A stretch of 64,000 nt of DNA from Phaeobacter italicus (GTDB lineage Bacteria; Pseudomonadota; Alphaproteobacteria; Rhodobacterales; Rhodobacteraceae), in contig NZ_CVRM01000001.1 of NCBI RefSeq assembly GCF_001258055.1, positions 62,001 through 126,000 on the forward strand, read 5' to 3'. Below the pieces are notes generated by a model, which saw only the letters and a program-made list of their open reading frames with translations, had not been told where the DNA came from and made no database searches. Below are positions 1 through 64,000 of the stretch, piece after piece (within the stretch, counting starts at the first letter, position 1; each line of letters starts with the position of its first letter). The position numbers and the translations under genes were made by a program.

Positions 1-353
1 ACCAGTGCCACGTCGATGCGGCAGTCGGTGAGGCTGCCCTTTGGTTCGCCCTCCAGAAACCGTGCGGCGCTGAGCATCATGCGCTGCATCTGGGTTTCGC
101 TGATGCGGGACACGGCGCTGTCACGGCTGCGGCTGTGCTTGACCTCGACAAAGATCACCATTGCGCCCTGCCGCAGGATCAGATCAATCTCGCTGCCGCC
201 CTTGCGCCAGCGTCGGGCCGCGACCGTGCAGCCGATGCGTTCATAGTGGCGCGCGACCAGTTCCTCTGCCGCGTGGCCTGCGTGATGGGACTGTGCGCCA
301 CGACGCTGCCGGGTGGTTCTCGCCCCTTTGTCAGAGCCTGCACCACCCTGCAT
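1..353 (-). CDS. YraN family (UPF0102) endonuclease-like protein, C-terminus off the window
   Basis: Reading leftward from the ATG at 353, about 117 residues are visible before the window edge cuts the C-terminus. The protein carries the restriction-endonuclease-like core of the YraN/UPF0102 family: GGSEIDLI around residues 55-62, then VIFVEVKHSRSRD, which is the Asp...Glu-x-Lys pattern of PD-(D/E)XK nucleases. The family's cellular role is poorly defined; a DNA or Holliday-junction-related function is usually assumed. It begins 2 nt after the rsmI stop, so the two are co-transcribed, an order common in alphaproteobacteria. The N-terminal 25 residues are basic and polar, as in relatives. Confidence 0.88.
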   Translation of the reverse strand, partial: MQGGAGSDKGARTTRQRRGAQSHHAGHAAEELVARHYERIGCTVAARRWRKGGSEIDLILRQGAMVIFVEVKHSRSRDSAVSRISETQMQRMMLSAARFLEGEPKGSLTDCRIDVAL

Positions 354-355
354 GA

Positions 356-1216
356 TCACCCCTCTCCCTTGGCGATTTCGAGCGCCAGTTGATAGATCTT
401 GCGGCGTGGCATGTTGTGCATCTCTGCGACAATCGCGGCGGCGTCCTTGACCGAGTTCCCCTGCAGGGCCGCGCGCAGGTCGGTGTCCAGATCACCGTCG
501 CTGACGCTGTCGCCGCGATGGCGGTCAACCAGAACCACGATCTCGCCCTTGACGGGGGCGTCCTCCAGCCCGGTGGCCAGGGTGGCCAGGCTGTCGCGGC
601 GGATTTCTTCGAATTTCTTGGTCAGTTCACGGCAGAGCGCGGCGGGGCGGTCGCCCAGGACCTCGGCCATGTCGCGCAAAGAGGCGGCGACGCGTTTGGG
701 CGATTCATAGAAGATCAGCGTGCCGGGCACGGCTGCCAGCTCTTCCAGCCGCTTGCGACGCGCGCCGCTGGCGTTGGGCAAAAACCCCGCAAAAAAGAAC
801 GCATCCGTGGGCAGCCCCGCCAGAGTGAGGGCCGCAAGCGCCGCGGATGGGCCTGGCGCAACCGTCACGAGATGGCCGGCTTCGGCTGCGGCGCGGCTGA
901 GATCATAGCCCGGATCGGCAATCAGCGGCATGCCCGCCTCGGATGCGTAGGCAACCGATTGCCCGTCGTCCAGCGCGGCGAGAAGCTTGGCCCTCGCGCC
1001 TGCACCACTGTGGTCGTGATAGGCCACAATGTGACGGTTGTTCAGCGGAACTCCGTGGATTTCCATCAACTTACGCAGGGACCGCGTGTCTTCTGCCGCG
1101 ATGACATCAGCGGATGCAAGCACATCCAACGCGCGCAAAGTGATGTCACGTGCAGTGCCAATGGGCGTTGCAACAAAGTAAAGGCCGCTAGGCAAATGGA
1201 CGATCTTGTGATTCAC
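356..1216 (-). CDS. rsmI: 16S rRNA (cytidine(1402)-2'-O)-methyltransferase
   Basis: This is a 286-residue tetrapyrrole-methylase-fold enzyme. RsmI 2'-O-methylates C1402 of 16S rRNA in the ribosomal P site using SAM. Family signatures visible are LYFVATPIGTARDITLRAL at the N-terminus, AEDTRSLRKL, and the SAM-binding AGMPLIADPGYDL. I chose the GTG at 1216 (after AAGGCGG) because an upstream in-frame start at 1321 would add 35 residues with no family similarity and overlap the divergent lipoprotein gene. The usual family length of 280-290 supports this. The stop lies 2 nt before yraN. Confidence 0.93.
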   Translation of the reverse strand: MNHKIVHLPSGLYFVATPIGTARDITLRALDVLASADVIAAEDTRSLRKLMEIHGVPLNNRHIVAYHDHSGAGARAKLLAALDDGQSVAYASEAGMPLIADPGYDLSRAAAEAGHLVTVAPGPSAALAALTLAGLPTDAFFFAGFLPNASGARRKRLEELAAVPGTLIFYESPKRVAASLRDMAEVLGDRPAALCRELTKKFEEIRRDSLATLATGLEDAPVKGEIVVLVDRHRGDSVSDGDLDTDLRAALQGNSVKDAAAIVAEMHNMPRRKIYQLALEIAKGEG

Positions 1217-1300
1217 GCTGGACCCGCCTTGTTGGTCGTTTATGATCCCTGAGGTACCACCACGGCGTACGCCGCCGGACAAGGGAGTTTCAAGTCCATT

Positions 1301-2473
1301 ATGTTTGCTGTTTTTAAACACGCCCGCAAGGCGGCTTTGGCCGCAGTGACGGCAGTATCGACGCTTGCGTTGGTAGCCTGCGACACCCTGCCGACCGGCA
1401 GTGGGCCCACCATCAACACATCAAAACCCGTTCCTGTTGCACTGTTGGTGCCGCGTGGCTCGGCTCAGGCGGGCGATGCTTTGCTTGCCCAGAGCCTTGA
1501 GAATGCGGCGCGTCTGGCGATTGCAGATCTGAACGGGGTGCAGATTGACCTGCGCATCTATGACACTGCGGGCAACCCACAGCAGGCCGCAACGGCAGCG
1601 ACCACAGCGATCAACGATGGCGCCCGTGTCATTTTGGGCCCGGTTTATGCAGAGGCTGCAAACGCCGCCGGTCTGGCAGCGGCGCAGCGCAACGTGAACG
1701 TTCTGGCGTTTTCCAACAACACCGCCATCGCGGGTGGCAACGTCTTTATTCTGGGTCCGACCTTTGACAACACCGCCCGCCGGCTGGCCGGCTATGCCGC
1801 CCGTCAGGGCAAGGGCAATATGGTGATTGTCAGCGGCAGCGACCCCGCCGGTCAGGCAGGGCGCGTCGCGATTGAACGGGCCGCTGCGGTGACGGGGGCC
1901 AATGTGGCTGGCGCTGTCAGCTACGAGCTGTCCCAGCAAGGCGTGATCAATGCGATCCCGACCATCCGCTCTTCTGTCGGCAGCAGCGGCGCGCAGTCGG
2001 TTTTCCTGACCGCAAACACGGCAGGCGCCCTGCCCCTGCTGACCCAGTTGATGCCCGAAGCAGGCGTTGATCCGGCCGTGACACAGTATATCGGTCTGAC
2101 CCGCTGGGATATCCCGTCCCAGACCCTGTCGCTGCCCGGCGTCCAAGGCGGCTGGTTTGCGCTGCCCGATCCGAACAAAACCTCGCAGTTCCGCGCCCGC
2201 TATCAGGGGACTTATGGCGCTGCGCCGCATCCGATCGGCGGTCTGGCCTATGACGGCATTGCTGCAATCGGGGCGCTGGTTGGCGCAGGCAAATCCGATG
2301 CGCTCACCGGCGCGGCCCTGACCCAGGGCAGTGGTTTCCAGGGCACTGGCGGCATCTTCCGTCTGCGTCCGGACGGCACCAATGAACGCGGCCTTGCGGT
2401 TGCAACCATCCAAGAACAGAAGGTCGTGGTTATTGAGCCAGCTCCCTCCAGCTTCGCCGGTGCCGGATTCTGA
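1301..2473 (+). CDS. penicillin-binding protein activator lipoprotein (LpoA/LppC family)
   Basis: The 390-residue protein starts with a lipoprotein signal: a basic N-terminus, a hydrophobic stretch, and the lipobox LVAC with the lipidated Cys at residue 27. The rest is a type-1 periplasmic-binding-protein fold (Peripla_BP_6), with GPVYAEAANAAGLAAAQRN and the ligand-cleft style segment VLAFSNNTAIAGGN. In enterobacteria LpoA activates PBP1a from the outer membrane. Alphaproteobacterial members have the same fold but no proven partner, so the role here is inferred. It diverges from rsmI, and AAGGGAG upstream is a good ribosome binding site. Its last 41 nt overlap the chosen start of glnD. Confidence 0.85.
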   Translation: MFAVFKHARKAALAAVTAVSTLALVACDTLPTGSGPTINTSKPVPVALLVPRGSAQAGDALLAQSLENAARLAIADLNGVQIDLRIYDTAGNPQQAATAATTAINDGARVILGPVYAEAANAAGLAAAQRNVNVLAFSNNTAIAGGNVFILGPTFDNTARRLAGYAARQGKGNMVIVSGSDPAGQAGRVAIERAAAVTGANVAGAVSYELSQQGVINAIPTIRSSVGSSGAQSVFLTANTAGALPLLTQLMPEAGVDPAVTQYIGLTRWDIPSQTLSLPGVQGGWFALPDPNKTSQFRARYQGTYGAAPHPIGGLAYDGIAAIGALVGAGKSDALTGAALTQGSGFQGTGGIFRLRPDGTNERGLAVATIQEQKVVVIEPAPSSFAGAGF

Positions 2474-5261
2474 TCCGGCACTGCCCGACACCCTGCACCT
2501 ACCGCCCTTGCCGGGACCGCTGATCTGCGATCCCGGCAAGATCTTTGATGCCCGCGCGATCCGCCAGCAGATCACGGCCCTGTCCGAGGACTGCAACGGG
2601 GCGGATTTGCGCGCGGGGGTCGTCAAGATCCTGCGTGACGCCAACAAAGCCGGGCGCGCGGCCATTGCCGAGGCCTTTGGCGAAGAGCCCTTTGCAGCGC
2701 GCGCGCTGACGCGATCCTATGTCTATCTGACCGACGGTCTGGTCACGGCCGCGCATTTCACCGCGACGCAGCTTTTGCATCCCATTGCCAACCCCACGCA
2801 GGGCGAACGTATCGCCGTGATCGCGGTTGGGGGATATGGCCGTGGGGAAATGGCGCCGCATTCCGATGTCGATCTGCTGTTCCTGACCCCTTACAAGATC
2901 ACCGCCTGGGCCGAGAGCGTCATTGAATCGATGCTCTACATCCTGTGGGATCTGCGCCTGAAAGTGGGCCATTCCAGCCGGACGATCCGCGACTGCATTC
3001 GCCTCGGCGGTGAGGATTTCACCATCCGCACCGCCCTGTTGGAGCAGCGGTTTCTGGATGGCGACGAGGCCCTGGCGCAGGAGCTGGGGGAACGGCTGCG
3101 TGGCGAGCTGTTTTCCAAAGACCCCAAGGATTTTGTCGAGGCCAAACTGGCCGAACGCGATGCCCGCCACCTGAAACAGGGCCAGCGCTATGTCGTGGAA
3201 CCCAACGTCAAAGAGGGCAAGGGCGGCTTGCGCGATCTGCAATCGCTCTACTGGATTGCAAAATACCTTTATCAGGTCGAGGACGTCGCCGAACTGGTGC
3301 CGATGGGGCTGTTCAGCCCTGAAGAGCTCGATTCATTTGCCAAGGCAGAGAATTTCCTCTGGGCTGCACGGGCCCATCTGCATCTGATCGCCAATCGCGC
3401 AACTGAACAGCTGAGTTTCGACATGCAGGTCGAGGTGGCTGACCGCATGGGATATGAGGACCGATCGGGCCGACGCGGCGTCGAGGTCTTCATGCAGGAG
3501 TATTTCCGCCACGCCACGACTGTGGGGGATGTAACCCGGATCTTTCTGACCAAGCTGGAAGAAAGCCATCTGAAGAACGAACCCCTGCTGGAGCGCATTT
3601 TCCGCCGTCGCCCGCGGGTGAAATCCGGCTACAAGGTGGTGCGCAACCGGCTGGACGTGGCTGATCCCGACGCATTCTGCGAGGACAAGCTGAACCTGCT
3701 GCGCATCTTCGAGGAAGCCCTGCGCACAGGCATGTTGATCCACCCGGATGCAATGCGTCTGGTAACGGCCAATCTGCATCTCGTTGATGAGGAGATGCGC
3801 AACGACAAGGAAGCCCAGCGGATCTTTCTTGATCTGCTGCTGAAACACGGCAACCCGGAACGTGCGCTGCGGCGGATGAACGAGCTGGGCGTACTGAGCG
3901 CCTTTGTCCCCGAGTTCGAACCGATCGTGGCGATGATGCAGTTCAACATGTATCATTCCTACACCGTGGACGAACACACCATTCAGGTGATCGCCAACTT
4001 TGCCGCCATCGAACGGGGCGAGCTGGAAGATGAGCTGCCGCTGTCGTCGGAGATCCTGCGCAAAGGATTGAGCCGCAAGGTGCTGCTTGTTGCCATGCTG
4101 TTGCATGACATCGGCAAGGGGCGCGAACAGGATCATTCGATCCTTGGTGCGCAGATTGCCCGACGCGTCGCGCCTCGGCTTGGGCTCAACAAAAGCGAGA
4201 CCGAAACGGTCGAATGGCTGGTGCGTTATCACCTGCTGATGTCGGACATGGCGCAGAAACGCGACATTGCCGACCCGCGCACCGTGCGCGACTTTGCCAA
4301 GGCGGTGAAGACGATCAAGCGGCTGGACCTTTTGCTGCTGCTCACGGTCTGTGACATTCGCGGCGTCGGGCCTGACACCTGGAACAACTGGAAAGCGGCG
4401 CTGTTGCGGGCGCTGTACAACCAGACGCGCGAGGCGCTGGAAAACGGCATGGAGGCGTTGAACCGGGCCCATCGCGGCACCGAGGCCAAGAAAGCCCTGC
4501 GCGCCGCCCTGCCCGGCTGGCCCAAAGCCGATCTGAAGATCGAAACCGGGCGGCATTATGATCCCTACTGGCAGGGTCTGGATGTCACCGCGCATATCGA
4601 CTTTGCCGAAATGCTGCGAGAGCTGACAGAGCGGGACAACCCCGCAGAGGTCATCATCCGCCTGCATCCAGATGAAGACCGGGATGCAACGCGGGCCTGT
4701 TTCTGCATGGCCGACCACCCCGGCATCTTTGCCCGCATCGCCGGTGCGCTGGCGCTGGTTGGGGCCAATGTGGTCGATGCGCGATCCTATACAACCAAAG
4801 ACGGCTACGTCACCGATGCCTTCTGGATCCAGGACACCGAGGGCCACCCTTATGAGGCAGACCGCCTGCCACGTCTCAGCCAGATGATCCACAAAACGCT
4901 CAAGGGCGAAGTGATCGCAGGCGAGGCGCTGAAGTCACGCGACAAGATCAAGAAGCGCGAACGCGCCTTCAACGTGCCCACGCATATCACCTTCGACAAC
5001 GACGGCTCGGAGATCTACACGATCATCGAGGTGGACACCCGCGACCGCCCCGGGCTGCTGTATGATCTGGCCCGCACCCTTGCCGGAGCCAATATCTATA
5101 TCGCCAATGCGGTCATCGCGACCTATGGCGAGCAGGTTGTCGATGCGTTTTACGTGAAGGATATGTTCGGGTTGAAATATTACTCCGAGGCCAAGCAGAA
5201 ATCGCTGGAAGCCAAGCTGCGCAGTGCCATCGCCGAAGGGGCAAAACGGGCCGGATCATGA
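2433..5261 (+). CDS. glnD: bifunctional [protein-PII] uridylyltransferase/uridylyl-removing enzyme
   Basis: GlnD senses glutamine and uridylylates or deuridylylates PII, setting the state of nitrogen control. All four domains are visible: nucleotidyltransferase with GGYGRGEM near residue 133 and DVD near 145; the GlnD linker; an HD hydrolase with LLHDIGKG near 557; and two C-terminal ACT domains near 756 and 862 that would bind glutamine. I place the start at TTG 2433, 9 nt after AGAAGG, giving 942 residues. An in-frame ATG at 2331 would overlap the upstream gene by 143 nt with unrelated sequence, and GTG 2460 has no ribosome binding site. The stop overlaps the murJ start (ATGA). Confidence 0.93.
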   Translation: MSQLPPASPVPDSDPALPDTLHLPPLPGPLICDPGKIFDARAIRQQITALSEDCNGADLRAGVVKILRDANKAGRAAIAEAFGEEPFAARALTRSYVYLTDGLVTAAHFTATQLLHPIANPTQGERIAVIAVGGYGRGEMAPHSDVDLLFLTPYKITAWAESVIESMLYILWDLRLKVGHSSRTIRDCIRLGGEDFTIRTALLEQRFLDGDEALAQELGERLRGELFSKDPKDFVEAKLAERDARHLKQGQRYVVEPNVKEGKGGLRDLQSLYWIAKYLYQVEDVAELVPMGLFSPEELDSFAKAENFLWAARAHLHLIANRATEQLSFDMQVEVADRMGYEDRSGRRGVEVFMQEYFRHATTVGDVTRIFLTKLEESHLKNEPLLERIFRRRPRVKSGYKVVRNRLDVADPDAFCEDKLNLLRIFEEALRTGMLIHPDAMRLVTANLHLVDEEMRNDKEAQRIFLDLLLKHGNPERALRRMNELGVLSAFVPEFEPIVAMMQFNMYHSYTVDEHTIQVIANFAAIERGELEDELPLSSEILRKGLSRKVLLVAMLLHDIGKGREQDHSILGAQIARRVAPRLGLNKSETETVEWLVRYHLLMSDMAQKRDIADPRTVRDFAKAVKTIKRLDLLLLLTVCDIRGVGPDTWNNWKAALLRALYNQTREALENGMEALNRAHRGTEAKKALRAALPGWPKADLKIETGRHYDPYWQGLDVTAHIDFAEMLRELTERDNPAEVIIRLHPDEDRDATRACFCMADHPGIFARIAGALALVGANVVDARSYTTKDGYVTDAFWIQDTEGHPYEADRLPRLSQMIHKTLKGEVIAGEALKSRDKIKKRERAFNVPTHITFDNDGSEIYTIIEVDTRDRPGLLYDLARTLAGANIYIANAVIATYGEQVVDAFYVKDMFGLKYYSEAKQKSLEAKLRSAIAEGAKRAGS

Positions 5262-6808
5262 AGCCGATCAAACTGCTGTCGGGGTTTCTCACCGTTGGGT
5301 TCTGGACCCTGGCGAGCCGCATTCTGGGGTTTCTGCGTGAAATCCTGATCACTGCCTACATCGGGCCGGGTCCGTTGATGGACGCGTTTGTTGCGGCCTT
5401 TCGACTGCCCAACATGTTCCGTCGGTTCTTTGCCGAAGGGGCCTTTAACGCGGCCTTTGTGCCGATGTTTGCCAAACGTGTCGAAAGCGGCGACGACCCG
5501 CAGGGGTTTGCCCAGGAGGCGTTCAATCTGCTGGCCGCGACGGTTTTGCTGCTGGTCGGGCTTGGCATGGTGTTCATGCCTGCGCTGGTCTGGGCCACGG
5601 CGGGCGGTTTTGTTGGCGATGCGCGGTTTGATCTGGCTGTCGGCTATGGTCAGATCGTCTTTCCCTACATTCTGTTCATGTCCCTTGCGGCACTGTTTTC
5701 CGGCGTTCTGAATGCCACTGGCCGTTTTGCTGCAGCGGCGGCGGCGCCTGTGTTGCTGAACATCTTTGCCTGTGCCGCAATGGTGGCTGGCGCCGTTCTT
5801 GGCGGCGAGGTCATCAGCTGGCTGATCTGGACCATTCCGGTGGCAGGCGTCGCGCAGCTGGCGCTGGTCTGGCGCGCCACCAGCAAGGCTGGCATTCACC
5901 TGCGCCCCGGCCTGCCGCGTTGGACGCCGCAGATGAAAACGCTGGTGCGTGTGGCCCTGCCTGCGGCGCTGGCGATGGGGGTGACGCAGATCAATCTGGT
6001 GGTCGGCCAGCAGGTTGCCTCTGACATTGAAAACGCCGTGAGCTGGCTGTTTGTGTCGGACCGGCTGTATCAGCTGCCGCTCGGCGTTGTGGGGATTGCC
6101 ATCGGGATCGTGCTGCTGCCGGATCTGTCGCGCCGCCTGCGGGCGGGCGATGATGCGGGCGCGCGCGATGCCTTTTCCCGCGCGGGGGAGTTTTCCTTGC
6201 TGCTGACCCTGCCCTCGACCGCCGCGTTTCTGGCGGTGCCTATGGTGCTGGTTTCGGTTCTTTATGAACGCGGCGCAACCGGGGCCGATGACGTGGCCGC
6301 CATCGCGCTGGCAGTGGCGATCTATGGCGCGGGCCTGCCGGCATTCGTGCTGCAAAAGGTGCTGCAGCCGCTGTATTTTGCCCGCGAAGATACCCGTTCG
6401 CCGTTTCATTATGCGCTGGTGGCAATGGTCATCAACGCGGCGCTGGCCTTTGGCCTAAAACCCTATCTTGGCTGGATCGCCCCCGCCATTGCCGCCACAG
6501 TGGCGGGCTGGGCAATGGTGGCCTGCCTGTGGCTGGGCGCCCGCCGCATGGGAGAGGTCGCGCGGTTCGACCAGCGGTTCTACGACCGGAGCCTGCGCAT
6601 TCTGGCCGCCTCTGCCATCATGGGAGCCGTGCTCTTTGGGGTGGTGCAGCAGTTTGGCTGGCTGTTCTACCTGCCCAGCTGGCGCTATCTCGCGCTTTTG
6701 GGCCTGATCGTTCTGGGCGCAGCCGTCTATTTCGGAGTTGGCCAGATCATCGGCGCGGTACGGCTGGGGGATTTGAAACGTTCCGTCCGCAGGGGCGGCA
6801 AAGCATAG
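5258..6808 (+). CDS. murJ: lipid II flippase MurJ (MviN)
   Basis: A 516-residue polytopic membrane protein of the MOP superfamily, which moves lipid II across the inner membrane for peptidoglycan synthesis. The N-terminus is diagnostic: TLASRILGFLREILIT, then MDAFVAAFRLPNMFRRFFAEGAFNAAFVP, containing the conserved central-cavity arginines. About 13-14 hydrophobic segments follow. Its ATG overlaps the glnD stop by 4 nt, indicating translational coupling; the glnD-murJ pairing is common in Rhodobacterales. The downstream gene is convergent. Confidence 0.95.
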   Translation: MKPIKLLSGFLTVGFWTLASRILGFLREILITAYIGPGPLMDAFVAAFRLPNMFRRFFAEGAFNAAFVPMFAKRVESGDDPQGFAQEAFNLLAATVLLLVGLGMVFMPALVWATAGGFVGDARFDLAVGYGQIVFPYILFMSLAALFSGVLNATGRFAAAAAAPVLLNIFACAAMVAGAVLGGEVISWLIWTIPVAGVAQLALVWRATSKAGIHLRPGLPRWTPQMKTLVRVALPAALAMGVTQINLVVGQQVASDIENAVSWLFVSDRLYQLPLGVVGIAIGIVLLPDLSRRLRAGDDAGARDAFSRAGEFSLLLTLPSTAAFLAVPMVLVSVLYERGATGADDVAAIALAVAIYGAGLPAFVLQKVLQPLYFAREDTRSPFHYALVAMVINAALAFGLKPYLGWIAPAIAATVAGWAMVACLWLGARRMGEVARFDQRFYDRSLRILAASAIMGAVLFGVVQQFGWLFYLPSWRYLALLGLIVLGAAVYFGVGQIIGAVRLGDLKRSVRRGGKA

Positions 6809-6815
6809 ACACCTC

Positions 6816-6846
6816 ACGCGCCGGACACGGCCCCAGCACCGGCGCT
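6816..6846. terminator. possible bidirectional terminator hairpin between murJ and the rhomboid-like gene
   Basis: GCGCCGG and CCGGCGC form a perfect 7-bp inverted repeat in the 70-nt space between two convergent genes. There is no T-tract, so intrinsic termination is uncertain. A second copy of CCGGCGCTG follows directly. Confidence 0.3.
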
Positions 6847-6878
6847 GCTGTTTCCGGCGCTGAGCATCTGTGCCTGTC

Positions 6879-7565
6879 CTACTCCCGGCGGATGCGGTTG
6901 CGGATGCGGGCCCAGCCGCCGGGGGCGAGAAAGAAGGACAGGCCAAAGCCGGTGGCAAAACCGCAGAGGTCCGCGACCCAGTCCAATGTGCCGCCGAACA
7001 ACAGGCCGAACAGCAGCTGGATCCCCATCAAGAACGCAATCAGCGTGAAGGCGCGGCTTTGCTGGGCGCCGACCAGCGACAGCTGGCGCCACAGAATATA
7101 GGTAAAGGCCCCGATCAGGCCGTAGACGGCGGGAAAGCCCCCGACCAGCGGCACCGGGGATTGGGTCAGCAGCGCATATCCCAAGGCCCCGCCGATCCCG
7201 GACATCACAAAGATCAGCACCATCGCGGCATCGCCAAACAGCTCTCCCACCATTTTGCCCATGGCCAGCACAAAAACGCAGACAAACAGCGTCTGGGTAA
7301 AGGCCACATGCACAAAGGGGTAGGACACAAAGCGGATCAGATGCTCGGCCGGCCACTGCCCGGTTTCCCACATCCAGGCAAAAATCTCGGCGGAGAAGGC
7401 ATAGCTTTGGACCGCATCAAGCCGCCAGCCAATGGCCTCTGGCCCGCCGACAATGCCACGGGCGCCCAGCGAAAACGCCGCCTCGATGCCCATGATGATC
7501 AGCACCAGCGCGATCACACCGGGGGGCAATGGGTTCACGGGGGACGGTTCTCTGACGTGGTCCAT
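6879..7565 (-). CDS. rhomboid-fold membrane protein, predicted catalytically inactive
   Basis: A 228-residue protein with six or more membrane segments and a rhomboid architecture. Known rhomboid proteases use a Ser in GxSG on TM4 and a His in AHxxG on TM6. Here the TM4 motif reads [12 protein letters not shown], so the Ser position is Phe144. The TM6 motif reads DWVADLCGF, so the His position is Asp199. Both members of the catalytic dyad are therefore missing while the fold motifs ([10 protein letters not shown]-x2-G) remain. By analogy with iRhoms it may act as a chaperone or quality-control factor; that is inference. GGAGAAAG precedes the ATG. It diverges from trpS. Confidence 0.82.
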
Positions 7566-7696
7566 CTTGGGGCTTTCTCCTGCTCGCCTGCTTTATCGCC
7601 TCGCCCTGGCCCGCACAGCGGATCCGCGCGCGGTTGACGACGGTTCCTGCCATGGTTAAGCCACTGAGCATCCTAATTCCAGACGGGAGTTTCTCG

Positions 7697-8725
7697 ATGA
7701 CCGAGACCACATTCACGCCTCGCGTGTTTTCCGGCATCCAGCCCTCGGGCAATCTGCACCTGGGCAACTATCTTGGCGCGCTCAAGCGGTTCGTCGACTG
7801 GCAGGCCAAGGACGTGGAAAGCATCTACTGCATGGTGGATCTTCACGCGATCACCGTCTGGCAGGATCCGGCGGATCTGAAGAAATCCACGCGCGAGCTG
7901 TGTGCGGGTTTCATCGCGGCAGGGCTTGATCCGGAGAAGTCCATTCTCATCAACCAGAGTCAGGTGCCCGAACATGCGCAGCTGGCCTGGGTGTTCAACT
8001 GCGTCGCGCGCATGGGCTGGATGCAGCGCATGACCCAATGGAAGGACAAGGCCGGCAAAAACGCGCAGAACGCGTCGCTTGGTCTTTTTGCCTATCCTGC
8101 GCTGATGGCGGCTGACATTCTGGTCTATCACGCGACCCATGTACCGGTGGGTGAGGATCAGAAACAGCATCTTGAGCTGACACGGGACATCGCGATCAAG
8201 TTCAACCATGACTATGGCGTGAACTTCTTCCCCGAAACCGAGCCGGTGATTGAAGGCGCGGCAACCCGCGTCATGAGCCTGCGCGATGGTTCCAAGAAGA
8301 TGTCGAAGTCCGATCCCTCGGATGCCAGCCGCATCAACCTGACCGATGATGCGGACGCCATCGCCAAGAAGATCCGCAAGGCCAAGACCGACCCGGAGGC
8401 GCTGCCGTCCGAGGCCAAGGGCCTGGAAGAGCGCCCCGAAGCACGCAACCTCGTCAATATCTATGCCGCGATGGCAGAGATGAGCGTCGACCAGGTGCTG
8501 GCAGAGGTGGGCGGCAAGCAGTTCTCGGAGTTCAAACCGATGCTTGCGGATCTGGCTGTCGCCAAGATGTCTCCGATCACCACAGAGATGGCCCGGCTGA
8601 TGGAAAACCAGGACGAGATCGACAAGATCCTCGCCCGTGGCTCGGAGCGCGCCCGCGCGATCACCGCGCCCATCCTGAGCCAGACCTACGACATCATCGG
8701 CATGGTGCGCCCTGTCGAGGTCTAA
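7697..8725 (+). CDS. trpS: tryptophan--tRNA ligase
   Basis: A 342-residue class I aminoacyl-tRNA synthetase charging tRNA-Trp. The signature HxGH-type motif is [17 protein letters not shown] near residue 12, and the KMSKS loop is [10 protein letters not shown] near residue 197. [17 protein letters not shown] is the conserved tRNA/dimer-region motif. ATG 7697 follows GGGAG with 7-nt spacing. An in-frame ATG 63 nt upstream adds sequence absent from the family, so I excluded it. A strong intrinsic terminator follows at 8761. Confidence 0.96.
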
Positions 8726-8760
8726 GACCGGTCAAGCCCAGGCACTGACATGACTTTTTG

Positions 8761-8790
8761 ACCGCCCCGCATTGGGGCGGTTTTCTTTTG
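8761..8790 (+). terminator. intrinsic terminator of trpS
   Basis: CCGCCCC and GGGGCGG form a 7-bp GC-only stem with a short GCATT loop, followed by TTTTCTTTT. It sits 36 nt after the trpS stop. Confidence 0.9.
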
Positions 8791-8867
8791 CGCCGCTGCT
8801 GCGCAACTTTCCTGTGAGTCATCCGTTGTCTTTCTGTGGCCATGTGCCGGAACAGAAAGGAACCGAC

Positions 8868-10631
8868 ATGAAACCGGGTATTTTCAAATCATCCACGGCG
8901 CTCGCGGTTATGATCTCGCTGGCAGCCCCTCTTCCTGCCCTGTCGCAAAACAAGGGCGGCAAGCAGATTGATCTCAGCCAGATGTCTGTAGGTGAAATCA
9001 GCGATCTGGTGGATCGATGCCGCAAGCGGGCGGAACGCACCCAGAAGAAACTGGCCGCAGGTCAGGAGGTCGAAGAAAAGACCGGCAAGATCGCCAAGTT
9101 CTGCAAGGCCTATGGCACTGGTGCCTTTGACGCGGATTTGCCCGGTGAGCTGCAATCCGCCAGCGTTCTGGCCAGCGTCGCGGAGCTGACTGCAGACGCA
9201 GACGTGGAGGCCGACGCCGAGGTGCAGGCATCGGAACCCACGGACGCCCCGCCGACCGAAGCCGCGGACACCCAGCCGCAGGCGGACGCCGCAGAGACGG
9301 CTGGCACTGATACCAGTGCTGAAGCTGACACCGAGAGTGCGCCCGCGCCCCAAACCGACGCGCCCGCAGGGACGCCCGCTGCAGACGATGTAACAGAGGC
9401 TGCTGATGGGTCCGAAGCGACGGCGGAGGCCATTGCCGCAGATCTGGCCCAATCGCCGGAGGAAGCGGACGAAGGCACCGACAATCCCGAACTGGCCGAA
9501 ATCGACAGCCAGGCCCAGGCCGATGCTCTGGCTGATGCGCTGGACGGGGACGGCAATGCAGCCAGCGCGGCGGCTGCCAGCGCGAGCGATCCGAGCACAG
9601 GAGAGGCAGAGCCCGAAGTGATTGAGGAAGTCGTCACCGAGGAGACCGCCCGCAGCTCTGACGAGGAGTTCGAAACCGCTGTTGGCGACGCGGCCCCGGC
9701 CCCGCAACAGAACGCAGCGGCACCTGAGGATGACAGCGGTCTGTCCACCCGCGAGCGCAACGTCCTGCTGGGGCTGGGAGCCTTGGCGATCGGCACGCTG
9801 TTGAACAACGGCAGCAAGGTTGTCGCCAATTCGGGCGACCGCGCCATTGTCGAGCAAAACGGCCAATACCGGGTGCTGAAGGATGATGACGCACTGCTGC
9901 GTCAGCCGGGGTCGAATGTGACCACCTACCGCTTCGCCGATGGCTCGACACGCACTGTGGTTGTGCGCGAAAACGGGGTTGAGGTGGAAACCATCCGCTC
10001 TGCCGAAGGGCGGGTATTGCGCCGCACCAAACTGCTGCCGGATGGGCGCAGCGTCGTGCTGTTTGATGACACCCAGAAAGCAGAGCGCGTGGTGGTCAAC
10101 GAGCTGCCACAGGTTCAAGAGGACCGCAGTGCCGTCTCCAGCAGCAGGGCCGTTTCTGCCGAGGATCTTGCGGCTGCGCTTGCCGCACAAGATGCCAAGT
10201 CGGTAGAGCGCCGTTTCTCGCTGGCGCAGATCCGCAACATTGATGCGGTGCGTCGCCTGACGCCGGTCATCAACGTGGATTCGGTGAATTTCGACACCGG
10301 ATCGTCGGTGATCCGCCCGCAGGAAGCGGAGGAGCTGGCGGCCCTTGGCAATGCCCTGCGTGAGCTGATCGACCGCAACCCCGCCGAGGTGTTCCTGATC
10401 GAAGGCCACACCGATGCGGTCGGGGCTGCGACCTTCAACCTTGCGCTATCGGACCGTCGCGCGGAAACCGTGGCGCTGGCGCTGACCGAGTATTTCGACG
10501 TGCCCCCGGAGAACATGGTGGTGCAGGGCTATGGTGAGAGTGATCTGGCTGTGCGCACCCTTACGGCCGAGCGCGCGAACCGCCGCGTGGCCGTCCGCCG
10601 CATCACCCAACTGCTGAGTGGCGCGCAGTAA
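8868..10631 (+). CDS. OmpA-domain outer-membrane/peptidoglycan-binding protein with long acidic linker
   Basis: A 587-residue exported protein. A Sec signal peptide ends near ALSQN (residue 25). A short basic segment follows (residues 40-90). Residues 110-290 are a low-complexity acidic tract rich in Ala, Asp, Glu and Thr. A transmembrane-like or hydrophobic stretch, ERNVLLGLGALAIGTLL, lies near residue 305. A C-terminal OmpA domain (NFDTGSSVIRP, IEGHTDAVG, LSDRRAETVALAL, VQGYGESDL, ERANRRV) carries the Asp and Arg that bind diaminopimelate in peptidoglycan. AGAAAGGA precedes ATG 8868; an upstream in-frame start lacks a signal peptide. Probably links the envelope to the wall. The exact partner is unknown. 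Confidence 0.85.
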   Translation: MKPGIFKSSTALAVMISLAAPLPALSQNKGGKQIDLSQMSVGEISDLVDRCRKRAERTQKKLAAGQEVEEKTGKIAKFCKAYGTGAFDADLPGELQSASVLASVAELTADADVEADAEVQASEPTDAPPTEAADTQPQADAAETAGTDTSAEADTESAPAPQTDAPAGTPAADDVTEAADGSEATAEAIAADLAQSPEEADEGTDNPELAEIDSQAQADALADALDGDGNAASAAAASASDPSTGEAEPEVIEEVVTEETARSSDEEFETAVGDAAPAPQQNAAAPEDDSGLSTRERNVLLGLGALAIGTLLNNGSKVVANSGDRAIVEQNGQYRVLKDDDALLRQPGSNVTTYRFADGSTRTVVVRENGVEVETIRSAEGRVLRRTKLLPDGRSVVLFDDTQKAERVVVNELPQVQEDRSAVSSSRAVSAEDLAAALAAQDAKSVERRFSLAQIRNIDAVRRLTPVINVDSVNFDTGSSVIRPQEAEELAALGNALRELIDRNPAEVFLIEGHTDAVGAATFNLALSDRRAETVALALTEYFDVPPENMVVQGYGESDLAVRTLTAERANRRVAVRRITQLLSGAQ

Positions 10632-10667
10632 TCGCCCGATCTGTTCGTATCAACAGACAGACACACC

Positions 10668-10699
10668 ACCCCGGCGCCTTGAAAGGCGGCGGGGGTTTT
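10668..10699 (+). terminator. intrinsic terminator of the OmpA-domain gene
   Basis: CCCCGGCGCCTT pairs with AAGGCGGCGGGG (one mismatch) around a GA loop, followed by GTTTT. It lies 36 nt after the stop. Confidence 0.8.
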
Positions 10700-10724
10700 G
10701 CGTTCCGTGCATGGCGCCGGAGCG

Positions 10725-11522
10725 TTATGACTGACCCCGGCCTGATGTGCCAACGTGATAGGGGCAGAATTGGAGCGGCTGTATGGTCACGCTGTCCTGC
10801 TCAAACGACACAACAGCAAGTTCGGGCGCTTCGGCGCTTGGGGTGAAGCTGTTCCAGTCCCATTCTGGCTGCGGTGGCGGCGCCTGATAGAGCACAGAAC
10901 GCAGGGCCGTGAAGGGGATGCCCCGGATGGTGCCGGTCACGGATCGGTGCACATGGCCAACGCAGAGATGGCGGAGGTTTGCCCGACCTTCGATGATCTC
11001 AAGAAAGCGCGCGCCATGTTCCAGCCGCGCGCTGTCCTGCACGGGCAGACCCAGCGGCATTGGCGGATGGTGGAGAAACAGAAGAACCGCCCTGTCTTGT
11101 GCTGCGTCCAATGTGCTGGTCAGCCAGCGGGCGCGCTCGGCGCAGAATTCGCCCTCCGATGCACCCGGTTTGAGAGTGTCCAGACACAGGATGAGCCCAG
11201 CCGGGGTGTCCACGGAATATTGCAGAAAACCGTCCATGCAGCTGTCCGGTACCTGAAACTGCGCGCGCAGCAGATCCCGGTCATCATGATTGCCCACCAT
11301 CGGCAGACAGGGGATCGCCAGTTGGTCGAGGCGGTCAGCCAGATCGGCATAGTTGCGGGCGGTGGCGGTCTCTGCCATGTCGCCGGAAATCACGCAGTAA
11401 GAGGCGTCGGAATGGTGCTGGTTGATATAGTCGATGGCCGCATCAAGGCGCAGTTGCGGGTCATGACCCAGGATCTCTCCGCTGTGCTGGAAATGCAGAT
11501 CTGACATCCAAATCAGTTTCAT
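10725..11522 (-). CDS. metallophosphoesterase, CpdA-like (3',5'-cyclic-nucleotide phosphodiesterase family)
   Basis: A 265-residue calcineurin-like phosphoesterase. The metal-binding blocks are in order: MSDLHF (D-x-H) at residues 5-10, GDMAET, GNHDD, HHPP and GHVHR. This set and the length match CpdA-type class III cyclic nucleotide phosphodiesterases, which lower cAMP, but substrates in the family vary widely and no cAMP gene is adjacent. I start at MKLIWMSDLHF (11522) because the upstream 19 residues of the open frame precede the first beta strand and look non-coding. It is separated from the TetR gene by 111 nt with inverted repeats. Confidence 0.8.
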   Translation of the reverse strand: MKLIWMSDLHFQHSGEILGHDPQLRLDAAIDYINQHHSDASYCVISGDMAETATARNYADLADRLDQLAIPCLPMVGNHDDRDLLRAQFQVPDSCMDGFLQYSVDTPAGLILCLDTLKPGASEGEFCAERARWLTSTLDAAQDRAVLLFLHHPPMPLGLPVQDSARLEHGARFLEIIEGRANLRHLCVGHVHRSVTGTIRGIPFTALRSVLYQAPPPQPEWDWNSFTPSAEAPELAVVSFEQDSVTIQPLQFCPYHVGTSGRGQS

Positions 11523-11541
11523 CGAAATCACGTCCCGGCCG

Positions 11542-11567
11542 GTCAGGCCCAATAAATCCGGCCTGAC
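11542..11567. other. perfect 8-bp inverted repeat between phosphoesterase and TetR genes
   Basis: GTCAGGCC and GGCCTGAC flank a 10-nt spacer upstream of the phosphoesterase start. It could be an operator or a factor-dependent stem. Another perfect 7-bp pair (GGCGACC/GGTCGCC) lies closer to the TetR stop, near 11607-11627, and could end the paa transcript. Confidence 0.4.
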
Positions 11568-11633
11568 TATGGTGCACATTCACTGTCTGGCGCAAGCCGG
11601 GGCGCATGGCGACCTGCTGTTTGGTCGCCGCCC

Positions 11634-12230
11634 CTAAAGCCTGCCAACCCCGCCGAGGGTCAGGTTTGCGACCACATCGGCGTAGGCTTCACGCGCGTCG
11701 GAGCCCGCGCCGGAGTTCCACATGTAATACCAGTTCAACATGCCAAAGACCGACATCGTGGCAGAGCGCAGTTTTTCGCTGTCTTGGGCCAGTGTGGTGG
11801 GTGCGACGGCTGCGAGCGCGTCGCTGACCACCTGGACCAGTTCCCGTTGATAGGCGCGAAGCAGCTTTTGCTGGTCTTCCGGCAACGCGCCCATTGCACT
11901 GATCTGAACCTGATGTTCGTGGTCCGCGCCCTGATAAGCCAGCAGGATTTCCGACACGATACGGCGCAACCGCTGATCGGGGGACAGCGCGCTGACATCG
12001 ACGCCGCAGACCCGGTCGCGCAGCTCGCTCAGGTAGGTGTCAAGGACGCCGAACAGGACGGCATCCTTGCTGTCGTAGTAGTGATAGATATTGGCCTTGG
12101 AGATCCCGCACTCTCGCGCGAGTTGGGTCATCGAGGCGCGGTCGAACCCTGCCTCGGCAAACACCTTGGCCGCAGATTTCAGAATCTGGGCGCGTTTCTC
12201 GTCGTGGTCTTTTGCGATCGTGCGGGCCAA
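11634..12230 (-). CDS. TetR/AcrR family regulator of the phenylacetate genes (PaaR-like)
   Basis: A 198-residue one-component repressor. Residues 9-55 form the TetR helix-turn-helix (ILKSAAKVFAEAGFDRASMTQLARECGISKANIYHYYDSKDAV, in family consensus). The C-terminal half should bind a ligand, for which phenylacetyl-CoA is the expected effector in this context. It is the last gene of the paaG-paaI-paaK-tetR operon, 6 nt after paaK. A matching palindromic operator lies at 14864 in the divergent paaG/paaZ promoter region. TetR-type PaaR proteins control paa genes in several proteobacteria. The specific assignment rests on position. Confidence 0.82.
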   Translation of the reverse strand: MARTIAKDHDEKRAQILKSAAKVFAEAGFDRASMTQLARECGISKANIYHYYDSKDAVLFGVLDTYLSELRDRVCGVDVSALSPDQRLRRIVSEILLAYQGADHEHQVQISAMGALPEDQQKLLRAYQRELVQVVSDALAAVAPTTLAQDSEKLRSATMSVFGMLNWYYMWNSGAGSDAREAYADVVANLTLGGVGRL

Positions 12231-12236
12231 GCGGGG

Positions 12237-13547
12237 TTACTCCTTGCTGCGGTTGTCGACGACGCGCTTGGCCTTGCCCTGGCTGCGCTCCACCGAACCC
12301 GGCTCGCCTACAATGATCTCGGTCGAGACGCCAACCATATCCTTGATGCGCTTGGTCAGCATCCGCGCAGCCGCGGTCTTGCTGAGTTCGTCGGTGGCAT
12401 CGGGATTGGCCTCTACAAAGACCCGCATCGCGTCCATGCGGCCGGATTTGTAGAGCTCGATCTGGTAGTAAGGCGCGAGGCCGCCGGTCGCCAGCAGCTG
12501 CTCTTCCACCTGGCTGGGGAAGACGTTGACGCCGCGCAGGATGATCATGTCGTCGCTGCGGCCAGTGATCTTTTCCATCCGCCGCATCGAGCGTGCGGTG
12601 CCCGGCAGGAGGCGCGTCAGATCGCGGGTGCGGTAGCGGATCATTGGCAGGCCTTCCTTGGTGAGCGTGGTGAACACCAGCTCGCCCAGCTCGCCATCCG
12701 GCAGCACCTCGCCCGTTTGCGGGTCGATGATTTCCGGCAGGAAGTGATCTTCCCAGATCACCGGGCCATCCTTGGTCTCGACGCATTCGTTGGCGACACC
12801 CGGTCCCATGATCTCGGACAGGCCGTAGATATCGACCGCATGCATGTCAAAGGCGTCCTCGACCTCCTTGCGCATAGCGTCGGTCCAGGGTTCGGCGCCA
12901 AACACGCCCACCTTGAGCGAGCATTCGCGCGGGTCCATGCCGACCTTGTGGTACTGCTCCAGAATGTTGAGCATGTAGGAGGGCGTCACCATGATGCCGT
13001 CGGGTTTGAAATCGGTGATCAGGCCGACCTGTTTTTCGGTCTGCCCGCCCGACATCGGCACCACAGTGGCGCCCAGACGTTCGATCCCGTAGTGCGCGCC
13101 AAGCCCGCCGGTGAACAGGCCATAGCCGTAGGCGTTGTGCACCATATCGCCCTTGCGCAGGCCAGACGCCCGCAAGCTGCGCGCCACCAGATCCGCCCAG
13201 TTGTCGATGTCGCCCTTGGTATAGCCCACAACCGTCGGCTTGCCGGTGGTGCCAGAGGAGGCATGGAGACGGATGATTTCACTGCGCGGCACCGCGAACA
13301 GGCCGAACGGGTAGTTGTCGCGCAGGTCGTTCTTGTAGGTAAACGGGAACTTCGCCAGATCGGACAACTGTTGCAGATCGTCCGGATGCACGCCTGCCGC
13401 GTCGAACCGCTCGCGATACATGGGCACGTTTTCATAGGCGTGGCGCACCGACCATTTCAGCCGGTCCAGCTGAAGGGCGCGGATTTCGTCGATTGAGGCA
13501 ATCTCGATCGGGTCCAGATCAGCCTTGTTGGGGGTCAGGTCTCTCAT
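12237..13547 (-). CDS. paaK: phenylacetate--CoA ligase
   Basis: A 436-residue adenylate-forming ligase that activates phenylacetate to phenylacetyl-CoA, the first step of the aerobic hybrid pathway. Key motifs: P-loop-like SSGTTGKPTVVGYT near residue 96, YGLSEIMGPG near 241 (adenine-binding), and YRTRDLT near 330. GRSDDMIILRGVNVFPSQVEE near 350 is diagnostic for PaaK-type ligases. Start MRDLTPNKADLD at 13547 gives the usual family length (about 437) and drops five residues of upstream frame. It lies between paaI and the TetR gene in one operon. Confidence 0.95.
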   Translation of the reverse strand: MRDLTPNKADLDPIEIASIDEIRALQLDRLKWSVRHAYENVPMYRERFDAAGVHPDDLQQLSDLAKFPFTYKNDLRDNYPFGLFAVPRSEIIRLHASSGTTGKPTVVGYTKGDIDNWADLVARSLRASGLRKGDMVHNAYGYGLFTGGLGAHYGIERLGATVVPMSGGQTEKQVGLITDFKPDGIMVTPSYMLNILEQYHKVGMDPRECSLKVGVFGAEPWTDAMRKEVEDAFDMHAVDIYGLSEIMGPGVANECVETKDGPVIWEDHFLPEIIDPQTGEVLPDGELGELVFTTLTKEGLPMIRYRTRDLTRLLPGTARSMRRMEKITGRSDDMIILRGVNVFPSQVEEQLLATGGLAPYYQIELYKSGRMDAMRVFVEANPDATDELSKTAAARMLTKRIKDMVGVSTEIIVGEPGSVERSQGKAKRVVDNRSKE

Positions 13548-13590
13548 TGGCGTCCTCCACACCGTTTGGTCGTCTCAATTGGCGGCTCAG

Positions 13591-14034
13591 TCAGTCGCCC
13601 TGTTTCTCGTCAAACAATTGGCCTTTGATCGCCCGCGAAAACCCGCGGAACTCGGCTATTTTGGTGCCGTCCTGATTGGTGACAGTGACATCATAGATGC
13701 CGCTGCGCCCGGTCAGTGACAGCTCTGTTGCGGTGGCAATCAGCCGGTCGCCCAACCGTCCGGGCGCGGTGTAGCTGATCACGTTGTGCTGCGCGACGGT
13801 GGCCTGATTGCGGCTGTTGCAGGCAAAGGCAAAGGCGCTGTCGGCCAGCATGAAGGTGACACCGCCGTGGCAGATACCGTGGCCGTTGCAGTGGTGCTGG
13901 GTGACGGTCAGCTCCAGCGTGGCGGCGCCCTCATCCACATGGGTGATTTCCATGCCCGCCCATTTGGAGGCATGGTCATCCGCCCACATGGCGGCGGCAG
14001 ATTTCTCGGCGCGTTCCTTGGGGGTCATGGTCAT
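13591..14034 (-). CDS. paaI: hydroxyphenylacetyl-CoA thioesterase PaaI
   Basis: A 147-residue hotdog-fold thioesterase. PaaI clears stalled ring-hydroxylated CoA intermediates of phenylacetate catabolism and so protects the CoA pool. The family motif NGHGICHGGVTFMLADSAFAFA carries the active-site Asp in the HGG-x5-D arrangement (residues 56-65). Its ATG overlaps the paaG stop by 4 nt, so translation is coupled. Position between paaG and paaK supports the name over a generic thioesterase. Confidence 0.92.
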   Translation of the reverse strand: MTMTPKERAEKSAAAMWADDHASKWAGMEITHVDEGAATLELTVTQHHCNGHGICHGGVTFMLADSAFAFACNSRNQATVAQHNVISYTAPGRLGDRLIATATELSLTGRSGIYDVTVTNQDGTKIAEFRGFSRAIKGQLFDEKQGD

Positions 14035-14816
14035 TTGCCCTTGAACGCGGGTGCGCGTTTTTCCAGGAAGCTGGCCACGCCCTCTGCGTAATCCGCGCTT
14101 TCGCCGCAGGTCTTCATCGCGTCGGCCTCGATTTCCAGCTGGTCGGACAGCGTATTGACCGCTGCGGCCTGGATTGTCTGTTTGGTCAGACCCAGACCCA
14201 GCGTCGGGCCGTTGGCGAATTTCTCTGCCATCGTGCGGGCCTCGGCCATCAGGTCGTCATCAGGCAGCGCCTTCCAGATCAGGCCCCAGTCCTCGGCCTT
14301 CTTGGCAGGCAGTGGTTCAGCGGTCAGCGCCAGCCCCTTGGCGCGCGCCTCGCCCAGAAGGCGCGGAAGATGCCAGCTGCCGCCGGTGTCCGGGATCAGG
14401 CCAACCTTGGAAAACGACTGGATGAACTTGGCGCTTTCGGCGGCCAGCACCACATCGCAGGCCAGCGCCAGATTGGCCCCTGCCCCGGCCGCCACGCCAT
14501 TGACCGCACAGATCACCGGGAAATTCAGGGAGCGGATGAGGTTCACAAGTGGGGCATAGAATGTGCGCACCGTGTTCCCGAGGTCCGGGGGGCCATCCAT
14601 CTTGCGCGGATCGCGGTCGCCCAGATCCTGCCCCGCGCAAAAGCCGCGGCCCGCGCCAGTCAGCAGCACAGCGCGGGCGCCACCGTCGCGCGCGGCCTCG
14701 AGTGCGGCGCGCAGGGCGTAGTGCATTTCCTCGTTGAAACTGTTCAGCCGATCAGGCCGGTTCAGGGTGATTTCCACCCAGTTTCCATGCCCCTGCACCA
14801 GCAGCGTATCCGACAT
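14031..14816 (-). CDS. paaG: 2-(1,2-epoxy-1,2-dihydrophenyl)acetyl-CoA isomerase PaaG
   Basis: A 261-residue crotonase-fold enzyme. PaaG isomerises ring-epoxide CoA to oxepin-CoA and also shifts a later double bond. Features: AGRGFCAGQDLGDRDPRKM (oxyanion-hole region with the PaaG-typical GQDLGDR), GVAAGAGANLALACD (second oxyanion glycine), and SFSKVGLIPDTGGSWHLPRL, containing the catalytic Asp (LIPDTGG). It is the first gene of the leftward operon, facing paaZ across a 128-nt regulatory gap. Confidence 0.93.
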   Translation of the reverse strand: MSDTLLVQGHGNWVEITLNRPDRLNSFNEEMHYALRAALEAARDGGARAVLLTGAGRGFCAGQDLGDRDPRKMDGPPDLGNTVRTFYAPLVNLIRSLNFPVICAVNGVAAGAGANLALACDVVLAAESAKFIQSFSKVGLIPDTGGSWHLPRLLGEARAKGLALTAEPLPAKKAEDWGLIWKALPDDDLMAEARTMAEKFANGPTLGLGLTKQTIQAAAVNTLSDQLEIEADAMKTCGESADYAEGVASFLEKRAPAFKGK

Positions 14817-14863
14817 TGCCGCGCCCTCCCTCTGACGTCATGGATAAAGATCTTGCATAAACC

Positions 14864-14875
14864 GACCGGACGGTC
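14864..14875. promoter_or_regulatory. candidate TetR-type (PaaR) operator between paaG and paaZ
   Basis: GACCG-GA-CGGTC is a perfect 5-bp inverted repeat with a 2-bp spacer, inside a longer imperfect palindrome AAACCGACCGGACGGTCAAT. Palindromes of the form TGACCGNNCGGTCA are typical of TetR regulators of acyl-CoA catabolism. Its place between the two divergent paa transcription units would allow one repressor to control both. Confidence 0.6.
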
Positions 14876-14944
14876 AATATATTTGCAACCCCGCCGATTG
14901 CGCCCTTGGGTGGTCGGCCAGCAACAGATGCAAAGGATCTCACG

Positions 14945-16975
14945 ATGAGCCTTCTTGATGTTTCCAGCTTTGCCGCTGGTCAGTGGATTGCACCGGGTGC
15001 AGGTGCGCGCAACATTGCAAGCGCGATCACAGGCGAAGTGATTGCCCAAGCGGGCAATGATACGCTGAATGTACAGGGCATGCTGGACTATGCTCGCTCT
15101 GTCGGCGGCCCCTCCTTGCGCAAGATGACGTTCCACGACCGCGCCCGGATGCTGAAGGCGCTGGCAGGTCATCTGAACCAGCACAAGCAGGCGCTTTATG
15201 ATCTGTCGTTCAACACCGGCGCCACCCAGTCCGACCACATGATCGACATTGATGGCGGCATCGGCACCATGTTCGTCTTTGCCTCCAAGGGTCGGCGCGA
15301 AATGCCGGACGGCCATGTCTACCTGGACGGGGATGTCGAACAGCTGTCGCGCAACGGCACCTTTCTGGGCCAGCACATCTGCACGCCGTTGCAAGGGGTT
15401 GCAGTGCATATCAACGCCTTCAACTTCCCGGTCTGGGGCATGCTTGAGAAACTGGCCCCGACCCTGCTGGCCGGTGTCCCCGCGATCGTGAAACCCGCGA
15501 CCGCCACCTGCTATGTCACCGAACTGGCGGTGCGGCTGATGCTGGAGTCGGGCATCCTGCCGGACGGGGCGCTGCAGCTGGTGTCCGGTGGGCTTGGTGA
15601 CATGCTCGACCACCTTGGCATGCAGGATGTTGTCAGCTTTACCGGCTCTGCCGAAACTGCGCTGAAACTGCGCGCAAACCCTGTGATCCTGCGGAACTCG
15701 GTGCGATTCGTTGCGGAGCAGGACAGTCTCAACGCCTCCATCCTTGGCCCCGACGCCCAGCCCGGCACGCCGGAATTTGACCTGTTCGTCAAGGAAGTCA
15801 GCCGCGAGATGACCACGAAAGCGGGCCAGAAATGCACTGCCATTCGCCGCATCATCGCGCCGGAAAGCCAGATCGAGGCCGTCATTGCAGCCCTGTCAGA
15901 GCGTCTGGCGAAGACCCAGATCGGAGATCCCCGCCTTGAAGGGACCCGGATGGGGGCGCTGGTGTCGAATGCGCAGAAACGCGACGTGATGGAAAAGGCC
16001 GCCATCATCGGTCAGGAGGCCACCCGCGTCTTTGGCGATCCGGAGCGTTTTGACGTGACGGGTGCGGACGCGGCCAAGGGCGCGTTTGTGCCGCCCATGC
16101 TGTATCACTGCGAAGCGCCTGACACGGCAGAGCGCGTGCACGACACAGAGGCCTTTGGCCCCGTTTCGACCATTATGGGCTATCGCGATCTGGACCACGC
16201 CATCGCGTTGGCCAACCGCGGTCAGGGCTCGCTGGTGGCGTCCGTTATCACCCATGACCCTGCCGTCGCCCGTGAGGTTGCGATCGGCGCCGGCGCCTAT
16301 CATGGCCGACTTTATTTCAACAACCGCGACTCGATGAAGGAATCGACCGGCCACGGCTCTCCCCTGCCCCACATGGTGCATGGCGGCCCTGGCCGTGCAG
16401 GCGGCGGCGAGGAAATGGGCGGCGTGCGCGGCGTCAAACACTACATGCAGCGCACCGCCATTCAGGGTTCACCCGACATCCTGTCGGCAATTGGCGAGAA
16501 ATGGGTTCCGGGTGGCACCGAGATCGAAGGCCCCGCACACCCCTTTACCCGCAAGTTCGGCGAACTGGCGGTCGGCGAGACGCTGCACACCGCGCCGCGC
16601 ACCGTGACGTTGGAGGATATCGAGACCTTTGCCCATTTCACCGGCGACACCTTCTATGCCCATATGGATGACGAAGCCGCCAAGCGGAACCCGTTCTTCC
16701 CGGGCCGTGTGGCGCATGGCTACCTGCTGTTGTCCTTTGCTGCGGGCATGTTCGTGCAACCCGACGAAGGCCCGGTTCTGGCCAACACCGGCCTTGATAA
16801 CCTGCGCTTCATGAAGCCGGTTGCGGCCGGTGACAGCATCAAGGTGCGCCTGAGCGTCAAGAAAAAGACCCCGCGCAACGATGAATACGGTGAAGTGCGC
16901 TGGCATGTGACGCTGACCAATCAGGACGATGAAATCGCTGCAGAGTATGAACTGCTGACGATGAACGCCTACTGA
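14945..16975 (+). CDS. paaZ: bifunctional oxepin-CoA hydrolase / 3-oxo-5,6-dehydrosuberyl-CoA semialdehyde dehydrogenase PaaZ
   Basis: A 676-residue fusion: an aldehyde dehydrogenase domain (about 1-520) and a C-terminal MaoC-like (R)-enoyl-CoA hydratase domain (about 540-676). It opens the oxepin ring and oxidises the resulting aldehyde. The ALDH catalytic residues are intact: Glu in AEQDSLN (aligned with MEADSLN of E. coli PaaZ) and Cys in [10 protein letters not shown]. The hydratase motif [15 protein letters not shown] plus [12 protein letters not shown] is complete. This argues against the ALDH-dead variants that divert flux to tropone compounds. Start ATG 14945 follows AAAGGAT. Confidence 0.95.
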
Positions 16976-17004
16976 TCCATTGCCGTAGCACCGCACCTGC
17001 CCTG

Positions 17005-17026
17005 GGCCAGTCCGTATGGACTGGCC
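17005..17026. other. perfect 9-bp stem-loop between paaZ and the PaaX-like gene
   Basis: GGCCAGTCC and GGACTGGCC flank a GTAT loop, 32 nt upstream of the regulator start. There is no T-tract, so it may be an operator for the PaaX-like protein or a mRNA 3' end structure rather than an intrinsic terminator. Confidence 0.5.
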
Positions 17027-17057
17027 TATCGCGTTTCGGGGGCTTAGACATAAGGGT

Positions 17058-17882
17058 ATGACTGATGCCCAAGATCTCTGGTTTGATACCGCCGTTTCCA
17101 AGCTGAGTGACCCGCAGAACCAGCGGGTCTGGTCGGTGATCGTGTCCCTATTCGGGGATCTGGCGCAGCAAAAAGGGGCCTCTATCAACGGGCAGACCCT
17201 GACGCAGATCATCACGCCAATGGGCATCAAGCCCGAAGCGATCCGCGTCGCGCTGCACCGCCTGCGCAAGGATGGCTGGATCGACAGCACACGCTCGGGC
17301 CGGGCGTCTGTGCATTTCCTGACCGAAAGCGGGCGCAGCCAGTCTGCGGCGGTGACGCCTCGGATTTATGCCCGCGAAATTGCCCCGCCCACTGAGTGGC
17401 ATCTGGCCATTGCAGAAGACGGTCAGTCCGCCATGCTGGATGGATTGCTGGAGCAGGCAGATTACGTCAGCGTCAACCGTTGCACGGCGCTGGGTCTTGG
17501 CAAAGCTGCATCGCTGGCCCGTGATCTGCTGGTGGTGCACAACCCTGACTTGGCGGTTCCAGAGTGGCTGCAGAGGCGGTTGTTTCCCGAGGATCTGCGC
17601 GTCACCTGTTCGGATCTGGACGTGACGCTGGCCGAACTGAACAGCGCGCGCAGCGGGCTGGCCATTGATGAACAGCTATCCGCAGCGCAGATCGCCACGC
17701 TGCGCACGCTGATCGTGCACCGCTGGCGGCGGGTGGTTTTGCGCCATCCGGATCTGCCGCTGTCGCTGCATCCGGACGATTGGCGCGGAGAGCCCTGCCG
17801 CCGTCGGGTGGCAGAGCTGCTGGAGGCGTTGCCGCGCCCGACCCTTGCCACCAACGGCGATCTGGCCGGGACTGCGGACTGA
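17058..17882 (+). CDS. PaaX family transcriptional regulator
   Basis: A 274-residue GntR-like winged-helix regulator. PaaX in E. coli represses paa genes and is released by phenylacetyl-CoA. The N-terminal part (residues 20-90: VWSVIVSLFGDLA, then MGIKPEAIRVALHRLRKDGWI) matches the PaaX winged helix, and the C-terminal part (VHRWRRVVLRHPDLPLSLHPDDWRGEPCRRRVAELLE) is the PaaX_C signature. ATG 17058 is preceded by TAAGGG at short spacing. The locus therefore carries both TetR-type and PaaX-type regulators. Which controls which unit cannot be read from sequence. Confidence 0.85.
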   Translation: MTDAQDLWFDTAVSKLSDPQNQRVWSVIVSLFGDLAQQKGASINGQTLTQIITPMGIKPEAIRVALHRLRKDGWIDSTRSGRASVHFLTESGRSQSAAVTPRIYAREIAPPTEWHLAIAEDGQSAMLDGLLEQADYVSVNRCTALGLGKAASLARDLLVVHNPDLAVPEWLQRRLFPEDLRVTCSDLDVTLAELNSARSGLAIDEQLSAAQIATLRTLIVHRWRRVVLRHPDLPLSLHPDDWRGEPCRRRVAELLEALPRPTLATNGDLAGTAD

Positions 17883-17906
17883 CACGACAGCTGTCAGGCG
17901 GCTGCC

Positions 17907-18257
17907 TTATTTTGCCGCTGCGGTCACGATCAATTCGACCAGCAGATCGGGGCGGGCCAGTTTTGCCTCGCCGCAGGCACGCGCGGGTGCATGGCCTTCG
18001 GGAACCCAGGCATCCCAGACACCGTTCATTTCTTCGAAATCCGCCATATCCGCGAGCCAGATGACACACTGCAGGATGCGGGTGTTGTCGCTGCCTGCTT
18101 CGGCCAGGAGGGCGTCGATCTTGTCCAGACAATCCTGCGTCTGCTGGGCAACGCTGGCCCCGGCAGTGCCGACCTGGCCTGCGAGGTAGATGGTATCGCC
18201 GTGCTTGACGATCTGGCTCATGCGGGTGCCGGTGTGGCTGCGTTCGATGTCGCTCAT
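17907..18257 (-). CDS. RidA (YjgF/YER057c/UK114) family protein
   Basis: A 116-residue single-domain protein. RidA members deaminate reactive enamine/imine intermediates, and many subgroup members work in dedicated catabolic pathways. Visible: GDTIYLAGQVGTAGASVAQQTQ near residue 20 and PDLLVELIVTAAA at the C-terminus. The Arg that binds the carboxylate in canonical RidA is normally in a C-terminal R-x-CVE segment; here the equivalent segment reads PARACGEAKLARPDLLVEL, so an Arg is present near but not in that exact form. It is convergent with the PaaX-like gene. Confidence 0.85.
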   Translation of the reverse strand: MSDIERSHTGTRMSQIVKHGDTIYLAGQVGTAGASVAQQTQDCLDKIDALLAEAGSDNTRILQCVIWLADMADFEEMNGVWDAWVPEGHAPARACGEAKLARPDLLVELIVTAAAK

Positions 18258-18694
18258 CTGAATGTCCTGTTTCCAAAAAACCTGAGTTCGGCCGAAGTGG
18301 CCTTGCCAACTCGATAGCCAGAGCCGCGCCCGCGCGCAACGTCAGCGCGACCATGATGGCCCCTGTCGCGGCAGAAACCTGCCCCAAGGGCCGGTGGGAC
18401 GATCCGGTTTGGCACAGCCCGGTGCCCATTTCTGGCCGGTGATCACCGCCAGTGCGCACCCCGCACAAAATGGGCCAGCACGCGCCGCAAGCCGTTCAAA
18501 TAACGCACAAATTAGGATGTATGAATTGGTTCTTGCCCAGATAAGAGGCACGCCTCTATAGTTTTCGTTGTGAATGCAGCGGATCCCTTGGCGGCCCGCA
18601 TTCGGGGCCCTTAGCGTGACTGCACGCACCGCAGCTGCGGTGCCATTCCAGACCAAGCCTGCCCAAGCAGGCCAATCCACAGGGGGAAGTGAGA
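18258..18694. other. 437-nt non-coding region upstream of the BMP transporter operon
   Basis: No plausible gene is seen. The left part is the promoter region of the leftward RidA gene. The right part holds the candidate promoter/operator at 18533 for the transporter operon. I looked for a purine-riboswitch-like core and found none. Confidence 0.5.
18533..18562 (+). promoter_or_regulatory. candidate sigma-70 promoter with operator palindrome in the spacer
   Basis: TTGCCC (18533) and TATAGT (18557) are separated by 18 nt. The spacer and the -10 edge contain the perfect 6-bp inverted repeat AGAGGC-AC-GCCTCT (18544-18557). A repressor bound there would block polymerase. It lies 130 nt before the BMP gene start. 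Confidence 0.4.
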
Positions 18695-19726
18695 ATGACC
18701 AAGATCAAGACCGCAGCGCGGCTGTCGCGCCGCCAATTCCTGACCAGCACTGCCGCGGGCGCGCTGGCTGTTGCGCTTGCCGGGGTTCTGCCAGATCCCG
18801 TTCTGGCCGCCGACCCGATCAAGGTCGCAGGCATCTACACCGTCCCCGTGGAACAGCAGTGGGTCAGCCGCATCCATGTGGCCGCGCTTGCCGCGCAGGA
18901 GCGCGGCGACATTACCTATACGTTTTCCGAAAACACCTCCAACACCGATTACCCGCGCGTCATGCGGGAATATGCCGAGCAGGGCCACAAGCTGATCATT
19001 GGCGAAATCTTTGGGGTCGAGGCCGAAGCGCGGGAAGTCGCCGCAGACTATCCCGACGTGGCGTTTCTGATGGGCTCTTCCTTCAAGGAGGATCCGAGCC
19101 TGCCCAACCTTGCGGTGTTCGACAACTACATTCAGGACGCCTCTTATCTGTCTGGGATCGTTGCGGGCGCCATGTCCGAGAGTGGCAATATCGGCATGGT
19201 CGGTGGCTTCCCGATCCCGGAGGTGAACCGCCTGATGCATGCCTTCATGGCCGGTGCGCGCGAAATGAACCCGGATATCACCTTTCAGGTTTCCTTTATC
19301 GGCAGCTGGTTTGACCCGCCCAAAGCCAAGGAAACCGCCTTTGCCATGATCGAGAATGGCGCGGATATGCTCTATGCCGAACGTTTTGGCGTGTCTGACG
19401 CGGCCAAGGAAAAAGGCATTCTGGCGATTGGCAACGTAATCGACACCCAAGGGGATTATCCCGATACCGTGGTGGCATCGGCACTGTGGCATTTCGAGCC
19501 GACATTGGATGCGGCCATCGCCAAGGTGCGCGACGGCAGCTTTGTGGCCGCGGACTATGGCACCTATTCTTTCATGAAGGAAGGCGGCGCCTCGCTTGCC
19601 CCGTTTGGCACCTTTGAAGGCAAGATCCCCCAAGCCGCACTGGACCTGATCGCCAGCCGCACAGCGGCCATCAAGGATGGATCCTATGTGGTAGAGATCA
19701 ACGACGCAGAACCCACCTCGTCGTGA
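18695..19726 (+). CDS. BMP family ABC transporter substrate-binding protein, Tat-exported
   Basis: A 343-residue periplasmic binding protein of the basic membrane protein (BMP/Med) family, whose members bind nucleosides or bases. The signal is twin-arginine type: SRRQFL at residues 11-16, followed by a hydrophobic stretch ending near LAADP. Binding-fold features include VAGIYTVPVEQQWVSRIH, GEIFGVEAEAREVA and AVFDNYIQDASYLSGIVAG. ATG 18695 sits 7 nt after GGGGGA; a GTG two codons earlier is possible. It heads a five-gene operon ending in a CodA-like deaminase, so a pyrimidine base or nucleoside is the likely ligand. Confidence 0.9.
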   Translation: MTKIKTAARLSRRQFLTSTAAGALAVALAGVLPDPVLAADPIKVAGIYTVPVEQQWVSRIHVAALAAQERGDITYTFSENTSNTDYPRVMREYAEQGHKLIIGEIFGVEAEAREVAADYPDVAFLMGSSFKEDPSLPNLAVFDNYIQDASYLSGIVAGAMSESGNIGMVGGFPIPEVNRLMHAFMAGAREMNPDITFQVSFIGSWFDPPKAKETAFAMIENGADMLYAERFGVSDAAKEKGILAIGNVIDTQGDYPDTVVASALWHFEPTLDAAIAKVRDGSFVAADYGTYSFMKEGGASLAPFGTFEGKIPQAALDLIASRTAAIKDGSYVVEINDAEPTSS

Positions 19727-19739
19727 TCCGAGCCAAGGC

Positions 19740-21308
19740 ATGACAACACCCAGCATGGCGCAGCGCGCGGCCAATGGCCCGGTGCTGCGCCTTAAAGAGA
19801 TAACCAAGCGGTTTGGTCCGGTGACGGCCAATGAAGACGTGAGCTTTGACCTCTTTCCCGGCGAGGTCATCGCGCTTCTTGGTGAAAACGGCGCGGGCAA
19901 GACCACGCTGATGAACATCCTCTTTGGCCAGTATACGGCCGACGCGGGAGAGGTTGAGCTGTTTGGCGCAACCCTGCCACCCGGTGCGCCCCGAGCGGCG
20001 CTGGATGGTGGTGTGGGCATGGTGCACCAGCATTTCACCCTCGCAGACAATCTGACGGTCTGGGAAAATATCACCCTGGGCGTCGAGCCGCTATTTCAGA
20101 TGCGACTGAATTCCAGCGCCGCCAGGGCGCGCATTCGCAGTCTTTCCGAGCGCTTTCACCTGAAGGTCGACCCCAACGCCAAAGTGGGCCGCCTCACCGT
20201 GGGAGAGCGCCAGCGTGTTGAAATCCTGAAGGCGCTTTATCGCGACGCGCGGATCCTCATCCTGGATGAACCCACGGCCGTTCTGACACCACAGGAGTCC
20301 GATGCGCTTTTTGCGACGCTGAGAGAGGCCATCGGTCAGGGGCTTTCGGTCATCTTCATTTCGCACAAACTGCATGAGGTGATGGCGATTTCAGATCGCG
20401 TTCTGGTGCTGCGTCATGGCCGACTGGTGGCAGAGCGGCGCACCGCTCAGACCAGCCGCGATGAACTGGCGTCACTGATGGTCGGGGCCGACGTGAAGCC
20501 TGCAAGGTTTGCACCGAATGCCGCGGGGCCTGCGCTGTTGCAGCTGCAAGGCGTATCAACCCCAGACAATGGGGCTGCGCCGCGGCTGCGCAACGTTACG
20601 CTGGATCTGGCAGCGGGCCAGATCACCGGGCTTGCCGGCGTATCAGGAAACGGACAGGCGGCGCTGTCTGATCTGATTTCGGGGCTGATCACCACCCAGT
20701 CCGGCCAGATCCGCATCCACGGGCGCGAGATCGGCGCATGGTCACCGCGCAAGGCGGTCGATGCAGGCATTGCACGCATCCCCGAGGACCGCCACAAGAC
20801 CGGCACCATCGCAGATTTCGATCTGACCGAGAACGCCATACTGGAAACCTATTCGACCCGGTTTGCGCGCAGGGGATGGTTGGACTGGCGGGCTGCCCGG
20901 CAGTTTGCCAAGGATCTGATCGCGACCTACGACGTGCGCTGTCCGGGGCCGGACACCCGCATCCGGTTGTTGTCTGGCGGCAATATGCAAAAGCTGATCC
21001 TGGGCCGCGTGCTGGAGTTGGCGCCCGACATAATTCTCGCCAACCAACCGGTACGCGGGCTGGACATCGGCGCGGTCACCTATGTCCATGAACAACTGGC
21101 CAAAGCGCGGGCGCGGGGCGCAGCGGTCTTGCTGATTTCAGAGGATCTCGACGAGATCATGCAGCTTTCCGATGTGATCCATGTGATCAGCGAAGGCAGG
21201 CTCAGCCCCGGTTTTCCGCGCGGCAGCCAACAGCCCGAAGATCTCGGCGCTTGGATGGCCGGACACGGGTTTGACACGATGACAGCGGAGGGTCCCCATG
21301 CGCCTTGA
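19740..21308 (+). CDS. nucleoside/base ABC transporter, duplicated ATP-binding protein
   Basis: A 522-residue protein with two fused ABC ATPase domains, the usual layout for BMP-linked and sugar importers. The first domain has Walker A GENGAGKTT near residue 50, signature LTVGERQR and Walker B ILILDEPTAVLTP. The second has a degenerate P-loop (LAGVSGNGQAALSDL), then LLSGGNMQKLILGR and a Walker-B-like DIILANQPVRGLD, so probably only the first hydrolyses ATP well. It starts 13 nt after the BMP gene and overlaps the first permease by 11 nt. Confidence 0.93.
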   Translation: MTTPSMAQRAANGPVLRLKEITKRFGPVTANEDVSFDLFPGEVIALLGENGAGKTTLMNILFGQYTADAGEVELFGATLPPGAPRAALDGGVGMVHQHFTLADNLTVWENITLGVEPLFQMRLNSSAARARIRSLSERFHLKVDPNAKVGRLTVGERQRVEILKALYRDARILILDEPTAVLTPQESDALFATLREAIGQGLSVIFISHKLHEVMAISDRVLVLRHGRLVAERRTAQTSRDELASLMVGADVKPARFAPNAAGPALLQLQGVSTPDNGAAPRLRNVTLDLAAGQITGLAGVSGNGQAALSDLISGLITTQSGQIRIHGREIGAWSPRKAVDAGIARIPEDRHKTGTIADFDLTENAILETYSTRFARRGWLDWRAARQFAKDLIATYDVRCPGPDTRIRLLSGGNMQKLILGRVLELAPDIILANQPVRGLDIGAVTYVHEQLAKARARGAAVLLISEDLDEIMQLSDVIHVISEGRLSPGFPRGSQQPEDLGAWMAGHGFDTMTAEGPHAP

Positions 21309-22347
21309 ACCCATCGCGGCGCCCAGCTGGCAGCGTCGGCTGATCCCGCCTGCCGCCGCCATTCTTGCAACATTTGTGATTGCCGCGCTTCTTGCACAGA
21401 TTGCCGGGGGCAACCCGTTTTCGATTTTCGGGCTGATCCTGTCAGGGGCGCTTGGGTCGAAATTTGCGATCCTTGAGACCCTGAACAGGGCGACGCCGCT
21501 GATCTTTACAGGGCTTGCGGTTGCTGTCGCCTTTCGTGCGAAGCTGTGGAACATCGGCGCCGAAGCCCAGCTGTATGCTGGGGCGGTTGTAACGGTTGTT
21601 CTGGGCACGGGCGCGCTGGCCCTGCCTGCGCCGCTGCTTTTGCCGCTGCTGGCCTTGGCGGCGATGGTCGCCGGGGCGGGGCTGCTACTTGGGCCTGCGC
21701 TGCTGAAAACCCGGCTCGGCGTGGATGAGGTTGTCACCACGCTGTTGTTCAACTTCATCTTTCTTCTGTTTGTTTCCTACCTGCTGGAGGGGCCGCTGAA
21801 AGATCCGATGGGGATGGGCTGGCCGAAATCACCACGCCTGAATCCAGAGGCGCGGCTGCCACGGGTGGTAGACGGGTTGCGACTGCACTGGGGGTTTGCT
21901 CTGGCGCTGATTTCGGCCGTCGCGATCTGGCTCATCAACACGCGCACCACGCTTGGCTATGAAATGCGGGCGGTGGGGCAGAATGCTGAGGCTGCGCAGT
22001 TTGCGGGCATTCCTGTCACCAAAGTGATCCTCAAGACCGCGCTGCTGTCCGGTGGGTTGGCGGGGCTGGCAGGGTATTCCGAGGTGGCGGGTCTCAAGGG
22101 GGCGCTGACGCTCGATCTGAGCCCCGGCTTTGGCTACACCGGCATCGTTGTTGCGATGCTGGCCCTTCTGCACCCCATTGGCGTGGTTTTTGCGGCGTTG
22201 TTTGTGGCGGCCATCTTTGTCGGCGCCGACAGCATGAGCCGGGCCGCAGGGGTGCCGAGCTATCTTGCCGATATCATGCTGGCGTCGGCGCTGTTGTTGA
22301 TGGTGCTTGCCATCCTGCTGAGCAAATTCCGCCTGCGGAGGGATTGA
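21298..22347 (+). CDS. nucleoside/base ABC transporter permease 1 (BPD_transp_2 family)
   Basis: A 349-residue inner-membrane permease with about 10 hydrophobic segments. The family landmark is GLAVAVAFRAKLWNIGAEAQLYAGA near residue 67, the cytoplasmic coupling-loop motif of BMP-linked permeases. GYEMRAVGQNAEAAQFAGI near 220 is the second conserved loop. ATG 21298 overlaps the end of the ATPase gene. It pairs with the next permease as a heterodimer. Confidence 0.92.
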   Translation: MRLEPIAAPSWQRRLIPPAAAILATFVIAALLAQIAGGNPFSIFGLILSGALGSKFAILETLNRATPLIFTGLAVAVAFRAKLWNIGAEAQLYAGAVVTVVLGTGALALPAPLLLPLLALAAMVAGAGLLLGPALLKTRLGVDEVVTTLLFNFIFLLFVSYLLEGPLKDPMGMGWPKSPRLNPEARLPRVVDGLRLHWGFALALISAVAIWLINTRTTLGYEMRAVGQNAEAAQFAGIPVTKVILKTALLSGGLAGLAGYSEVAGLKGALTLDLSPGFGYTGIVVAMLALLHPIGVVFAALFVAAIFVGADSMSRAAGVPSYLADIMLASALLLMVLAILLSKFRLRRD

Positions 22348-22348
22348 G

Positions 22349-23293
22349 ATGGATATTCTGGACATCCTTTTGTCGGCAAGTTTCTGGGCCGCTGCCATCC
22401 GGATCGCCTCGCCGCTGATCTTTGCCACGCTGGGAGAGCTGATCTGCGAACGGGCCGGTGTGCTGAACCTCGGGATCGAGGGGATCATGGTTGCGGGCGC
22501 ATTCTCCGGCTGGATCGCAGTCTGGGCCGGGCTGCCGCTTTGGGGGGGCGTTGCGGTGGCAATGCTGACCGGCATGGCCTTTGGTCTGCTGCATGCAACA
22601 CTCAGCGTGCCCTTTGGTCTCTCGCAGCATGTGGTCGGGATTGGCCTGACGTTGCTGGCGACCTCGCTGACGTTTTACACCTATCGCGTGGTTCTGCCCG
22701 AGGTCTCCTCTCCGCCCAAGATCGAGGCCTTTCAACCCTATGAGATACCTCTCCTTGCCGATCTGCCGCTGATTGGGCCTGCGCTGTTTTCGCAGACGCC
22801 GCTGACCTATGCTGCATTTCTGTTGGCCGCGATCTGTGCCTACACGCTGTATCGCACCCCTGTGGGTCTTGCGGTCAGGGCCGCAGGAGAGAACCCTTCG
22901 GCTGTCGCAGCGCAAGGTCTGTCCGTGACAGCGATCCGCATGGGCGCGGTCATCACGGGCAGTGGTTTCATGGCGGTCGGCGGGGCGTTTCTGACCCTGT
23001 CGGCCTTTGACAGCTTTTTCTTTGACATGGTGAACGGGCGCGGCTGGATCTGTATTGCGCTGGTGGTGTTCGGGGCCTGGCGTCCCGGGAAGGCCGTGTT
23101 GGGCGCAATCCTTTTTGCGGCCTTTGATGCGCTGCAGATCCGGCTTCAGCAGACGGCGATCGGGGCGTTGGTCCCGTATCAGCTGTTTCTGATGCTTCCC
23201 TATATTCTGTCGATTTTGGCGCTGGTCGTGATGTCACGACGCGCAGAGGTTCCTGCGGCGCTGATGGTGCCGTTCAACAAGGGAGAGAGATGA
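22349..23293 (+). CDS. nucleoside/base ABC transporter permease 2 (BPD_transp_2 family)
   Basis: A 314-residue partner permease. Conserved loop: TLGELICERAGVLNLGIEGIMVAGAF near residue 28. The second loop is GLAVRAAGENPSAVAAQGLSVTAIRMGAVI. About eight or nine hydrophobic segments are present. It starts 1 nt after the first permease stop (GAGATGG) and its stop overlaps the deaminase start by 4 nt, so all five genes form one translationally coupled unit. Confidence 0.92.
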   Translation: MDILDILLSASFWAAAIRIASPLIFATLGELICERAGVLNLGIEGIMVAGAFSGWIAVWAGLPLWGGVAVAMLTGMAFGLLHATLSVPFGLSQHVVGIGLTLLATSLTFYTYRVVLPEVSSPPKIEAFQPYEIPLLADLPLIGPALFSQTPLTYAAFLLAAICAYTLYRTPVGLAVRAAGENPSAVAAQGLSVTAIRMGAVITGSGFMAVGGAFLTLSAFDSFFFDMVNGRGWICIALVVFGAWRPGKAVLGAILFAAFDALQIRLQQTAIGALVPYQLFLMLPYILSILALVVMSRRAEVPAALMVPFNKGER

Positions 23294-24570
23294 TGTTTGA
23301 TCTGCTCATCAAAGGCGGCACGCTGCCGGATGGTTCTGTTGCGGATATCGGCATTACCGGAGACACCATCGCAGAGATCGCCCCCGCACTGGAGGCCACC
23401 GCGAAGGAGACGATCGACGCGACCGGCGATCTGGTTTCGCCGCCATTTGTCGATCCGCATTTTCACATGGATGCCACCTTGTCTTATGGCCAGCCCCGCG
23501 TGAATGCCTCGGGCACCCTGCTGGAAGGCATCAACCTGTGGGGAGAACTGCGCGAGGAAGCAAGCGTAGAGGATATGGTCGAGCGCGCGCTGACCTATTG
23601 CGACTGGGCCGCCAGCATGGGGCTTTTGGCGATCCGCACCCATGTGGACACCACCCCGGATCACCTGCGCGGGGTCACTGCCATGCTGGAGCTGCGCGAG
23701 GCAGTCAAGGACTACATCGACCTGCAGCTTGTCGCCTTCCCGCAGGATGGGTTGTACCGAACGGAAACCGGGCGCGCGAACCTGCTGCGCGCGCTGGATA
23801 TGGGTGTCGATGTGGTCGGCGGCATCCCTCACTTTGAGCGCACGATGCAGGAAGGTGCGGACACGCTCGTCGATCTGTGTCGCATCGCTGCCGAGCGTGG
23901 CCTGATGGTGGACATCCATTGCGATGAGACAGACGATCCCCTGTCGCGCCATATCGAAACACTGGCACGAGAGACCCTGCGCCACGGCCTGGGTGGCCGC
24001 GTTGCTGGCAGTCATCTGACGTCGATGCATTCGATGGACAACTACTATGTCTCCAAGCTCTTGCCGTTGATTGCAGAGGCAGGCGTGAGCGCAATTCCCA
24101 ATCCGCTCATCAATATCGTGCTGCAGGGCCGCCATGACAGTTTCCCCAAGAGACGGGGCCTGACCCGCGTGAAAGAAATGCAGGCCCACGGCATTGCGGT
24201 GGGTTGGGGGCAGGATTGCGTGTTGGATCCCTGGTACAGCCTCGGCACAGGCGACATGCTGGATGTGGCCTTCATGGGGCTGCATGTCGCCCAGATGACC
24301 CACCCGGAGGAAATGGCGCGCTGTTTTACCATGGTGACAGAGACCAACGCCCAGATCATCGGGCTGGAGGGGTATGGGCTGAAAAAGGGCGCCAAGGCCT
24401 CTCTTGTGGTTTTGGATGCCGCCACCCCGACCGAGGCCGTGCGCCTGCGACCGGCGCGGCTGGCGGTTGTGGCAAAAGGCAAGATCATTTCACGCAGTGC
24501 ACGCGGTGATGCGACCTTGTCGCTGCCTGGCCGTCCTGGTCAGGTTCGTCGCCGTCATGCCCTGCCCTAA
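23290..24570 (+). CDS. cytosine deaminase-like amidohydrolase, likely 5-methylcytosine-type specificity
   Basis: A 426-residue amidohydrolase-superfamily deaminase homologous along its length to E. coli CodA. Metal and catalytic residues are kept: HFH in DPHFHMD, HCDE with the general-base Glu, SHLTSMHS, and the Asp in GQDCVLDPWYSLG. The substrate-amide Gln in VAFPQDG is also present. The residue matching CodA Asp314, which contacts the pyrimidine C5/C6 side, is Cys310. CodA homologues lacking this Asp, including one from Rhodobacter sphaeroides, were shown by the Raushel group to deaminate 5-methylcytosine to thymine. Fusion to a base importer operon suggests scavenging of modified cytosine. 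Confidence 0.85.
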   Translation: MMFDLLIKGGTLPDGSVADIGITGDTIAEIAPALEATAKETIDATGDLVSPPFVDPHFHMDATLSYGQPRVNASGTLLEGINLWGELREEASVEDMVERALTYCDWAASMGLLAIRTHVDTTPDHLRGVTAMLELREAVKDYIDLQLVAFPQDGLYRTETGRANLLRALDMGVDVVGGIPHFERTMQEGADTLVDLCRIAAERGLMVDIHCDETDDPLSRHIETLARETLRHGLGGRVAGSHLTSMHSMDNYYVSKLLPLIAEAGVSAIPNPLINIVLQGRHDSFPKRRGLTRVKEMQAHGIAVGWGQDCVLDPWYSLGTGDMLDVAFMGLHVAQMTHPEEMARCFTMVTETNAQIIGLEGYGLKKGAKASLVVLDAATPTEAVRLRPARLAVVAKGKIISRSARGDATLSLPGRPGQVRRRHALP

Positions 24571-24581
24571 GAGCGGGCTTC

Positions 24582-25175
24582 TCAGGCGACGACGCCGGTC
24601 ACAAAGATCGGCAGCCCCACTGCAAGAACGCAGACCAGACAAAGCGCAACCAGCATCACCACGCCATCACGGGTCAGCATCGCAACGGACAGGCCTGCCA
24701 CCACTGCCCCCAAGGCAGAAGAGGTAAAGGGCACCAGCTCCAGAAACGGCATCATCGCCCCGCAAAGCGCGCAGATGGCACGCGGGACGGTGACGAACGG
24801 CCGACGCGTCAGAACGGTGAGCCGGGCATCGGTGTGGCGATCCAAAAACCGCGCCATGCGGCGCAGCGGTCCCAGCACCCTGCGCGCCCTATCAGAGGCA
24901 AGACTGCGACGGCGCAGCCACTGGGGCAACCACAGCTCGTCCCGGCCCAGCACCATCTGACCGGCCACAAGAAAGATCAGCAGACCACAGACCGTGGAAA
25001 GCCCCGGCACCCCGCTGAGGGGGGACACCACAATCATTGCCGGAAACAGCAGCGTGGCAGACATCGAGCTGCGGCCCAGATCATCCACCACGTCATCGAC
25101 ATGAATGCAGTCCTCGTCCAGCAGCTCGCTTGTGGTTTCGATCATATGTTCGACCGGTTGCTGATCTGCTGACAT
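24582..25175 (-). CDS. exopolysaccharide synthesis protein ExoD family
   Basis: A 197-residue inner-membrane protein of the ExoD family, first linked to exopolysaccharide and alkali tolerance in Sinorhizobium; the biochemical role is unknown. Features: a polar N-terminus, LLFPAMIVVSPLSGVPGLSTVCGLLIFLVAGQMVLGR near residue 42 (family core), a basic loop WLRRRSL, and further membrane segments. ATG 25175 follows AAGGAGA; the upstream 92-residue open frame is non-coding. A GGAAC-N17-CGTT promoter at 25275-25300 drives it, which places it in the EcfG stress regulon. Confidence 0.88.
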   Translation of the reverse strand: MSADQQPVEHMIETTSELLDEDCIHVDDVVDDLGRSSMSATLLFPAMIVVSPLSGVPGLSTVCGLLIFLVAGQMVLGRDELWLPQWLRRRSLASDRARRVLGPLRRMARFLDRHTDARLTVLTRRPFVTVPRAICALCGAMMPFLELVPFTSSALGAVVAGLSVAMLTRDGVVMLVALCLVCVLAVGLPIFVTGVVA

Positions 25176-25274
25176 CGGGGTCTCCTTGTCGGTACGCTGG
25201 CGCGGCAGGGGGGCCGCGCCCCCTGTTCTGTCTGCGCTTGGCATCAGGACGGGACGGGCATTGTCTGCCTGAAA

Positions 25275-25300
25275 AACGCAAGGCTTGCGGGCCGGGTTCC
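25275..25300 (-). promoter_or_regulatory. EcfG-type promoter of exoD
   Basis: On the minus strand, GGAAC (25300-25296), 17-nt spacer, CGTT (25278-25275). This matches the alphaproteobacterial general-stress consensus GGAAC-N16/17-CGTT. It is 100 nt upstream of the exoD start and diverges from the next site. Confidence 0.8.
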
Positions 25301-25323
25301 CGAAAAAGAAAACCGCAGCGCAT

Positions 25324-25348
25324 GGAACCACTTGCAGGAAGGCGCGTT
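25324..25348 (+). promoter_or_regulatory. EcfG-type promoter of the entericidin-like gene
   Basis: GGAAC (25324-25328), 16-nt spacer, CGTT (25345-25348). It faces away from the exoD promoter and lies about 130 nt upstream of the small lipoprotein gene, leaving a long leader. Confidence 0.75.
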
Positions 25349-25475
25349 GAGGCACTGCAAACCTGAGATCAGTCAGGACCGTTCGGGCGTTACGATGATT
25401 GCAGGCCTTCCTGCCTCTCGCCCCTCCTCCCGCGTGGCGACCCGCCCGCAATCAGAGATGATGAAAGGACAGATT

Positions 25476-25601
25476 ATGCGTATCATGCTTGCAGCGCTTG
25501 CCCTTGTTGGCCTCGCGGCCTGTGAAACCACCGAAGGCTTTGGCCGCGATGTGTCTTCGCTGGGCAATACGATCACTGAAGAGTCCCAAAAGGCGCAGTA
25601 A
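25476..25601 (+). CDS. entericidin A/B family small lipoprotein
   Basis: A 41-residue lipoprotein. The signal is MRIMLAALALVGLAAC with Cys16 as lipidation site, followed by ETTEGFGRDVSSLGNTI. The C-(N/E)T-x-EG-x-G-D-V pattern is the entericidin signature. In E. coli the entericidin pair is a toxin/antidote-like, stress-induced set; here there is a single copy, more likely an envelope stress lipoprotein. AAAGGA lies 7 nt before ATG 25476. It is driven by the EcfG-type promoter at 25324. Confidence 0.85.
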   Translation: MRIMLAALALVGLAACETTEGFGRDVSSLGNTITEESQKAQ

Positions 25602-25610
25602 CACGCCCCC

Positions 25611-25637
25611 GCCCTGCCCGGCATTGACCGGGCAAGG
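25611..25637 (+). other. intercistronic stem-loop
   Basis: GCCCTGCCCGG pairs with CCGGGCAAGGGC around CATTGA, with one bulged A. It lies between the entericidin-like gene and the small membrane protein gene. No T-tract follows, so it is more likely an mRNA-processing or stabilising element than a terminator. Confidence 0.5.
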
Positions 25638-25669
25638 GCCGGAAGCGGATCAGCGAAAGAGGTATTGGA

Positions 25670-25855
25670 ATGAATGATTATGTAGGCATTGGCGGGCTGA
25701 TTGTGCTGGCCCTGACAATCTGGGCCATCGTCGGCACCGTCAGCTCTGGCGCGAGCACCGGCAAAAAGGTCTTTTGGATCCTGTTCGTCCTGATCCTGCC
25801 GATCATCGGCTTTATCTGCTGGCTTCTGTTTGGTCCGCGCGGCGCCAAGGCCTGA
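25670..25855 (+). CDS. small PLDc_N-domain membrane protein
   Basis: A 61-residue protein with two hydrophobic helices (residues 8-24 and 34-54) joined by a GASTGKK turn. The second helix pattern, KVFWILFVLILPIIGFICWLLFG, matches the phospholipase D N-terminal membrane domain (PLDc_N) that also occurs as free-standing small proteins. Function is unknown. It lacks its own visible promoter and probably shares the entericidin transcript; a strong terminator follows. Confidence 0.75.
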   Translation: MNDYVGIGGLIVLALTIWAIVGTVSSGASTGKKVFWILFVLILPIIGFICWLLFGPRGAKA

Positions 25856-25878
25856 GGCAGCGACACACTGTTCAGCAA

Positions 25879-25905
25879 AAAACGGCCCCTTGGGCCGTTT
25901 TTTTC
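25879..25905. terminator. bidirectional intrinsic terminator
   Basis: AACGGCCC and GGGCCGTT form an 8-bp stem around CTT, flanked by AAAA on the left and TTTTTTT on the right, so it can stop both the rightward stress transcript and the convergent leftward gene at 25943. Confidence 0.9.
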
Positions 25906-25942
25906 GAAGAACACTGGCGCCGAGAGCAAACAGCACCCGCGA

Positions 25943-26437
25943 TCAGCGGGTGTTGCTGCGTTGGCTGGATTTGACCGGTTCAACCCCGAACTGAATGCAC
26001 ATGGACTTGGGCGCCACCAAGAGCTGCTGCCCCTGTGCCACCCATGCGGTGGCCTTTTGAGGCGTCATCTTGAGCAGAACAACACTGGGATCATTGCGCC
26101 CCTGTTCAAACCAAGCATCCGCCGCATAGCTCCAGAAATGGTCCAGCTGCTTGGGATCGTCAGCGATCTCAATCTCGCCGCTGAGGCTGGCGAAATAGTC
26201 TTCGCTGTTGCTGACGAAGTTCAGCCGAGCCGGCGCGACGTCCTTGAAAGCGGAAACCAGCGCGCTGTCTCGTGAACAGATAAACCACACAAGACCGCGT
26301 TCAGGATCGGCAAAATGACTGACCGGTTGCAGGGCTGGTTTCGCCGCCTCGATCATCAACATGGAGGAACGGCGGTTTTCTAATTGGTGCCACAACTGCT
26401 GTGCGGCGCGTTTCATCATGTCTGGGCTAAAATCCAC
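25943..26437 (-). CDS. pyridoxamine 5'-phosphate oxidase family protein (general stress protein 26-like)
   Basis: A 164-residue split-barrel flavin-binding-fold protein. HFADPERGLVWFICSRDSALVSAFKD near residue 40 and the barrel strands ARLNFVSNSEDYFASLSGEIEIADDPKQLDHFW match the GSP26 subgroup of the PNPOx-like family. Those proteins are stress-induced and bind FMN/FAD; a substrate is not known. The frame begins with GTG 26437, with GAGAG about 10 nt upstream; ATG 26419 is the alternative. An EcfG-type promoter at 26529-26554 precedes it, so it belongs to the stress regulon although physically behind the PLD gene. Confidence 0.82.
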   Translation of the reverse strand: MDFSPDMMKRAAQQLWHQLENRRSSMLMIEAAKPALQPVSHFADPERGLVWFICSRDSALVSAFKDVAPARLNFVSNSEDYFASLSGEIEIADDPKQLDHFWSYAADAWFEQGRNDPSVVLLKMTPQKATAWVAQGQQLLVAPKSMCIQFGVEPVKSSQRSNTR

Positions 26438-26461
26438 GTGATTAACTCTCTCTGGATCCTA

Positions 26462-26530
26462 TTCAGGTTGCCTGTCGTACAGATGATCAGCTGGACATTT
26501 GCCTTCATCTGAACATTTGTGCAACCTGAA
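26462..26530. repeat. 10-bp perfect inverted repeat with nested inner repeat
   Basis: TTCAGGTTGC (26462) and GCAACCTGAA (26521) are exact complements 49 nt apart. AGATGA and TCATCT form an inner pair. The right arm overlaps the -10 element of the EcfG-type promoter at 26529. The predicted start site lies inside that arm, so the RNA would hold only part of the stem; a DNA-level element is more likely. Confidence 0.55.
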
Positions 26531-26554
26531 CGCGCGCAAACACAGGATGGTTCC
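26529..26554 (-). promoter_or_regulatory. EcfG-type promoter of the PNPOx-like stress gene
   Basis: Minus strand GGAAC (26554-26550), 17-nt spacer, CGTT (26532-26529). It lies about 92 nt upstream of the GTG start. Confidence 0.8.
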
Positions 26555-26622
26555 CTTTCATTCTAGCTTTTTTTTACCCGCGGTAAATGTGGATTTTGGG
26601 TACATATTTTAACCCATTGATC

Positions 26623-28128
26623 CTATACGATATCTTCGGTTGCCCCTGGCAAAGGTTGCTGAAGATCTTTCATATTCGACGGGTCATGCGGCACCAGAAA
26701 ACCGGTTCGTTTCTGCGGCAGACGCACACCGTTTCGGGCGACCTCGCGGCGCCACCAGTCCACGGCGGTTTCGGGGCTGCGCGCCTCGTCCGGCAAGGAG
26801 TGAGAGCCACGCCACCAGTGCTCGCACATGGCCTTCCAGACCTTGGCAACGCGCGCGGGATCATCGGTGCGCAGTGCGGCTTCGGTGTCCCAGCGCATGG
26901 AGCGACCGTTCATATTGGCCGATCCCACCATCGCAAAGCTGTCGTCCACCAGCAGCACCTTGCTGTGCACATAGATCATCGGTGACCCTGCCAGGGCGCG
27001 CGGAGAGTCTCTGTCTGCCAGCATGGGCCGCACTGGGCTTGCGATGCAGGCGCGTGAACCATAGGCTCCCACAACCCGCTCAAGGGCGCTGGCCTGAAGC
27101 GCCATGCCATAGCGCGCGTCCAGTTCACGGTTGCCGTCGAACGCGACATCATCGGGAAGCGCGGGCAAAACCAGGATAACCGACAGATCCGGGTTGCGCT
27201 GTGCCGCCTCTGCCAGCCCGTTTGCAAGCACGCTGGAGCGAAGGAACTGGGTTTCCATGTAGATCATGTGCCGCGCACGCTCGAAGGCGTTGAGAAAGTC
27301 CTCCTCGATCTCTCGCGCGACCGTCTGGGGCGACACCGCCCAGAACCCCAGCTTGCGGGGGGCAGAGAGGGTCCGGCGCAGATGGATACCCTCTTTGGGC
27401 GTCTCCTTGCCCGCGACAAGCGTTTCGAACTCCTGCAGATAGGCGTCGGCTTCGGCGGCTTCCGGCCCCTTCAGGATCAGCTGCACATCTGCCCAGGTCT
27501 GTTCTGCCACCTGGTCATGATCGGGCGTGTCGTAACGGCGATTGTTGAGATCAAGCCCACCAACATAAAGCGTGGTGCCGTCGATCACGGCGAGCTTCTG
27601 GTGGTGGGTGACTGGGCTCAGTTCCGGCAACCAACTGCTTTGGTCACGGGATTTGCGCCCGCGGATCACCTTTTTCTTGCGCCGTTTGACAAACGGGCCA
27701 AAGGCAAGCCGGGGCACCAGCCCCGCCCGCGCCGGATGCAGGGCCGCGCGGACGGTCAGTTTGCCACACTTGGTTGGCGGATCGACCCTAAGCTTTGCCT
27801 GAATGTCGCGGGCCTGTTTCAAGGTTGCTTGCGATTTGCCGTGCAGATCCTCTGCCATCAGCGCATCGAAGTCACTGACCACCAGATCAAAATCCACACC
27901 TTTGCGCAGAATATGTTCGACTAGATCCGCCCATGTCGGGCCCAGCTCCTTGGCCTCGTCACTGTGCAAAAACGTGGCAAAGTCAAAGATCCGAAAGCTG
28001 GCCCGGACAACGGTCTCTGCCCTCAGGACAGCCCGCTCGAAGGCAGGCCAGGCTTCCTGCGCCGTGACCAGAACCTCAAACATGTCTTGCCTGTCGGGGG
28101 CGTCGGCGGTTGTGTCTCTGCGCTCCAT
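26623..28128 (-). CDS. phospholipase D-like protein (two HKD motifs)
   Basis: A 501-residue member of the PLD superfamily. Two HxKx4D motifs are present: HQKLAVID (about residue 180) and HSKVLLVD (about 390), each followed by the family's GG/GS-x-N motif (GGLDLN, GSANMN). This fits a phospholipase D or cardiolipin-synthase-like phosphatidyltransferase; there is no N-terminal signal or membrane helix, so it may be cytosolic or secreted by other means. ATG 28128 follows CAGGGATC; an upstream TTG adds nine residues. It is 72 nt behind the histidine kinase gene and has no EcfG-type site of its own, so it may be read through from nepR-ecfG. Confidence 0.88.
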   Translation of the reverse strand: MERRDTTADAPDRQDMFEVLVTAQEAWPAFERAVLRAETVVRASFRIFDFATFLHSDEAKELGPTWADLVEHILRKGVDFDLVVSDFDALMAEDLHGKSQATLKQARDIQAKLRVDPPTKCGKLTVRAALHPARAGLVPRLAFGPFVKRRKKKVIRGRKSRDQSSWLPELSPVTHHQKLAVIDGTTLYVGGLDLNNRRYDTPDHDQVAEQTWADVQLILKGPEAAEADAYLQEFETLVAGKETPKEGIHLRRTLSAPRKLGFWAVSPQTVAREIEEDFLNAFERARHMIYMETQFLRSSVLANGLAEAAQRNPDLSVILVLPALPDDVAFDGNRELDARYGMALQASALERVVGAYGSRACIASPVRPMLADRDSPRALAGSPMIYVHSKVLLVDDSFAMVGSANMNGRSMRWDTEAALRTDDPARVAKVWKAMCEHWWRGSHSLPDEARSPETAVDWWRREVARNGVRLPQKRTGFLVPHDPSNMKDLQQPLPGATEDIV

Positions 28129-28168
28129 GTCGGCAGATCCCTGTCGTGAATGCAAATTGACTGCGAAT

Positions 28169-28188
28169 GGGGCCCCGTCTCTGGCCCC
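28169..28188 (-). other. stem-loop between kinase and PLD genes
   Basis: GGGGCC and GGCCCC flank an 8-nt loop in the 72-nt gap. No T-tract is present on the minus strand, so it may only attenuate or process the transcript. Confidence 0.35.
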
Positions 28189-28200
28189 TGCTACCTGACC

Positions 28201-29901
28201 TTATGGCGTATCCAGTGAAAATACGATGTCATAGGTAAAGGTTGTCTCGGTTGTTCTGATATTCTGCTCTCCACCCAACTGCGAGGCAAAGGCCTTCATC
28301 AGACGCGCGCCAAGGCCGGCCGATCCTGCGGTGTCTGCTGCATCATCACCTGCGCCCGCTGTACGGCTGTTGCGGATCACCAGATGGCAGCGGTCATCGT
28401 CCAGAAGGAAAAACTGCACATCCACCGTTCTCTGTCCCTCCGGGCAGAGAGAGGCGAATTTGATCGCGTTGCTCAAGGCCTCGGCCAGCAGCATCGACAG
28501 GTTGACAGCAGTATCCTGATCAAGAGGCACGGGCTGCACCTCTGTTCGGATTTCTGCCGCTGCGCCCGACTGCATTCGCGCCTCGCCCACCAGCGTTTCG
28601 ATCAGTTCACGTGAATCCACGGCCGTGCTGTCGGGGTTGGTGTTGAGCGAGCGATGGATCGCAGCCAACCCCCGGACCCGGCGTTGGAGCTGCGAGAGCA
28701 CGCCACGCACCTCTTCGGACTTGGTGCCACGGGCCTGCATGTTCATGATCGATGCAATGAGCTGCAGGTTATTTTTGACCCGGTGATGGACTTCTCTCAG
28801 CAGAACCGTCTTTTCCTGCAGATCGATCTCACGCCGGGACTCGGCGTTGCTCAGGATCATAACCATCCGGTTAAAGGACTGCTGTGCCTCTGAAAACTCG
28901 CGCGGTGGATTGATCAACTGCAGCTGCGCATGTTCCCGTTCCCCCAAAGCGTAGCGCCGCATCGCGGTGCGCAGATCACTGAGGTGCCGGATCACCAGCT
29001 GGTGCAGGCCGAACACGGCAACCCCGATCCCGGCGACCCACATCAGAACCGGGAAGGCGAGCGTCAACAACCAACGCCCGGGACCAGATGCCAGATCAGA
29101 GATATCCGCAGGCCAACTGCCCACCACAGCCACCTGCCCCGGTATGACTTCGCTAATGGCGAAAAACCGATCGTTACCTGCCGTGGACTGGGCGAAAAAC
29201 GTCTGCCCACTATAGCCGAGCAGCTTGTCCCGTTCGATGGATGCGGGCAGCAAGAGCCCCGCCTGCGGAAAGACATCAGAGGACGAAAGAATGTCGCCAT
29301 CCGCATCGATCGTGGCAAACTTGATACCTTCCAGCTGCCATTTCTCAGTAAAGAAGACACTGGTGAGCGACTTTGGGATGGCAAGGGTTGCAAATCCCAC
29401 CACCGCGTCACCGTCACGGATGGGATACGTCAAGGACAGCTGGAGCCGTTCCCGATCCGCAAGGGAGCGGTCGACGCTGAAGACAGGCGCCCCTTTGTTG
29501 CTGGCCTTGATAAAAAACGCCTCCTCGGACACGTCTTTTCCGGTGTTGTCCGATGCACAGATCAAATTGCCGTCTGCGTCAGTCAGACCCGCAAAACTAT
29601 ATTCCGGATGGTCGGAGACAAAGCCCCTCATCACATCGGCGCAGGCCCCGCGCTCGCGCATCAGGGTCCCGCCGATTGAGGCCAAGGTATTGGCCGCGCC
29701 CTGGCTTCGCTGCAGCAGCTCGCGCTCGCCAATCGCCGCGCGCTCTGTCCGTGCGAGAATGGCCACCCGCGACAGGCGGGCGGCCTCATCCACCACGGTG
29801 TAGGTTTGATACAATGCAATCAGACCCAAGGGCAGCAGGGCAAAGCTCATCAAAATGGCCAGCCGGAAAAACAGCCCTCGGGACAGGTAGCGTTCAAACA
29901 T
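28201..29901 (-). CDS. membrane sensor histidine kinase of the general stress response (HisKA_2 type)
   Basis: A 566-residue kinase. Transmembrane helix 1 is at residues 12-32, followed by a periplasmic sensor with Cache/PAS-like features to about 275. Helix 2 (about 277-298) leads into a HAMP-like linker. The phosphoacceptor region LLREVHHRVKNNLQLI (His372/373) and the ATPase domain with LAEALSNAIKFA are of the HisKA_2/HWE type. Such kinases phosphorylate PhyR. ATG 29901 is one codon after the ecfG stop; TTG 29904 is possible. Genomic coupling to nepR-ecfG makes this the likely cognate stress sensor (PhyK-like). Confidence 0.9.
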   Translation of the reverse strand: MFERYLSRGLFFRLAILMSFALLPLGLIALYQTYTVVDEAARLSRVAILARTERAAIGERELLQRSQGAANTLASIGGTLMRERGACADVMRGFVSDHPEYSFAGLTDADGNLICASDNTGKDVSEEAFFIKASNKGAPVFSVDRSLADRERLQLSLTYPIRDGDAVVGFATLAIPKSLTSVFFTEKWQLEGIKFATIDADGDILSSSDVFPQAGLLLPASIERDKLLGYSGQTFFAQSTAGNDRFFAISEVIPGQVAVVGSWPADISDLASGPGRWLLTLAFPVLMWVAGIGVAVFGLHQLVIRHLSDLRTAMRRYALGEREHAQLQLINPPREFSEAQQSFNRMVMILSNAESRREIDLQEKTVLLREVHHRVKNNLQLIASIMNMQARGTKSEEVRGVLSQLQRRVRGLAAIHRSLNTNPDSTAVDSRELIETLVGEARMQSGAAAEIRTEVQPVPLDQDTAVNLSMLLAEALSNAIKFASLCPEGQRTVDVQFFLLDDDRCHLVIRNSRTAGAGDDAADTAGSAGLGARLMKAFASQLGGEQNIRTTETTFTYDIVFSLDTP

Positions 29902-29904
29902 CAA

Positions 29905-30450
29905 TCAGGCGTGACTCTGCTGTGCGACGATGCCCGCGGTTACCACGTCAGTGATCTCAATCGGCTCGTCCTCGTCCATGTTCATCAGTTCCGCAAGCCG
30001 CGCACGACCACGATTAACGCGGCTTTTGATTGTCCCGACTTTGACGCCACAGGTTTCTGCGGCTTCCTCGTAGGAAAAACCACCGGCGCCCACCAGGATC
30101 AATGCCTCGCGCTGCTCGTCGTTGAGCTGTTCAAACGCAACATTGAAATCGCGCATGTTCAACCGGCCGTCATGATCCGGTTTTTGGGACAGGCTTTCCG
30201 CCATGATCCCATCCGCGTCCTCTACCTCGCGGCGCCGTTTGCGTCGCAGGGAGTAATACGTATTGCGGAGAATTGTGAACAACCAGGCTCGCATATTCGA
30301 ACCCTGCTCGAATTTGTCAAAGTTTGTCCAGGCTTTAACCAACGTGTCCTGCACAAGATCATCGGCTGTTGCCGTGTTTCTGGTCAGACTGATGGCAAAG
30401 GCGCGCATGGCGCCCAGATGTTCGACAAGCTCATCGCGAGGGTCAGTCAT
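29905..30450 (-). CDS. ecfG: general stress response ECF sigma factor EcfG
   Basis: A 181-residue ECF15-type sigma factor. Region 2 (LTRNTATADDLVQDTLVKAWTNFDKFEQGSNMRAWLFTILRN) and region 4 (LNDEQREALILVGAGGFSYEEAAETCGVKVGTIKSRVNRGRARL) are both complete. It directs transcription from GGAAC-N16/17-CGTT promoters, eight of which I find in this window. ATG 30450 follows GAGGGGCGG; it overlaps nepR by 8 nt, the usual coupling of sigma and anti-sigma. Longer upstream frame to 30570 runs inside nepR in another frame. Confidence 0.95.
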   Translation of the reverse strand: MTDPRDELVEHLGAMRAFAISLTRNTATADDLVQDTLVKAWTNFDKFEQGSNMRAWLFTILRNTYYSLRRKRRREVEDADGIMAESLSQKPDHDGRLNMRDFNVAFEQLNDEQREALILVGAGGFSYEEAAETCGVKVGTIKSRVNRGRARLAELMNMDEDEPIEITDVVTAGIVAQQSHA

Positions 30451-30640
30451 TCCGCCCCTCCTGGTCATCAGAGGCCGACGCGTTATCTGACGTCTCTTTG
30501 GCCTTGAGCTGATCCAGCAGGCTGGTGAAGCGGTCCGGCAGAGGCTCCGAGGCCAGTGCGTCAAAGGCACGCTTCAGGTTTTGGTCGATCTCTCGCTCGA
30601 CCCTATCACTGCGCTTCTTGGGCATCTCGTGCTCTCTCAT
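30443..30640 (-). CDS. nepR: anti-sigma factor NepR
   Basis: A 65-residue protein. The conserved core VEREIDQNLKRAFDALASEPLPDRFTSLLDQLKA is the NepR domain that clamps EcfG and is pulled off by phosphorylated PhyR. The start could be ATG 30640, or ATG 30625 (MPKKRSDRVERE), which has a better placed GAGAG; the shorter form is typical for the family. It is the first gene of the leftward operon under the EcfG-type promoter at 30679-30706, giving autoregulation. Confidence 0.9.
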   Translation of the reverse strand: MREHEMPKKRSDRVEREIDQNLKRAFDALASEPLPDRFTSLLDQLKAKETSDNASASDDQEGRND

Positions 30641-30673
30641 CCAAATTTTTCACACATTTTTTTTGCGCTTTCC

Positions 30674-30701
30674 GGAACCAAACGCATTAATCCGGCGTAT
30701 G
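30674..30701 (+). promoter_or_regulatory. EcfG-type promoter of phyR (imperfect -10)
   Basis: GGAACC (30674), 16-nt spacer, CGTATG (30696). The -35 is perfect and the -10 reads CGTA instead of CGTT. It overlaps, base for base, the opposing nepR promoter. phyR starts 35 nt downstream. Confidence 0.7.
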
Positions 30702-30706
30702 GTTCC
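30679..30706 (-). promoter_or_regulatory. EcfG-type promoter of nepR-ecfG
   Basis: Minus strand GGAACC (30706-30701), 16-nt spacer, CGTTTG (30684-30679), a full consensus match. Each promoter's -35 abuts or overlaps the other's -10, so both cannot be occupied together. Confidence 0.85.
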
Positions 30707-30735
30707 ATATGTATTCCAAAAAAAGGACATAGCCG

Positions 30736-31551
30736 ATGACCGCTGAGCCAGGAGAAGTTCTTGCCAACCAAATCGGGGCGAACCTGCCTTTCCTGCGCCG
30801 GTATGCGCGCGCGCTGACTGGAAGCCAGACAAGCGGTGACACTTATGCCCTAGCCACACTAGAGGCTATCCTGTCCGAGCCTGACCGGTTTGACACAGCA
30901 CTCAAGGCAAAAGTTGCTTTGTTCCGCGCTTTTCACGCAATCTGGACCACCTCTGGCGCTCCACTGGAGGTTGAGGCCCCCGCATCGGGGCTTGAGAGCA
31001 AAGCGCAGAAGCACCTGAGCGCGCTGACACCGAACACCCGTGAAGCCCTTTTGCTGCACACAATCGAGGAGTTTTCGACCGAAGAAGTCGGCCAAGTCAT
31101 GGGTGTCGGCGCTGCCGAAGCCCAGGAGCTGATCAATATTGCCTATCAGGAAATGTCCAAATCGACCTCGGGCAAGGTGATGATCATCGAAGATGAGGCA
31201 ATCATCTCGATGGATTTGGAAAGCATCGTTGCCGAGATGGGCCACCGTGTCACCGGTATCGCACGCACAGAGACGGCGGCGGTCAAACTCGCACAGGAAG
31301 AGCGGCCGGACCTGATTCTGTCGGATATTCAGTTGGCCGACAATTCCAGCGGGATCGATGCCGTGAACAAAATCCTGCAGGAACAGGAAGATTGCCCGGT
31401 GATCTTTATCACGGCCTTCCCCGAGCGCCTTTTGACAGGTGAAGGGCCGGAACCCGCATTCCTGATCTCCAAACCTTACACCGAGGAACAGGTCCGCTCT
31501 GCCGTGAGCCAGGCCATGTTCTTCAGCTCGACCGAGACTTTGAAGGTCTGA
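30736..31551 (+). CDS. phyR: response regulator PhyR (sigma-like domain plus receiver)
   Basis: A 271-residue partner-switch regulator. Residues 1-140 form an EcfG-like decoy domain (FLRRYARALTGSQTSGDTYALATLEAIL; LTPNTREALLLHTIEEFSTEEVGQVMGV). Residues 147-265 are a receiver with the acidic pair in IEDEAIISMD, phospho-acceptor Asp197 in LILSDIQLAD and Lys in ISKPY. When phosphorylated it binds NepR and frees EcfG. It is divergent from nepR-ecfG, the usual arrangement. Confidence 0.96.
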   Translation: MTAEPGEVLANQIGANLPFLRRYARALTGSQTSGDTYALATLEAILSEPDRFDTALKAKVALFRAFHAIWTTSGAPLEVEAPASGLESKAQKHLSALTPNTREALLLHTIEEFSTEEVGQVMGVGAAEAQELINIAYQEMSKSTSGKVMIIEDEAIISMDLESIVAEMGHRVTGIARTETAAVKLAQEERPDLILSDIQLADNSSGIDAVNKILQEQEDCPVIFITAFPERLLTGEGPEPAFLISKPYTEEQVRSAVSQAMFFSSTETLKV

Positions 31552-31575
31552 ACCGGGCTCACTCAGCAGAAACTG

Positions 31576-31607
31576 AAAAGCCGCCACAGCAATGTGGCGG
31601 CTTTTTT
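31576..31607 (+). terminator. intrinsic terminator of phyR
   Basis: GCCGCCACA and TGTGGCGGC form a 9-bp stem around GCAA, followed by TTTTTT, 25 nt after the stop. Confidence 0.92.
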
Positions 31608-31637
31608 CATTGAACCTGTTTTTCCGGTCCGGTGACC

Positions 31638-31670
31638 GCTCTTGCCTGAAGCTGGGCGACAGGCAAGAGC
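31638..31670. other. 11-bp perfect stem-loop after dps
   Basis: GCTCTTGCCTG and CAGGCAAGAGC flank an 11-nt loop, 8 nt beyond the dps stop. It has no T-tract on the minus strand. It probably marks the dps mRNA 3' end. Confidence 0.5.
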
Positions 31671-31677
31671 AACCTGA

Positions 31678-32175
31678 TCAGGATTTGCCAATTGCGCGCA
31701 GCATCCAGGCCGCTTGTTCGTGAAAGGCGGAGCGGGCCGTTGCCAGATCTTCGGTCACGATATCTTTGCGGTCCCCGCTCATTTCGGCCAGCGCGTGCAA
31801 GCGGTGCGCGACGCGTTCGTGGCTGGTGGCCAGATCTTCGATCATCTCTGCCGCGCTCAGGCCGCCAGCACTGTCCTGCAGTTTGGAGCGGCTCACGATG
31901 TCAGCTAGGCTTGCTGGCGCCAGATGGCCAAGGGCACGGATCCGTTCTGCCAGCTCATCGGTGGCCGCAAACATGTTTTCGTATTGCTCTTCGGTCAGCT
32001 TGTGGACCGAGTAGAAGGCCGGGCCTTCGACATTCCAGTGATAGGCGTGGGTTTTGAAGACGAGACGATAGGTATCCGCCAGTACATCTGCCAGACCTTC
32101 GGCGAGGGCCGAGGTATCACGCACGCCGGTGGACACAGAATCTTTGCTGGGCACTACGGATAGAACTTCGCTCAT
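31678..32175 (-). CDS. dps: DNA starvation/stationary phase protection protein Dps
   Basis: A 165-residue ferritin-like protein. The inter-subunit ferroxidase residues are visible: THAYHWNVEGPAFYSVH (His) and TDELAERIRALGH (Asp, Glu). Dps dodecamers store iron and shield DNA from peroxide. The C-terminal HEQAAWMLRAIGKS is typical. Transcription is from a GGAAC-N16-CGTT site at 32214-32238, so it is a likely direct EcfG target, as known in other alphaproteobacteria. Confidence 0.95.
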   Translation of the reverse strand: MSEVLSVVPSKDSVSTGVRDTSALAEGLADVLADTYRLVFKTHAYHWNVEGPAFYSVHKLTEEQYENMFAATDELAERIRALGHLAPASLADIVSRSKLQDSAGGLSAAEMIEDLATSHERVAHRLHALAEMSGDRKDIVTEDLATARSAFHEQAAWMLRAIGKS

Positions 32176-32213
32176 ATCGTTTTCCTCTCATTCTCGTTTA
32201 CGTTCACCGACCC

Positions 32214-32238
32214 AACGCAACGCCCCGGTGGTTGTTCC
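32214..32238 (-). promoter_or_regulatory. EcfG-type promoter of dps
   Basis: Minus strand GGAAC (32238-32234), 16-nt spacer, CGTT (32217-32214), 39 nt upstream of the ATG. Confidence 0.82.
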
Positions 32239-32282
32239 TGATTCTTTTGTCGCACCACCCGCAACAGCCGCCGTGGTCCAAA

Positions 32283-32312
32283 CAAAAACGGGCAAACCAG
32301 AGGTCTGCCCGT
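32283..32312 (-). terminator. intrinsic terminator of the DUF1328 gene
   Basis: On the minus strand ACGGGCA pairs with TGCCCGT around GACCTCTGGTT, followed by a T-rich run (TTTTG). It lies about 22 nt past the stop at 32335. Confidence 0.75.
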
Positions 32313-32334
32313 CTCAGATATCAACCATGTCAGA

Positions 32335-32499
32335 TCAGCGCCCCCTGACCAGCTGAACCACAAAGGCCACGGCGGCCAGAATGAGGAACAGGACAAACAG
32401 GATCTGTGCAATCCCAACAGAAGCCGACGCAACGCCACCAAAGCCGAACAGACCTGCGATCAATGCGACGACCAGAAAGATAAGAGCCCAATATAGCAT
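32335..32499 (-). CDS. DUF1328 family small membrane protein (YtjA-like)
   Basis: A 54-residue protein with two hydrophobic helices: [22 protein letters not shown], then [22 protein letters not shown]. The GFGG-x-A-x4-IA junction is the DUF1328 signature. Function is unknown; members are often stress-induced. AGGAGG lies 5 nt before ATG 32499. The promoter at 32538-32563 matches the EcfG consensus. An open frame continues upstream to 32991 but is non-coding. Confidence 0.88.
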
Positions 32500-32537
32500 C
32501 GGAGCCTCCTTGGTTGTCGTTTCGTGGATACCGGCAA

Positions 32538-32563
32538 AACGCAGCGCGGGCTGATCCGGTTCC
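32538..32563 (-). promoter_or_regulatory. EcfG-type promoter of the DUF1328 gene
   Basis: Minus strand GGAAC (32563-32559), 17-nt spacer, CGTT (32541-32538), 39 nt before the start codon. Diverges from the site at 32577. Confidence 0.8.
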
Positions 32564-32576
32564 CGAAAAACAGGAT

Positions 32577-32602
32577 GGAACCAGATGGCCCGGCAGCTCG
32601 TT
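32577..32602 (+). promoter_or_regulatory. EcfG-type promoter of the DUF883-like gene
   Basis: GGAACC (32577), 16-nt spacer, CGTT (32599), 39 nt before the start codon of the gene at 32641. The 13-nt gap between the two -35 elements makes a compact divergent pair. Confidence 0.82.
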
Positions 32603-32640
32603 GAGATGGTGACACTTGAGGTGACGAAAGGAGATTTACG

Positions 32641-32925
32641 ATGGCCACGATCGCTGAAAAGAACAACACGACCGCAAGCAAGACCAGCAAGCCGGAGGCG
32701 GACGCAGACAGCAATGTCGCAGCGCTGAAGGAAGCGGCCTCGCAAAAGGCCGAAGAGGTTCGCGCTGCTGCGGATGCCACGCTGAAGTCCACCACCGACG
32801 CCGCTGCAGATCTGGCCAAATCCGGGTCCAAATTCGTTGAAGAAAACCCCGGTGTTGCACTGGCTGGCGCGGTTGGCCTGGGCGTGCTTCTGGGGTTGGC
32901 GCTGGGACACAAGCGCGCCGCGTAA
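32641..32925 (+). CDS. DUF883 / ElaB-YqjD-like membrane-anchored stress protein
   Basis: A 94-residue protein: a long, charged, Ala-rich helical region (about 10-68, [23 protein letters not shown]) likely to form a coiled coil, then a single C-terminal membrane anchor with [23 protein letters not shown] and basic KRAA. This layout is typical of the DUF883/YqjD family, which in E. coli anchors ribosomes to the inner membrane in stationary phase. AAAGGAG precedes the ATG. It is driven by the EcfG-type site at 32577. Confidence 0.82.
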
Positions 32926-32952
32926 TATCGAAATATTACAAATGATGAGAAA

Positions 32953-32986
32953 CAGGCAGGAGGCAGCTAGCCACCTGCCTTTTTTC
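32953..32986 (+). terminator. intrinsic terminator of the DUF883-like gene
   Basis: AGGCAGG and CCTGCCT flank an inner pair (GGC/GCC) and are followed by TTTTTC. Confidence 0.85.
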
Positions 32987-33029
32987 GTCACGGATAGGCG
33001 CGAACTGTCGCCCCCTCAGAACCACAAAC

Positions 33030-33902
33030 CTATGTAAATTTTCTGAAAAGCCGGGTCGTATCGAAGATGGTATCGAGCTTTTCATACCGCGCCCGGGTCT
33101 CGTCCCAGCGCTCTTCCTGAGCCGCAGAGATCATCGCCTCAAGCAGCATCATGGTTGAAATATTGGAATCCCAGGCGGATGGGATCTCAACCCAGCAGTT
33201 GAACGTATGCGCAGCAACGCTGTTGATCGGGCTTGACCATTGATCGGTGATCAAGATGACAGAAACCCCACGCTCGGCCGCCAGTTCGGCAAGGCGCTGG
33301 AGGTTGGTTTCATACCGCCGCACATCAAACATCAGCAGCGTGTCGCCTTCGACCATATCCAGCACGTAATGCGGCCAGGTGGCCGATGACGATGTCATAT
33401 GCGTGACACGTTGGCGGATCGCCTGAAAGTGGGTGAAGGCATAGTCAGCAAGCGCCCGCGTGATGCGCCCCCCCACCACGTAAAGCCGCCCTTCGGTATT
33501 TGCGAGCTGGCGCACGGCCGCGTCGAACTGCTCTGAATCCACATTCGAAAATGTCTGACTGAGGTTCTCGGTAACTGCCTGTGCAAATCTGTTCAGCAGG
33601 TGGCCTTCGGGTGCTTCGGACGCCCAGTTGGCGCGCCGCTGCGTGGGGCCTGAACCCTTTGCCTCCAGCTCTTTCAGCAGGGCCTGATGAAACTGCGGAT
33701 ACCCTTTGAAGCCCAGCTTTTGCACCATCCGCGCCACGGTTGGCGTCGACACCTCGGCATTGGAGGCGACGATCGTGATCGATGCCAGCCCCGCAGCCGG
33801 ATAATTCGCAAGAAGCGCATTGGCGAATTTCTTCTCCGATTGCGTCAACGCCGAATATTGATCCCGGATCAGCTCTCTGACGGTGCTGGGCGGTTTGGTC
33901 AC
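33030..33902 (-). CDS. MurR/RpiR family transcriptional regulator
   Basis: A 290-residue regulator. The N-terminal HTH_6 domain (ALTQSEKKFANALLANYPAAGLASITIVASNAEVSTPTVARMVQKLGFKGYPQF, family consensus) is followed by a SIS domain (about 130-260, with LYVVGGRITRALADYAFTHFQAI and VILITDQWSSPI). SIS domains usually sense phosphosugars, but RpiR members in Roseobacters also control amine and amino-acid pathways. It is divergent from the amidohydrolase-TRAP operon; two GAAA-N3-TTTC palindromes in the gap are candidate operators. Confidence 0.88.
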   Translation of the reverse strand: MTKPPSTVRELIRDQYSALTQSEKKFANALLANYPAAGLASITIVASNAEVSTPTVARMVQKLGFKGYPQFHQALLKELEAKGSGPTQRRANWASEAPEGHLLNRFAQAVTENLSQTFSNVDSEQFDAAVRQLANTEGRLYVVGGRITRALADYAFTHFQAIRQRVTHMTSSSATWPHYVLDMVEGDTLLMFDVRRYETNLQRLAELAAERGVSVILITDQWSSPINSVAAHTFNCWVEIPSAWDSNISTMMLLEAMISAAQEERWDETRARYEKLDTIFDTTRLFRKFT

Positions 33903-33977
33903 AGGCAGGCTACCTCATCAACTTTGCCCGTCAATTAAGCACGTCTGGCGTCCAAAAACCAGCATGGGGCGGGCGGT

Positions 33978-33988
33978 GAAACTCTTTC
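33978..33988. promoter_or_regulatory. candidate RpiR operator 1
   Basis: GAAA-CTC-TTTC, just upstream of a perfect TTGACA -35 hexamer at 33999. Same half-sites and spacing as operator 2, centred 43 bp (about four helical turns) away. Confidence 0.45.
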
Positions 33989-34019
33989 TGAAAATATATT
34001 GACACAAACCGATCTGCAT

Positions 34020-34032
34020 GAAAACATTTTTC
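34020..34032. promoter_or_regulatory. candidate RpiR operator 2
   Basis: GAAAA-CAT-TTTTC, a perfect 5-bp inverted repeat covering the expected -10 region (34022-34027) 17 nt after TTGACA. Binding here would block the amidohydrolase-TRAP operon. Confidence 0.5.
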
Positions 34033-34052
34033 CAAAATACAGGGAGACCCCA

Positions 34053-34877
34053 ATGCCGCTGAGCGATTCCAACGCTCCTACCTCCGGCCTGCCAGACGAT
34101 CTCGACGTGCCGGTCGAGGTCTGGAATGCCGATGGCTCTGGCGATGTGCTGGTGCTGTGCGAACACGCCAGCAACCACATCCCCGCGCGCTATGACGGCC
34201 TTGGTCTGTCGCACGCTGACAGTGAAAGCCATGCAGCCTGGGATCCGGGCGCACGCGCGGTTGCCTTGGGGCTGGCGCAGGCGCTTAATGCCCCGATGGT
34301 GGCAAGCCGGGTGTCCCGCCTGGTCTATGACTGCAACCGCCCGCCCGAAGCCCCAAGCGCGATGCCTGCCAAGTCAGAGCTGATTGAGGTGCCGGGCAAT
34401 CGCGATCTGGATGACGCCGCTCGTGCCGAACGCACCGATGCCGTCTACCGGCCCTTCTGTGCCGCGGTGAGCGAGCTGATCGAGAAACGCACCCTTGAGG
34501 GGCGCCCACCGGTTTTGATCACCGTCCACAGCTTTACCCCTGTCTATTACGGCAAGCCGCGCGCGGTTGAGATCGGCATCCTGCACGACACGGACACACG
34601 GCTTGCCGATCTGATGCTGGAGGCCGCCTCGGCCCTGCCAGACCGGCTGGTCGAGCGCAACAGCCCCTATGGCCCCGAAGATGGTGTCACCCACAGCCTG
34701 GTGTTGCATGGGGTGAACAACGGGCTTGCCAATGTGATGATTGAAATCCGCAACGACCTCGTGCGCGACAGTGCCGAGGAAGCCCAGATGACCGAAGAGC
34801 TGCTGGTGCTGCTGCGCCCGGCCCTTGCGCATCTGGCAGCTGCGGCCCCGGCAACGGAAGGAGCCGACAATGCCTAG
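34053..34877 (+). CDS. N-formylglutamate amidohydrolase family protein, candidate gamma-glutamyl amide hydrolase
   Basis: A 274-residue FGase-family zinc hydrolase. Motifs: LCEHASNHIPARYDGLGL (metal-binding His), SRLVYDCNRPPEAPSAMP and ITVHSFTPVYYGKPR. HutG-type enzymes cleave N-formylglutamate in histidine catabolism, but no hut genes are nearby. Instead it heads an operon with a TRAP importer, followed by a glutamine-synthetase-like ligase and two dehydrogenases. A role in removing glutamate from a gamma-glutamylated product fits better (inference). ATG 34053 follows AGGGAGA; its stop overlaps the next gene by 8 nt. Confidence 0.82.
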   Translation: MPLSDSNAPTSGLPDDLDVPVEVWNADGSGDVLVLCEHASNHIPARYDGLGLSHADSESHAAWDPGARAVALGLAQALNAPMVASRVSRLVYDCNRPPEAPSAMPAKSELIEVPGNRDLDDAARAERTDAVYRPFCAAVSELIEKRTLEGRPPVLITVHSFTPVYYGKPRAVEIGILHDTDTRLADLMLEAASALPDRLVERNSPYGPEDGVTHSLVLHGVNNGLANVMIEIRNDLVRDSAEEAQMTEELLVLLRPALAHLAAAAPATEGADNA

Positions 34878-35466
34878 TGTGATCAAAGGCTACGTTCGCG
34901 CAATCGATGCCATGAACCGCTTTATCGGGCGCATTGCGATGTACCTGATCTTTGCCCTGGTTGGGGTTCTGTTGTGGTCGTCGATCTCGAAGACGTTTTT
35001 CAACCCGTCCCTCTGGACGCTGGAGACTGCACAATTCGTGATGGTCGCCTACTACATTCTGGGTGGCCCCTATTCGATCCAGATGGGATCAAATGTGCGG
35101 ATGGACCTGTTTTACGGTGCCTGGTCGCTGAAGACCAAAGCCTGGGTCGATGCCTTTACCGTACTGTTCCTGATGTTCTACCTCGGGGTGCTGTTTTACG
35201 GCGCGGTCAGCTCCACGGCCTATTCACTGGGGTATTTCGGGCTTGAGCCGTTCCAGTTCTTTGGAGATCTGCTGAAAACCCTCATGACCGAAGGCCTTGA
35301 TGCGGCCAGCGCCAAGCTGGGCTATCTGGAGCGCAGCTCTACCGCCTGGCGCCCCTTCCTGTGGCCGGTCAAAACCATCCTGTGCCTCGGTGTCTTCTTG
35401 ATGCTGCTGCAATGCCTTGCCGAACTGTTCCGTGATCTCGGACGCCTTCGCGGAGACGAATTCTAA
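34870..35466 (+). CDS. TRAP transporter small permease (DctQ family)
   Basis: A 198-residue membrane protein with four main hydrophobic helices, the DctQ layout. WTLETAQFVMVAYYILGGPYSIQMGSNVRMDLFY near residue 55 is the conserved loop (usual form: GG-Y-L-x5-VRVD). A polar insert around residues 130-165 makes it longer than the common 160-170 residues, a feature of some TRAP systems for larger or charged solutes. ATG 34870 lies inside the preceding gene's end; its TAA overlaps the dctM start. Confidence 0.9.
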   Translation: MPSVIKGYVRAIDAMNRFIGRIAMYLIFALVGVLLWSSISKTFFNPSLWTLETAQFVMVAYYILGGPYSIQMGSNVRMDLFYGAWSLKTKAWVDAFTVLFLMFYLGVLFYGAVSSTAYSLGYFGLEPFQFFGDLLKTLMTEGLDAASAKLGYLERSSTAWRPFLWPVKTILCLGVFLMLLQCLAELFRDLGRLRGDEF

Positions 35467-36968
35467 TGCCTTATGAACTCATCGCCATCGTGATGTTTGC
35501 CGGCATGATGCTGATGCTGATGACCGGCCAGCGCGTGTTTGGTGCCATCGGATTTGTCGGCGCTTTGGCTGGACTGCTGCTTTGGGGTACAGGCGGGAGT
35601 GAAATTCCCTTCTCTGCGGCCATGAAGCTGATGAAATGGTATCCGCTGCTGACGCTGCCGATGTTCATCTTCATGGGTTACGTTCTGTCGGAATCCAAGA
35701 TCGCGGACGATCTCTATCGGATGTTCCACGTGTGGATGGGGCCGGTCAAAGGCGGGCTTGCGATTGGCACAATCGGCCTGATGGTCCTGATTTCAGCGAT
35801 GAACGGTCTGTCTGTTGCCGGTATGGCCATCGGCGCCACCATCGCCCTGCCCGAACTGCTGCGCCGGGGCTATGACAAGACGCTGGTGACAGGGACCATT
35901 CAGGCCGGATCATCATTGGGCATTCTGGTGCCGCCCTCTGTTGTGCTGGTCCTTTATGCGATGATCGCCCGCCAGCCGGTTGGCCAGCTGTGGCTTGCAG
36001 GCGTTGTGCCGGGCCTGTTGATGGCGACGATGTTCATTGTCTACATCTACCTGCGCGCCCGGATGCAGCCTGAGCTTGGCCCCGCCATGAGCCCCGAGGA
36101 CCTGGCCGAATATGACCGCATCAGCGACCACCCGCTGCGCCTGAATTACATTGTTCTGGGCACGCTGATCCTGGTGCCACTGGCCGCCATGATGGGCCTG
36201 CTGGAGGCCAAACCGGCCGCGGGTCTTGCGCTGGCGCTCTTGGCTGTTGGGTTTGTGACCCGCAAGATCCCTGCATGTTATCACGACGTGTTCATGGCGG
36301 AAAAATACCGGTTGCTGTTCTCTGGCGTGCTGCCGCTGGCGATCTTTGCCACCATGATGGTGCCCTTCGTCAACGGATGGACCTCGCTGGTGGAAAGTTC
36401 GGCCATCGGAGCCATGACCGCCTTTATCGCGGCCATCCTGAAGGGCCGGATGAACAAGGAGGTGTTTGAAACCTCCGTGCGCTCGACGCTTGGGATTTCC
36501 TGCATGTTCATGTGGATCATCCTCGCAGCCCTCGGCTTTGGCGCGATCTTTGACGGGCTTGGCGCGGTGAAGGCGATCGAGGATCTGTTTACCACGCAGC
36601 TGGGCCTGTCGCCCTGGATGATCCTGATCCTGATGCAGCTCAGCTTTATCGTGATGGGCACATTCCTGGATGACACCGCTATGCTGGTGATCGTGGCCCC
36701 CCTTTATGTGCCGCTGGTGGGCGCGCTGGGGTTCGATCTGATCTGGTATGGCGTCCTTTATACCATCACCACCCAGATCGCTTACATGACCCCGCCTTTC
36801 GGCTACAACCTGTTCCTGATGCGCGCGATGGCCCCGCCCGAGATCGGGCTCAAGGACATCTATGTCTCGATCATCCCCTTTGCTGCCGTCATGGTCGTGG
36901 CCTTGGCCCTGGTGATGATCTTCCCGCAGATCGCTCTTTGGCTGCCAGAATTTGTTTACGGAAAATAA
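35466..36968 (+). CDS. TRAP transporter large permease (DctM family)
   Basis: A 500-residue polytopic carrier with about 12-13 membrane segments. Landmarks are PLLTLPMFIFMGYVLSES, SAMNGLSVAGMAIGATIALPELLRRGYDK, and SSLGILVPPSVVLVLYAMIARQPVG (the scoop-loop region). GTFLDDTAMLVIVAPLYVPLV near 395 is the Na+-site/second hairpin region. The start overlaps the dctQ stop (TAATG). Together with DctP this gives sodium-driven uptake. Confidence 0.94.
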   Translation: MPYELIAIVMFAGMMLMLMTGQRVFGAIGFVGALAGLLLWGTGGSEIPFSAAMKLMKWYPLLTLPMFIFMGYVLSESKIADDLYRMFHVWMGPVKGGLAIGTIGLMVLISAMNGLSVAGMAIGATIALPELLRRGYDKTLVTGTIQAGSSLGILVPPSVVLVLYAMIARQPVGQLWLAGVVPGLLMATMFIVYIYLRARMQPELGPAMSPEDLAEYDRISDHPLRLNYIVLGTLILVPLAAMMGLLEAKPAAGLALALLAVGFVTRKIPACYHDVFMAEKYRLLFSGVLPLAIFATMMVPFVNGWTSLVESSAIGAMTAFIAAILKGRMNKEVFETSVRSTLGISCMFMWIILAALGFGAIFDGLGAVKAIEDLFTTQLGLSPWMILILMQLSFIVMGTFLDDTAMLVIVAPLYVPLVGALGFDLIWYGVLYTITTQIAYMTPPFGYNLFLMRAMAPPEIGLKDIYVSIIPFAAVMVVALALVMIFPQIALWLPEFVYGK

Positions 36969-37019
36969 CCCCCAGAAGAGCCCCGCAAGGGGGCCGGAAT
37001 TTCAACACGGAGAGAACTG

Positions 37020-38054
37020 ATGACAACAAGACGTAAGTTTCTGCAAACCGCCGGTGTTGGCGCCATGGCGGCACCGCTGGCAACCCCTGCTCTGGCGCAG
37101 TCCACCATCAAATGGCGGATGCAGACCTATGCGGGTGCGGCGCTGGCCGAGCATGTGGTGAAACCCGCCATCGACATGTTCAACAAGATCGCAGGCGACC
37201 GCATGCAGATCGAACTCTATTTTGCCGACCAGCTGGTGCCGACCGGCGAATTGTTCCGCGCCATGCAGCGTGGCACCATCGATGCGGTGCAGTCCGATGA
37301 TGACTCCATGGCCTCACCCACCGAAGTCACCGTTTTTGGCGGCTACTTCCCCTTTGCGTCCCGCTATTCCCTTGACGTGCCGGTGCTGTTCAACAAATAC
37401 GGTCTGAACGAAATCTGGGACGAGGAATATTCCAAGGTCGGCGTCAAACATATCTCGGCCGGTGCCTGGGATCCCTGCCACTTTGCCACCAAAGACCCGA
37501 TCCGCAGCCTCGCGGACCTGAAGGGCAAGCGCGTCTTCACCTTCCCGACCGCTGGCCGCTTCCTGAGCCAGTTCGGCGTCGTCCCCGTCACCCTGCCGTG
37601 GGAAGACATCGAAGTCGCGATGCAAACGGGCGAATTGGACGGCATCGCATGGTCCGGCATCACCGAAGACTACACCGTTGGCTGGGCAGATGTGACCAAC
37701 TACTTCCTGACCAACAACATCTCCGGCGCCTGGGCGGGCTCCTTCTTTGCCAACCAGGGCCGCTGGAACGAACTGCCGGAAGATCTGCAGACCCTGTTCC
37801 GCGTCTGCTGTGACCAGTCGCATTACTACCGTCAGTGGTGGTACTGGGGTGGCGAGGCAGACCTGCGCGTCAACGGTCCGAAAATGGAGCTGACCTCGAT
37901 CCCCGATGCCGAATGGGCAACGGTCGAGGAAGCCGCCTACAAGTTCTGGGATGAGATCGCAGCCGAAAGCCCGACCAAGGCGCGTGTTGTCGAAATCATC
38001 AAGAAGTACAACGCAGACATGCAAAAAGCTGGCCGCCCCTACCGTTACGGTTAA
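37020..38054 (+). CDS. TRAP transporter solute-binding protein (DctP family), Tat-exported
   Basis: A 344-residue periplasmic protein. The signal has a twin-arginine start (MTTRRKFLQTAG) and ends near ALAQS. The fold carries the expected substrate-carboxylate Arg region (FPTAGRFLSQFGVVPVTLPWEDIEVAMQTGELDGIAWSG). Many Trp/Tyr residues follow (HYYRQWWYWGG), suggesting an aromatic cage for a cationic or amine-bearing ligand. That would agree with the amine-type pathway proposed for the cluster. Confidence 0.92.
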   Translation: MTTRRKFLQTAGVGAMAAPLATPALAQSTIKWRMQTYAGAALAEHVVKPAIDMFNKIAGDRMQIELYFADQLVPTGELFRAMQRGTIDAVQSDDDSMASPTEVTVFGGYFPFASRYSLDVPVLFNKYGLNEIWDEEYSKVGVKHISAGAWDPCHFATKDPIRSLADLKGKRVFTFPTAGRFLSQFGVVPVTLPWEDIEVAMQTGELDGIAWSGITEDYTVGWADVTNYFLTNNISGAWAGSFFANQGRWNELPEDLQTLFRVCCDQSHYYRQWWYWGGEADLRVNGPKMELTSIPDAEWATVEEAAYKFWDEIAAESPTKARVVEIIKKYNADMQKAGRPYRYG

Positions 38055-38164
38055 GGCCCGCTCTCAAATCATGGGTTTGGCCCGGTCCCTACGGGCCAAA
38101 CCCCTTCACAACGAATTTGCCCAACTTCCTGAAAAGTTGCGGCCTCAGATGCAAAGGGCTGCTC

Positions 38165-39517
38165 ATGCTCTCCTTCGACACACTCAAAGACCAGGTTAGC
38201 ACTGGTGCGGTTGATACGGTTCTTGTCTGCCTTGTTGACATGCAGGGTCGCCTTATGGGCAAGCGTTTTCACGCCAAGCATTTCGTGAATGGCGCCTGGG
38301 AAGAGACCCATTGCTGCAACTATCTTCTGGCCACGGATCTGGCGATGGCGACGCCGGATGGCTATGCGTCGACCAGCTGGGAAAACGGCTATGGCGATTA
38401 TGTCATGAAGCCGGATCTGGCGACCTTGCGCCCGGTGCCCTGGCTTGAGGGCACGGTGATGGTGCTGTGTGATGTGCTGGATCATCACAGTCACGAAGAG
38501 GTGCCGCATTCGCCGCGCGCGATCCTGAAGCGCCAGGTCAACCGTCTCAAGGAGATGGGGTTTGACGCGATGTGCGCAACCGAGCTGGAGTTCTTTCTCT
38601 TTGAAAAGAGCTTTGATGCGATCCGCAAGTCGGGCTTTCGCGATCTGGAGCCGATCTCGGGCTACAATGAAGACTACAGCATCCTGCAGACCAGCCGCGA
38701 AGAGCACGTGCTGCGTCCGATCCGCAACCACCTGTGGGACGCGGGCCTGCCGATCGAGAACTCCAAGGGCGAGGCAGAGACCGGTCAGGAAGAGCTGAAC
38801 ATCAAATACGCCGCGGCGATGGACACGGCGGAATTCCACACCATCGCCAAACATGCGGTGAAGGAGATTGCCCAGCAACAGGGCCATGCGGTGACCTTCC
38901 TGCCGAAATGGCATAACGACAAGGTCGGCTCGTCCTCTCATGTGCATCAGTCGCTGTGGCAGGACGGCAAGCCTGCGTTCTTTGACGACAGCGACGAGCT
39001 GGGCATGTCACCCCTGATGAAGAATTACATGGCGGGATTGCTGAAATACGCGCCCGACTACACCGCCTTCATGGCGCCCTACATCAACAGCTACAAACGC
39101 TTCATGAAGGGCACCTTTGCCCCCACCCGGATCATCTGGTCGGTGGACAACCGCACCGCGGGCTATCGCCTGTGTGGCGTCGGCAGCAAGGCCATCCGCG
39201 TCGAATGCCGCATTCCGGGTTCGGACATGAACCCCTATCTGGCCATCGCAGGCATGCTGGCTGCGGGTATTGCGGGCATCGAGGAGGGTCTGGAGCTGCA
39301 GGCGCCCACCAAGGGCGATGTCTATCAGGGCGACACCGGCATGATCCCCGGCACCCTGCGCGACGCGGCGGCGGCGCTCAAGGGCTCTGCCATGTTGCGC
39401 GCCGCAATGGGCGATGACGTGGTGGATCACTACGTGCGCGCGGCAGAGGTGGAAATCGAGGATTTCGAGCGGATCGTGACCGACTACGAAATTGCCCGCG
39501 GGTTCGAGCGCGCCTGA
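38165..39517 (+). CDS. glutamine synthetase family protein, candidate gamma-glutamyl-amine ligase
   Basis: A 450-residue glutamine-synthetase-fold enzyme. It has ATELEFFLFEK (metal-binding Glu), GSSSHVHQSLW (equivalent of the GS NGSGMHxH loop), PTRIIWSVDNRTAGYRLCGVG and RVECRIPGSDMNPYLAIAGMLAAG. Overall it resembles PuuA/IpuC/GlnT-type gamma-glutamyl ligases rather than GlnA; it lacks the C-terminal adenylylation motif. Such enzymes condense glutamate with an amine before oxidation. ATG 38165 is chosen over an upstream in-frame start at 38117 that adds unrelated sequence. Confidence 0.88.
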   Translation: MLSFDTLKDQVSTGAVDTVLVCLVDMQGRLMGKRFHAKHFVNGAWEETHCCNYLLATDLAMATPDGYASTSWENGYGDYVMKPDLATLRPVPWLEGTVMVLCDVLDHHSHEEVPHSPRAILKRQVNRLKEMGFDAMCATELEFFLFEKSFDAIRKSGFRDLEPISGYNEDYSILQTSREEHVLRPIRNHLWDAGLPIENSKGEAETGQEELNIKYAAAMDTAEFHTIAKHAVKEIAQQQGHAVTFLPKWHNDKVGSSSHVHQSLWQDGKPAFFDDSDELGMSPLMKNYMAGLLKYAPDYTAFMAPYINSYKRFMKGTFAPTRIIWSVDNRTAGYRLCGVGSKAIRVECRIPGSDMNPYLAIAGMLAAGIAGIEEGLELQAPTKGDVYQGDTGMIPGTLRDAAAALKGSAMLRAAMGDDVVDHYVRAAEVEIEDFERIVTDYEIARGFERA

Positions 39518-39536
39518 GGCGCGCAGAGCCTTCGGC

Positions 39537-39566
39537 GAGAGTATTTTTGGAAAGATGACGATGGGG
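39537..39566 (+). repeat. dispersed intergenic repeat, copy 1
   Basis: GAGTATTTTTGGAAAGATGACG lies between the ligase and aldehyde dehydrogenase genes. A near-identical inverted copy flanks the other side of the dehydrogenase gene. Confidence 0.65.
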
Positions 39567-39599
39567 GCGCCGCCCCTGTCAAACCACATGAGGAAGACC

Positions 39600-40982
39600 A
39601 TGGGCCAGACCCTGAAATGTATCTCTCCGATCGACGGATCGGTCTATGCCGAGCGTGAAACGCTGTCGCCCGAGGCCGCAGCAGAGCGCGCCGCAGCAGC
39701 GCGCAGCGCCCAGGCCGCCTGGGCCGCGCGCCCCCTGCAGGAGCGCATCGACCTGGTGATGGCCGGTGTGGCTGCTGTTGGGGCGATGAACGACGAGATC
39801 GTGCCCGAGCTGGCCCATATGATGGGCCGACCGGTGCGCTATGGCGGCGAGTTCGGCGGCTTCAATGAGCGCGCAAGCCATATGGCGAAGATCGCTGCAG
39901 AGTCGCTGGCGGACATCGAGGTGGGCGAAGACGCCACATTCAAACGCTACATCAAGCGCGTGCCCCACGGTGTCGTGCTGGTGGTCGCGCCCTGGAACTA
40001 CCCCTATATGACCGCGATCAACACCGTGGCCCCTGCCCTGATTGCGGGCAATACGGTGGTTCTGAAACACGCCACCCAGACGCTCCTGGTGGGCGAGCGC
40101 ATGGCGCGGGCCTTCCAGTCGGCGGGGGTTCCGGCGGATGTGTTCCAGAATGTCTTCCTGGATCACGACACCACTTCCGCGCTGATCGCAGACCGCGCGT
40201 TTGACTTCGTGAACTTCACCGGCTCCGTCGGTGGCGGTCAGGCGATGGAACGCGCCGCAGCGGGCACTTTTACCGGCGTCGGCACCGAGCTGGGCGGCAA
40301 GGATCCGGGCTATGTGATGGAAGACGCCGATCTGGACGCGGCGGTGGACACGCTGATCGATGGCGCCATGTTCAACGCAGGCCAGTGCTGCTGCGGCATC
40401 GAGCGGATCTATGTCCATGAAAGCCTTTACGATGCCTTTGTCGAAAAGGCCGTGGCGATCGTCAACAGCTACAAGCTGGGCAATCCGCTGGAGGCCGACA
40501 CCACCATTGGCCCGATGGCCAATGTGCGCTTTGCACAGGAGGTGCGCGCCCAGATCGCCGAGGCGCTCGAGGCCGGTGCCGTGGCCCATATCGCGCCCTT
40601 CGCCGAGGATGATGGCGGCGCCTATCTCACCCCGCAGATCCTGACCAATGTGAGCCATGACATGCGGGTGATGCGCGACGAGAGCTTTGGCCCGGTGGTG
40701 GGCATCATGAAAGTCACCTCCGACGAGGAGGCCATCCAGTTGATGAATGACAGCGAATTTGGTCTCACCGCCTCGCTGTGGACGCGCGATGTCGAGCGCG
40801 CGGCGCGGGTTGGCGATCAGATCGAAACCGGCACCGTCTTCATGAACCGCGCCGATTACCTGGACCCCGGCCTGTGCTGGACCGGCTGCAAGAACACCGG
40901 GCGTGGGGGCGGCCTGTCGGTCATCGGCTTCCACAACCTCACCCGCCCGAAATCCTATCACCTGAAAAAGGTCACGGGCTGA
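39600..40982 (+). CDS. aldehyde dehydrogenase (NAD(P)+)
   Basis: A 460-residue ALDH-superfamily enzyme. It shows VVLVVAPWNYPYMTAINTVAPALIAGN (cofactor site), FTGSVGGG, TELGGKDPGYV (general-base Glu) and FNAGQCCCGIERIYV (nucleophilic Cys with two neighbouring Cys). In this cluster it would oxidise a gamma-glutamyl-aminoaldehyde to the acid. ATG 39600 follows AGGAAG; the open frame extends upstream through the repeat and is ignored. Confidence 0.92.
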   Translation: MGQTLKCISPIDGSVYAERETLSPEAAAERAAAARSAQAAWAARPLQERIDLVMAGVAAVGAMNDEIVPELAHMMGRPVRYGGEFGGFNERASHMAKIAAESLADIEVGEDATFKRYIKRVPHGVVLVVAPWNYPYMTAINTVAPALIAGNTVVLKHATQTLLVGERMARAFQSAGVPADVFQNVFLDHDTTSALIADRAFDFVNFTGSVGGGQAMERAAAGTFTGVGTELGGKDPGYVMEDADLDAAVDTLIDGAMFNAGQCCCGIERIYVHESLYDAFVEKAVAIVNSYKLGNPLEADTTIGPMANVRFAQEVRAQIAEALEAGAVAHIAPFAEDDGGAYLTPQILTNVSHDMRVMRDESFGPVVGIMKVTSDEEAIQLMNDSEFGLTASLWTRDVERAARVGDQIETGTVFMNRADYLDPGLCWTGCKNTGRGGGLSVIGFHNLTRPKSYHLKKVTG

Positions 40983-40983
40983 G

Positions 40984-41048
40984 CCCCGTCATCTTTCCGA
41001 AAAATACTCCGGGGGGCTTGCCGCAGGGCAAGCGGGGGCAGCGCCCCC
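40984..41048 (-). repeat. dispersed intergenic repeat, copy 2, with two GC-rich hairpins
   Basis: On the minus strand GAGTATTTTTCGGAAAGATGACG (41009-40987) matches copy 1 with one inserted C. Beside it are two hairpins: GCTTGCC/GGCAAGC and GGGGGC/GCCCCC. Together they fill the gap between two dehydrogenase genes. Confidence 0.65.
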
Positions 41049-41076
41049 TCCCCGGCTTCATCACAGGAACACACCT

Positions 41077-42222
41077 ATGACACTTGTTGGAAACTGGTCC
41101 TATCCGACCGCAATCAAGTTTGGCGCTGGCCGGATCAAGGAGCTGGCCGAGGCCTGCGCGGCGGCGGGCATGAAAAAACCGCTTCTGGTCACCGACAAAG
41201 GCCTGGCAGATCTGCCGGTCACCCAATCCACGCTCGACATTCTGGAGGCCGCGGGCCTTGGCCGGGCGATGTTCTCGGATGTTGACCCCAACCCGAACGA
41301 GAAAAACCTCGACGCAGGTGTGGCCGCCTACAAGGCAGGCGATCATGACGGGGTGATTGCCTTTGGCGGCGGCTCGGGTCTCGATCTGGGCAAGATGGTC
41401 GCCTTCATGTGCGGCCAGAGCCGTCCGGTGTGGGATTTTGAAGACATCGGCGACTGGTGGACCCGCGCCGATGCCGATGCCATCGCGCCGATCATCGCGG
41501 TGCCGACCACGGCTGGCACCGGTTCCGAAGTGGGCCGCGCCTCTGTGATCACCGACAGTGTGACCCATCAGAAAAAGATCATCTTCCACCCCAAGGTGCT
41601 GCCCACGGTGGTGATCTGCGACCCCGAACTGACCGTCGGCATGCCCAAGTTCATCACCGCAGGCACCGGTTTGGACGCCTTTGCCCATTGTGTCGAGGCG
41701 TTCTCCAGCCCCCATTACCACCCGATGTCCCAGGGCATCGCGCTGGAAGGCATGCGCCTGGTCAAGGACTACCTGCCGCGCGCCTATGCCGATGGCAGCG
41801 ATATCGAAGCCCGCGCGCAGATGATGTCAGCCGCCGCCATGGGCGCCACCGCCTTCCAGAAAGGTCTGGGCGCCATCCACGCCATGAGCCACCCGATCGG
41901 CGCCGTCTTCAACACCCACCACGGCACCACCAATGCGGTCTGCATGCCCGCCGTGCTGGAGTTCAATGCCGACGCAATCGCCGAGCGCTTTGACATGGCA
42001 GCGGCCTACCTTGGCATCGATGGCGGCTTTGCGGGCTTCAAAAGCTATGTGCAGGAGCTCAACGACTCACTCGGCATCCCCCGCGGACTGGCCCAGCTCG
42101 GCGTCACCGAAGACTCCATCCCCCAGCTCGTCAAAGGCGCCCTCATCGACCCGTCCTGCGGCGGAAACCCTGTCGAACTGACCGAGGAAAACCTCACCCA
42201 GCTCTTCAAAAACGCAATGTAA
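41077..42222 (+). CDS. iron-containing alcohol dehydrogenase
   Basis: A 381-residue group III alcohol dehydrogenase. Cofactor motif: FGGGSGLDLGKMVAF near residue 95, and TTAGTGSEVGRASVITD near 148. Metal ligands are in GTGLDAFAHCVEAF (Asp/His), the downstream AIHAMSHPIGAVFNTHHGTTNAV (His) and the adjacent His. It likely oxidises the hydroxyl of a gamma-glutamylated amino alcohol to the aldehyde used by the preceding enzyme. It closes the RpiR cluster; a terminator follows. Confidence 0.93.
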   Translation: MTLVGNWSYPTAIKFGAGRIKELAEACAAAGMKKPLLVTDKGLADLPVTQSTLDILEAAGLGRAMFSDVDPNPNEKNLDAGVAAYKAGDHDGVIAFGGGSGLDLGKMVAFMCGQSRPVWDFEDIGDWWTRADADAIAPIIAVPTTAGTGSEVGRASVITDSVTHQKKIIFHPKVLPTVVICDPELTVGMPKFITAGTGLDAFAHCVEAFSSPHYHPMSQGIALEGMRLVKDYLPRAYADGSDIEARAQMMSAAAMGATAFQKGLGAIHAMSHPIGAVFNTHHGTTNAVCMPAVLEFNADAIAERFDMAAAYLGIDGGFAGFKSYVQELNDSLGIPRGLAQLGVTEDSIPQLVKGALIDPSCGGNPVELTEENLTQLFKNAM

Positions 42223-42248
42223 ATCAAAACCGAACGCAGATGGGTTCC

Positions 42249-42285
42249 AGCGCCCCCTTCCCGGATCTGGGTTGGGGGCGTTTTC
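42249..42285 (+). terminator. intrinsic terminator of the alcohol dehydrogenase gene
   Basis: CGCCCCC and GGGGGCG flank a 16-nt loop with inner CCC/GGG pairing, followed by TTTT, 28 nt after the stop. Confidence 0.85.
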
Positions 42286-42305
42286 ATGCCTTGAGCCTTG
42301 GCGCC

Positions 42306-42950
42306 TTAACCGGGGGCCAACCGCCTAAGGCAACCATCGGCGAGCGGCTTTTGCAGGTGGCGGGCTGCTGCCCAGTCGGCCATGAGCCAGGTTTCGATAT
42401 CTGCAGCTGTTGTCAGGATCACTGGCATCGCCTTGGGGTGGACAGCCCCCACCTCTGCGTTGGCTTCGGTGGTGAGAAAGGCAAAAAGATCCGCCGTCAC
42501 CGCGCCCTCTTTCAGCTTTCGCACGGATGTCCATTGGGCAATGCACAGCCCTGCAAAGAACGGCACGACATCCGGGTCTGCCATCTCGAACCAGACAGGC
42601 TCGTATTTCCCTTCGGCCGTGCGCCCCGGTTCACTGAAGCGGGTCCAGGGCACCAGGCAGCGATGCGGCACACCCAGCCAGCGGCGCCAATGCGCACTAT
42701 CGGTGTTGCGCACATTGGTGACACCGCTGTCGACCTTCTTACCTTTGAGCGCAAAAGCCGGTTTGGGCAGCCCCCAACGAGCCATCGCAAGAGTCCGCCC
42801 CTGGTCTCCGTGACGTACGATCGGGGCAGTGTAATCGGGATAGATCCCCTCTTGCGGCTGCAGGTTGCCAATGGCCGGATCAACAACCATCGCATCTGCG
42901 GCCTGCACAATGGCCTGCGGTGGGCGGGTAGAAGCGTAAAGATTGCACAT
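42306..42950 (-). CDS. SOS response-associated peptidase family protein (SRAP, YedK/HMCES-like)
   Basis: A 214-residue SRAP domain protein that crosslinks to abasic sites in single-stranded DNA. The catalytic set is visible: Cys2 right after the initiator Met, TNVRNTD near residue 79 (Asn/Arg), Glu107 in FSEPG, and His171 in HPKAMPVIL. Cys2 must be N-terminal after Met removal, which fixes the start at 42950. It is convergent with the alcohol dehydrogenase and not linked to the neighbouring phosphonate genes. Confidence 0.93.
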   Translation of the reverse strand: MCNLYASTRPPQAIVQAADAMVVDPAIGNLQPQEGIYPDYTAPIVRHGDQGRTLAMARWGLPKPAFALKGKKVDSGVTNVRNTDSAHWRRWLGVPHRCLVPWTRFSEPGRTAEGKYEPVWFEMADPDVVPFFAGLCIAQWTSVRKLKEGAVTADLFAFLTTEANAEVGAVHPKAMPVILTTAADIETWLMADWAAARHLQKPLADGCLRRLAPG

Positions 42951-43039
42951 GAGGCAAAGCTATGCAGGCAAAAGGGCGAATGCAATTCGCATCCGCCCCT
43001 GCCGGTATTGTTGCCTAGGCTCTACTGCGGCCTGTCAGA

Positions 43040-44886
<1,847 letters not shown>

Positions 44887-44917
44887 CGAATTATCTCACT
44901 TAGACCAAGGTCAGCTA

Positions 44918-45820
44918 ATGCATAACCCGCGTCCCACTTTGCCCCCGCTGGAATGGATCCGGGTGTTTGAGGCTGCAGCCCGCACCGGCAGCTTTACCGC
45001 CGCGGCGGCGGAAACCGGGATCACCCAATCAGCCGTGAGCCAGCGGATCGCCCAGTTGGAGCAGCGCCTTGGCACCGCTTTGTTTCACCGCCACCCCCGC
45101 GCCATCACCCTCAGCGTCGAAGGAGAAGCCTGGCTGCCCCATGTGCAATCTGCTCTTGAAGGTATGCGCGACAGTTCCGAGGCGATTTTTGGATCTGGCC
45201 GGCGCCGGTTGGTTATCTCGGCCAGTCAAACGATTATTGACCTCTGGCTGATGCCCCGTCTCGGCCAGCTGGCCGAGGTCGCCCATGGCGAGATTTCTGT
45301 GCAAACAATGGTGACGGGGGCCCATGACGCGCCAGAGGATGATGTCATCCGGATCCGCTATGGCACCGGCGACTGGCCGCATCCCTACAAGCTGCCGCTA
45401 TATGGAGAGGCCCTCGCCCCGCTTGCGGCGCCGTCACTGCTGGAGGCAAGGGGGCGCGACTGGGCCCATCTGCCCCGCATTGCGTGTTCCGGCGCGCGCC
45501 CCGGATGGAGCGACTGGCTGGCCCGCCAAGGCGGCAGCAGCACACCGGTACCGCAGCTGCGATTTGACACGCATCTGTCCGCGCTCGGCGCTGCGCGCGC
45601 CGGAGCGGGGGTGGTATTGGGATCGCTGCCACTGGCAGAGGCAGACCTGCGCAGCGGGGCCCTGATCCGGCTGGAGGAGACCAGCCTGCCCCATCACGCG
45701 ACCTACTGGCTGATCGCCGGGCAAGACGCGCTGAGCCGGACGCAGTGGGATCAGATCCAGCAGATCGTCGGCGGTCGCCCCCTTGCGCAAAGCTCGCATA
45801 ATCAGGATGGGACACCCTAG
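44918..45820 (+). CDS. LysR family transcriptional regulator (GcvA-like)
   Basis: A 300-residue regulator. The N-terminal winged helix is PPLEWIRVFEAAARTGSFTAAAAETGITQSAVSQRIAQLEQRLGTALFHR in family form, with a C-terminal effector domain of the GcvA subgroup. Its divergent position to tmpA suggests it activates the phosphonate genes in response to 2-(trimethylamino)ethylphosphonate or a product such as glycine betaine (inference). The ribosome binding site is weak (AAGGTC). Confidence 0.88.
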   Translation: MHNPRPTLPPLEWIRVFEAAARTGSFTAAAAETGITQSAVSQRIAQLEQRLGTALFHRHPRAITLSVEGEAWLPHVQSALEGMRDSSEAIFGSGRRRLVISASQTIIDLWLMPRLGQLAEVAHGEISVQTMVTGAHDAPEDDVIRIRYGTGDWPHPYKLPLYGEALAPLAAPSLLEARGRDWAHLPRIACSGARPGWSDWLARQGGSSTPVPQLRFDTHLSALGAARAGAGVVLGSLPLAEADLRSGALIRLEETSLPHHATYWLIAGQDALSRTQWDQIQQIVGGRPLAQSSHNQDGTP

Positions 45821-45972
45821 CGCACCGCCCAATATCGCAAAGACATAGTAAAATGACGACACAATCAAGAGGCGTTTCAGTAAACTTCAATCAACTATAA
45901 GGGTTACAATTCATCCTTCCTTAAGCCCAGACTGTGAGCATCCTAGGGTCAACTGGTAAAGGGTGATTTCCG

Positions 45973-46665
45973 ATGACTGGACCTGTACTCACATCCACTG
46001 CGAACCGCGCAGTTTCTGCCGCGCCCCAGCTTTGCATTGTTGTCCTTGATGACAGTGAATTTGATCGCAGTCGCATGCGCCGCATGATCACCCAGACCAG
46101 CGCAGGCGTGAAAGTCGTGACATGCGACAACATCGCTGATTTCAAGGTCGCTCTGGAACAGTATCCCGTTGATCTTTGTCTGGTGGATCACCAGCTGCGC
46201 GACGCCAGCGGTTTGGACGCCATCGCCGCCCTCAAGGACCAGAGCGGATGCGCGGATGTGCCCGTGGTCATGGTATCCGGTTTTGAAGACACCGAAAGCA
46301 TCGTCAGCTCCATGCGGGCCGGTTGCGTGAACTATGTCGGCAAGGAAAGCCTGACCGCCCAGAAGCTGCATGATGTGATCTTCACCTCCATCGCTGAGAC
46401 ATTTTCCGACCCTGAACTCGAGGAACAGGTCAACAAGGCTGCGCGCGATGTCATCTCCGGTCTGGCACAGGGCTGCATCAGTGAACTGCAACCAAGACTG
46501 CGCCGTATGTACCGCCAGATCTCGTTCATCCGTGGATGCCATGCGCAAGGTGTCTTGCCCTCGCCAGAGGCCCTGGATGAGATCGAAGACCACTGCCTGA
46601 ACATCTGGCGCTTCTTTGACGAGGTCGAGGCCTATAGCGCCAGCTTTGGCGAAACCCGCCACTAG
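45973..46665 (+). CDS. response regulator with receiver and uncharacterised C-terminal helical domain
   Basis: A 230-residue protein. Residues 20-140 form a receiver: VLDDSEFDR (acidic pair), phospho-acceptor Asp72 in LVDHQLRD, VMVSGFED, and Lys in YVGKESL. The remaining 90 residues are helical, with no helix-turn-helix that I recognise (SELQPRLRRMYRQISFIRG). It faces the kinase at 46863 and sits near another kinase/regulator pair, so a histidine phosphotransfer or output protein partner is likely. AAAGGG precedes the ATG. Confidence 0.85.
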   Translation: MTGPVLTSTANRAVSAAPQLCIVVLDDSEFDRSRMRRMITQTSAGVKVVTCDNIADFKVALEQYPVDLCLVDHQLRDASGLDAIAALKDQSGCADVPVVMVSGFEDTESIVSSMRAGCVNYVGKESLTAQKLHDVIFTSIAETFSDPELEEQVNKAARDVISGLAQGCISELQPRLRRMYRQISFIRGCHAQGVLPSPEALDEIEDHCLNIWRFFDEVEAYSASFGETRH

Positions 46666-46776
46666 GCAACACAGCCACAAATAGGCACCCCACCCGCACA
46701 TGGGGCAGTAGTATCCCCGCTCAGGCCAGGCCTGCGCGGGGTTTGACCATTCAAAACCTTGTCGACGGCTTGCCCT

Positions 46777-46829
46777 AGCGCCGGGGTGGGAACCACCGCA
46801 AACCAGCGCCGGGGGAACCACGGCAAACC
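46777..46829. repeat. two-unit tandem repeat
   Basis: Units 46777-46804 (28 nt) and 46805-46829 (25 nt) both begin AGCGCCGGGG and end GCAAACC, directly abutting. They lie in the 197-nt gap between two convergent signalling genes; no terminator with T-tract is visible there. Confidence 0.65.
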
Positions 46830-46862
46830 GCGCCCACTGCGTAGCCGTGCACTGGCGTCAGG

Positions 46863-47636
46863 TCAGTCCGGTCTTGCGTCACATGCTGGTCTTGGCGTCA
46901 CATGGTTTTGGGCTTCACATGGTAGAGAAATCCGCAACTCTGCCCCCGCTCGCGGCGGCGCCGGGTGATGTGCAGTTACCCGGCCTCCACGGGTTTCGAT
47001 CAGGCGTTGCAAGATCGCAAGCCCCATCCCGCAGCCGCCGCTGTCATGACGCGAGTAACTGCGCATGGGTTCAAAGATCTGAAACAGCTTTCCCGGGGGG
47101 AACCCCTCGCCGCTATCACGAATCCGCAAAACCCACTCCTGCCCGTTGTCTCCCCCGCAAAGCGCAATCCGGATCGCCTCGGAATTATGCGAAGCCGCAT
47201 TGCCAACTGCGATCATAAGGATCGAGGTCAGAACGTTTTCATCGATGGGGGCCAAACCGGCCCCATTGCTGCCAAACCGCGCCCGGATACGGACCCGATC
47301 CGGCAAGGCCAGCATCCGCACCGCACGGCGCAGGCACTTCCTGGGATCGCTTTGCTTGCCTTCCTCCACCCCATCTGGCCCCGTGTCACCGGCGCGAACA
47401 AACTGCATCAGCTGATCCAACATCAGGTTCAGCTTGCCTGCGTGCCAGCGCAAGAGTTCAAAGGAATGGCGTGGACCATCTGGCAGACGAACCCCTTCAT
47501 CAGCGAGATCCTCATCAATCCAGGTCGGCAGCTCTCCGATGGCACGAACAGAGCCGCGCACATCATGGACGATCTTGTAAATGACCTCGGCCAGCTCGGA
47601 CGGAACATCACCTCTGGTTGTGTCAGGCTCAGCCAT
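46863..47636 (-). CDS. cytosolic sensor histidine kinase
   Basis: A 257-residue kinase without membrane helices. The phospho-acceptor region is IYKIVHDVRGSVRAIGELPTWI near residue 20. The ATP-binding domain shows AVGNAASHNSEAIRIAL (N-box-like), RDSGEGFPPGKLFQIFEPM (G1/F) and GGCGMGLAILQRLIE (G2). There is no sensor domain, so input must come through a partner. ATG 47636 follows GGAGAGG; the frame is open upstream to 47720. The last 20 residues are encoded by an imperfect repeat and look appended. Confidence 0.83.
   Translation of the reverse strand: MAEPDTTRGDVPSELAEVIYKIVHDVRGSVRAIGELPTWIDEDLADEGVRLPDGPRHSFELLRWHAGKLNLMLDQLMQFVRAGDTGPDGVEEGKQSDPRKCLRRAVRMLALPDRVRIRARFGSNGAGLAPIDENVLTSILMIAVGNAASHNSEAIRIALCGGDNGQEWVLRIRDSGEGFPPGKLFQIFEPMRSYSRHDSGGCGMGLAILQRLIETRGGRVTAHHPAPPRAGAELRISLPCEAQNHVTPRPACDARPD
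46870..46924. repeat. three imperfect 17-19-nt repeats at the 3' end of the kinase gene
   Basis: GGTCTTGCGTCACATG, GGTCTTGGCGTCACATG and TTTGGGCTTCACATGG follow each other, inside the C-terminal codons of the kinase at 46863. Confidence 0.5.
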
Positions 47637-47849
47637 TGACCTCTCCCGCTCCCTTTCATCGCCTGTGTCGCGCGTGAATGGATGATCCCAAACGGATGTT
47701 ACCTGAACCTTCACAGACACGTTAAACTACCGATAAATATCGACAACCATGAAGCCGCCGCAAAAAATAGCACCGACGCGATTTTGAGTTCCAGAAGTTA
47801 ACACCCGATAACAGTTTCCCCTTAAAGTTGTTGGCGAAAGGAGATTCCA

Positions 47850-49145
47850 GTGTCTCTTACATTTCGCCTCAGAGTCTGTCTGATCTTCTGCCTGGTCGCC
47901 ATATGCACGGCGATGCTGCTGCAATGGACCTATCTCAACCGAATAGAAGAAAAGACCCAAAGGCTGTCGGACCTGACGGTGCCCGTTCTGGCGAGCATGC
48001 GCTCTGTCGCTGAAATTCAACAGGATCGGGTTGCCGGTCTCACGGTCGGCGCATCCTCGGATCAGGGTATCATACCCGGTGCGACCAGCTTGCTGGATGA
48101 TTTGCGCAGCATCCGCGATGCGACCCTGACGATCCGGGCAGATGCCGCAGAAACAGCCCATCTCGCAGAGCGGATCAGATTGACGGAAATCCTGGTCAAC
48201 GGGCTGGTCCTTCTCATTGCGCTCGGCCCGTTATGGTTCATGATCGAGCTGCGCATCATGTCGCGGTTGCGAACCTTGACCCGACATATCCAGCAGATGG
48301 CATCCGGGAACCTGTCAAAACGGCTGCCCAAATCCGGAACAGACGAAATAGGCGAAATCTTTGACGCGGTTGAAAAATCTCGCCAGATTGACGCCGATCT
48401 GCGGCGCTCGAACGAGGAATTGGCGCGCTTTTCCTACGTCGCTGCCCACGACCTGCGCGCCCCACTACGAGCGATTTCCAACCTGGTGGAATGGACAATC
48501 GAAGATTTCACCGAAGAGCTGCCCGAAGAAGCCAGTCGCAATCTCACACTGATCCGCAGCCGCACCAATCGCCTTGCCCATCATCTCAGCGCGCTTCTTG
48601 ATTACGCACGCGCCGGGCAGATCGAAGGAGAGTTCGGCAGCTTCAGCCTGACTGAATTTGTCGACGACGTGCGCCATCACTTCAACGCGAACGATAACTT
48701 TACCATCAAGATTGATCAGGATTGCGGGCCATTTGGTGCCTATCTCACCCCATTGCAGACCATTCTGATCAACCTTCTCAGCAATGCGGCCAAACATCAT
48801 GACCGCGACAGCGGCACCATTCACGTAAGCTGTGAGAGATATCAAAATTTCATCGAAATCACGGTGGCCGATGATGGCCCCGGTATTGCGCGCAGATATC
48901 AGGAACAGATCTTTGTTCTGTTTCAGACCCTTAAATCCCGCGACGAGGTGGAGGGATCAGGCCTTGGGCTGGCCTTGGTGCAGAAGCTTGCCAATTCCCT
49001 TGGTGGCAGTGTGTCGCTCAGGTCCAATCCGGACATCGCCCGCGGTGCGGTCTTCACTGTCCGCCTGCCCAATCAGGCGGTGGCATCTGCCCCCGTCCCC
49101 CACCCGGTGAATATCAAAGACCAGAAGAAAGGAGTAGCCGCATGA
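47850..49145 (+). CDS. membrane sensor histidine kinase with HAMP domain
   Basis: A 431-residue kinase. Helices at residues 8-27 and 114-133 enclose a short (about 85-residue) periplasmic domain with no recognised ligand fold. HAMP (about 135-185) leads into HisKA with His200 in AAHDLRAPLRAISNL. HATPase follows, with NLLSNAAKHHD, VADDGPGIARRYQEQIFVLFQTLKSRDEVEGSGLGLAL. The dimerisation/HATPase part resembles phytochrome-type kinases. GTG 47850 is preceded by AAAGGAGA. It overlaps the next gene by 4 nt. Confidence 0.9.
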   Translation: MSLTFRLRVCLIFCLVAICTAMLLQWTYLNRIEEKTQRLSDLTVPVLASMRSVAEIQQDRVAGLTVGASSDQGIIPGATSLLDDLRSIRDATLTIRADAAETAHLAERIRLTEILVNGLVLLIALGPLWFMIELRIMSRLRTLTRHIQQMASGNLSKRLPKSGTDEIGEIFDAVEKSRQIDADLRRSNEELARFSYVAAHDLRAPLRAISNLVEWTIEDFTEELPEEASRNLTLIRSRTNRLAHHLSALLDYARAGQIEGEFGSFSLTEFVDDVRHHFNANDNFTIKIDQDCGPFGAYLTPLQTILINLLSNAAKHHDRDSGTIHVSCERYQNFIEITVADDGPGIARRYQEQIFVLFQTLKSRDEVEGSGLGLALVQKLANSLGGSVSLRSNPDIARGAVFTVRLPNQAVASAPVPHPVNIKDQKKGVAA

Positions 49146-49597
49146 TGGACAAAGAAACCGTGACCTTCCTTATCGTGGACGACGATGAGGTCGCTGTCAT
49201 GGCCATTCGTCGCGCGCTCAACAAGATGCGTTTCGTGAACCCGGTCGAGGTGGTAGGCGATGGGCAGGAGGCGCTTGATCTGCTGCGAGGGGTCAACTCC
49301 GAGGCGCTGGCCAAACCTTACATCATCCTCCTTGATCTCAACATGCCGCGCATGGGCGGGTTGGAGTTTTTGGCAGAGGTGCGCGAGGACGAGGAACTGG
49401 CAAATTCCGTCATCTTTGTCTTGACGACCTCAGATGCCCCATCGGATATCGCCAAGGCCTACGAGCAGAAGATTGCAGGCTATATCATCAAGGAAAACGC
49501 CTATGACACGGTCAAGGCGGCGATGGAAATGCTGGGCGCCTTTGTCGAGATCGTCTCATTGGAGGGGCGGCCGCAGCTGCAAGCTGCAGCGCAGTAA
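49142..49597 (+). CDS. single-domain response regulator (Rcp1/CheY-like)
   Basis: A 151-residue receiver-only protein. VDDDEVAVMAIRRAL holds the acidic pocket; Asp65 in IILLDLNMPRMGG is the phospho-acceptor, followed by TTSDAPSDI and Lys in YIIKENAYD. The Rcp1-type insert between beta-3 and the loop (GVNSEALAKPYI) is typical of partners of phytochrome-like kinases. Its start overlaps the kinase stop (ATGA), so the two are a cognate pair. With no output domain it must act on a further protein. Confidence 0.9.
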   Translation: MMDKETVTFLIVDDDEVAVMAIRRALNKMRFVNPVEVVGDGQEALDLLRGVNSEALAKPYIILLDLNMPRMGGLEFLAEVREDEELANSVIFVLTTSDAPSDIAKAYEQKIAGYIIKENAYDTVKAAMEMLGAFVEIVSLEGRPQLQAAAQ

Positions 49598-49627
49598 CGC
49601 CGCCCCGTGATACGCCACGGCACGCGC

Positions 49628-50494
49628 CTACAGCTGATAGAACCGTTGGGCGGTGGCGCCAAACACGTCACCCCTGTCCGGCTCTGGCACCAGATTGCGG
49701 TGCGCCGCAAAAAGGGTTGAGTAATCGGAGTAGAGACTGTCGACCGGGAAATTTGACCCGAACATGCAGCGGCTTGCACCGAACTGATCAAGACAGGTCT
49801 CTATGATGGGACGAAAATCTGCCTCGCGCCAGTTGTGCAGAAACATGCCCAGGCCGGAGAGCTTGCAGACCACCTGGGGCAGGTCCGCCAGGGCGTGCAG
49901 TTGCCCCGACCAAGAGCGCAGCCCATCGGGGCTGCGGTCATGTGGGCTGCCTGCATGACAGAGCGCGACGGGCGTTTCCTCAGCTTTGGCCAAGACCTGC
50001 GCTGTTTTCTCCATCAGCTCAGGGATCAACTGCAGATCAAAGGACAGGCCCCGCGCACCAACTTCGCGCAACCCCGCAAGAAAGGCCGGATCATCCAAGA
50101 GGGCATTGGTCCCGGTCCGGGCATCTTCACCCGGCGCGCGCCCCACGATCTGGCGCACCCCCCGCACCGTTGACAGCGCTTGGAGCTGATCCAACTGGCG
50201 AGCGAGATCTGGCGCCGTGAGGTCACAGAACACCACCTGTGCCATCGGCCAGTCAGCTGCGGCGTCTGATACACCCTGAACCCATATGGCCTCGGCCAGC
50301 GCGTCCTGCGCGCCGACCTGAATATGAACCGACCCCGAAATTCCATGGGGCGCCGCATCTTTGCGGAACTCGGACAGAAGATAGTTGCGCTGGATTGGCG
50401 TGGGATCGCCAAAGAACCGGGTGGCGCCCTTGGCCGCAAGCCAGGGGTAATGCACCGCGGACAGATCCCACAGGTGGTGATGGGCGTCGATCAT
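49628..50494 (-). CDS. amidohydrolase-2 family protein (L-fuconolactonase-like)
   Basis: A 288-residue TIM-barrel metal hydrolase of COG3618. It begins MIDAHHHLWDLSAVHYPWL (H-x-H site), has CHAGSP near residue 180, CKLSGLGMF near 208, and ends with MFGSNFPVDSLY, the Asp-bearing C-terminal motif. Relatives hydrolyse sugar lactones (fuconolactone, 4-sulfomuconolactone, 2-pyrone-4,6-dicarboxylate). It is translationally coupled (4-nt overlap) to the SnoaL-like gene upstream and would open a lactone formed by the SDR or HisD-like enzyme of this cluster. Confidence 0.85.
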   Translation of the reverse strand: MIDAHHHLWDLSAVHYPWLAAKGATRFFGDPTPIQRNYLLSEFRKDAAPHGISGSVHIQVGAQDALAEAIWVQGVSDAAADWPMAQVVFCDLTAPDLARQLDQLQALSTVRGVRQIVGRAPGEDARTGTNALLDDPAFLAGLREVGARGLSFDLQLIPELMEKTAQVLAKAEETPVALCHAGSPHDRSPDGLRSWSGQLHALADLPQVVCKLSGLGMFLHNWREADFRPIIETCLDQFGASRCMFGSNFPVDSLYSDYSTLFAAHRNLVPEPDRGDVFGATAQRFYQL

Positions 50495-51492
50495 GGCGTC
50501 TCTATTCCTGTGGTGCGCGCCAGAATGTCGACCCCCTGCTGCTTCCAGAAATGCAGAAGGTCGATGAAAATCCAGTTCTCGGCCAGCTTGTCACCCTCGC
50601 GGCGGTAGATGTCGATGACGCGGAATTCGCCGGGTTGACCGGTCGCCGGCATCCCCATGAAACCACCGACCGGGCGCGCCGTGAAATTGGGCCAGCCAAA
50701 GAACCCCCCATAGTGCCCTTCGGCCAGGCGACAGATATGGCCGGTCTTGCTGCGATCGGCAAAGCCTGCACGGAACGGACCGGAATGTTGCGCCGCATAG
50801 CGTGGGATGGTGTAGGTCGCGCCGATCCCCTCTGGCCCCCACCAGATCATGTCTTCGTGCCAGGTGCGGCGCAGCTCATCTTCGAGGCTGAGACCACTGT
50901 CCCACTGCCCCAGATCAGAGATCATCGCGTTGATGGTGGCCAGCGTCTTGTCGCCTTCCTCGCCAGGCTGGGGGTCAAACAGCAGCCCATTGTGCGGCTG
51001 ACCGCCGGGTTGCACCAGATGGGCACCGGTCTGGGGGGGAAACGGATTTTGACCTGCCTGAACCATCAGATGAGGGATGTCGAAATACATCGCCGTTTCA
51101 GTGATCTGCCCATCCACCACCTTGTTGAACTCGCAATAGCGTAGAAAAGCCATCTTGCCGGTGGGGCGGATTCCCAGCCACGGCAGATCGAACAGGCCCA
51201 TCAGATGCCCCATTGAAACCACCCAGACCGCGCGCTCTGCATCGAGGGAGTTTTCAGCGGCAAAGAACACGTCCTGACGGCGCTGCAGTGAAGTGAGGCT
51301 CTGGCGCAGCGGTACCCAGAACCGTGCCGCAACCTCGGACGCAGAGGTGATTTCCCCAAACGGGTGAAACCCCCGCCAGAGGTAATTCGGGTCTGTGTGC
51401 TGCTCCAGAACAGCGGAGAGATTCGCGTCACCGGCGTCCAGCTTGGCGTAAAAATCACGCACGGCGGATTTTGCTGCCTGAATTTTGTCCAT
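50491..51492 (-). CDS. SnoaL-like (NTF2-fold) protein, double-domain form 1
   Basis: A 333-residue protein, twice the length of a normal SnoaL domain (about 130-150). The two halves each look like an alpha+beta cone: residues 5-140 (AVRDFYAKLDAGDANLSAVLEQHTDPNYLWRGFHPFG) and 190-333 (ending AENWIFIDLLHFWKQQGVDILAR). The second half repeats the end motif ENW-x-x-(V/I)D-x-L-x5-Q-x-GVD that occurs in two sister proteins of this cluster. Fold members are cyclases, isomerases, lactonases or dehydratases. First gene of the leftward arm, facing the paired LacI-type operators. Confidence 0.78.
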   Translation of the reverse strand: MDKIQAAKSAVRDFYAKLDAGDANLSAVLEQHTDPNYLWRGFHPFGEITSASEVAARFWVPLRQSLTSLQRRQDVFFAAENSLDAERAVWVVSMGHLMGLFDLPWLGIRPTGKMAFLRYCEFNKVVDGQITETAMYFDIPHLMVQAGQNPFPPQTGAHLVQPGGQPHNGLLFDPQPGEEGDKTLATINAMISDLGQWDSGLSLEDELRRTWHEDMIWWGPEGIGATYTIPRYAAQHSGPFRAGFADRSKTGHICRLAEGHYGGFFGWPNFTARPVGGFMGMPATGQPGEFRVIDIYRREGDKLAENWIFIDLLHFWKQQGVDILARTTGIETP

Positions 51493-51527
51493 GGTTTTTC
51501 CCTATTTGGACGGCTTCGTCCGCCCGC

Positions 51528-51546
51528 TTGCATACGATTGCAAAAA
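51528..51546. promoter_or_regulatory. LacI-type operator 1
   Basis: TTGCATACGATTGCAAAAA: a near-palindrome TTGCATAC|GATTGCAA with the central CpG typical of LacI-family sites. Its exact reverse complement recurs at 51580. Confidence 0.75.
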
Positions 51547-51579
51547 TAGCTTGCCAAATAAAGGTAGCAATGACTAACC

Positions 51580-51598
51580 TTTTTGCAATCGTATGCAA
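51580..51598. promoter_or_regulatory. LacI-type operator 2
   Basis: TTTTTGCAATCGTATGCAA is the perfect 19-nt reverse complement of operator 1. The centres are 55 bp apart, close to five helical turns, allowing a looped tetramer. The intervening 33 nt carry the divergent promoters. Confidence 0.75.
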
Positions 51599-51628
51599 AA
51601 ATAGTTTTTCGCTGGGAGGCGGACCCGC

Positions 51629-52681
51629 ATGGCACAGATTGAGCTGCGAAATGTCAGCAAGCGTTGGGGCAGCTTTGTCGGGGTTGATGATTTCAACCTG
51701 ACGATTGCCGACAAGGAGTTCCTTGTCCTTCTGGGCCCTTCTGGCTGTGGCAAGACAACGACGATGCGGATGATCGCGGGCCTTGAGGATGTGACCGACG
51801 GAGACATCCTGGTGGATGGCAAACGGGTCAATGATCTGGAGCCAAAGGATCGCGATGTCTCGATGGTGTTCCAGAGCTACGCGCTCTACCCAAATATGAA
51901 CGTCTACGAGAACATCCGCTTCCCGCTGAAGGTGCGCGGGATCGACCCCAAAACCCATGACGAAAAGGTACGTCGGGCCAGCCGCATGGTGGAGTTGGAT
52001 GACTTCCTTCACCGCAAACCGGCAGAGCTCTCTGGCGGGCAACGTCAACGGGTGGCCCTGGCCCGCGCCATCGTGCGCGAACCAAACGTGTTCCTGATGG
52101 ACGAGCCGCTGTCAAACCTTGACGCCAAGCTGCGGGTCTCCACCCGCGCGCAGATCAAGAACCTCAGTCATGAGCTGGCCGTTACGACGATTTATGTGAC
52201 CCATGACCAGATCGAGGCGATGACCCTTGCCGATCGGGTGGTCGTGATGAAAGGCGGTGTTGTCCAGCAGGTCGGCAGCCCCACAGAAATCTATGATCGC
52301 CCTGCCAATGCCTTTGTTGCGAGCTTCATTGGCTCTCCGGCCATGAACCTGATGGAGGGGCAGGTCAGCGGAGGTGTCTTCAGCGCGGCACATGTTGAAA
52401 TCCGCGGACTGAATGCCCCTGATGGCCCTCTCACCCTGGGCTTTCGGGCAGAGGATGCAGCCCTCGCCCCGCAGGGCAGTGGCCAGATCACCGCTCCGAT
52501 ATACACTCTGGAACTGCTTGGCGACGCGACGATGATCTCTGTGCGCGTTGGCGATGCCCTCGTTTCCGTAAAAGCCGACAAGAGCTACCGCGCGGAAATC
52601 GGGGACATGGTGTCCTTCAGCATTCCCAATGAAATCTGCCACCTTTTCAACGCAAAAGATGGCGCGCGCCTGGGGGACTAA
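51629..52681 (+). CDS. CUT1-type sugar ABC transporter ATP-binding protein (UgpC/MalK family)
   Basis: A 350-residue ABC ATPase. Walker A GPSGCGKTT near residue 37, Q-loop MVFQSYALYP, signature LSGGQRQRVALARAI, Walker B VFLMDEPLSNLD, and switch His in VTHDQ. A C-terminal TOBE domain (about 240-350) is present. Members energise import of oligosaccharides, glycerol phosphate or polyols, so a sugar-like substrate is implied. GGGAGG precedes ATG 51629. First gene of the rightward arm. Confidence 0.92.
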   Translation: MAQIELRNVSKRWGSFVGVDDFNLTIADKEFLVLLGPSGCGKTTTMRMIAGLEDVTDGDILVDGKRVNDLEPKDRDVSMVFQSYALYPNMNVYENIRFPLKVRGIDPKTHDEKVRRASRMVELDDFLHRKPAELSGGQRQRVALARAIVREPNVFLMDEPLSNLDAKLRVSTRAQIKNLSHELAVTTIYVTHDQIEAMTLADRVVVMKGGVVQQVGSPTEIYDRPANAFVASFIGSPAMNLMEGQVSGGVFSAAHVEIRGLNAPDGPLTLGFRAEDAALAPQGSGQITAPIYTLELLGDATMISVRVGDALVSVKADKSYRAEIGDMVSFSIPNEICHLFNAKDGARLGD

Positions 52682-52758
52682 CCCAGCCAATTGCCCCGTC
52701 CGCAGCGGGGCCAACCGGGTCATGTGCAGCATCAGCGACCCAAAACAGGGAGACAAAA

Positions 52759-53994
52759 ATGTCTATCACGAAACTGTCCATGATCAGCGCGACCGCTGTC
52801 TTCATGGGAACAACTGCTTATGCCGGTTGCGGCATCTCCAGCGGGAACGTCAGCATTCTGGGCAACGAGTTTGCCGCCATTCAGGCCGTTGCCGAGGGCG
52901 CCAAGCAATGCGCAGGCGATGGTGTGACCGTTGAAAGCAACCTGAACAAGGACTACCGCGAATTGCAGGTTGCCGCCCTGACGGCGAACCCCGCCCAATA
53001 CACCGCAGTCACCACCACCAACGCCGCGATCGTGCCGCTGCTGGGTGATGACCTGATCCGCCCGTTGGACGATCTGATCGCAAAGCACGGCCAGAACCTC
53101 AGCAAGAACCAGATGATCACCGTTGACGGCAAGGTGATGGCGGTTGCCTTCATGGCCAATGCCCAGCACCTGTTTGTCCGCAAGGACGTTCTGGAAGCCG
53201 CAGGCGTGGACGTGCCAACAACCTACGAAGAGGTGATCGCAGCCGGCAAAGCGATCAAGGACGCTGGCCTGATGGAGCACCCCTTTGCCACCACCAGCAA
53301 GACCGGTTGGAACCTGGGCGAAGAGTTCGTGAACATGTATCTGGGCTTTGGCGGGGAGTTCTTCAAACCCGGCACAGCTGAACCCAACATCAACAACGAA
53401 GCCGGTATTGCAGCGCTCAATACGCTGAAATCGCTGACGGAACTGTCCAATCCCGACTATCTGACCTTTGATTCCAATGCGGTTCAGGCCTCTTGGGAGG
53501 CAGGCGAAATCGCCATGGCGCATCTGTGGGGGTCTCGCGGGACCGGCCTTTTGGACAATGAAGGCTCCACCGAAGAGATCGTCAGCAACACGCTCCTCGT
53601 GTCCTCGCCCACTGTCGGCGGCGGTGACATTCCGGCATCGACCCTGTGGTGGGACGGCTTTGCCATTGCCAGCAACATCAGCGACGAAGACGCCGAGGCC
53701 AGCTTTCTTGCGATGCTGAACGGCATCAGCCCCGCGGTTGTGAAGGCCAATAATGACGCGGCTGTCTGGCTGGTGGAAGGCTATGAACCCTCCCCTGCAT
53801 CTGCTGGCGTGTTCGCAACGGCAGCGGGCAAGACCAAGCCCTATCCGATGATCCCGTTCATGGGCCTGATGCACACCGCACTGGGCGCAGAGCTGACCGA
53901 GTTCCTGCAAGGCTCCGAGAGCGCAGAGCAGGCGCTGGCAGACACCGAAGCGGCCTATATCTCAGCAGCCAAGGAAAAAGGCTTCCTGAACTAA
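52759..53994 (+). CDS. ABC transporter extracellular solute-binding protein (family 1)
   Basis: A 411-residue periplasmic protein. A Sec signal (MSITKLSMISATAVFMGTTAYAG) is cleaved near residue 22. The mature part has the two-lobe SBP_bac_1 fold (PAQYTAVTTTNAAIVPLLGDDLIRPLDDLIAKHG; EAGEIAMAHLWGSRG). Hinge and ligand residues WWDGFAI and aromatic positions suggest a sugar or polyol-like ligand, but specificity cannot be read. AGGGAGA lies before the ATG; a 77-nt gap follows the ATPase gene. Confidence 0.9.
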   Translation: MSITKLSMISATAVFMGTTAYAGCGISSGNVSILGNEFAAIQAVAEGAKQCAGDGVTVESNLNKDYRELQVAALTANPAQYTAVTTTNAAIVPLLGDDLIRPLDDLIAKHGQNLSKNQMITVDGKVMAVAFMANAQHLFVRKDVLEAAGVDVPTTYEEVIAAGKAIKDAGLMEHPFATTSKTGWNLGEEFVNMYLGFGGEFFKPGTAEPNINNEAGIAALNTLKSLTELSNPDYLTFDSNAVQASWEAGEIAMAHLWGSRGTGLLDNEGSTEEIVSNTLLVSSPTVGGGDIPASTLWWDGFAIASNISDEDAEASFLAMLNGISPAVVKANNDAAVWLVEGYEPSPASAGVFATAAGKTKPYPMIPFMGLMHTALGAELTEFLQGSESAEQALADTEAAYISAAKEKGFLN

Positions 53995-54067
53995 GCGAAG
54001 CCCCAGTCTGGGCAGGGCCGGTTCCGGCTGGCTCTGCCCCTCATGAAAGCGAACGGGACGATCCGAG

Positions 54068-55096
54068 ATGCGCCATAAAACGTTCTTTTGGTTTATTCTG
54101 CCCAGCCTGGCAGCGATGATCCTTTTCATTGCACTGCCGCTTGTGTCGGTTGTTGTCCAATCTCTCCATATCGAACACGAGCAGGTGATCGTGACGACAG
54201 AAAACTGTGGTCCGTTTGGCTGCACAGAGGAAAGTTCCGTCGATACAGAAGCCACCGCCCAATTGCGGGCGGAGCAGCCGCTGGGGCGCTTTGCAGGTCT
54301 CAGCACCTATTTCGACCGTGGCCATCTGGCGACAGCAGAGGTCGCCGAAGCCTGGCGCACCCAGGACAGTTTCGGCGGTTTCCTGTCCGAACTTTACAAC
54401 CTGCCATTTTACAAGGCGCTTGCCTTTACGCTGACCTATACGTTCCTCGTCACCCCATTGGTCATTGTCCTGGGGCTGTTGATCGCACTTGGCGTGAACC
54501 GGCTCAAACCGGTGTTGAAGGGGCCGACAATCTTTGTCTCGCTGCTGCCAATGATCATCACACCGCTGATCGGTTCCTTGATCCTGTTCTGGATGATCGA
54601 CGCCCAGGGTGTGATCGGCAAGACCCTGCAATGGCTGTTTGACGACCCAGAGCTATCGCTCAAGGCCTCTCCCACGCTGACCTGGATCACGTTGATGATC
54701 TATGGCGTCTGGAGCTCTGCGCCCTTTGCCTTTGTGGTGTTTTACGCCGGGCTTCAGACCGTGAACACCGACTCTCTTGAGGCGGCGATGATTGACGGGG
54801 CAACCCGCTGGCAACAGATCCGCTATGTGGTGATCCCACATCTGATGCCGCTGGTGGTGTTCATTTCCCTGATCCAGCTGATGGACAATTTTCGGGTCTT
54901 TGAACCAATCGTCGGCTTCTCGGCACAGGCCAATGCCACCTCGCTCTCCTACATCATCTTTGCTGACATGCGCAGCGATATCACCCGCTTCAATTCTGCT
55001 GCCGCGACCTCGGTACTGACGGTCATCGGCGTTGCAATCCTTCTTGCACCGGTGCTGCTGCGCACCTGGCGCGACTTCAAAGGAAAGGCTGCCTGA
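54068..55096 (+). CDS. CUT1 ABC transporter permease 1 with large periplasmic loop
   Basis: A 342-residue permease of the MalF type. After helix 1 (about 8-28) there is an unusually long hydrophilic loop (about 35-110) with a Cys pair in ENCGPFGCTEES, likely disulfide-bonded in the periplasm. The EAA coupling loop is EAAMIDGATRWQQIRYVVIPHL near residue 237. It ends 1 nt into the next permease. The P2-like loop may help dock the binding protein, as in MalF. Confidence 0.9.
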   Translation: MRHKTFFWFILPSLAAMILFIALPLVSVVVQSLHIEHEQVIVTTENCGPFGCTEESSVDTEATAQLRAEQPLGRFAGLSTYFDRGHLATAEVAEAWRTQDSFGGFLSELYNLPFYKALAFTLTYTFLVTPLVIVLGLLIALGVNRLKPVLKGPTIFVSLLPMIITPLIGSLILFWMIDAQGVIGKTLQWLFDDPELSLKASPTLTWITLMIYGVWSSAPFAFVVFYAGLQTVNTDSLEAAMIDGATRWQQIRYVVIPHLMPLVVFISLIQLMDNFRVFEPIVGFSAQANATSLSYIIFADMRSDITRFNSAAATSVLTVIGVAILLAPVLLRTWRDFKGKAA

Positions 55097-55977
55097 TGTC
55101 TTCTCCCGCCAACCGCTCGTCCCGCTCGGTCGTTCTGATCTCCTCCGCCTTTGTGCTGGTTTGGGTTGTGATCGCTTCCTTCCCCTTCATCTGGACGCTT
55201 TGGGGCTCGTTCAAGGTTCAGGCCGATTTCTTTTCCAAAGCAGATTGGCGATATGCCCTGTGGGGCACCCGCACGCTGATCGAAACCGGCGGCACCTTTA
55301 CCGGGGCAGGTTACGAAGGCGCCTGGATCCAGGAAGAGTTCTGGAGGGCCGCAATCAACACGATGATCGTGGTCTTCTTTACTGTCGTGATCTCCCTCAC
55401 ACTTGGCACGTTGGGCGGCTATGCGCTGGCGCGCTCGGGGCACAAATACGCCTTCTGGCTGCTGATGATTGCCCTGATCTTTCGCGCGATGCCGCATATC
55501 ACGCTGGTGTCGGGTTACCTGCTGCCGTTCTTTGAATGGAACCTGTGGGGCCATCTTCCGACCTCGATCATCGTATTGGTCGCGATCAACCAGCCCTTCA
55601 CGCTTTGGATGCTGCACTCATTCTTCCTGAACATCCCCAAGGATCTTGACGAAAGCGCCAAGGTGGATGGCTGCACCCAGTTCCAGGCATTTCGACACGT
55701 GATCATTCCGGTGATGTGGCCGGGCGTCATCACCACAGGGCTGTTCTCCTTCCTGCTGGCCTACAACGATTTTGCCGTGACCTCGATGCTGCTGAGTGAA
55801 GAGAACCGTACGATGGTGCCAGCCATTGCAGGCTTTCTCGGCTCTACCCTGGAAGAGGGCAATGTGATGTTTGCCGTCGCCGCTGTTGTCTCTGCGACTG
55901 CGCCACTGTTCGTGCTGGTGATGTTTTTCCAGCGTCAGATTGTAAGCGGCCTGACCGCAGGCGCGGTAAAGGGATGA
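55096..55977 (+). CDS. CUT1 ABC transporter permease 2
   Basis: A 293-residue permease of the MalG type with six membrane helices. The EAA loop is ESAKVDGCTQFQAFRHVIIPVMWPGV near residue 183. The first helix is VLISSAFVLVWVVIASFPFIWTLWGSFK. The start overlaps the previous stop (TGATG). It completes the importer with the three genes upstream. Confidence 0.92.
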   Translation: MSSPANRSSRSVVLISSAFVLVWVVIASFPFIWTLWGSFKVQADFFSKADWRYALWGTRTLIETGGTFTGAGYEGAWIQEEFWRAAINTMIVVFFTVVISLTLGTLGGYALARSGHKYAFWLLMIALIFRAMPHITLVSGYLLPFFEWNLWGHLPTSIIVLVAINQPFTLWMLHSFFLNIPKDLDESAKVDGCTQFQAFRHVIIPVMWPGVITTGLFSFLLAYNDFAVTSMLLSEENRTMVPAIAGFLGSTLEEGNVMFAVAAVVSATAPLFVLVMFFQRQIVSGLTAGAVKG

Positions 55978-56107
55978 GCGCGAATTTCAGATCCGGCGCC
56001 ATGTCCCGACATCCGGCGCTCAACAGAATGCCACGGGACTATCTGCTGCACGGGGCGTCCTCTCCCCTTCGCAGATAGACCCTTGGCAAACTGAAAGGAC
56101 CAGACAC

Positions 56108-56644
56108 ATGAAAGGTTCCCGCCCCGAACAGGCCGTTCTCAGCCGAGACACGGACATGAGCAAAACCGAAGAGACCCGTGCCGTCATCGAAGGCATGGTG
56201 GACGGTTTGAACGACCACCGCATCAACGACATCGGCGAGTTTTTCGCCGAGGGGTTTCGTTGGAAGGGCAACCAGGGTTGCGGCACCAAGACCGGGTTGA
56301 AGGAATTCCAGGACAACTGGCAACGCCCATTTCAGGCCGCGTTTTCCGACAAGGTCTGCATCGACGAGGCCCGGCTTTACATGGGTGAATGGGCCGCCGC
56401 CTTTGGCCGCCAGGAAGCAACCCATAGCGGCACGTTCCTTGGTATCGCGCCCACCGGCAAGCGGGTCGAGATCCGCTACATGGACTTCTGGAAGGTCGTC
56501 GATGGCAAAATCGTGGACAACTGGGTGAATGTCGATTTCGCCCATGTGGCCGCCCAGCTCGGCGTTGACCTGTTCAACGGCGAAGGCTGGGAAGCATTTG
56601 ATCGTGGCGACAAAGAACCGCCGCGACCCGACAACAAAGGATAA
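56108..56644 (+). CDS. SnoaL-like (NTF2-fold) protein, single-domain form
   Basis: A 178-residue protein with one SnoaL domain: [84 protein letters not shown]. The SnoaL-type ester-cyclase motif G-x-A-P-TG-K-x-(V/I) is present. The C-terminus has [21 protein letters not shown], the same end motif as the double-domain sisters. Could be a dehydratase, isomerase or cyclase. AAAGGA precedes ATG 56108; an internal ATG 16 codons later is less well placed. It starts the second set of the rightward arm and is 5 nt from the HisD-like gene. Confidence 0.82.
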
Positions 56645-56649
56645 AGACT

Positions 56650-57981
56650 ATGGCGATTGCTTATCTCAAACGCGGCAAGCCCGAAGCAGATCGGGCCGAA
56701 GATGACGCCAAAACCGCAGCTGTCGTCGCGACAACGCTGAAAGATATCGAGTCCCGCGGTGACGCTGCCGTGCGGGAACTGGCGTGCAAATTCGACAACT
56801 ATGACCGCGACAGCTACCGGCTGAGTGATGCGGAGATCGAAGCCATTATTGCCAAGGTTTCCCCGCGCGAGATGGCGGATATCAAATTCGCCCAGGAGCA
56901 GGTCACCAAATTTGCGCAGGCCCAGCGAGATTCGATGCTGGATATCGAGGTCGAAACCATGCCGGGGGTTATCCTGGGGCACAAGAACATCCCCGTTCAG
57001 TCGGTTGGGTGCTATGTGCCAGGGGGCAAATTCCCGATGGTGGCCTCTGCGCATATGTCCGTCGCAACGGCCAAGGTTGCTGGTGTTCCGCGTATTGTGG
57101 CCTGCACCCCGCCCTTCAACGGAGAGCCGAACCCGGCCGTGATCGCGGCAATGCACCTGGGTGGCGCAGATGAGATTTACGTTCTGGGTGGTATTCAGGC
57201 AGTCGGCGCAATGGCCATCGGCACCGAGAGCATCGCGCCTGTGCATCTGCTGGTTGGCCCCGGCAACGCCTTTGTCGCAGAAGCCAAACGCCAGCTGTTC
57301 GGCCGCGTCGGGATCGACCTGTTTGCAGGCCCCACCGAAACCATGGTGATCGCAGATGAAACTGCGGCGGACGCCGAACTCTGCGCGACTGATCTTCTTG
57401 GGCAGGCCGAACATGGCTACAACAGCCCCTGCGTGCTGCTGACCAACTCGCGCAAACTGGCCGAAGACACGCTGACGGAAATCGACCGCATTCTCGATAT
57501 CCTGCCCACCGCCGACACCGCGCGGGTCAGCTGGCAGGACTATGGTGAAGTCATCGTCTGCGACACCTACGAGGAAATGCTGCAGGTGGCGGATGATATC
57601 GCCTCTGAACATGTGCAGGTCATGACCGATCGCGATGACTGGTTCCTTGACAACATGACCTGCTATGGCGCGCTGTTCCTCGGACCGCGTACCAATGTGG
57701 CAAATGGCGACAAGGTCATCGGCACCAACCACACGCTGCCCACCAAAAAGGCGGGGCGCTACACCGGTGGTCTCTGGGTTGGCAAGTTCCTCAAGACCCA
57801 TTCCTATCAAAAGGTCACAACCGACGAAGCGGCAACGCTGATTGGTGAGTACGGTTCGCGTCTGTGCATGCTCGAAGGGTTCGTTGGCCACGCCGAGCAA
57901 TGCAACATTCGCGTGCGTCGCTATGGCGGCATCAATGTCCCCTATGGCGAGGGTGCAGCCTACCGCGACGCGGCAGAGTAA
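56650..57981 (+). CDS. histidinol dehydrogenase family enzyme, HpsN-like polyol/sulfopropanediol dehydrogenase subgroup
   Basis: A 443-residue NAD+- and zinc-dependent dehydrogenase. Zinc ligands Gln252, His255 (GQAEHG), Asp354 and His414, and catalytic Glu320-His321 (SEHVQ), are all kept. The stretch [25 protein letters not shown] is characteristic of HpsN-type proteins, which oxidise a terminal alcohol through aldehyde to acid (four electrons), and not of HisD. No his genes are nearby. It probably oxidises a primary alcohol of the imported compound. The substrate need not be a sulfonate because hpsO/hpsP partners are absent. Confidence 0.88.
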
Positions 57982-58079
57982 GCCGCAATGAACGACCGGC
58001 CCAGGCGTCAAATCTCCCCTGATGCCAGGGCCCCTGCCCTCGCCTATCTGGCGGGGGCACCAGAACAAGAAAAGACGAC

Positions 58080-59141
58080 ATGACACAGCACCCGGATCTG
58101 CCCTCGGCCCACAAGGCCCGTCTCGCGCCCCTGTTCAGCGCGATGCGCGATTTCGCCGAGGCGCCGGTTCGCGCAGCCCTGGCAGAAAGTTTCGCGCCGG
58201 ATGCCGCCATTCACCTGTGCCACCCCCTTGGGGATTTGACCGGGCCAGAGGCTCTGTTTCAAGTCGCCTATGCGCCATTGCTTGCAGCCTTTCCTGATCT
58301 GGAGCGCCGCGACTGGATCGTGATGGCGGGCGAAACCGAGGCGGGGCATCAATGGCTGGGAACTGGTGGGCATTATGTCGGCAGTTTTGCTGCGCCTTGG
58401 CTCGACATTCCTGCGACGGGTCATCTGGCGCATATGCGATATCACGAATTCTACCGGCTGGTAGACGGTCTGATCGTCGAGATGCAGGCGATCTGGGACA
58501 TTCCCGAGCTGATGATGCAGGCAGGTGCCTGGCCGCTCGCCCCGTCGCTGGGACGAGAGATGTTCGTGCCCGGCCCCGCCACGCAAGACGGGTTCGTGCC
58601 GGGGCCATGGGACCGGGAGCAGGCACAGGCCGCCTGTGCGCATGTTGTCGATATGCTTGCCCATCTCACCCGCCACCCGGCGCAGGGCGGGCCGGAAGTG
58701 ATGGAACTGGAACGGTTTTGGCATCCCCGTTTCAACTGGTACGGACCCGCAGGCATCGGCTCCGCCCGCGGCGTCTTTGGCTTTCGCAACTGGCACCAGA
58801 TCCCGTTCCTCAGCGCCATGCCGGACCGGGGCGCCAAGGACGAGGCGCTGGATTTCCACTTCTTCGGAGATGGGCCCTATGCTGCTGTCACCGGCTGGCC
58901 CAACATGCGCCAGAGCATCACCGCAGGCGGCTGGCTTGGGATCGCACCGAGCGGAACGCAAATCGATCTGCGCAGCCTTGATTTCTGGCGCATGGAAAAT
59001 GGTCTCATCCGCGAGAACTGGGTGCTGGTTGACCTTCTGGATGTCTACGCGCAGCTTGGCGTTGACGTGTTTGCGCGGCTGCGTGAATTCAACAAAGCCC
59101 GACACCTTGGCCCCATTTCACTGACCGGAGACCCCTCGTGA
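58080..59141 (+). CDS. SnoaL-like (NTF2-fold) protein, double-domain form 2
   Basis: A 353-residue protein with two SnoaL halves: residues 15-150 (MRDFAEAPVRAALAESFAPDAAIHLCHPLGDLTG, then GTGGHYVGSFAAPWLDIPATGHLAHMRYHEFYRLVDGLIVEMQ) and 190-353 (RFWHPRFNWYGPAGIGSARG; ENWVLVDLLDVYAQLGVDVFARLRE). Matching segments WYGPAGIG here and WWGPEGIG in the protein at 50491 show the two are paralogues. Its stop overlaps the SDR gene by 4 nt. The biochemical role is unknown. Confidence 0.78.
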   Translation: MTQHPDLPSAHKARLAPLFSAMRDFAEAPVRAALAESFAPDAAIHLCHPLGDLTGPEALFQVAYAPLLAAFPDLERRDWIVMAGETEAGHQWLGTGGHYVGSFAAPWLDIPATGHLAHMRYHEFYRLVDGLIVEMQAIWDIPELMMQAGAWPLAPSLGREMFVPGPATQDGFVPGPWDREQAQAACAHVVDMLAHLTRHPAQGGPEVMELERFWHPRFNWYGPAGIGSARGVFGFRNWHQIPFLSAMPDRGAKDEALDFHFFGDGPYAAVTGWPNMRQSITAGGWLGIAPSGTQIDLRSLDFWRMENGLIRENWVLVDLLDVYAQLGVDVFARLREFNKARHLGPISLTGDPS

Positions 59142-59914
59142 CATTACCCCGCACCCCTTCCTTTCGTCTTGATGGCAAACGCGCGCTGGTCACGGGGGCC
59201 AGCTCTGGCATCGGGCGCGCCTGCGCCGTCGCACTGGCCGAAGCCGGAGCGCAAGTTACTTTGGCTGCCCGGCGACCAGAGCCGCTGCAGCAGTTGATGG
59301 ACGAAATGCAGGCAGCCGGATTGGCGGCAGATACGATGGTTCTGGATGTCGCCGACACCGAAGCCATGCAGGCGTCCATCGCCGCCAGGACGGCCAGCGA
59401 CGGCCCGTTTGATGTCCTGGTGAACTCAGCCGGGCTTGCCCGTCATAGCGCTGCGATTGAAACAACAGCTGCGGATTTCGATGCGGTCGTATCGCTGAAC
59501 CTCAAGGGGGCCTATTTCCTGACACAGGCCGTAGCCAAGGCGCTTATGGATGCGGGCAAACCCGGCTCATTGATCAATATCAGCAGCCAGATGGCCAAGG
59601 TCGGCGGCATTGATCGCGCCGTCTACTCTGCAACCAAACACGCGGTAGAAGGCTTTACCAAGTCGATGGCCATTGAATGGGGCAAAGCCGGCATCCGCAT
59701 AAACACGATCTGTCCGACCTTCATTCTGACACCGCTGACCCAATCCACATTCGACAACCCCGACCGCCGCGCCTGGATCGAAGACAAGATCAAACTGGGC
59801 CGTGTAGGCGAAGTCGAGGACATGATGGGCGGTGTTGTGTTTCTGGCCTCGGATGCCTCCGCGCTCGTCACCGGGTCGGCCTTGATGATTGACGGAGGGT
59901 GGACCGCAGAATGA
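59138..59914 (+). CDS. short-chain dehydrogenase/reductase
   Basis: A 258-residue classical SDR. Cofactor motif TGASSGIGRA near residue 18, then NSAGLA, catalytic Ser in NISSQMAKVG, and YSATKHAVEGFTKSMA with Tyr and Lys. The C-terminal GSALMIDGGWTAE is typical. It likely oxidises a secondary alcohol of a sugar-like substrate. It is coupled at both ends by 4-nt overlaps to the SnoaL gene and to the LacI regulator. Confidence 0.92.
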   Translation: MTLPRTPSFRLDGKRALVTGASSGIGRACAVALAEAGAQVTLAARRPEPLQQLMDEMQAAGLAADTMVLDVADTEAMQASIAARTASDGPFDVLVNSAGLARHSAAIETTAADFDAVVSLNLKGAYFLTQAVAKALMDAGKPGSLINISSQMAKVGGIDRAVYSATKHAVEGFTKSMAIEWGKAGIRINTICPTFILTPLTQSTFDNPDRRAWIEDKIKLGRVGEVEDMMGGVVFLASDASALVTGSALMIDGGWTAE

Positions 59915-60942
59915 CCGCAGCCAAGGTAACATCTGCCGACGTCGCCCGCCTTGCCGGTGTTTCGCAATCCGCCGTCAGCCGGGTGTTCACCCCCGGTGCA
60001 TCCGCGTCCAAGAAAACCGTCGAGAAGGTGCGCGCAGCGGCCGACCAGCTGGGCTACCGGCCGAATTCTCTGGCGCGCGCAATGGTGTCCGGACGCTCAC
60101 GTATCATCGGGCTGGTCGTTGCCTATCTTGAAAACCACTTCTACCCCGAGGCCCTGGAAAAGCTGTCCAATGCGTTGCAGGCACGCGGCTATCACGTCCT
60201 GATGTTCATGGCGCCCAACACCACCGACAGCATTGATGAGGTCATCGAAGAAATCCTTGATTATCAGGTGGATGGCATCATCGCGGCATCGGTTGCCATG
60301 TCTTCGGAACTGTCGGCGCGCTGCCGTGCAGCCGGTGTGCCCATGGTCCTGTTCAACCGTTCGCAAGATGACCCGGACATGTCTGCCGTGACCTCTGACA
60401 ATCACTCTGGCGGGCGCAAGGTGGCCGACTTTCTGTTGGCCGGAGGGCATCGCAAGATCGGCTATATTGCAGGTTGGGAAGGGGCATCGACCCAGCGCGA
60501 CCGCGAAACGGGCTTCTGCGAGCGTCTGGCCGAGGACGGCCTGAGCCTCCATGCCCGCGGTGTTGGCAATTTTCAGATGGACACAGCCGCCGCCGCCGCC
60601 CGTGCCATGTTTGCAAACGACCCGCCTGACGCGGTGTTCGTGGCCAACGACCACATGGCCTTTGCCGTGATGGACGTTCTGCGTTCGGAACTGGGGCTGT
60701 CCGTACCGGGTGATGTATCAGTTGTCGGCTATGACGACGTGCCAACCGCCGCATGGCCCGCTTATTCCCTCACCACCGTCCGTCAGCCCGCCAACCGCAT
60801 GGTGGCCTCGACCGTTGATATTCTGCTCGAAGAAATCGAAGGCGGCCCACAAGGCGCGCGCAGAGTGGAGATTGACGGACCTCTCATTACTCGCGGCTCG
60901 GCCCGCGTTCCTGAAGGATGGACCAAAAATGAAGGGCTTTGA
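59911..60942 (+). CDS. LacI family transcriptional regulator
   Basis: A 343-residue repressor. Helix-turn-helix TSADVARLAGVSQSAVSRVFTPGASASKKTVEKV with hinge GYRPNSLARAMVSGRS (residues 6-60), then a periplasmic-binding-like effector domain (VVAYLENHFYPEALEKLSNALQARGYHVLMF; FVANDHMAFAVMDVLRSELGLSVPGDVSVVGYDD). ATG 59911 overlaps the SDR stop; GGAGGG is upstream. The only LacI-type palindromes I find in the cluster are the pair at 51528 and 51580, so it should control both arms from there. Confidence 0.93.
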   Translation: MTAAKVTSADVARLAGVSQSAVSRVFTPGASASKKTVEKVRAAADQLGYRPNSLARAMVSGRSRIIGLVVAYLENHFYPEALEKLSNALQARGYHVLMFMAPNTTDSIDEVIEEILDYQVDGIIAASVAMSSELSARCRAAGVPMVLFNRSQDDPDMSAVTSDNHSGGRKVADFLLAGGHRKIGYIAGWEGASTQRDRETGFCERLAEDGLSLHARGVGNFQMDTAAAAARAMFANDPPDAVFVANDHMAFAVMDVLRSELGLSVPGDVSVVGYDDVPTAAWPAYSLTTVRQPANRMVASTVDILLEEIEGGPQGARRVEIDGPLITRGSARVPEGWTKNEGL

Positions 60943-61918
60943 CCCAAAATTCCGCGACTTTCCTGACTATATCGTCGGTATTACCAAGGAGATCTGGGAA
61001 GACCGCGGCATCGCAACGCTGCATGACTATTATTCGCCCGACATTGTGGTGCGGATGCCCGGTTCCGTGTCGACCGGCAACCAGGGCGTTATCGGCGCGA
61101 CCATGGCAACCCTTGCCGAATTTCCCGACCGAACCCTTCTGGGCGAGGATGTGATCTGGTCAGGAACACCCGAGGACGGCATGCTGTCGAGCCACCGAAT
61201 CCTGTCGACCGCGACCCATCTGGGCGACGGCCTGTTCGGCAAGGCAACCGGGGCAAAGCTGACCTACAGGATCCTTGCGGACTGCCACGCCAGAAACAAT
61301 GCCATCGACGATGAATGGCTGATCCGGGATAACGGCGCCGTTGTGCGCCAGATAGGCTGGGAGCCCGAAGCCTTTGCCCGCGACCTGATTGCGCGCGAAG
61401 GGGGGCCGGATGCTTGCGTGAAACCGCTGACACCGGCCAATGATCTGGCCGGACCCTACAAGGGATCGGGCAATGACAATCCTTGGGGGCAACGCCATGC
61501 GGACCTTCTGACCCGCATGATGGGCGCCGATATGGCCGCGATCGAGGCCGAGTATGACCGTGCCGTTCAGACGGAATACCCGGGCGGGCGCACCGGCCAC
61601 AGCTTTGATCCGGTTGATCGGTTCTGGATGTCGCTGCGCGCGTCCCTGCCCTCTGCCACATTCACCATTCATCACCAGATCGGCCGGGACGATCCCAACA
61701 TGCCACCGCGTTCTGCCATCCGCTGGAGCCTGCAGGGCAAACACGACGGCTGGGGGGCACTTGGTGCGCCAAGTGGTGCGGATCTCTACGTACTGGGGAT
61801 CAGCCACGCTGAATGGGGCGAACTGATCGGCGGCGACATCAAGTTGCGCCGCGAATGGACGCTGTTTGATGAAACCGCCGTCTGGAAGCAGATCCTGCTA
61901 CATACCGGCGATCTCTGA
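60929..61918 (+). CDS. SnoaL-like (NTF2-fold) protein, double-domain form 3
   Basis: A 329-residue protein with two SnoaL-like halves: residues 18-160 (KEIWEDRGIATLHDYYSPDIVVRMPGSVSTGNQGVIGATMATLAEFPDR, ester-cyclase-like) and 195-329 (THHQIGRDDP..., SAIRWSLQGKHDGWGALGAPSGADLYVLGISHAEWG). The end motif differs from the sisters (REWTLFDETAVWKQIL). ATG 60929 lies 14 nt inside the LacI gene. The first half resembles SnoaL polyketide cyclases most closely. The substrate is not known. Confidence 0.78.
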   Translation: MKGFDPKFRDFPDYIVGITKEIWEDRGIATLHDYYSPDIVVRMPGSVSTGNQGVIGATMATLAEFPDRTLLGEDVIWSGTPEDGMLSSHRILSTATHLGDGLFGKATGAKLTYRILADCHARNNAIDDEWLIRDNGAVVRQIGWEPEAFARDLIAREGGPDACVKPLTPANDLAGPYKGSGNDNPWGQRHADLLTRMMGADMAAIEAEYDRAVQTEYPGGRTGHSFDPVDRFWMSLRASLPSATFTIHHQIGRDDPNMPPRSAIRWSLQGKHDGWGALGAPSGADLYVLGISHAEWGELIGGDIKLRREWTLFDETAVWKQILLHTGDL

Positions 61919-62077
61919 CATGGCGCCGGTCGCATCATATCTGGACGCATCAGAGCGCACCCGGCGGTTTCACTGCCACCGCGCCTCGTTGCGGGCGAAA
62001 CGACTGAACAACCGCCCCCCGGCGGCTTGGGCTAGTCCGTTTCCACCCTCACAGCATTCAGATTTGAAAGAAAAACC
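61919..62077. other. 159-nt intercistronic gap
   Basis: No gene, terminator with T-tract or LacI-type palindrome is seen between the third double-domain SnoaL gene and the bicupin gene. AAAGAAA is the only weak ribosome binding site. Confidence 0.5.
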
Positions 62078-63040
62078 ATGAGCACCATCCAATCCCGCAT
62101 CGTCCGTTACGGTGAGCTGCGCCCCTGCAAGACCGCCTTTATTGATGCCCACACCCCCGGCTCTGACCAGAAAGAAAACTTTACCATCATCGGTGGCGGC
62201 GTCAGCGAAAGCCCGGACCAGCATGTCCATATCACCGACAAAATCGGGTTTAACATTGGCGCAGCTGGCCAGCCTCCGAAGTGCCGCAACAGCCTGCATT
62301 CGCACACCACGGCCGAAGTGTTCTTTGTTGCCAAGGGACGCTGGCGGTTCTTTTGGGGCCGCTATGGCACCGCGGGCGAATTCATTGCCGAGGAAGGCGA
62401 TATCTTCAACATTCCGACGGGCATCTTCCGTGGGTTCGAAAACGTCGGCCAGGATTACGGGATGATCATGTCGATCCTGGGCGGTGACGATGCGGGCGGC
62501 GGTGTCACCTGGGCCCCGCAGGTGATCGAGGACGCACAGGCCCACGGGCTGATGTTGGGCGACAACGGCGTTCTGTATGACAGCAAAAAGGGCGAAGAGC
62601 TGCCCCATAACGTGCGCCCCATGCCCGTGCTGAACGAGGACGAGCTGAAGGCCTATCCCGAAGTACCGGTCGAGGATGTGGTCGGCAAATACGTCGCCCG
62701 CTACTGGGATCTGATGGCCCTGTCCGCCAAGAAACCTGCCAGGGTGATCGGCGAAGATGCCATCATCAAGGACAAGCCCGGTTTTGATGTCGACTTCCTT
62801 GGTCGTGGCTCTGCCATCACGGACAAGATCACTGCGGAAAAACCCGTCGTCCTCATGCCCGCAAGCGGCCATTGGGCGATCTCGATCAATGACGTCGATG
62901 TGACACTGTCTGCAGGGGACACCGCCCTTGTCCTGCCGGGCGAAAGCTACAGCGTTCAACCCTCCATGACGGGTCAGGCCGGGCTTTACCGCATCACAGC
63001 AACCGACGATCCCGCCGGCGCCACCTGGACCGGCGCATAA
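62078..63040 (+). CDS. bicupin-fold protein
   Basis: A 320-residue protein with two cupin barrels. The first (about 30-150) has a metal site: His74, His76, Glu80 in HSHTTAEVFFVAKGRWRFFWG, and a later GDIFNIPTGIFRGFEN. The second (about 235-310, KPVVLMPASGHWAISINDVDVTLSAGDTALVLPGESYSVQ) lacks the His pair and is probably structural. Bicupins include dioxygenases, isomerases and decarboxylases. It is 159 nt behind the SnoaL gene and may be read from the same promoter. Confidence 0.78.
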   Translation: MSTIQSRIVRYGELRPCKTAFIDAHTPGSDQKENFTIIGGGVSESPDQHVHITDKIGFNIGAAGQPPKCRNSLHSHTTAEVFFVAKGRWRFFWGRYGTAGEFIAEEGDIFNIPTGIFRGFENVGQDYGMIMSILGGDDAGGGVTWAPQVIEDAQAHGLMLGDNGVLYDSKKGEELPHNVRPMPVLNEDELKAYPEVPVEDVVGKYVARYWDLMALSAKKPARVIGEDAIIKDKPGFDVDFLGRGSAITDKITAEKPVVLMPASGHWAISINDVDVTLSAGDTALVLPGESYSVQPSMTGQAGLYRITATDDPAGATWTGA

Positions 63041-63153
63041 ACCCGCCGTTGTCCCTGCCCCGCCCAATGCGGGGCGGGGCCACACAACGCCCCATGCGCC
63101 CGCGTGTCAGCGGGCGCCAACATCGACGCCATGCCAAGCAAGGAGATGCCCAA

Positions 63154-64000
63154 ATGGTCAAGACAACCCATGTAGGCTCGCTGCCGCGCACGCAGGACGT
63201 GGTGGATTTCATCTTTGCCCGCGAACAGGAAAAGCCCTTTGATCAAGGCGCTTTTGACAGCTGCATGACCCAAGCCGTCAGCGCGACCGTCAAGAAACAG
63301 CTGGAGGCCGGCATCGATATTGTGAGCGACGGTGAAACCTCCAAGATCTCATACGCGACCTACGTCAAGGACCGCTACACGGGGTTTTCCGGCGACAGCC
63401 CCCGCAACGCGCCTGCTGATCTGAAGATGTTTCCGGGGTTTCTGGAACGTCTCGCCAATGATGGCGGCACGCCGCAATATGCCCGTCCCATGTGCACCGG
63501 AGAGGTGCGTTCCAAAGGCCAGGGCGAACTGCAAAAAGACATCGTGAACCTCAAGACCGCAATGGCAGAGCATGGTGCAGAGCGCGGTTTCATGAATGCA
63601 GCCTCCCCCGGTGTGATCTCATTGTTTTTGCAAAATGATTTCTACCCAACCCGAGAGGGCTATCTCGCAGCACTCGCTGATGCGATGAAGGAGGAATATG
63701 AAACGATCGTGGGCTCCGGTCTCGACCTGCAGCTGGATTGCCCCGATCTCGCGCTGTCCCGCCACATGCTGTTCAACGACCTGAGCGACGCGGAGTTCAT
63801 CAAGATCGCCCAGATGCATGTCGAGGCGCTCAACCGCGCGCTGTCGGATGTCCCAGCCGAAAAGGTTCGGATCCACATTTGCTGGGGCAACTACGAGGGT
63901 CCGCATTGCTGTGATATCGCGATGGATACGGTGTTTGCGCCGCTGATGGCGGCCAAGGCGCGCTATGTGCTTTTTGAAACGTCCAACCCCCGCCATGCCC
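63154..64000 (+). CDS. MetE-like cobalamin-independent methionine synthase family protein (zinc alkyltransferase), C-terminus off the window
   Basis: About 282 residues are visible; the window edge cuts it. It starts MVKTTHVGSLPRTQDVVDFIFAR, the short single-domain MetE-C/UROD-MetE family form. Zinc-thiolate site: His241-x-Cys243 (RIHICWGN) and Glu275 (LFETSN); the last Cys would be past the edge. LDLQLDCPDL replaces the folate-contact segment of true MetE. No N-terminal MetE domain exists, so methionine synthesis is unlikely. Relatives include epoxyalkane:CoM transferase and demethylases. AGGAGA lies 7 nt before ATG 63154. It may shift an alkyl group from the pathway substrate. Confidence 0.82.
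   Translation, partial: MVKTTHVGSLPRTQDVVDFIFAREQEKPFDQGAFDSCMTQAVSATVKKQLEAGIDIVSDGETSKISYATYVKDRYTGFSGDSPRNAPADLKMFPGFLERLANDGGTPQYARPMCTGEVRSKGQGELQKDIVNLKTAMAEHGAERGFMNAASPGVISLFLQNDFYPTREGYLAALADAMKEEYETIVGSGLDLQLDCPDLALSRHMLFNDLSDAEFIKIAQMHVEALNRALSDVPAEKVRIHICWGNYEGPHCCDIAMDTVFAPLMAAKARYVLFETSNPRHA

Follow-up and report, generated by a model that had tools for sequence, protein, structure and literature searches.

A probable ethanolamine uptake and gamma-glutamylation operon of the MED193 type in Phaeobacter italicus

Gene content and likeness to the MED193 operon

We identified in Phaeobacter italicus a row of eight genes that is very probably an operon for the uptake and catabolism of ethanolamine, of the type published for Phaeobacter/Roseobacter sp. 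MED193. The locus lies in a window of 64,000 nucleotides (the whole stretch of DNA analysed here) from contig NZ_CVRM01000001.1 of a genome of 4.05 Mb in 37 contigs. The initial annotation had grouped an RpiR regulator, an FGase-like hydrolase, a TRAP importer, a ligase, an aldehyde dehydrogenase and an iron alcohol dehydrogenase at this place, and the ORF check and Pfam search bore this out, with all eight genes being open frames whose domains agree with these names (Table 1). The row is packed tightly, its neighbors overlapping by a few bases or sitting about 50 to 110 bases apart.

Table 1. Features of the locus, with positions in the window; percentages are identities to the MED193 counterparts.
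Feature	Position	Strand	Basis
RpiR-family regulator, HTH_6 + SIS	33030..33902	-	divergent from operon; Pfam; 87%
Probable operon promoter and candidate RpiR operator	33999..34032	+	reading of intergenic stretches
FGase-family hydrolase, predicted gamma-glutamylglycine amidohydrolase (GGAH)	34053..34877	+	PF05013, 143 bits; 64%
TRAP small permease, DctQ / EtoV	34870..35466	+	Pfam; 79%
TRAP large permease, DctM / EtoW	35466..36968	+	Pfam; 88%
Probable TRAP ethanolamine-binding protein, DctP / EtoX	37020..38054	+	best PDB match 4UAB; 94%; Phe173 at Arg-147 position
Predicted glutamine-synthetase-like ethanolamine gamma-glutamylase (ETAGA), Gln-synt_C	38162..39517	+	best PDB match 5DM3; 84%
Aldehyde dehydrogenase, Aldedh, predicted gamma-glutamyl-aminoacetaldehyde dehydrogenase (GAADDH)	39600..40982	+	Pfam; 87%
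Iron alcohol dehydrogenase, Fe-ADH, predicted gamma-glutamylethanolamide dehydrogenase (GETADH)	41077..42222	+	Pfam; 90%

The published MED193 operon (MED193_10021-10056) comprises RpiR, GGAH, EtoV, EtoW, EtoX, ETAGA, GAADDH and GETADH, and phosphoethanolamine raises the levels of EtoX and of the four enzymes in that strain (PMC10132767). The MED193 stretch in our set (locus L167) has the same eight genes as the window, in the same RpiR-GGAH-EtoV-EtoW-EtoX-ETAGA-GAADDH-GETADH order and on the same strands, with RpiR divergent and with the identities listed in Table 1. From the strain name and the gene order we infer that L167 is the published locus.

By analogy with this operon, EtoX would capture periplasmic ethanolamine and the DctQ/DctM pair would import it. 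The glutamine-synthetase-like ligase would then use ATP to join ethanolamine to the gamma-carboxyl of glutamate, the iron alcohol dehydrogenase would oxidize the hydroxyl of the glutamylated ethanolamine to an aldehyde, the aldehyde dehydrogenase would convert this into gamma-glutamylglycine, and the FGase-family hydrolase would split that product into glycine and regenerated glutamate. We infer the binding, glutamylation, oxidation and glycine release in this organism from its homologues, binding having been measured for one that is 94% identical. The cycle of glutamylation, two oxidations and amide cleavage that had been proposed for the locus agrees with the published ethanolamine pathway (PMC10132767, PMC6529630, PMC9397018).

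Related systems were compared. For both C. salexigens and A. tumefaciens, PMC10132767 calls the pathway 'demonstrated' and cites earlier work for this, and the enzyme families PF00120, PF00465, PF00171 and PF05013 of the Chromohalobacter salexigens and Agrobacterium pathway are common to the window (PMC9397018). In Streptomyces coelicolor, GlnA4 (SCO1611-1615) is a gamma-glutamylethanolamide synthetase, and genes for an Fe-dependent dehydrogenase, an ALDH and an FGase-family protein are given the same steps as those of the window; that system has the regulator EpuRI instead of RpiR, and the passages describing it name no TRAP importer (PMC6529630, PMC9397018).

Conservation of the gene order

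A search of 198 genomes from the family, the window's own counted, gave an EtoX match with an E value no worse than 1e-60 in 108. Two sets of loci, which may overlap in species, were examined. The first comprised 60 loci of relatives, from genomes hand-picked among the 107 others with a match so as to span high, middle and low identity. The second comprised 80 named loci, the best of at least 590 retrieved with the ligase. The full eight-gene order recurs on the same strands in 42 of the 60 relatives' loci and in 51 of the best 80 of at least 590 named loci, both counts leaning to close relatives because of the hand-picking and the best-80 choice. This recurrence indicates that the clustering is not due to chance. 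Loci titled Vreelandella and Halomonas also have the full order.

Binding protein and ligand

We analyzed the binding protein for indications of its ligand. Its best PDB match is 4UAB/4XF5 (E 4.6e-194), the second-best standing at 4.5e-18, and we take 4UAB to be Csal_0678 with ethanolamine. Most TRAP binding proteins have an Arg for carboxylates; 3% of the family is without it, with Phe as the commonest replacement (PMC4646407). Csal_0678 of C. salexigens is without this Arg, like the window's EtoX, and bound ethanolamine (PMC4646407). Phe173 occupies the carboxylate-selective position (the equivalent of Arg-147) in the window's protein, and Arg stands there in each of the eight further DctP proteins detected in this genome. 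Among 121 EtoX homologues (alignments with a query coverage of at least 80%, drawn from the 140 loci, of which the 80 named are the best of at least 590), 103 had Phe at this position and 18 had Tyr, and it was thus aromatic F/Y in 121/121. It was also noted that the segment HYYRQWWYWGG, which spans residues 268-278, retains its Arg in 121/121 homologues and is present exactly in 71/121.

Purified MED193 EtoX bound ethanolamine with a Kd of 7.9 uM, and according to the passages of PMC10132767 on this protein it did not bind phosphoethanolamine, phosphocholine or glycerol phosphates. The MED193 genome has a single protein close to the window's EtoX (about 94-95%), which sits in L167, the next of seven matches being 28-29% identical. 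The initial annotation had left its amino alcohol unnamed; the amino alcohol stood, and through the likeness of EtoX to the MED193 protein and to 4UAB it can most likely be narrowed to ethanolamine. It is improbable that the same chemistry serves another or broader amino alcohol, such as aminopropanols or N-methylethanolamine, in place of ethanolamine: the substrates of the ligase, both dehydrogenases and the hydrolase are predictions, different transporters accompany certain related ligase clusters (OpuAC-type in L175, phosphonate-type in L190), and the competitors named in the passages on EtoX do not include aminopropanols (PMC10132767), but the window's EtoX shares 94% identity with the MED193 protein, whose affinity for ethanolamine was measured, and has 4UAB as its closest PDB entry.

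Ligase and dehydrogenases

The best PDB match of the window's ligase is 5DM3 (E 4.8e-235), presumably from the same species as 4UAB (Chromohalobacter salexigens). Its closest named relatives, among the matches listed, are from Leisingera (92-93%), followed by Ruegeria, Aliiroseovarius and MED193 (84-87%). In the isopropylamine (IpuC) and putrescine (PuuA) pathways, as predicted for the window's locus, a glutamine-synthetase-like ligase glutamylates an amine; the oxidation steps and hydrolases of those two pathways differ from those of the locus. Against the gamma-glutamylputrescine synthetase profile the ligase scored 194 bits (cut-off 650).

The ligase shares its catalytic domain with ordinary ammonia-using glutamine synthetases, but that it is one of these is hardly credible. 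It scored 251 bits against a cut-off of 429 for GlnA (TIGR00653) and 236 bits against 469.6 for type III glutamine synthetase (TIGR03105), both of which were rejected as its identity, and it shares 28-32% identity with five other GS-family genes in this genome. Near close ligases, moreover, Fe-ADH was found in 73/80 and an ALDH of this kind in 73/80 named loci (the best 80 of at least 590). An ethanolamine-glutamylating ligase remains our reading.

The final hydrolysis step

The FGase-family protein was examined for its relation to HutG. At E 0.001 its sole PDB match is 2ODF (Atu2144), and the HutG equivalog TIGR02017 gave no match at the same threshold. Including the window's, four PF05013 genes occur in the genome; the window's protein shares 19%, 20% and 37% identity with the remaining three. 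A true HutG lies on another contig beside HutH and HutI, with 369.7 bits for TIGR02017 against a cut-off of 278.75, and the window's protein is 19% identical to it. Its identity to 105 cluster FGases (alignments with at least 70% coverage, from the 140 loci) is 37-71%, with a median of 52%. Loci with the ligase, ALDH and Fe-ADH had the FGase too in 42/46 cases among the relatives and 57/67 among the named loci (the best 80 of at least 590), or 99/113 combined; the other 14/113 are without an FGase nearby, some of them on short contigs.

Membership in PF05013, a family named for N-formylglutamate deformylase activity, would suit an enzyme of that kind that sits at this locus by coincidence. We consider this very improbable, and assignment as HutG was rejected, given the separate HutG beside HutH and HutI, the missing TIGR02017 match, the locus having no hut context, the low identity to HutG and the recurrence beside the other three enzymes. 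Because of the separate HutG, the low identity to the other PF05013 proteins of the genome and the identity to the cluster FGases, the cluster proteins appear on comparison to be a dedicated group apart from HutG, a reading that is well supported.

The initial annotation regarded the use of an FGase-type enzyme in the closing step as new, and this did not hold. The formylglutamate amidohydrolase family is named for the amide-cleaving step in PMC6529630, and a table in PMC9397018 gives PF05013 for it in C. salexigens. The MED193 homologue is called gamma-glutamylglycine amidohydrolase in PMC10132767, in passages that do not use the word formylglutamate. In the relevant passages of these papers, both oxidation steps and the closing hydrolysis are predictions from family, context and expression (PMC10132767, PMC6529630, PMC9397018). 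Our literature search found no assay of PF05013 gamma-glutamylglycine hydrolases, and the original C. salexigens study may contain enzyme data. The initial annotation's caution on this step still holds, since the step rests on family, context and induction.

Promoter and control

The sequence TTGACA at 33999-34004 is probably the -35 box of the operon promoter, and GAAAACATTTTTC at 34020-34032 forms an imperfect palindrome that spans the -10 region and may be an operator for the RpiR protein. A plain count of 9-mers across 99 intergenic stretches, made for a shared RpiR operator, returned chiefly the -35 box, the most frequent shared 9-mer being ATATTGACA (28/99 stretches, the window's own included). 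Because the TTG at 33999, the first-listed ORF start of the FGase gene, probably belongs to the -35 box, it is doubtful as a start codon, and the ATG at 34053 is the likely start. Control of the operon probably lies with the RpiR protein, acting at the divergent promoter.

Variants and neighbors

The ligase was absent beside the TRAP genes in 13 of the 60 relatives' EtoX loci, for which the ORF lists were mechanical and serve for leads only. Nine of these 13 genomes have a close ligase elsewhere and four have none at E 1e-100, so EtoX and the enzymes are separable. Several ligase loci are without such TRAP genes. One (L121) has a sulfatase-fold enzyme, a DeoR regulator and an Na/Pi cotransporter-like gene, and another (L151) has a DeoR regulator, a DAO-type oxidoreductase and an ABC binding protein. 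L175 has its OpuAC-type binding protein with an M24 peptidase and L190 its phosphonate-type binding protein, with the FGase absent from both.

In the window, tmpB and tmpA adjoin the operon downstream. The MED193 stretch was seen without them, which was the sole difference found between the two. Within stretches that reach at most about 9-10 kb on each side, some of them ending at contig ends, tmpAB lay beside the operon in 1/60 relatives' loci (of the same genus) and in 0/80 named loci (the best 80 of at least 590); tmpAB are therefore placed outside the conserved operon.

EutB had no match in the window's genome, the E. coli control being positive, and the Eut ethanolamine ammonia-lyase pathway was thereby ruled out there; the missing match fits a route without the ammonia-lyase. 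Among the 60 relatives, where EutB was looked for as a possible replacement route, it was over the cut-off in a single case, a genome (G138) that carries EtoX but no close ligase; little weight can be put on one such genome. A second genome without a close ligase (G046) gave two weak EutB matches of 28 positions, below the cut-off.

Discussion

The pathway is already known and published, and no new mechanism is added here. The finding is one more carrier, for which the initial annotation had rebuilt a published pathway from the sequence alone.

A broader proposal can be made tentatively, and as a whole we think it rather unlikely. The PF05013 gamma-glutamylglycine hydrolases would be an enzyme group distinct from HutG. 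In variant clusters whose neighbors are of the sulfatase/phosphodiesterase-fold, Na/Pi cotransporter-like or glycerol-3-phosphate dehydrogenase-like kinds, the pathway would start from headgroups of the glycerophosphoethanolamine type, not from free ethanolamine. In this genus the operon and the trimethylaminoethylphosphonate genes tmpAB would form one island for several aminoethyl headgroups.

The Eut lyase is B12-dependent, and the glutamylation route does without it. In the sea, ethanolamine derived from membrane lipids supplies nitrogen and carbon, and the glutamylation route is widespread in the family.

Divergence within the ethanolamine operon

We compared the operon of the window with that of L081, a locus from the same genus, and found far greater divergence in the FGase gene (71% identity) and the ligase (84%) than in RpiR (96%), DctQ (93%), DctM (94%) and DctP (96%). 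It was also noted that in several other operons (L060, L126, L131, L137, L161, L169, L177, L182 and L193) the ligase was 71-85% identical to that of the window but the binding protein EtoX only 60-64%, a sequence pattern that looks as if binding proteins had been exchanged between two lineages.

Neighboring genes

The tmpB and tmpA genes, for 2-trimethylaminoethylphosphonate oxidation, were found immediately downstream of the window operon. Within stretches of at most about 9-10 kb per side, some of them cut short by contig ends, this adjacency was encountered in one of the 60 relatives' loci, L081, and in none of the 80 named loci (the best 80 of at least 590).

Genes downstream of the ethanolamine operon
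Gene	Window position	Strand	NCBIfam cut-off
TmpB	43040-43663	-	above
TmpA	43660-44874	-	above
LysR-like gene	44918-45820	+	

The ligase cluster of L175 lacked the FGase; its genes included one for a creatinase-like peptidase of the M24 family and one for a binding protein of the OpuAC type, and it may possibly employ another hydrolase or act on another amine.

Glycerol kinase-, glycerol-3-phosphate dehydrogenase- or DeoR regulator-like genes were noted near EtoX or the ligase set at L046, L048, L056, L059 and L151, as read from mechanical ORFs, with family searches for L151 only (DAO, DeoR). Because of these putative neighbors, use of glycerophosphoethanolamine is hinted at.
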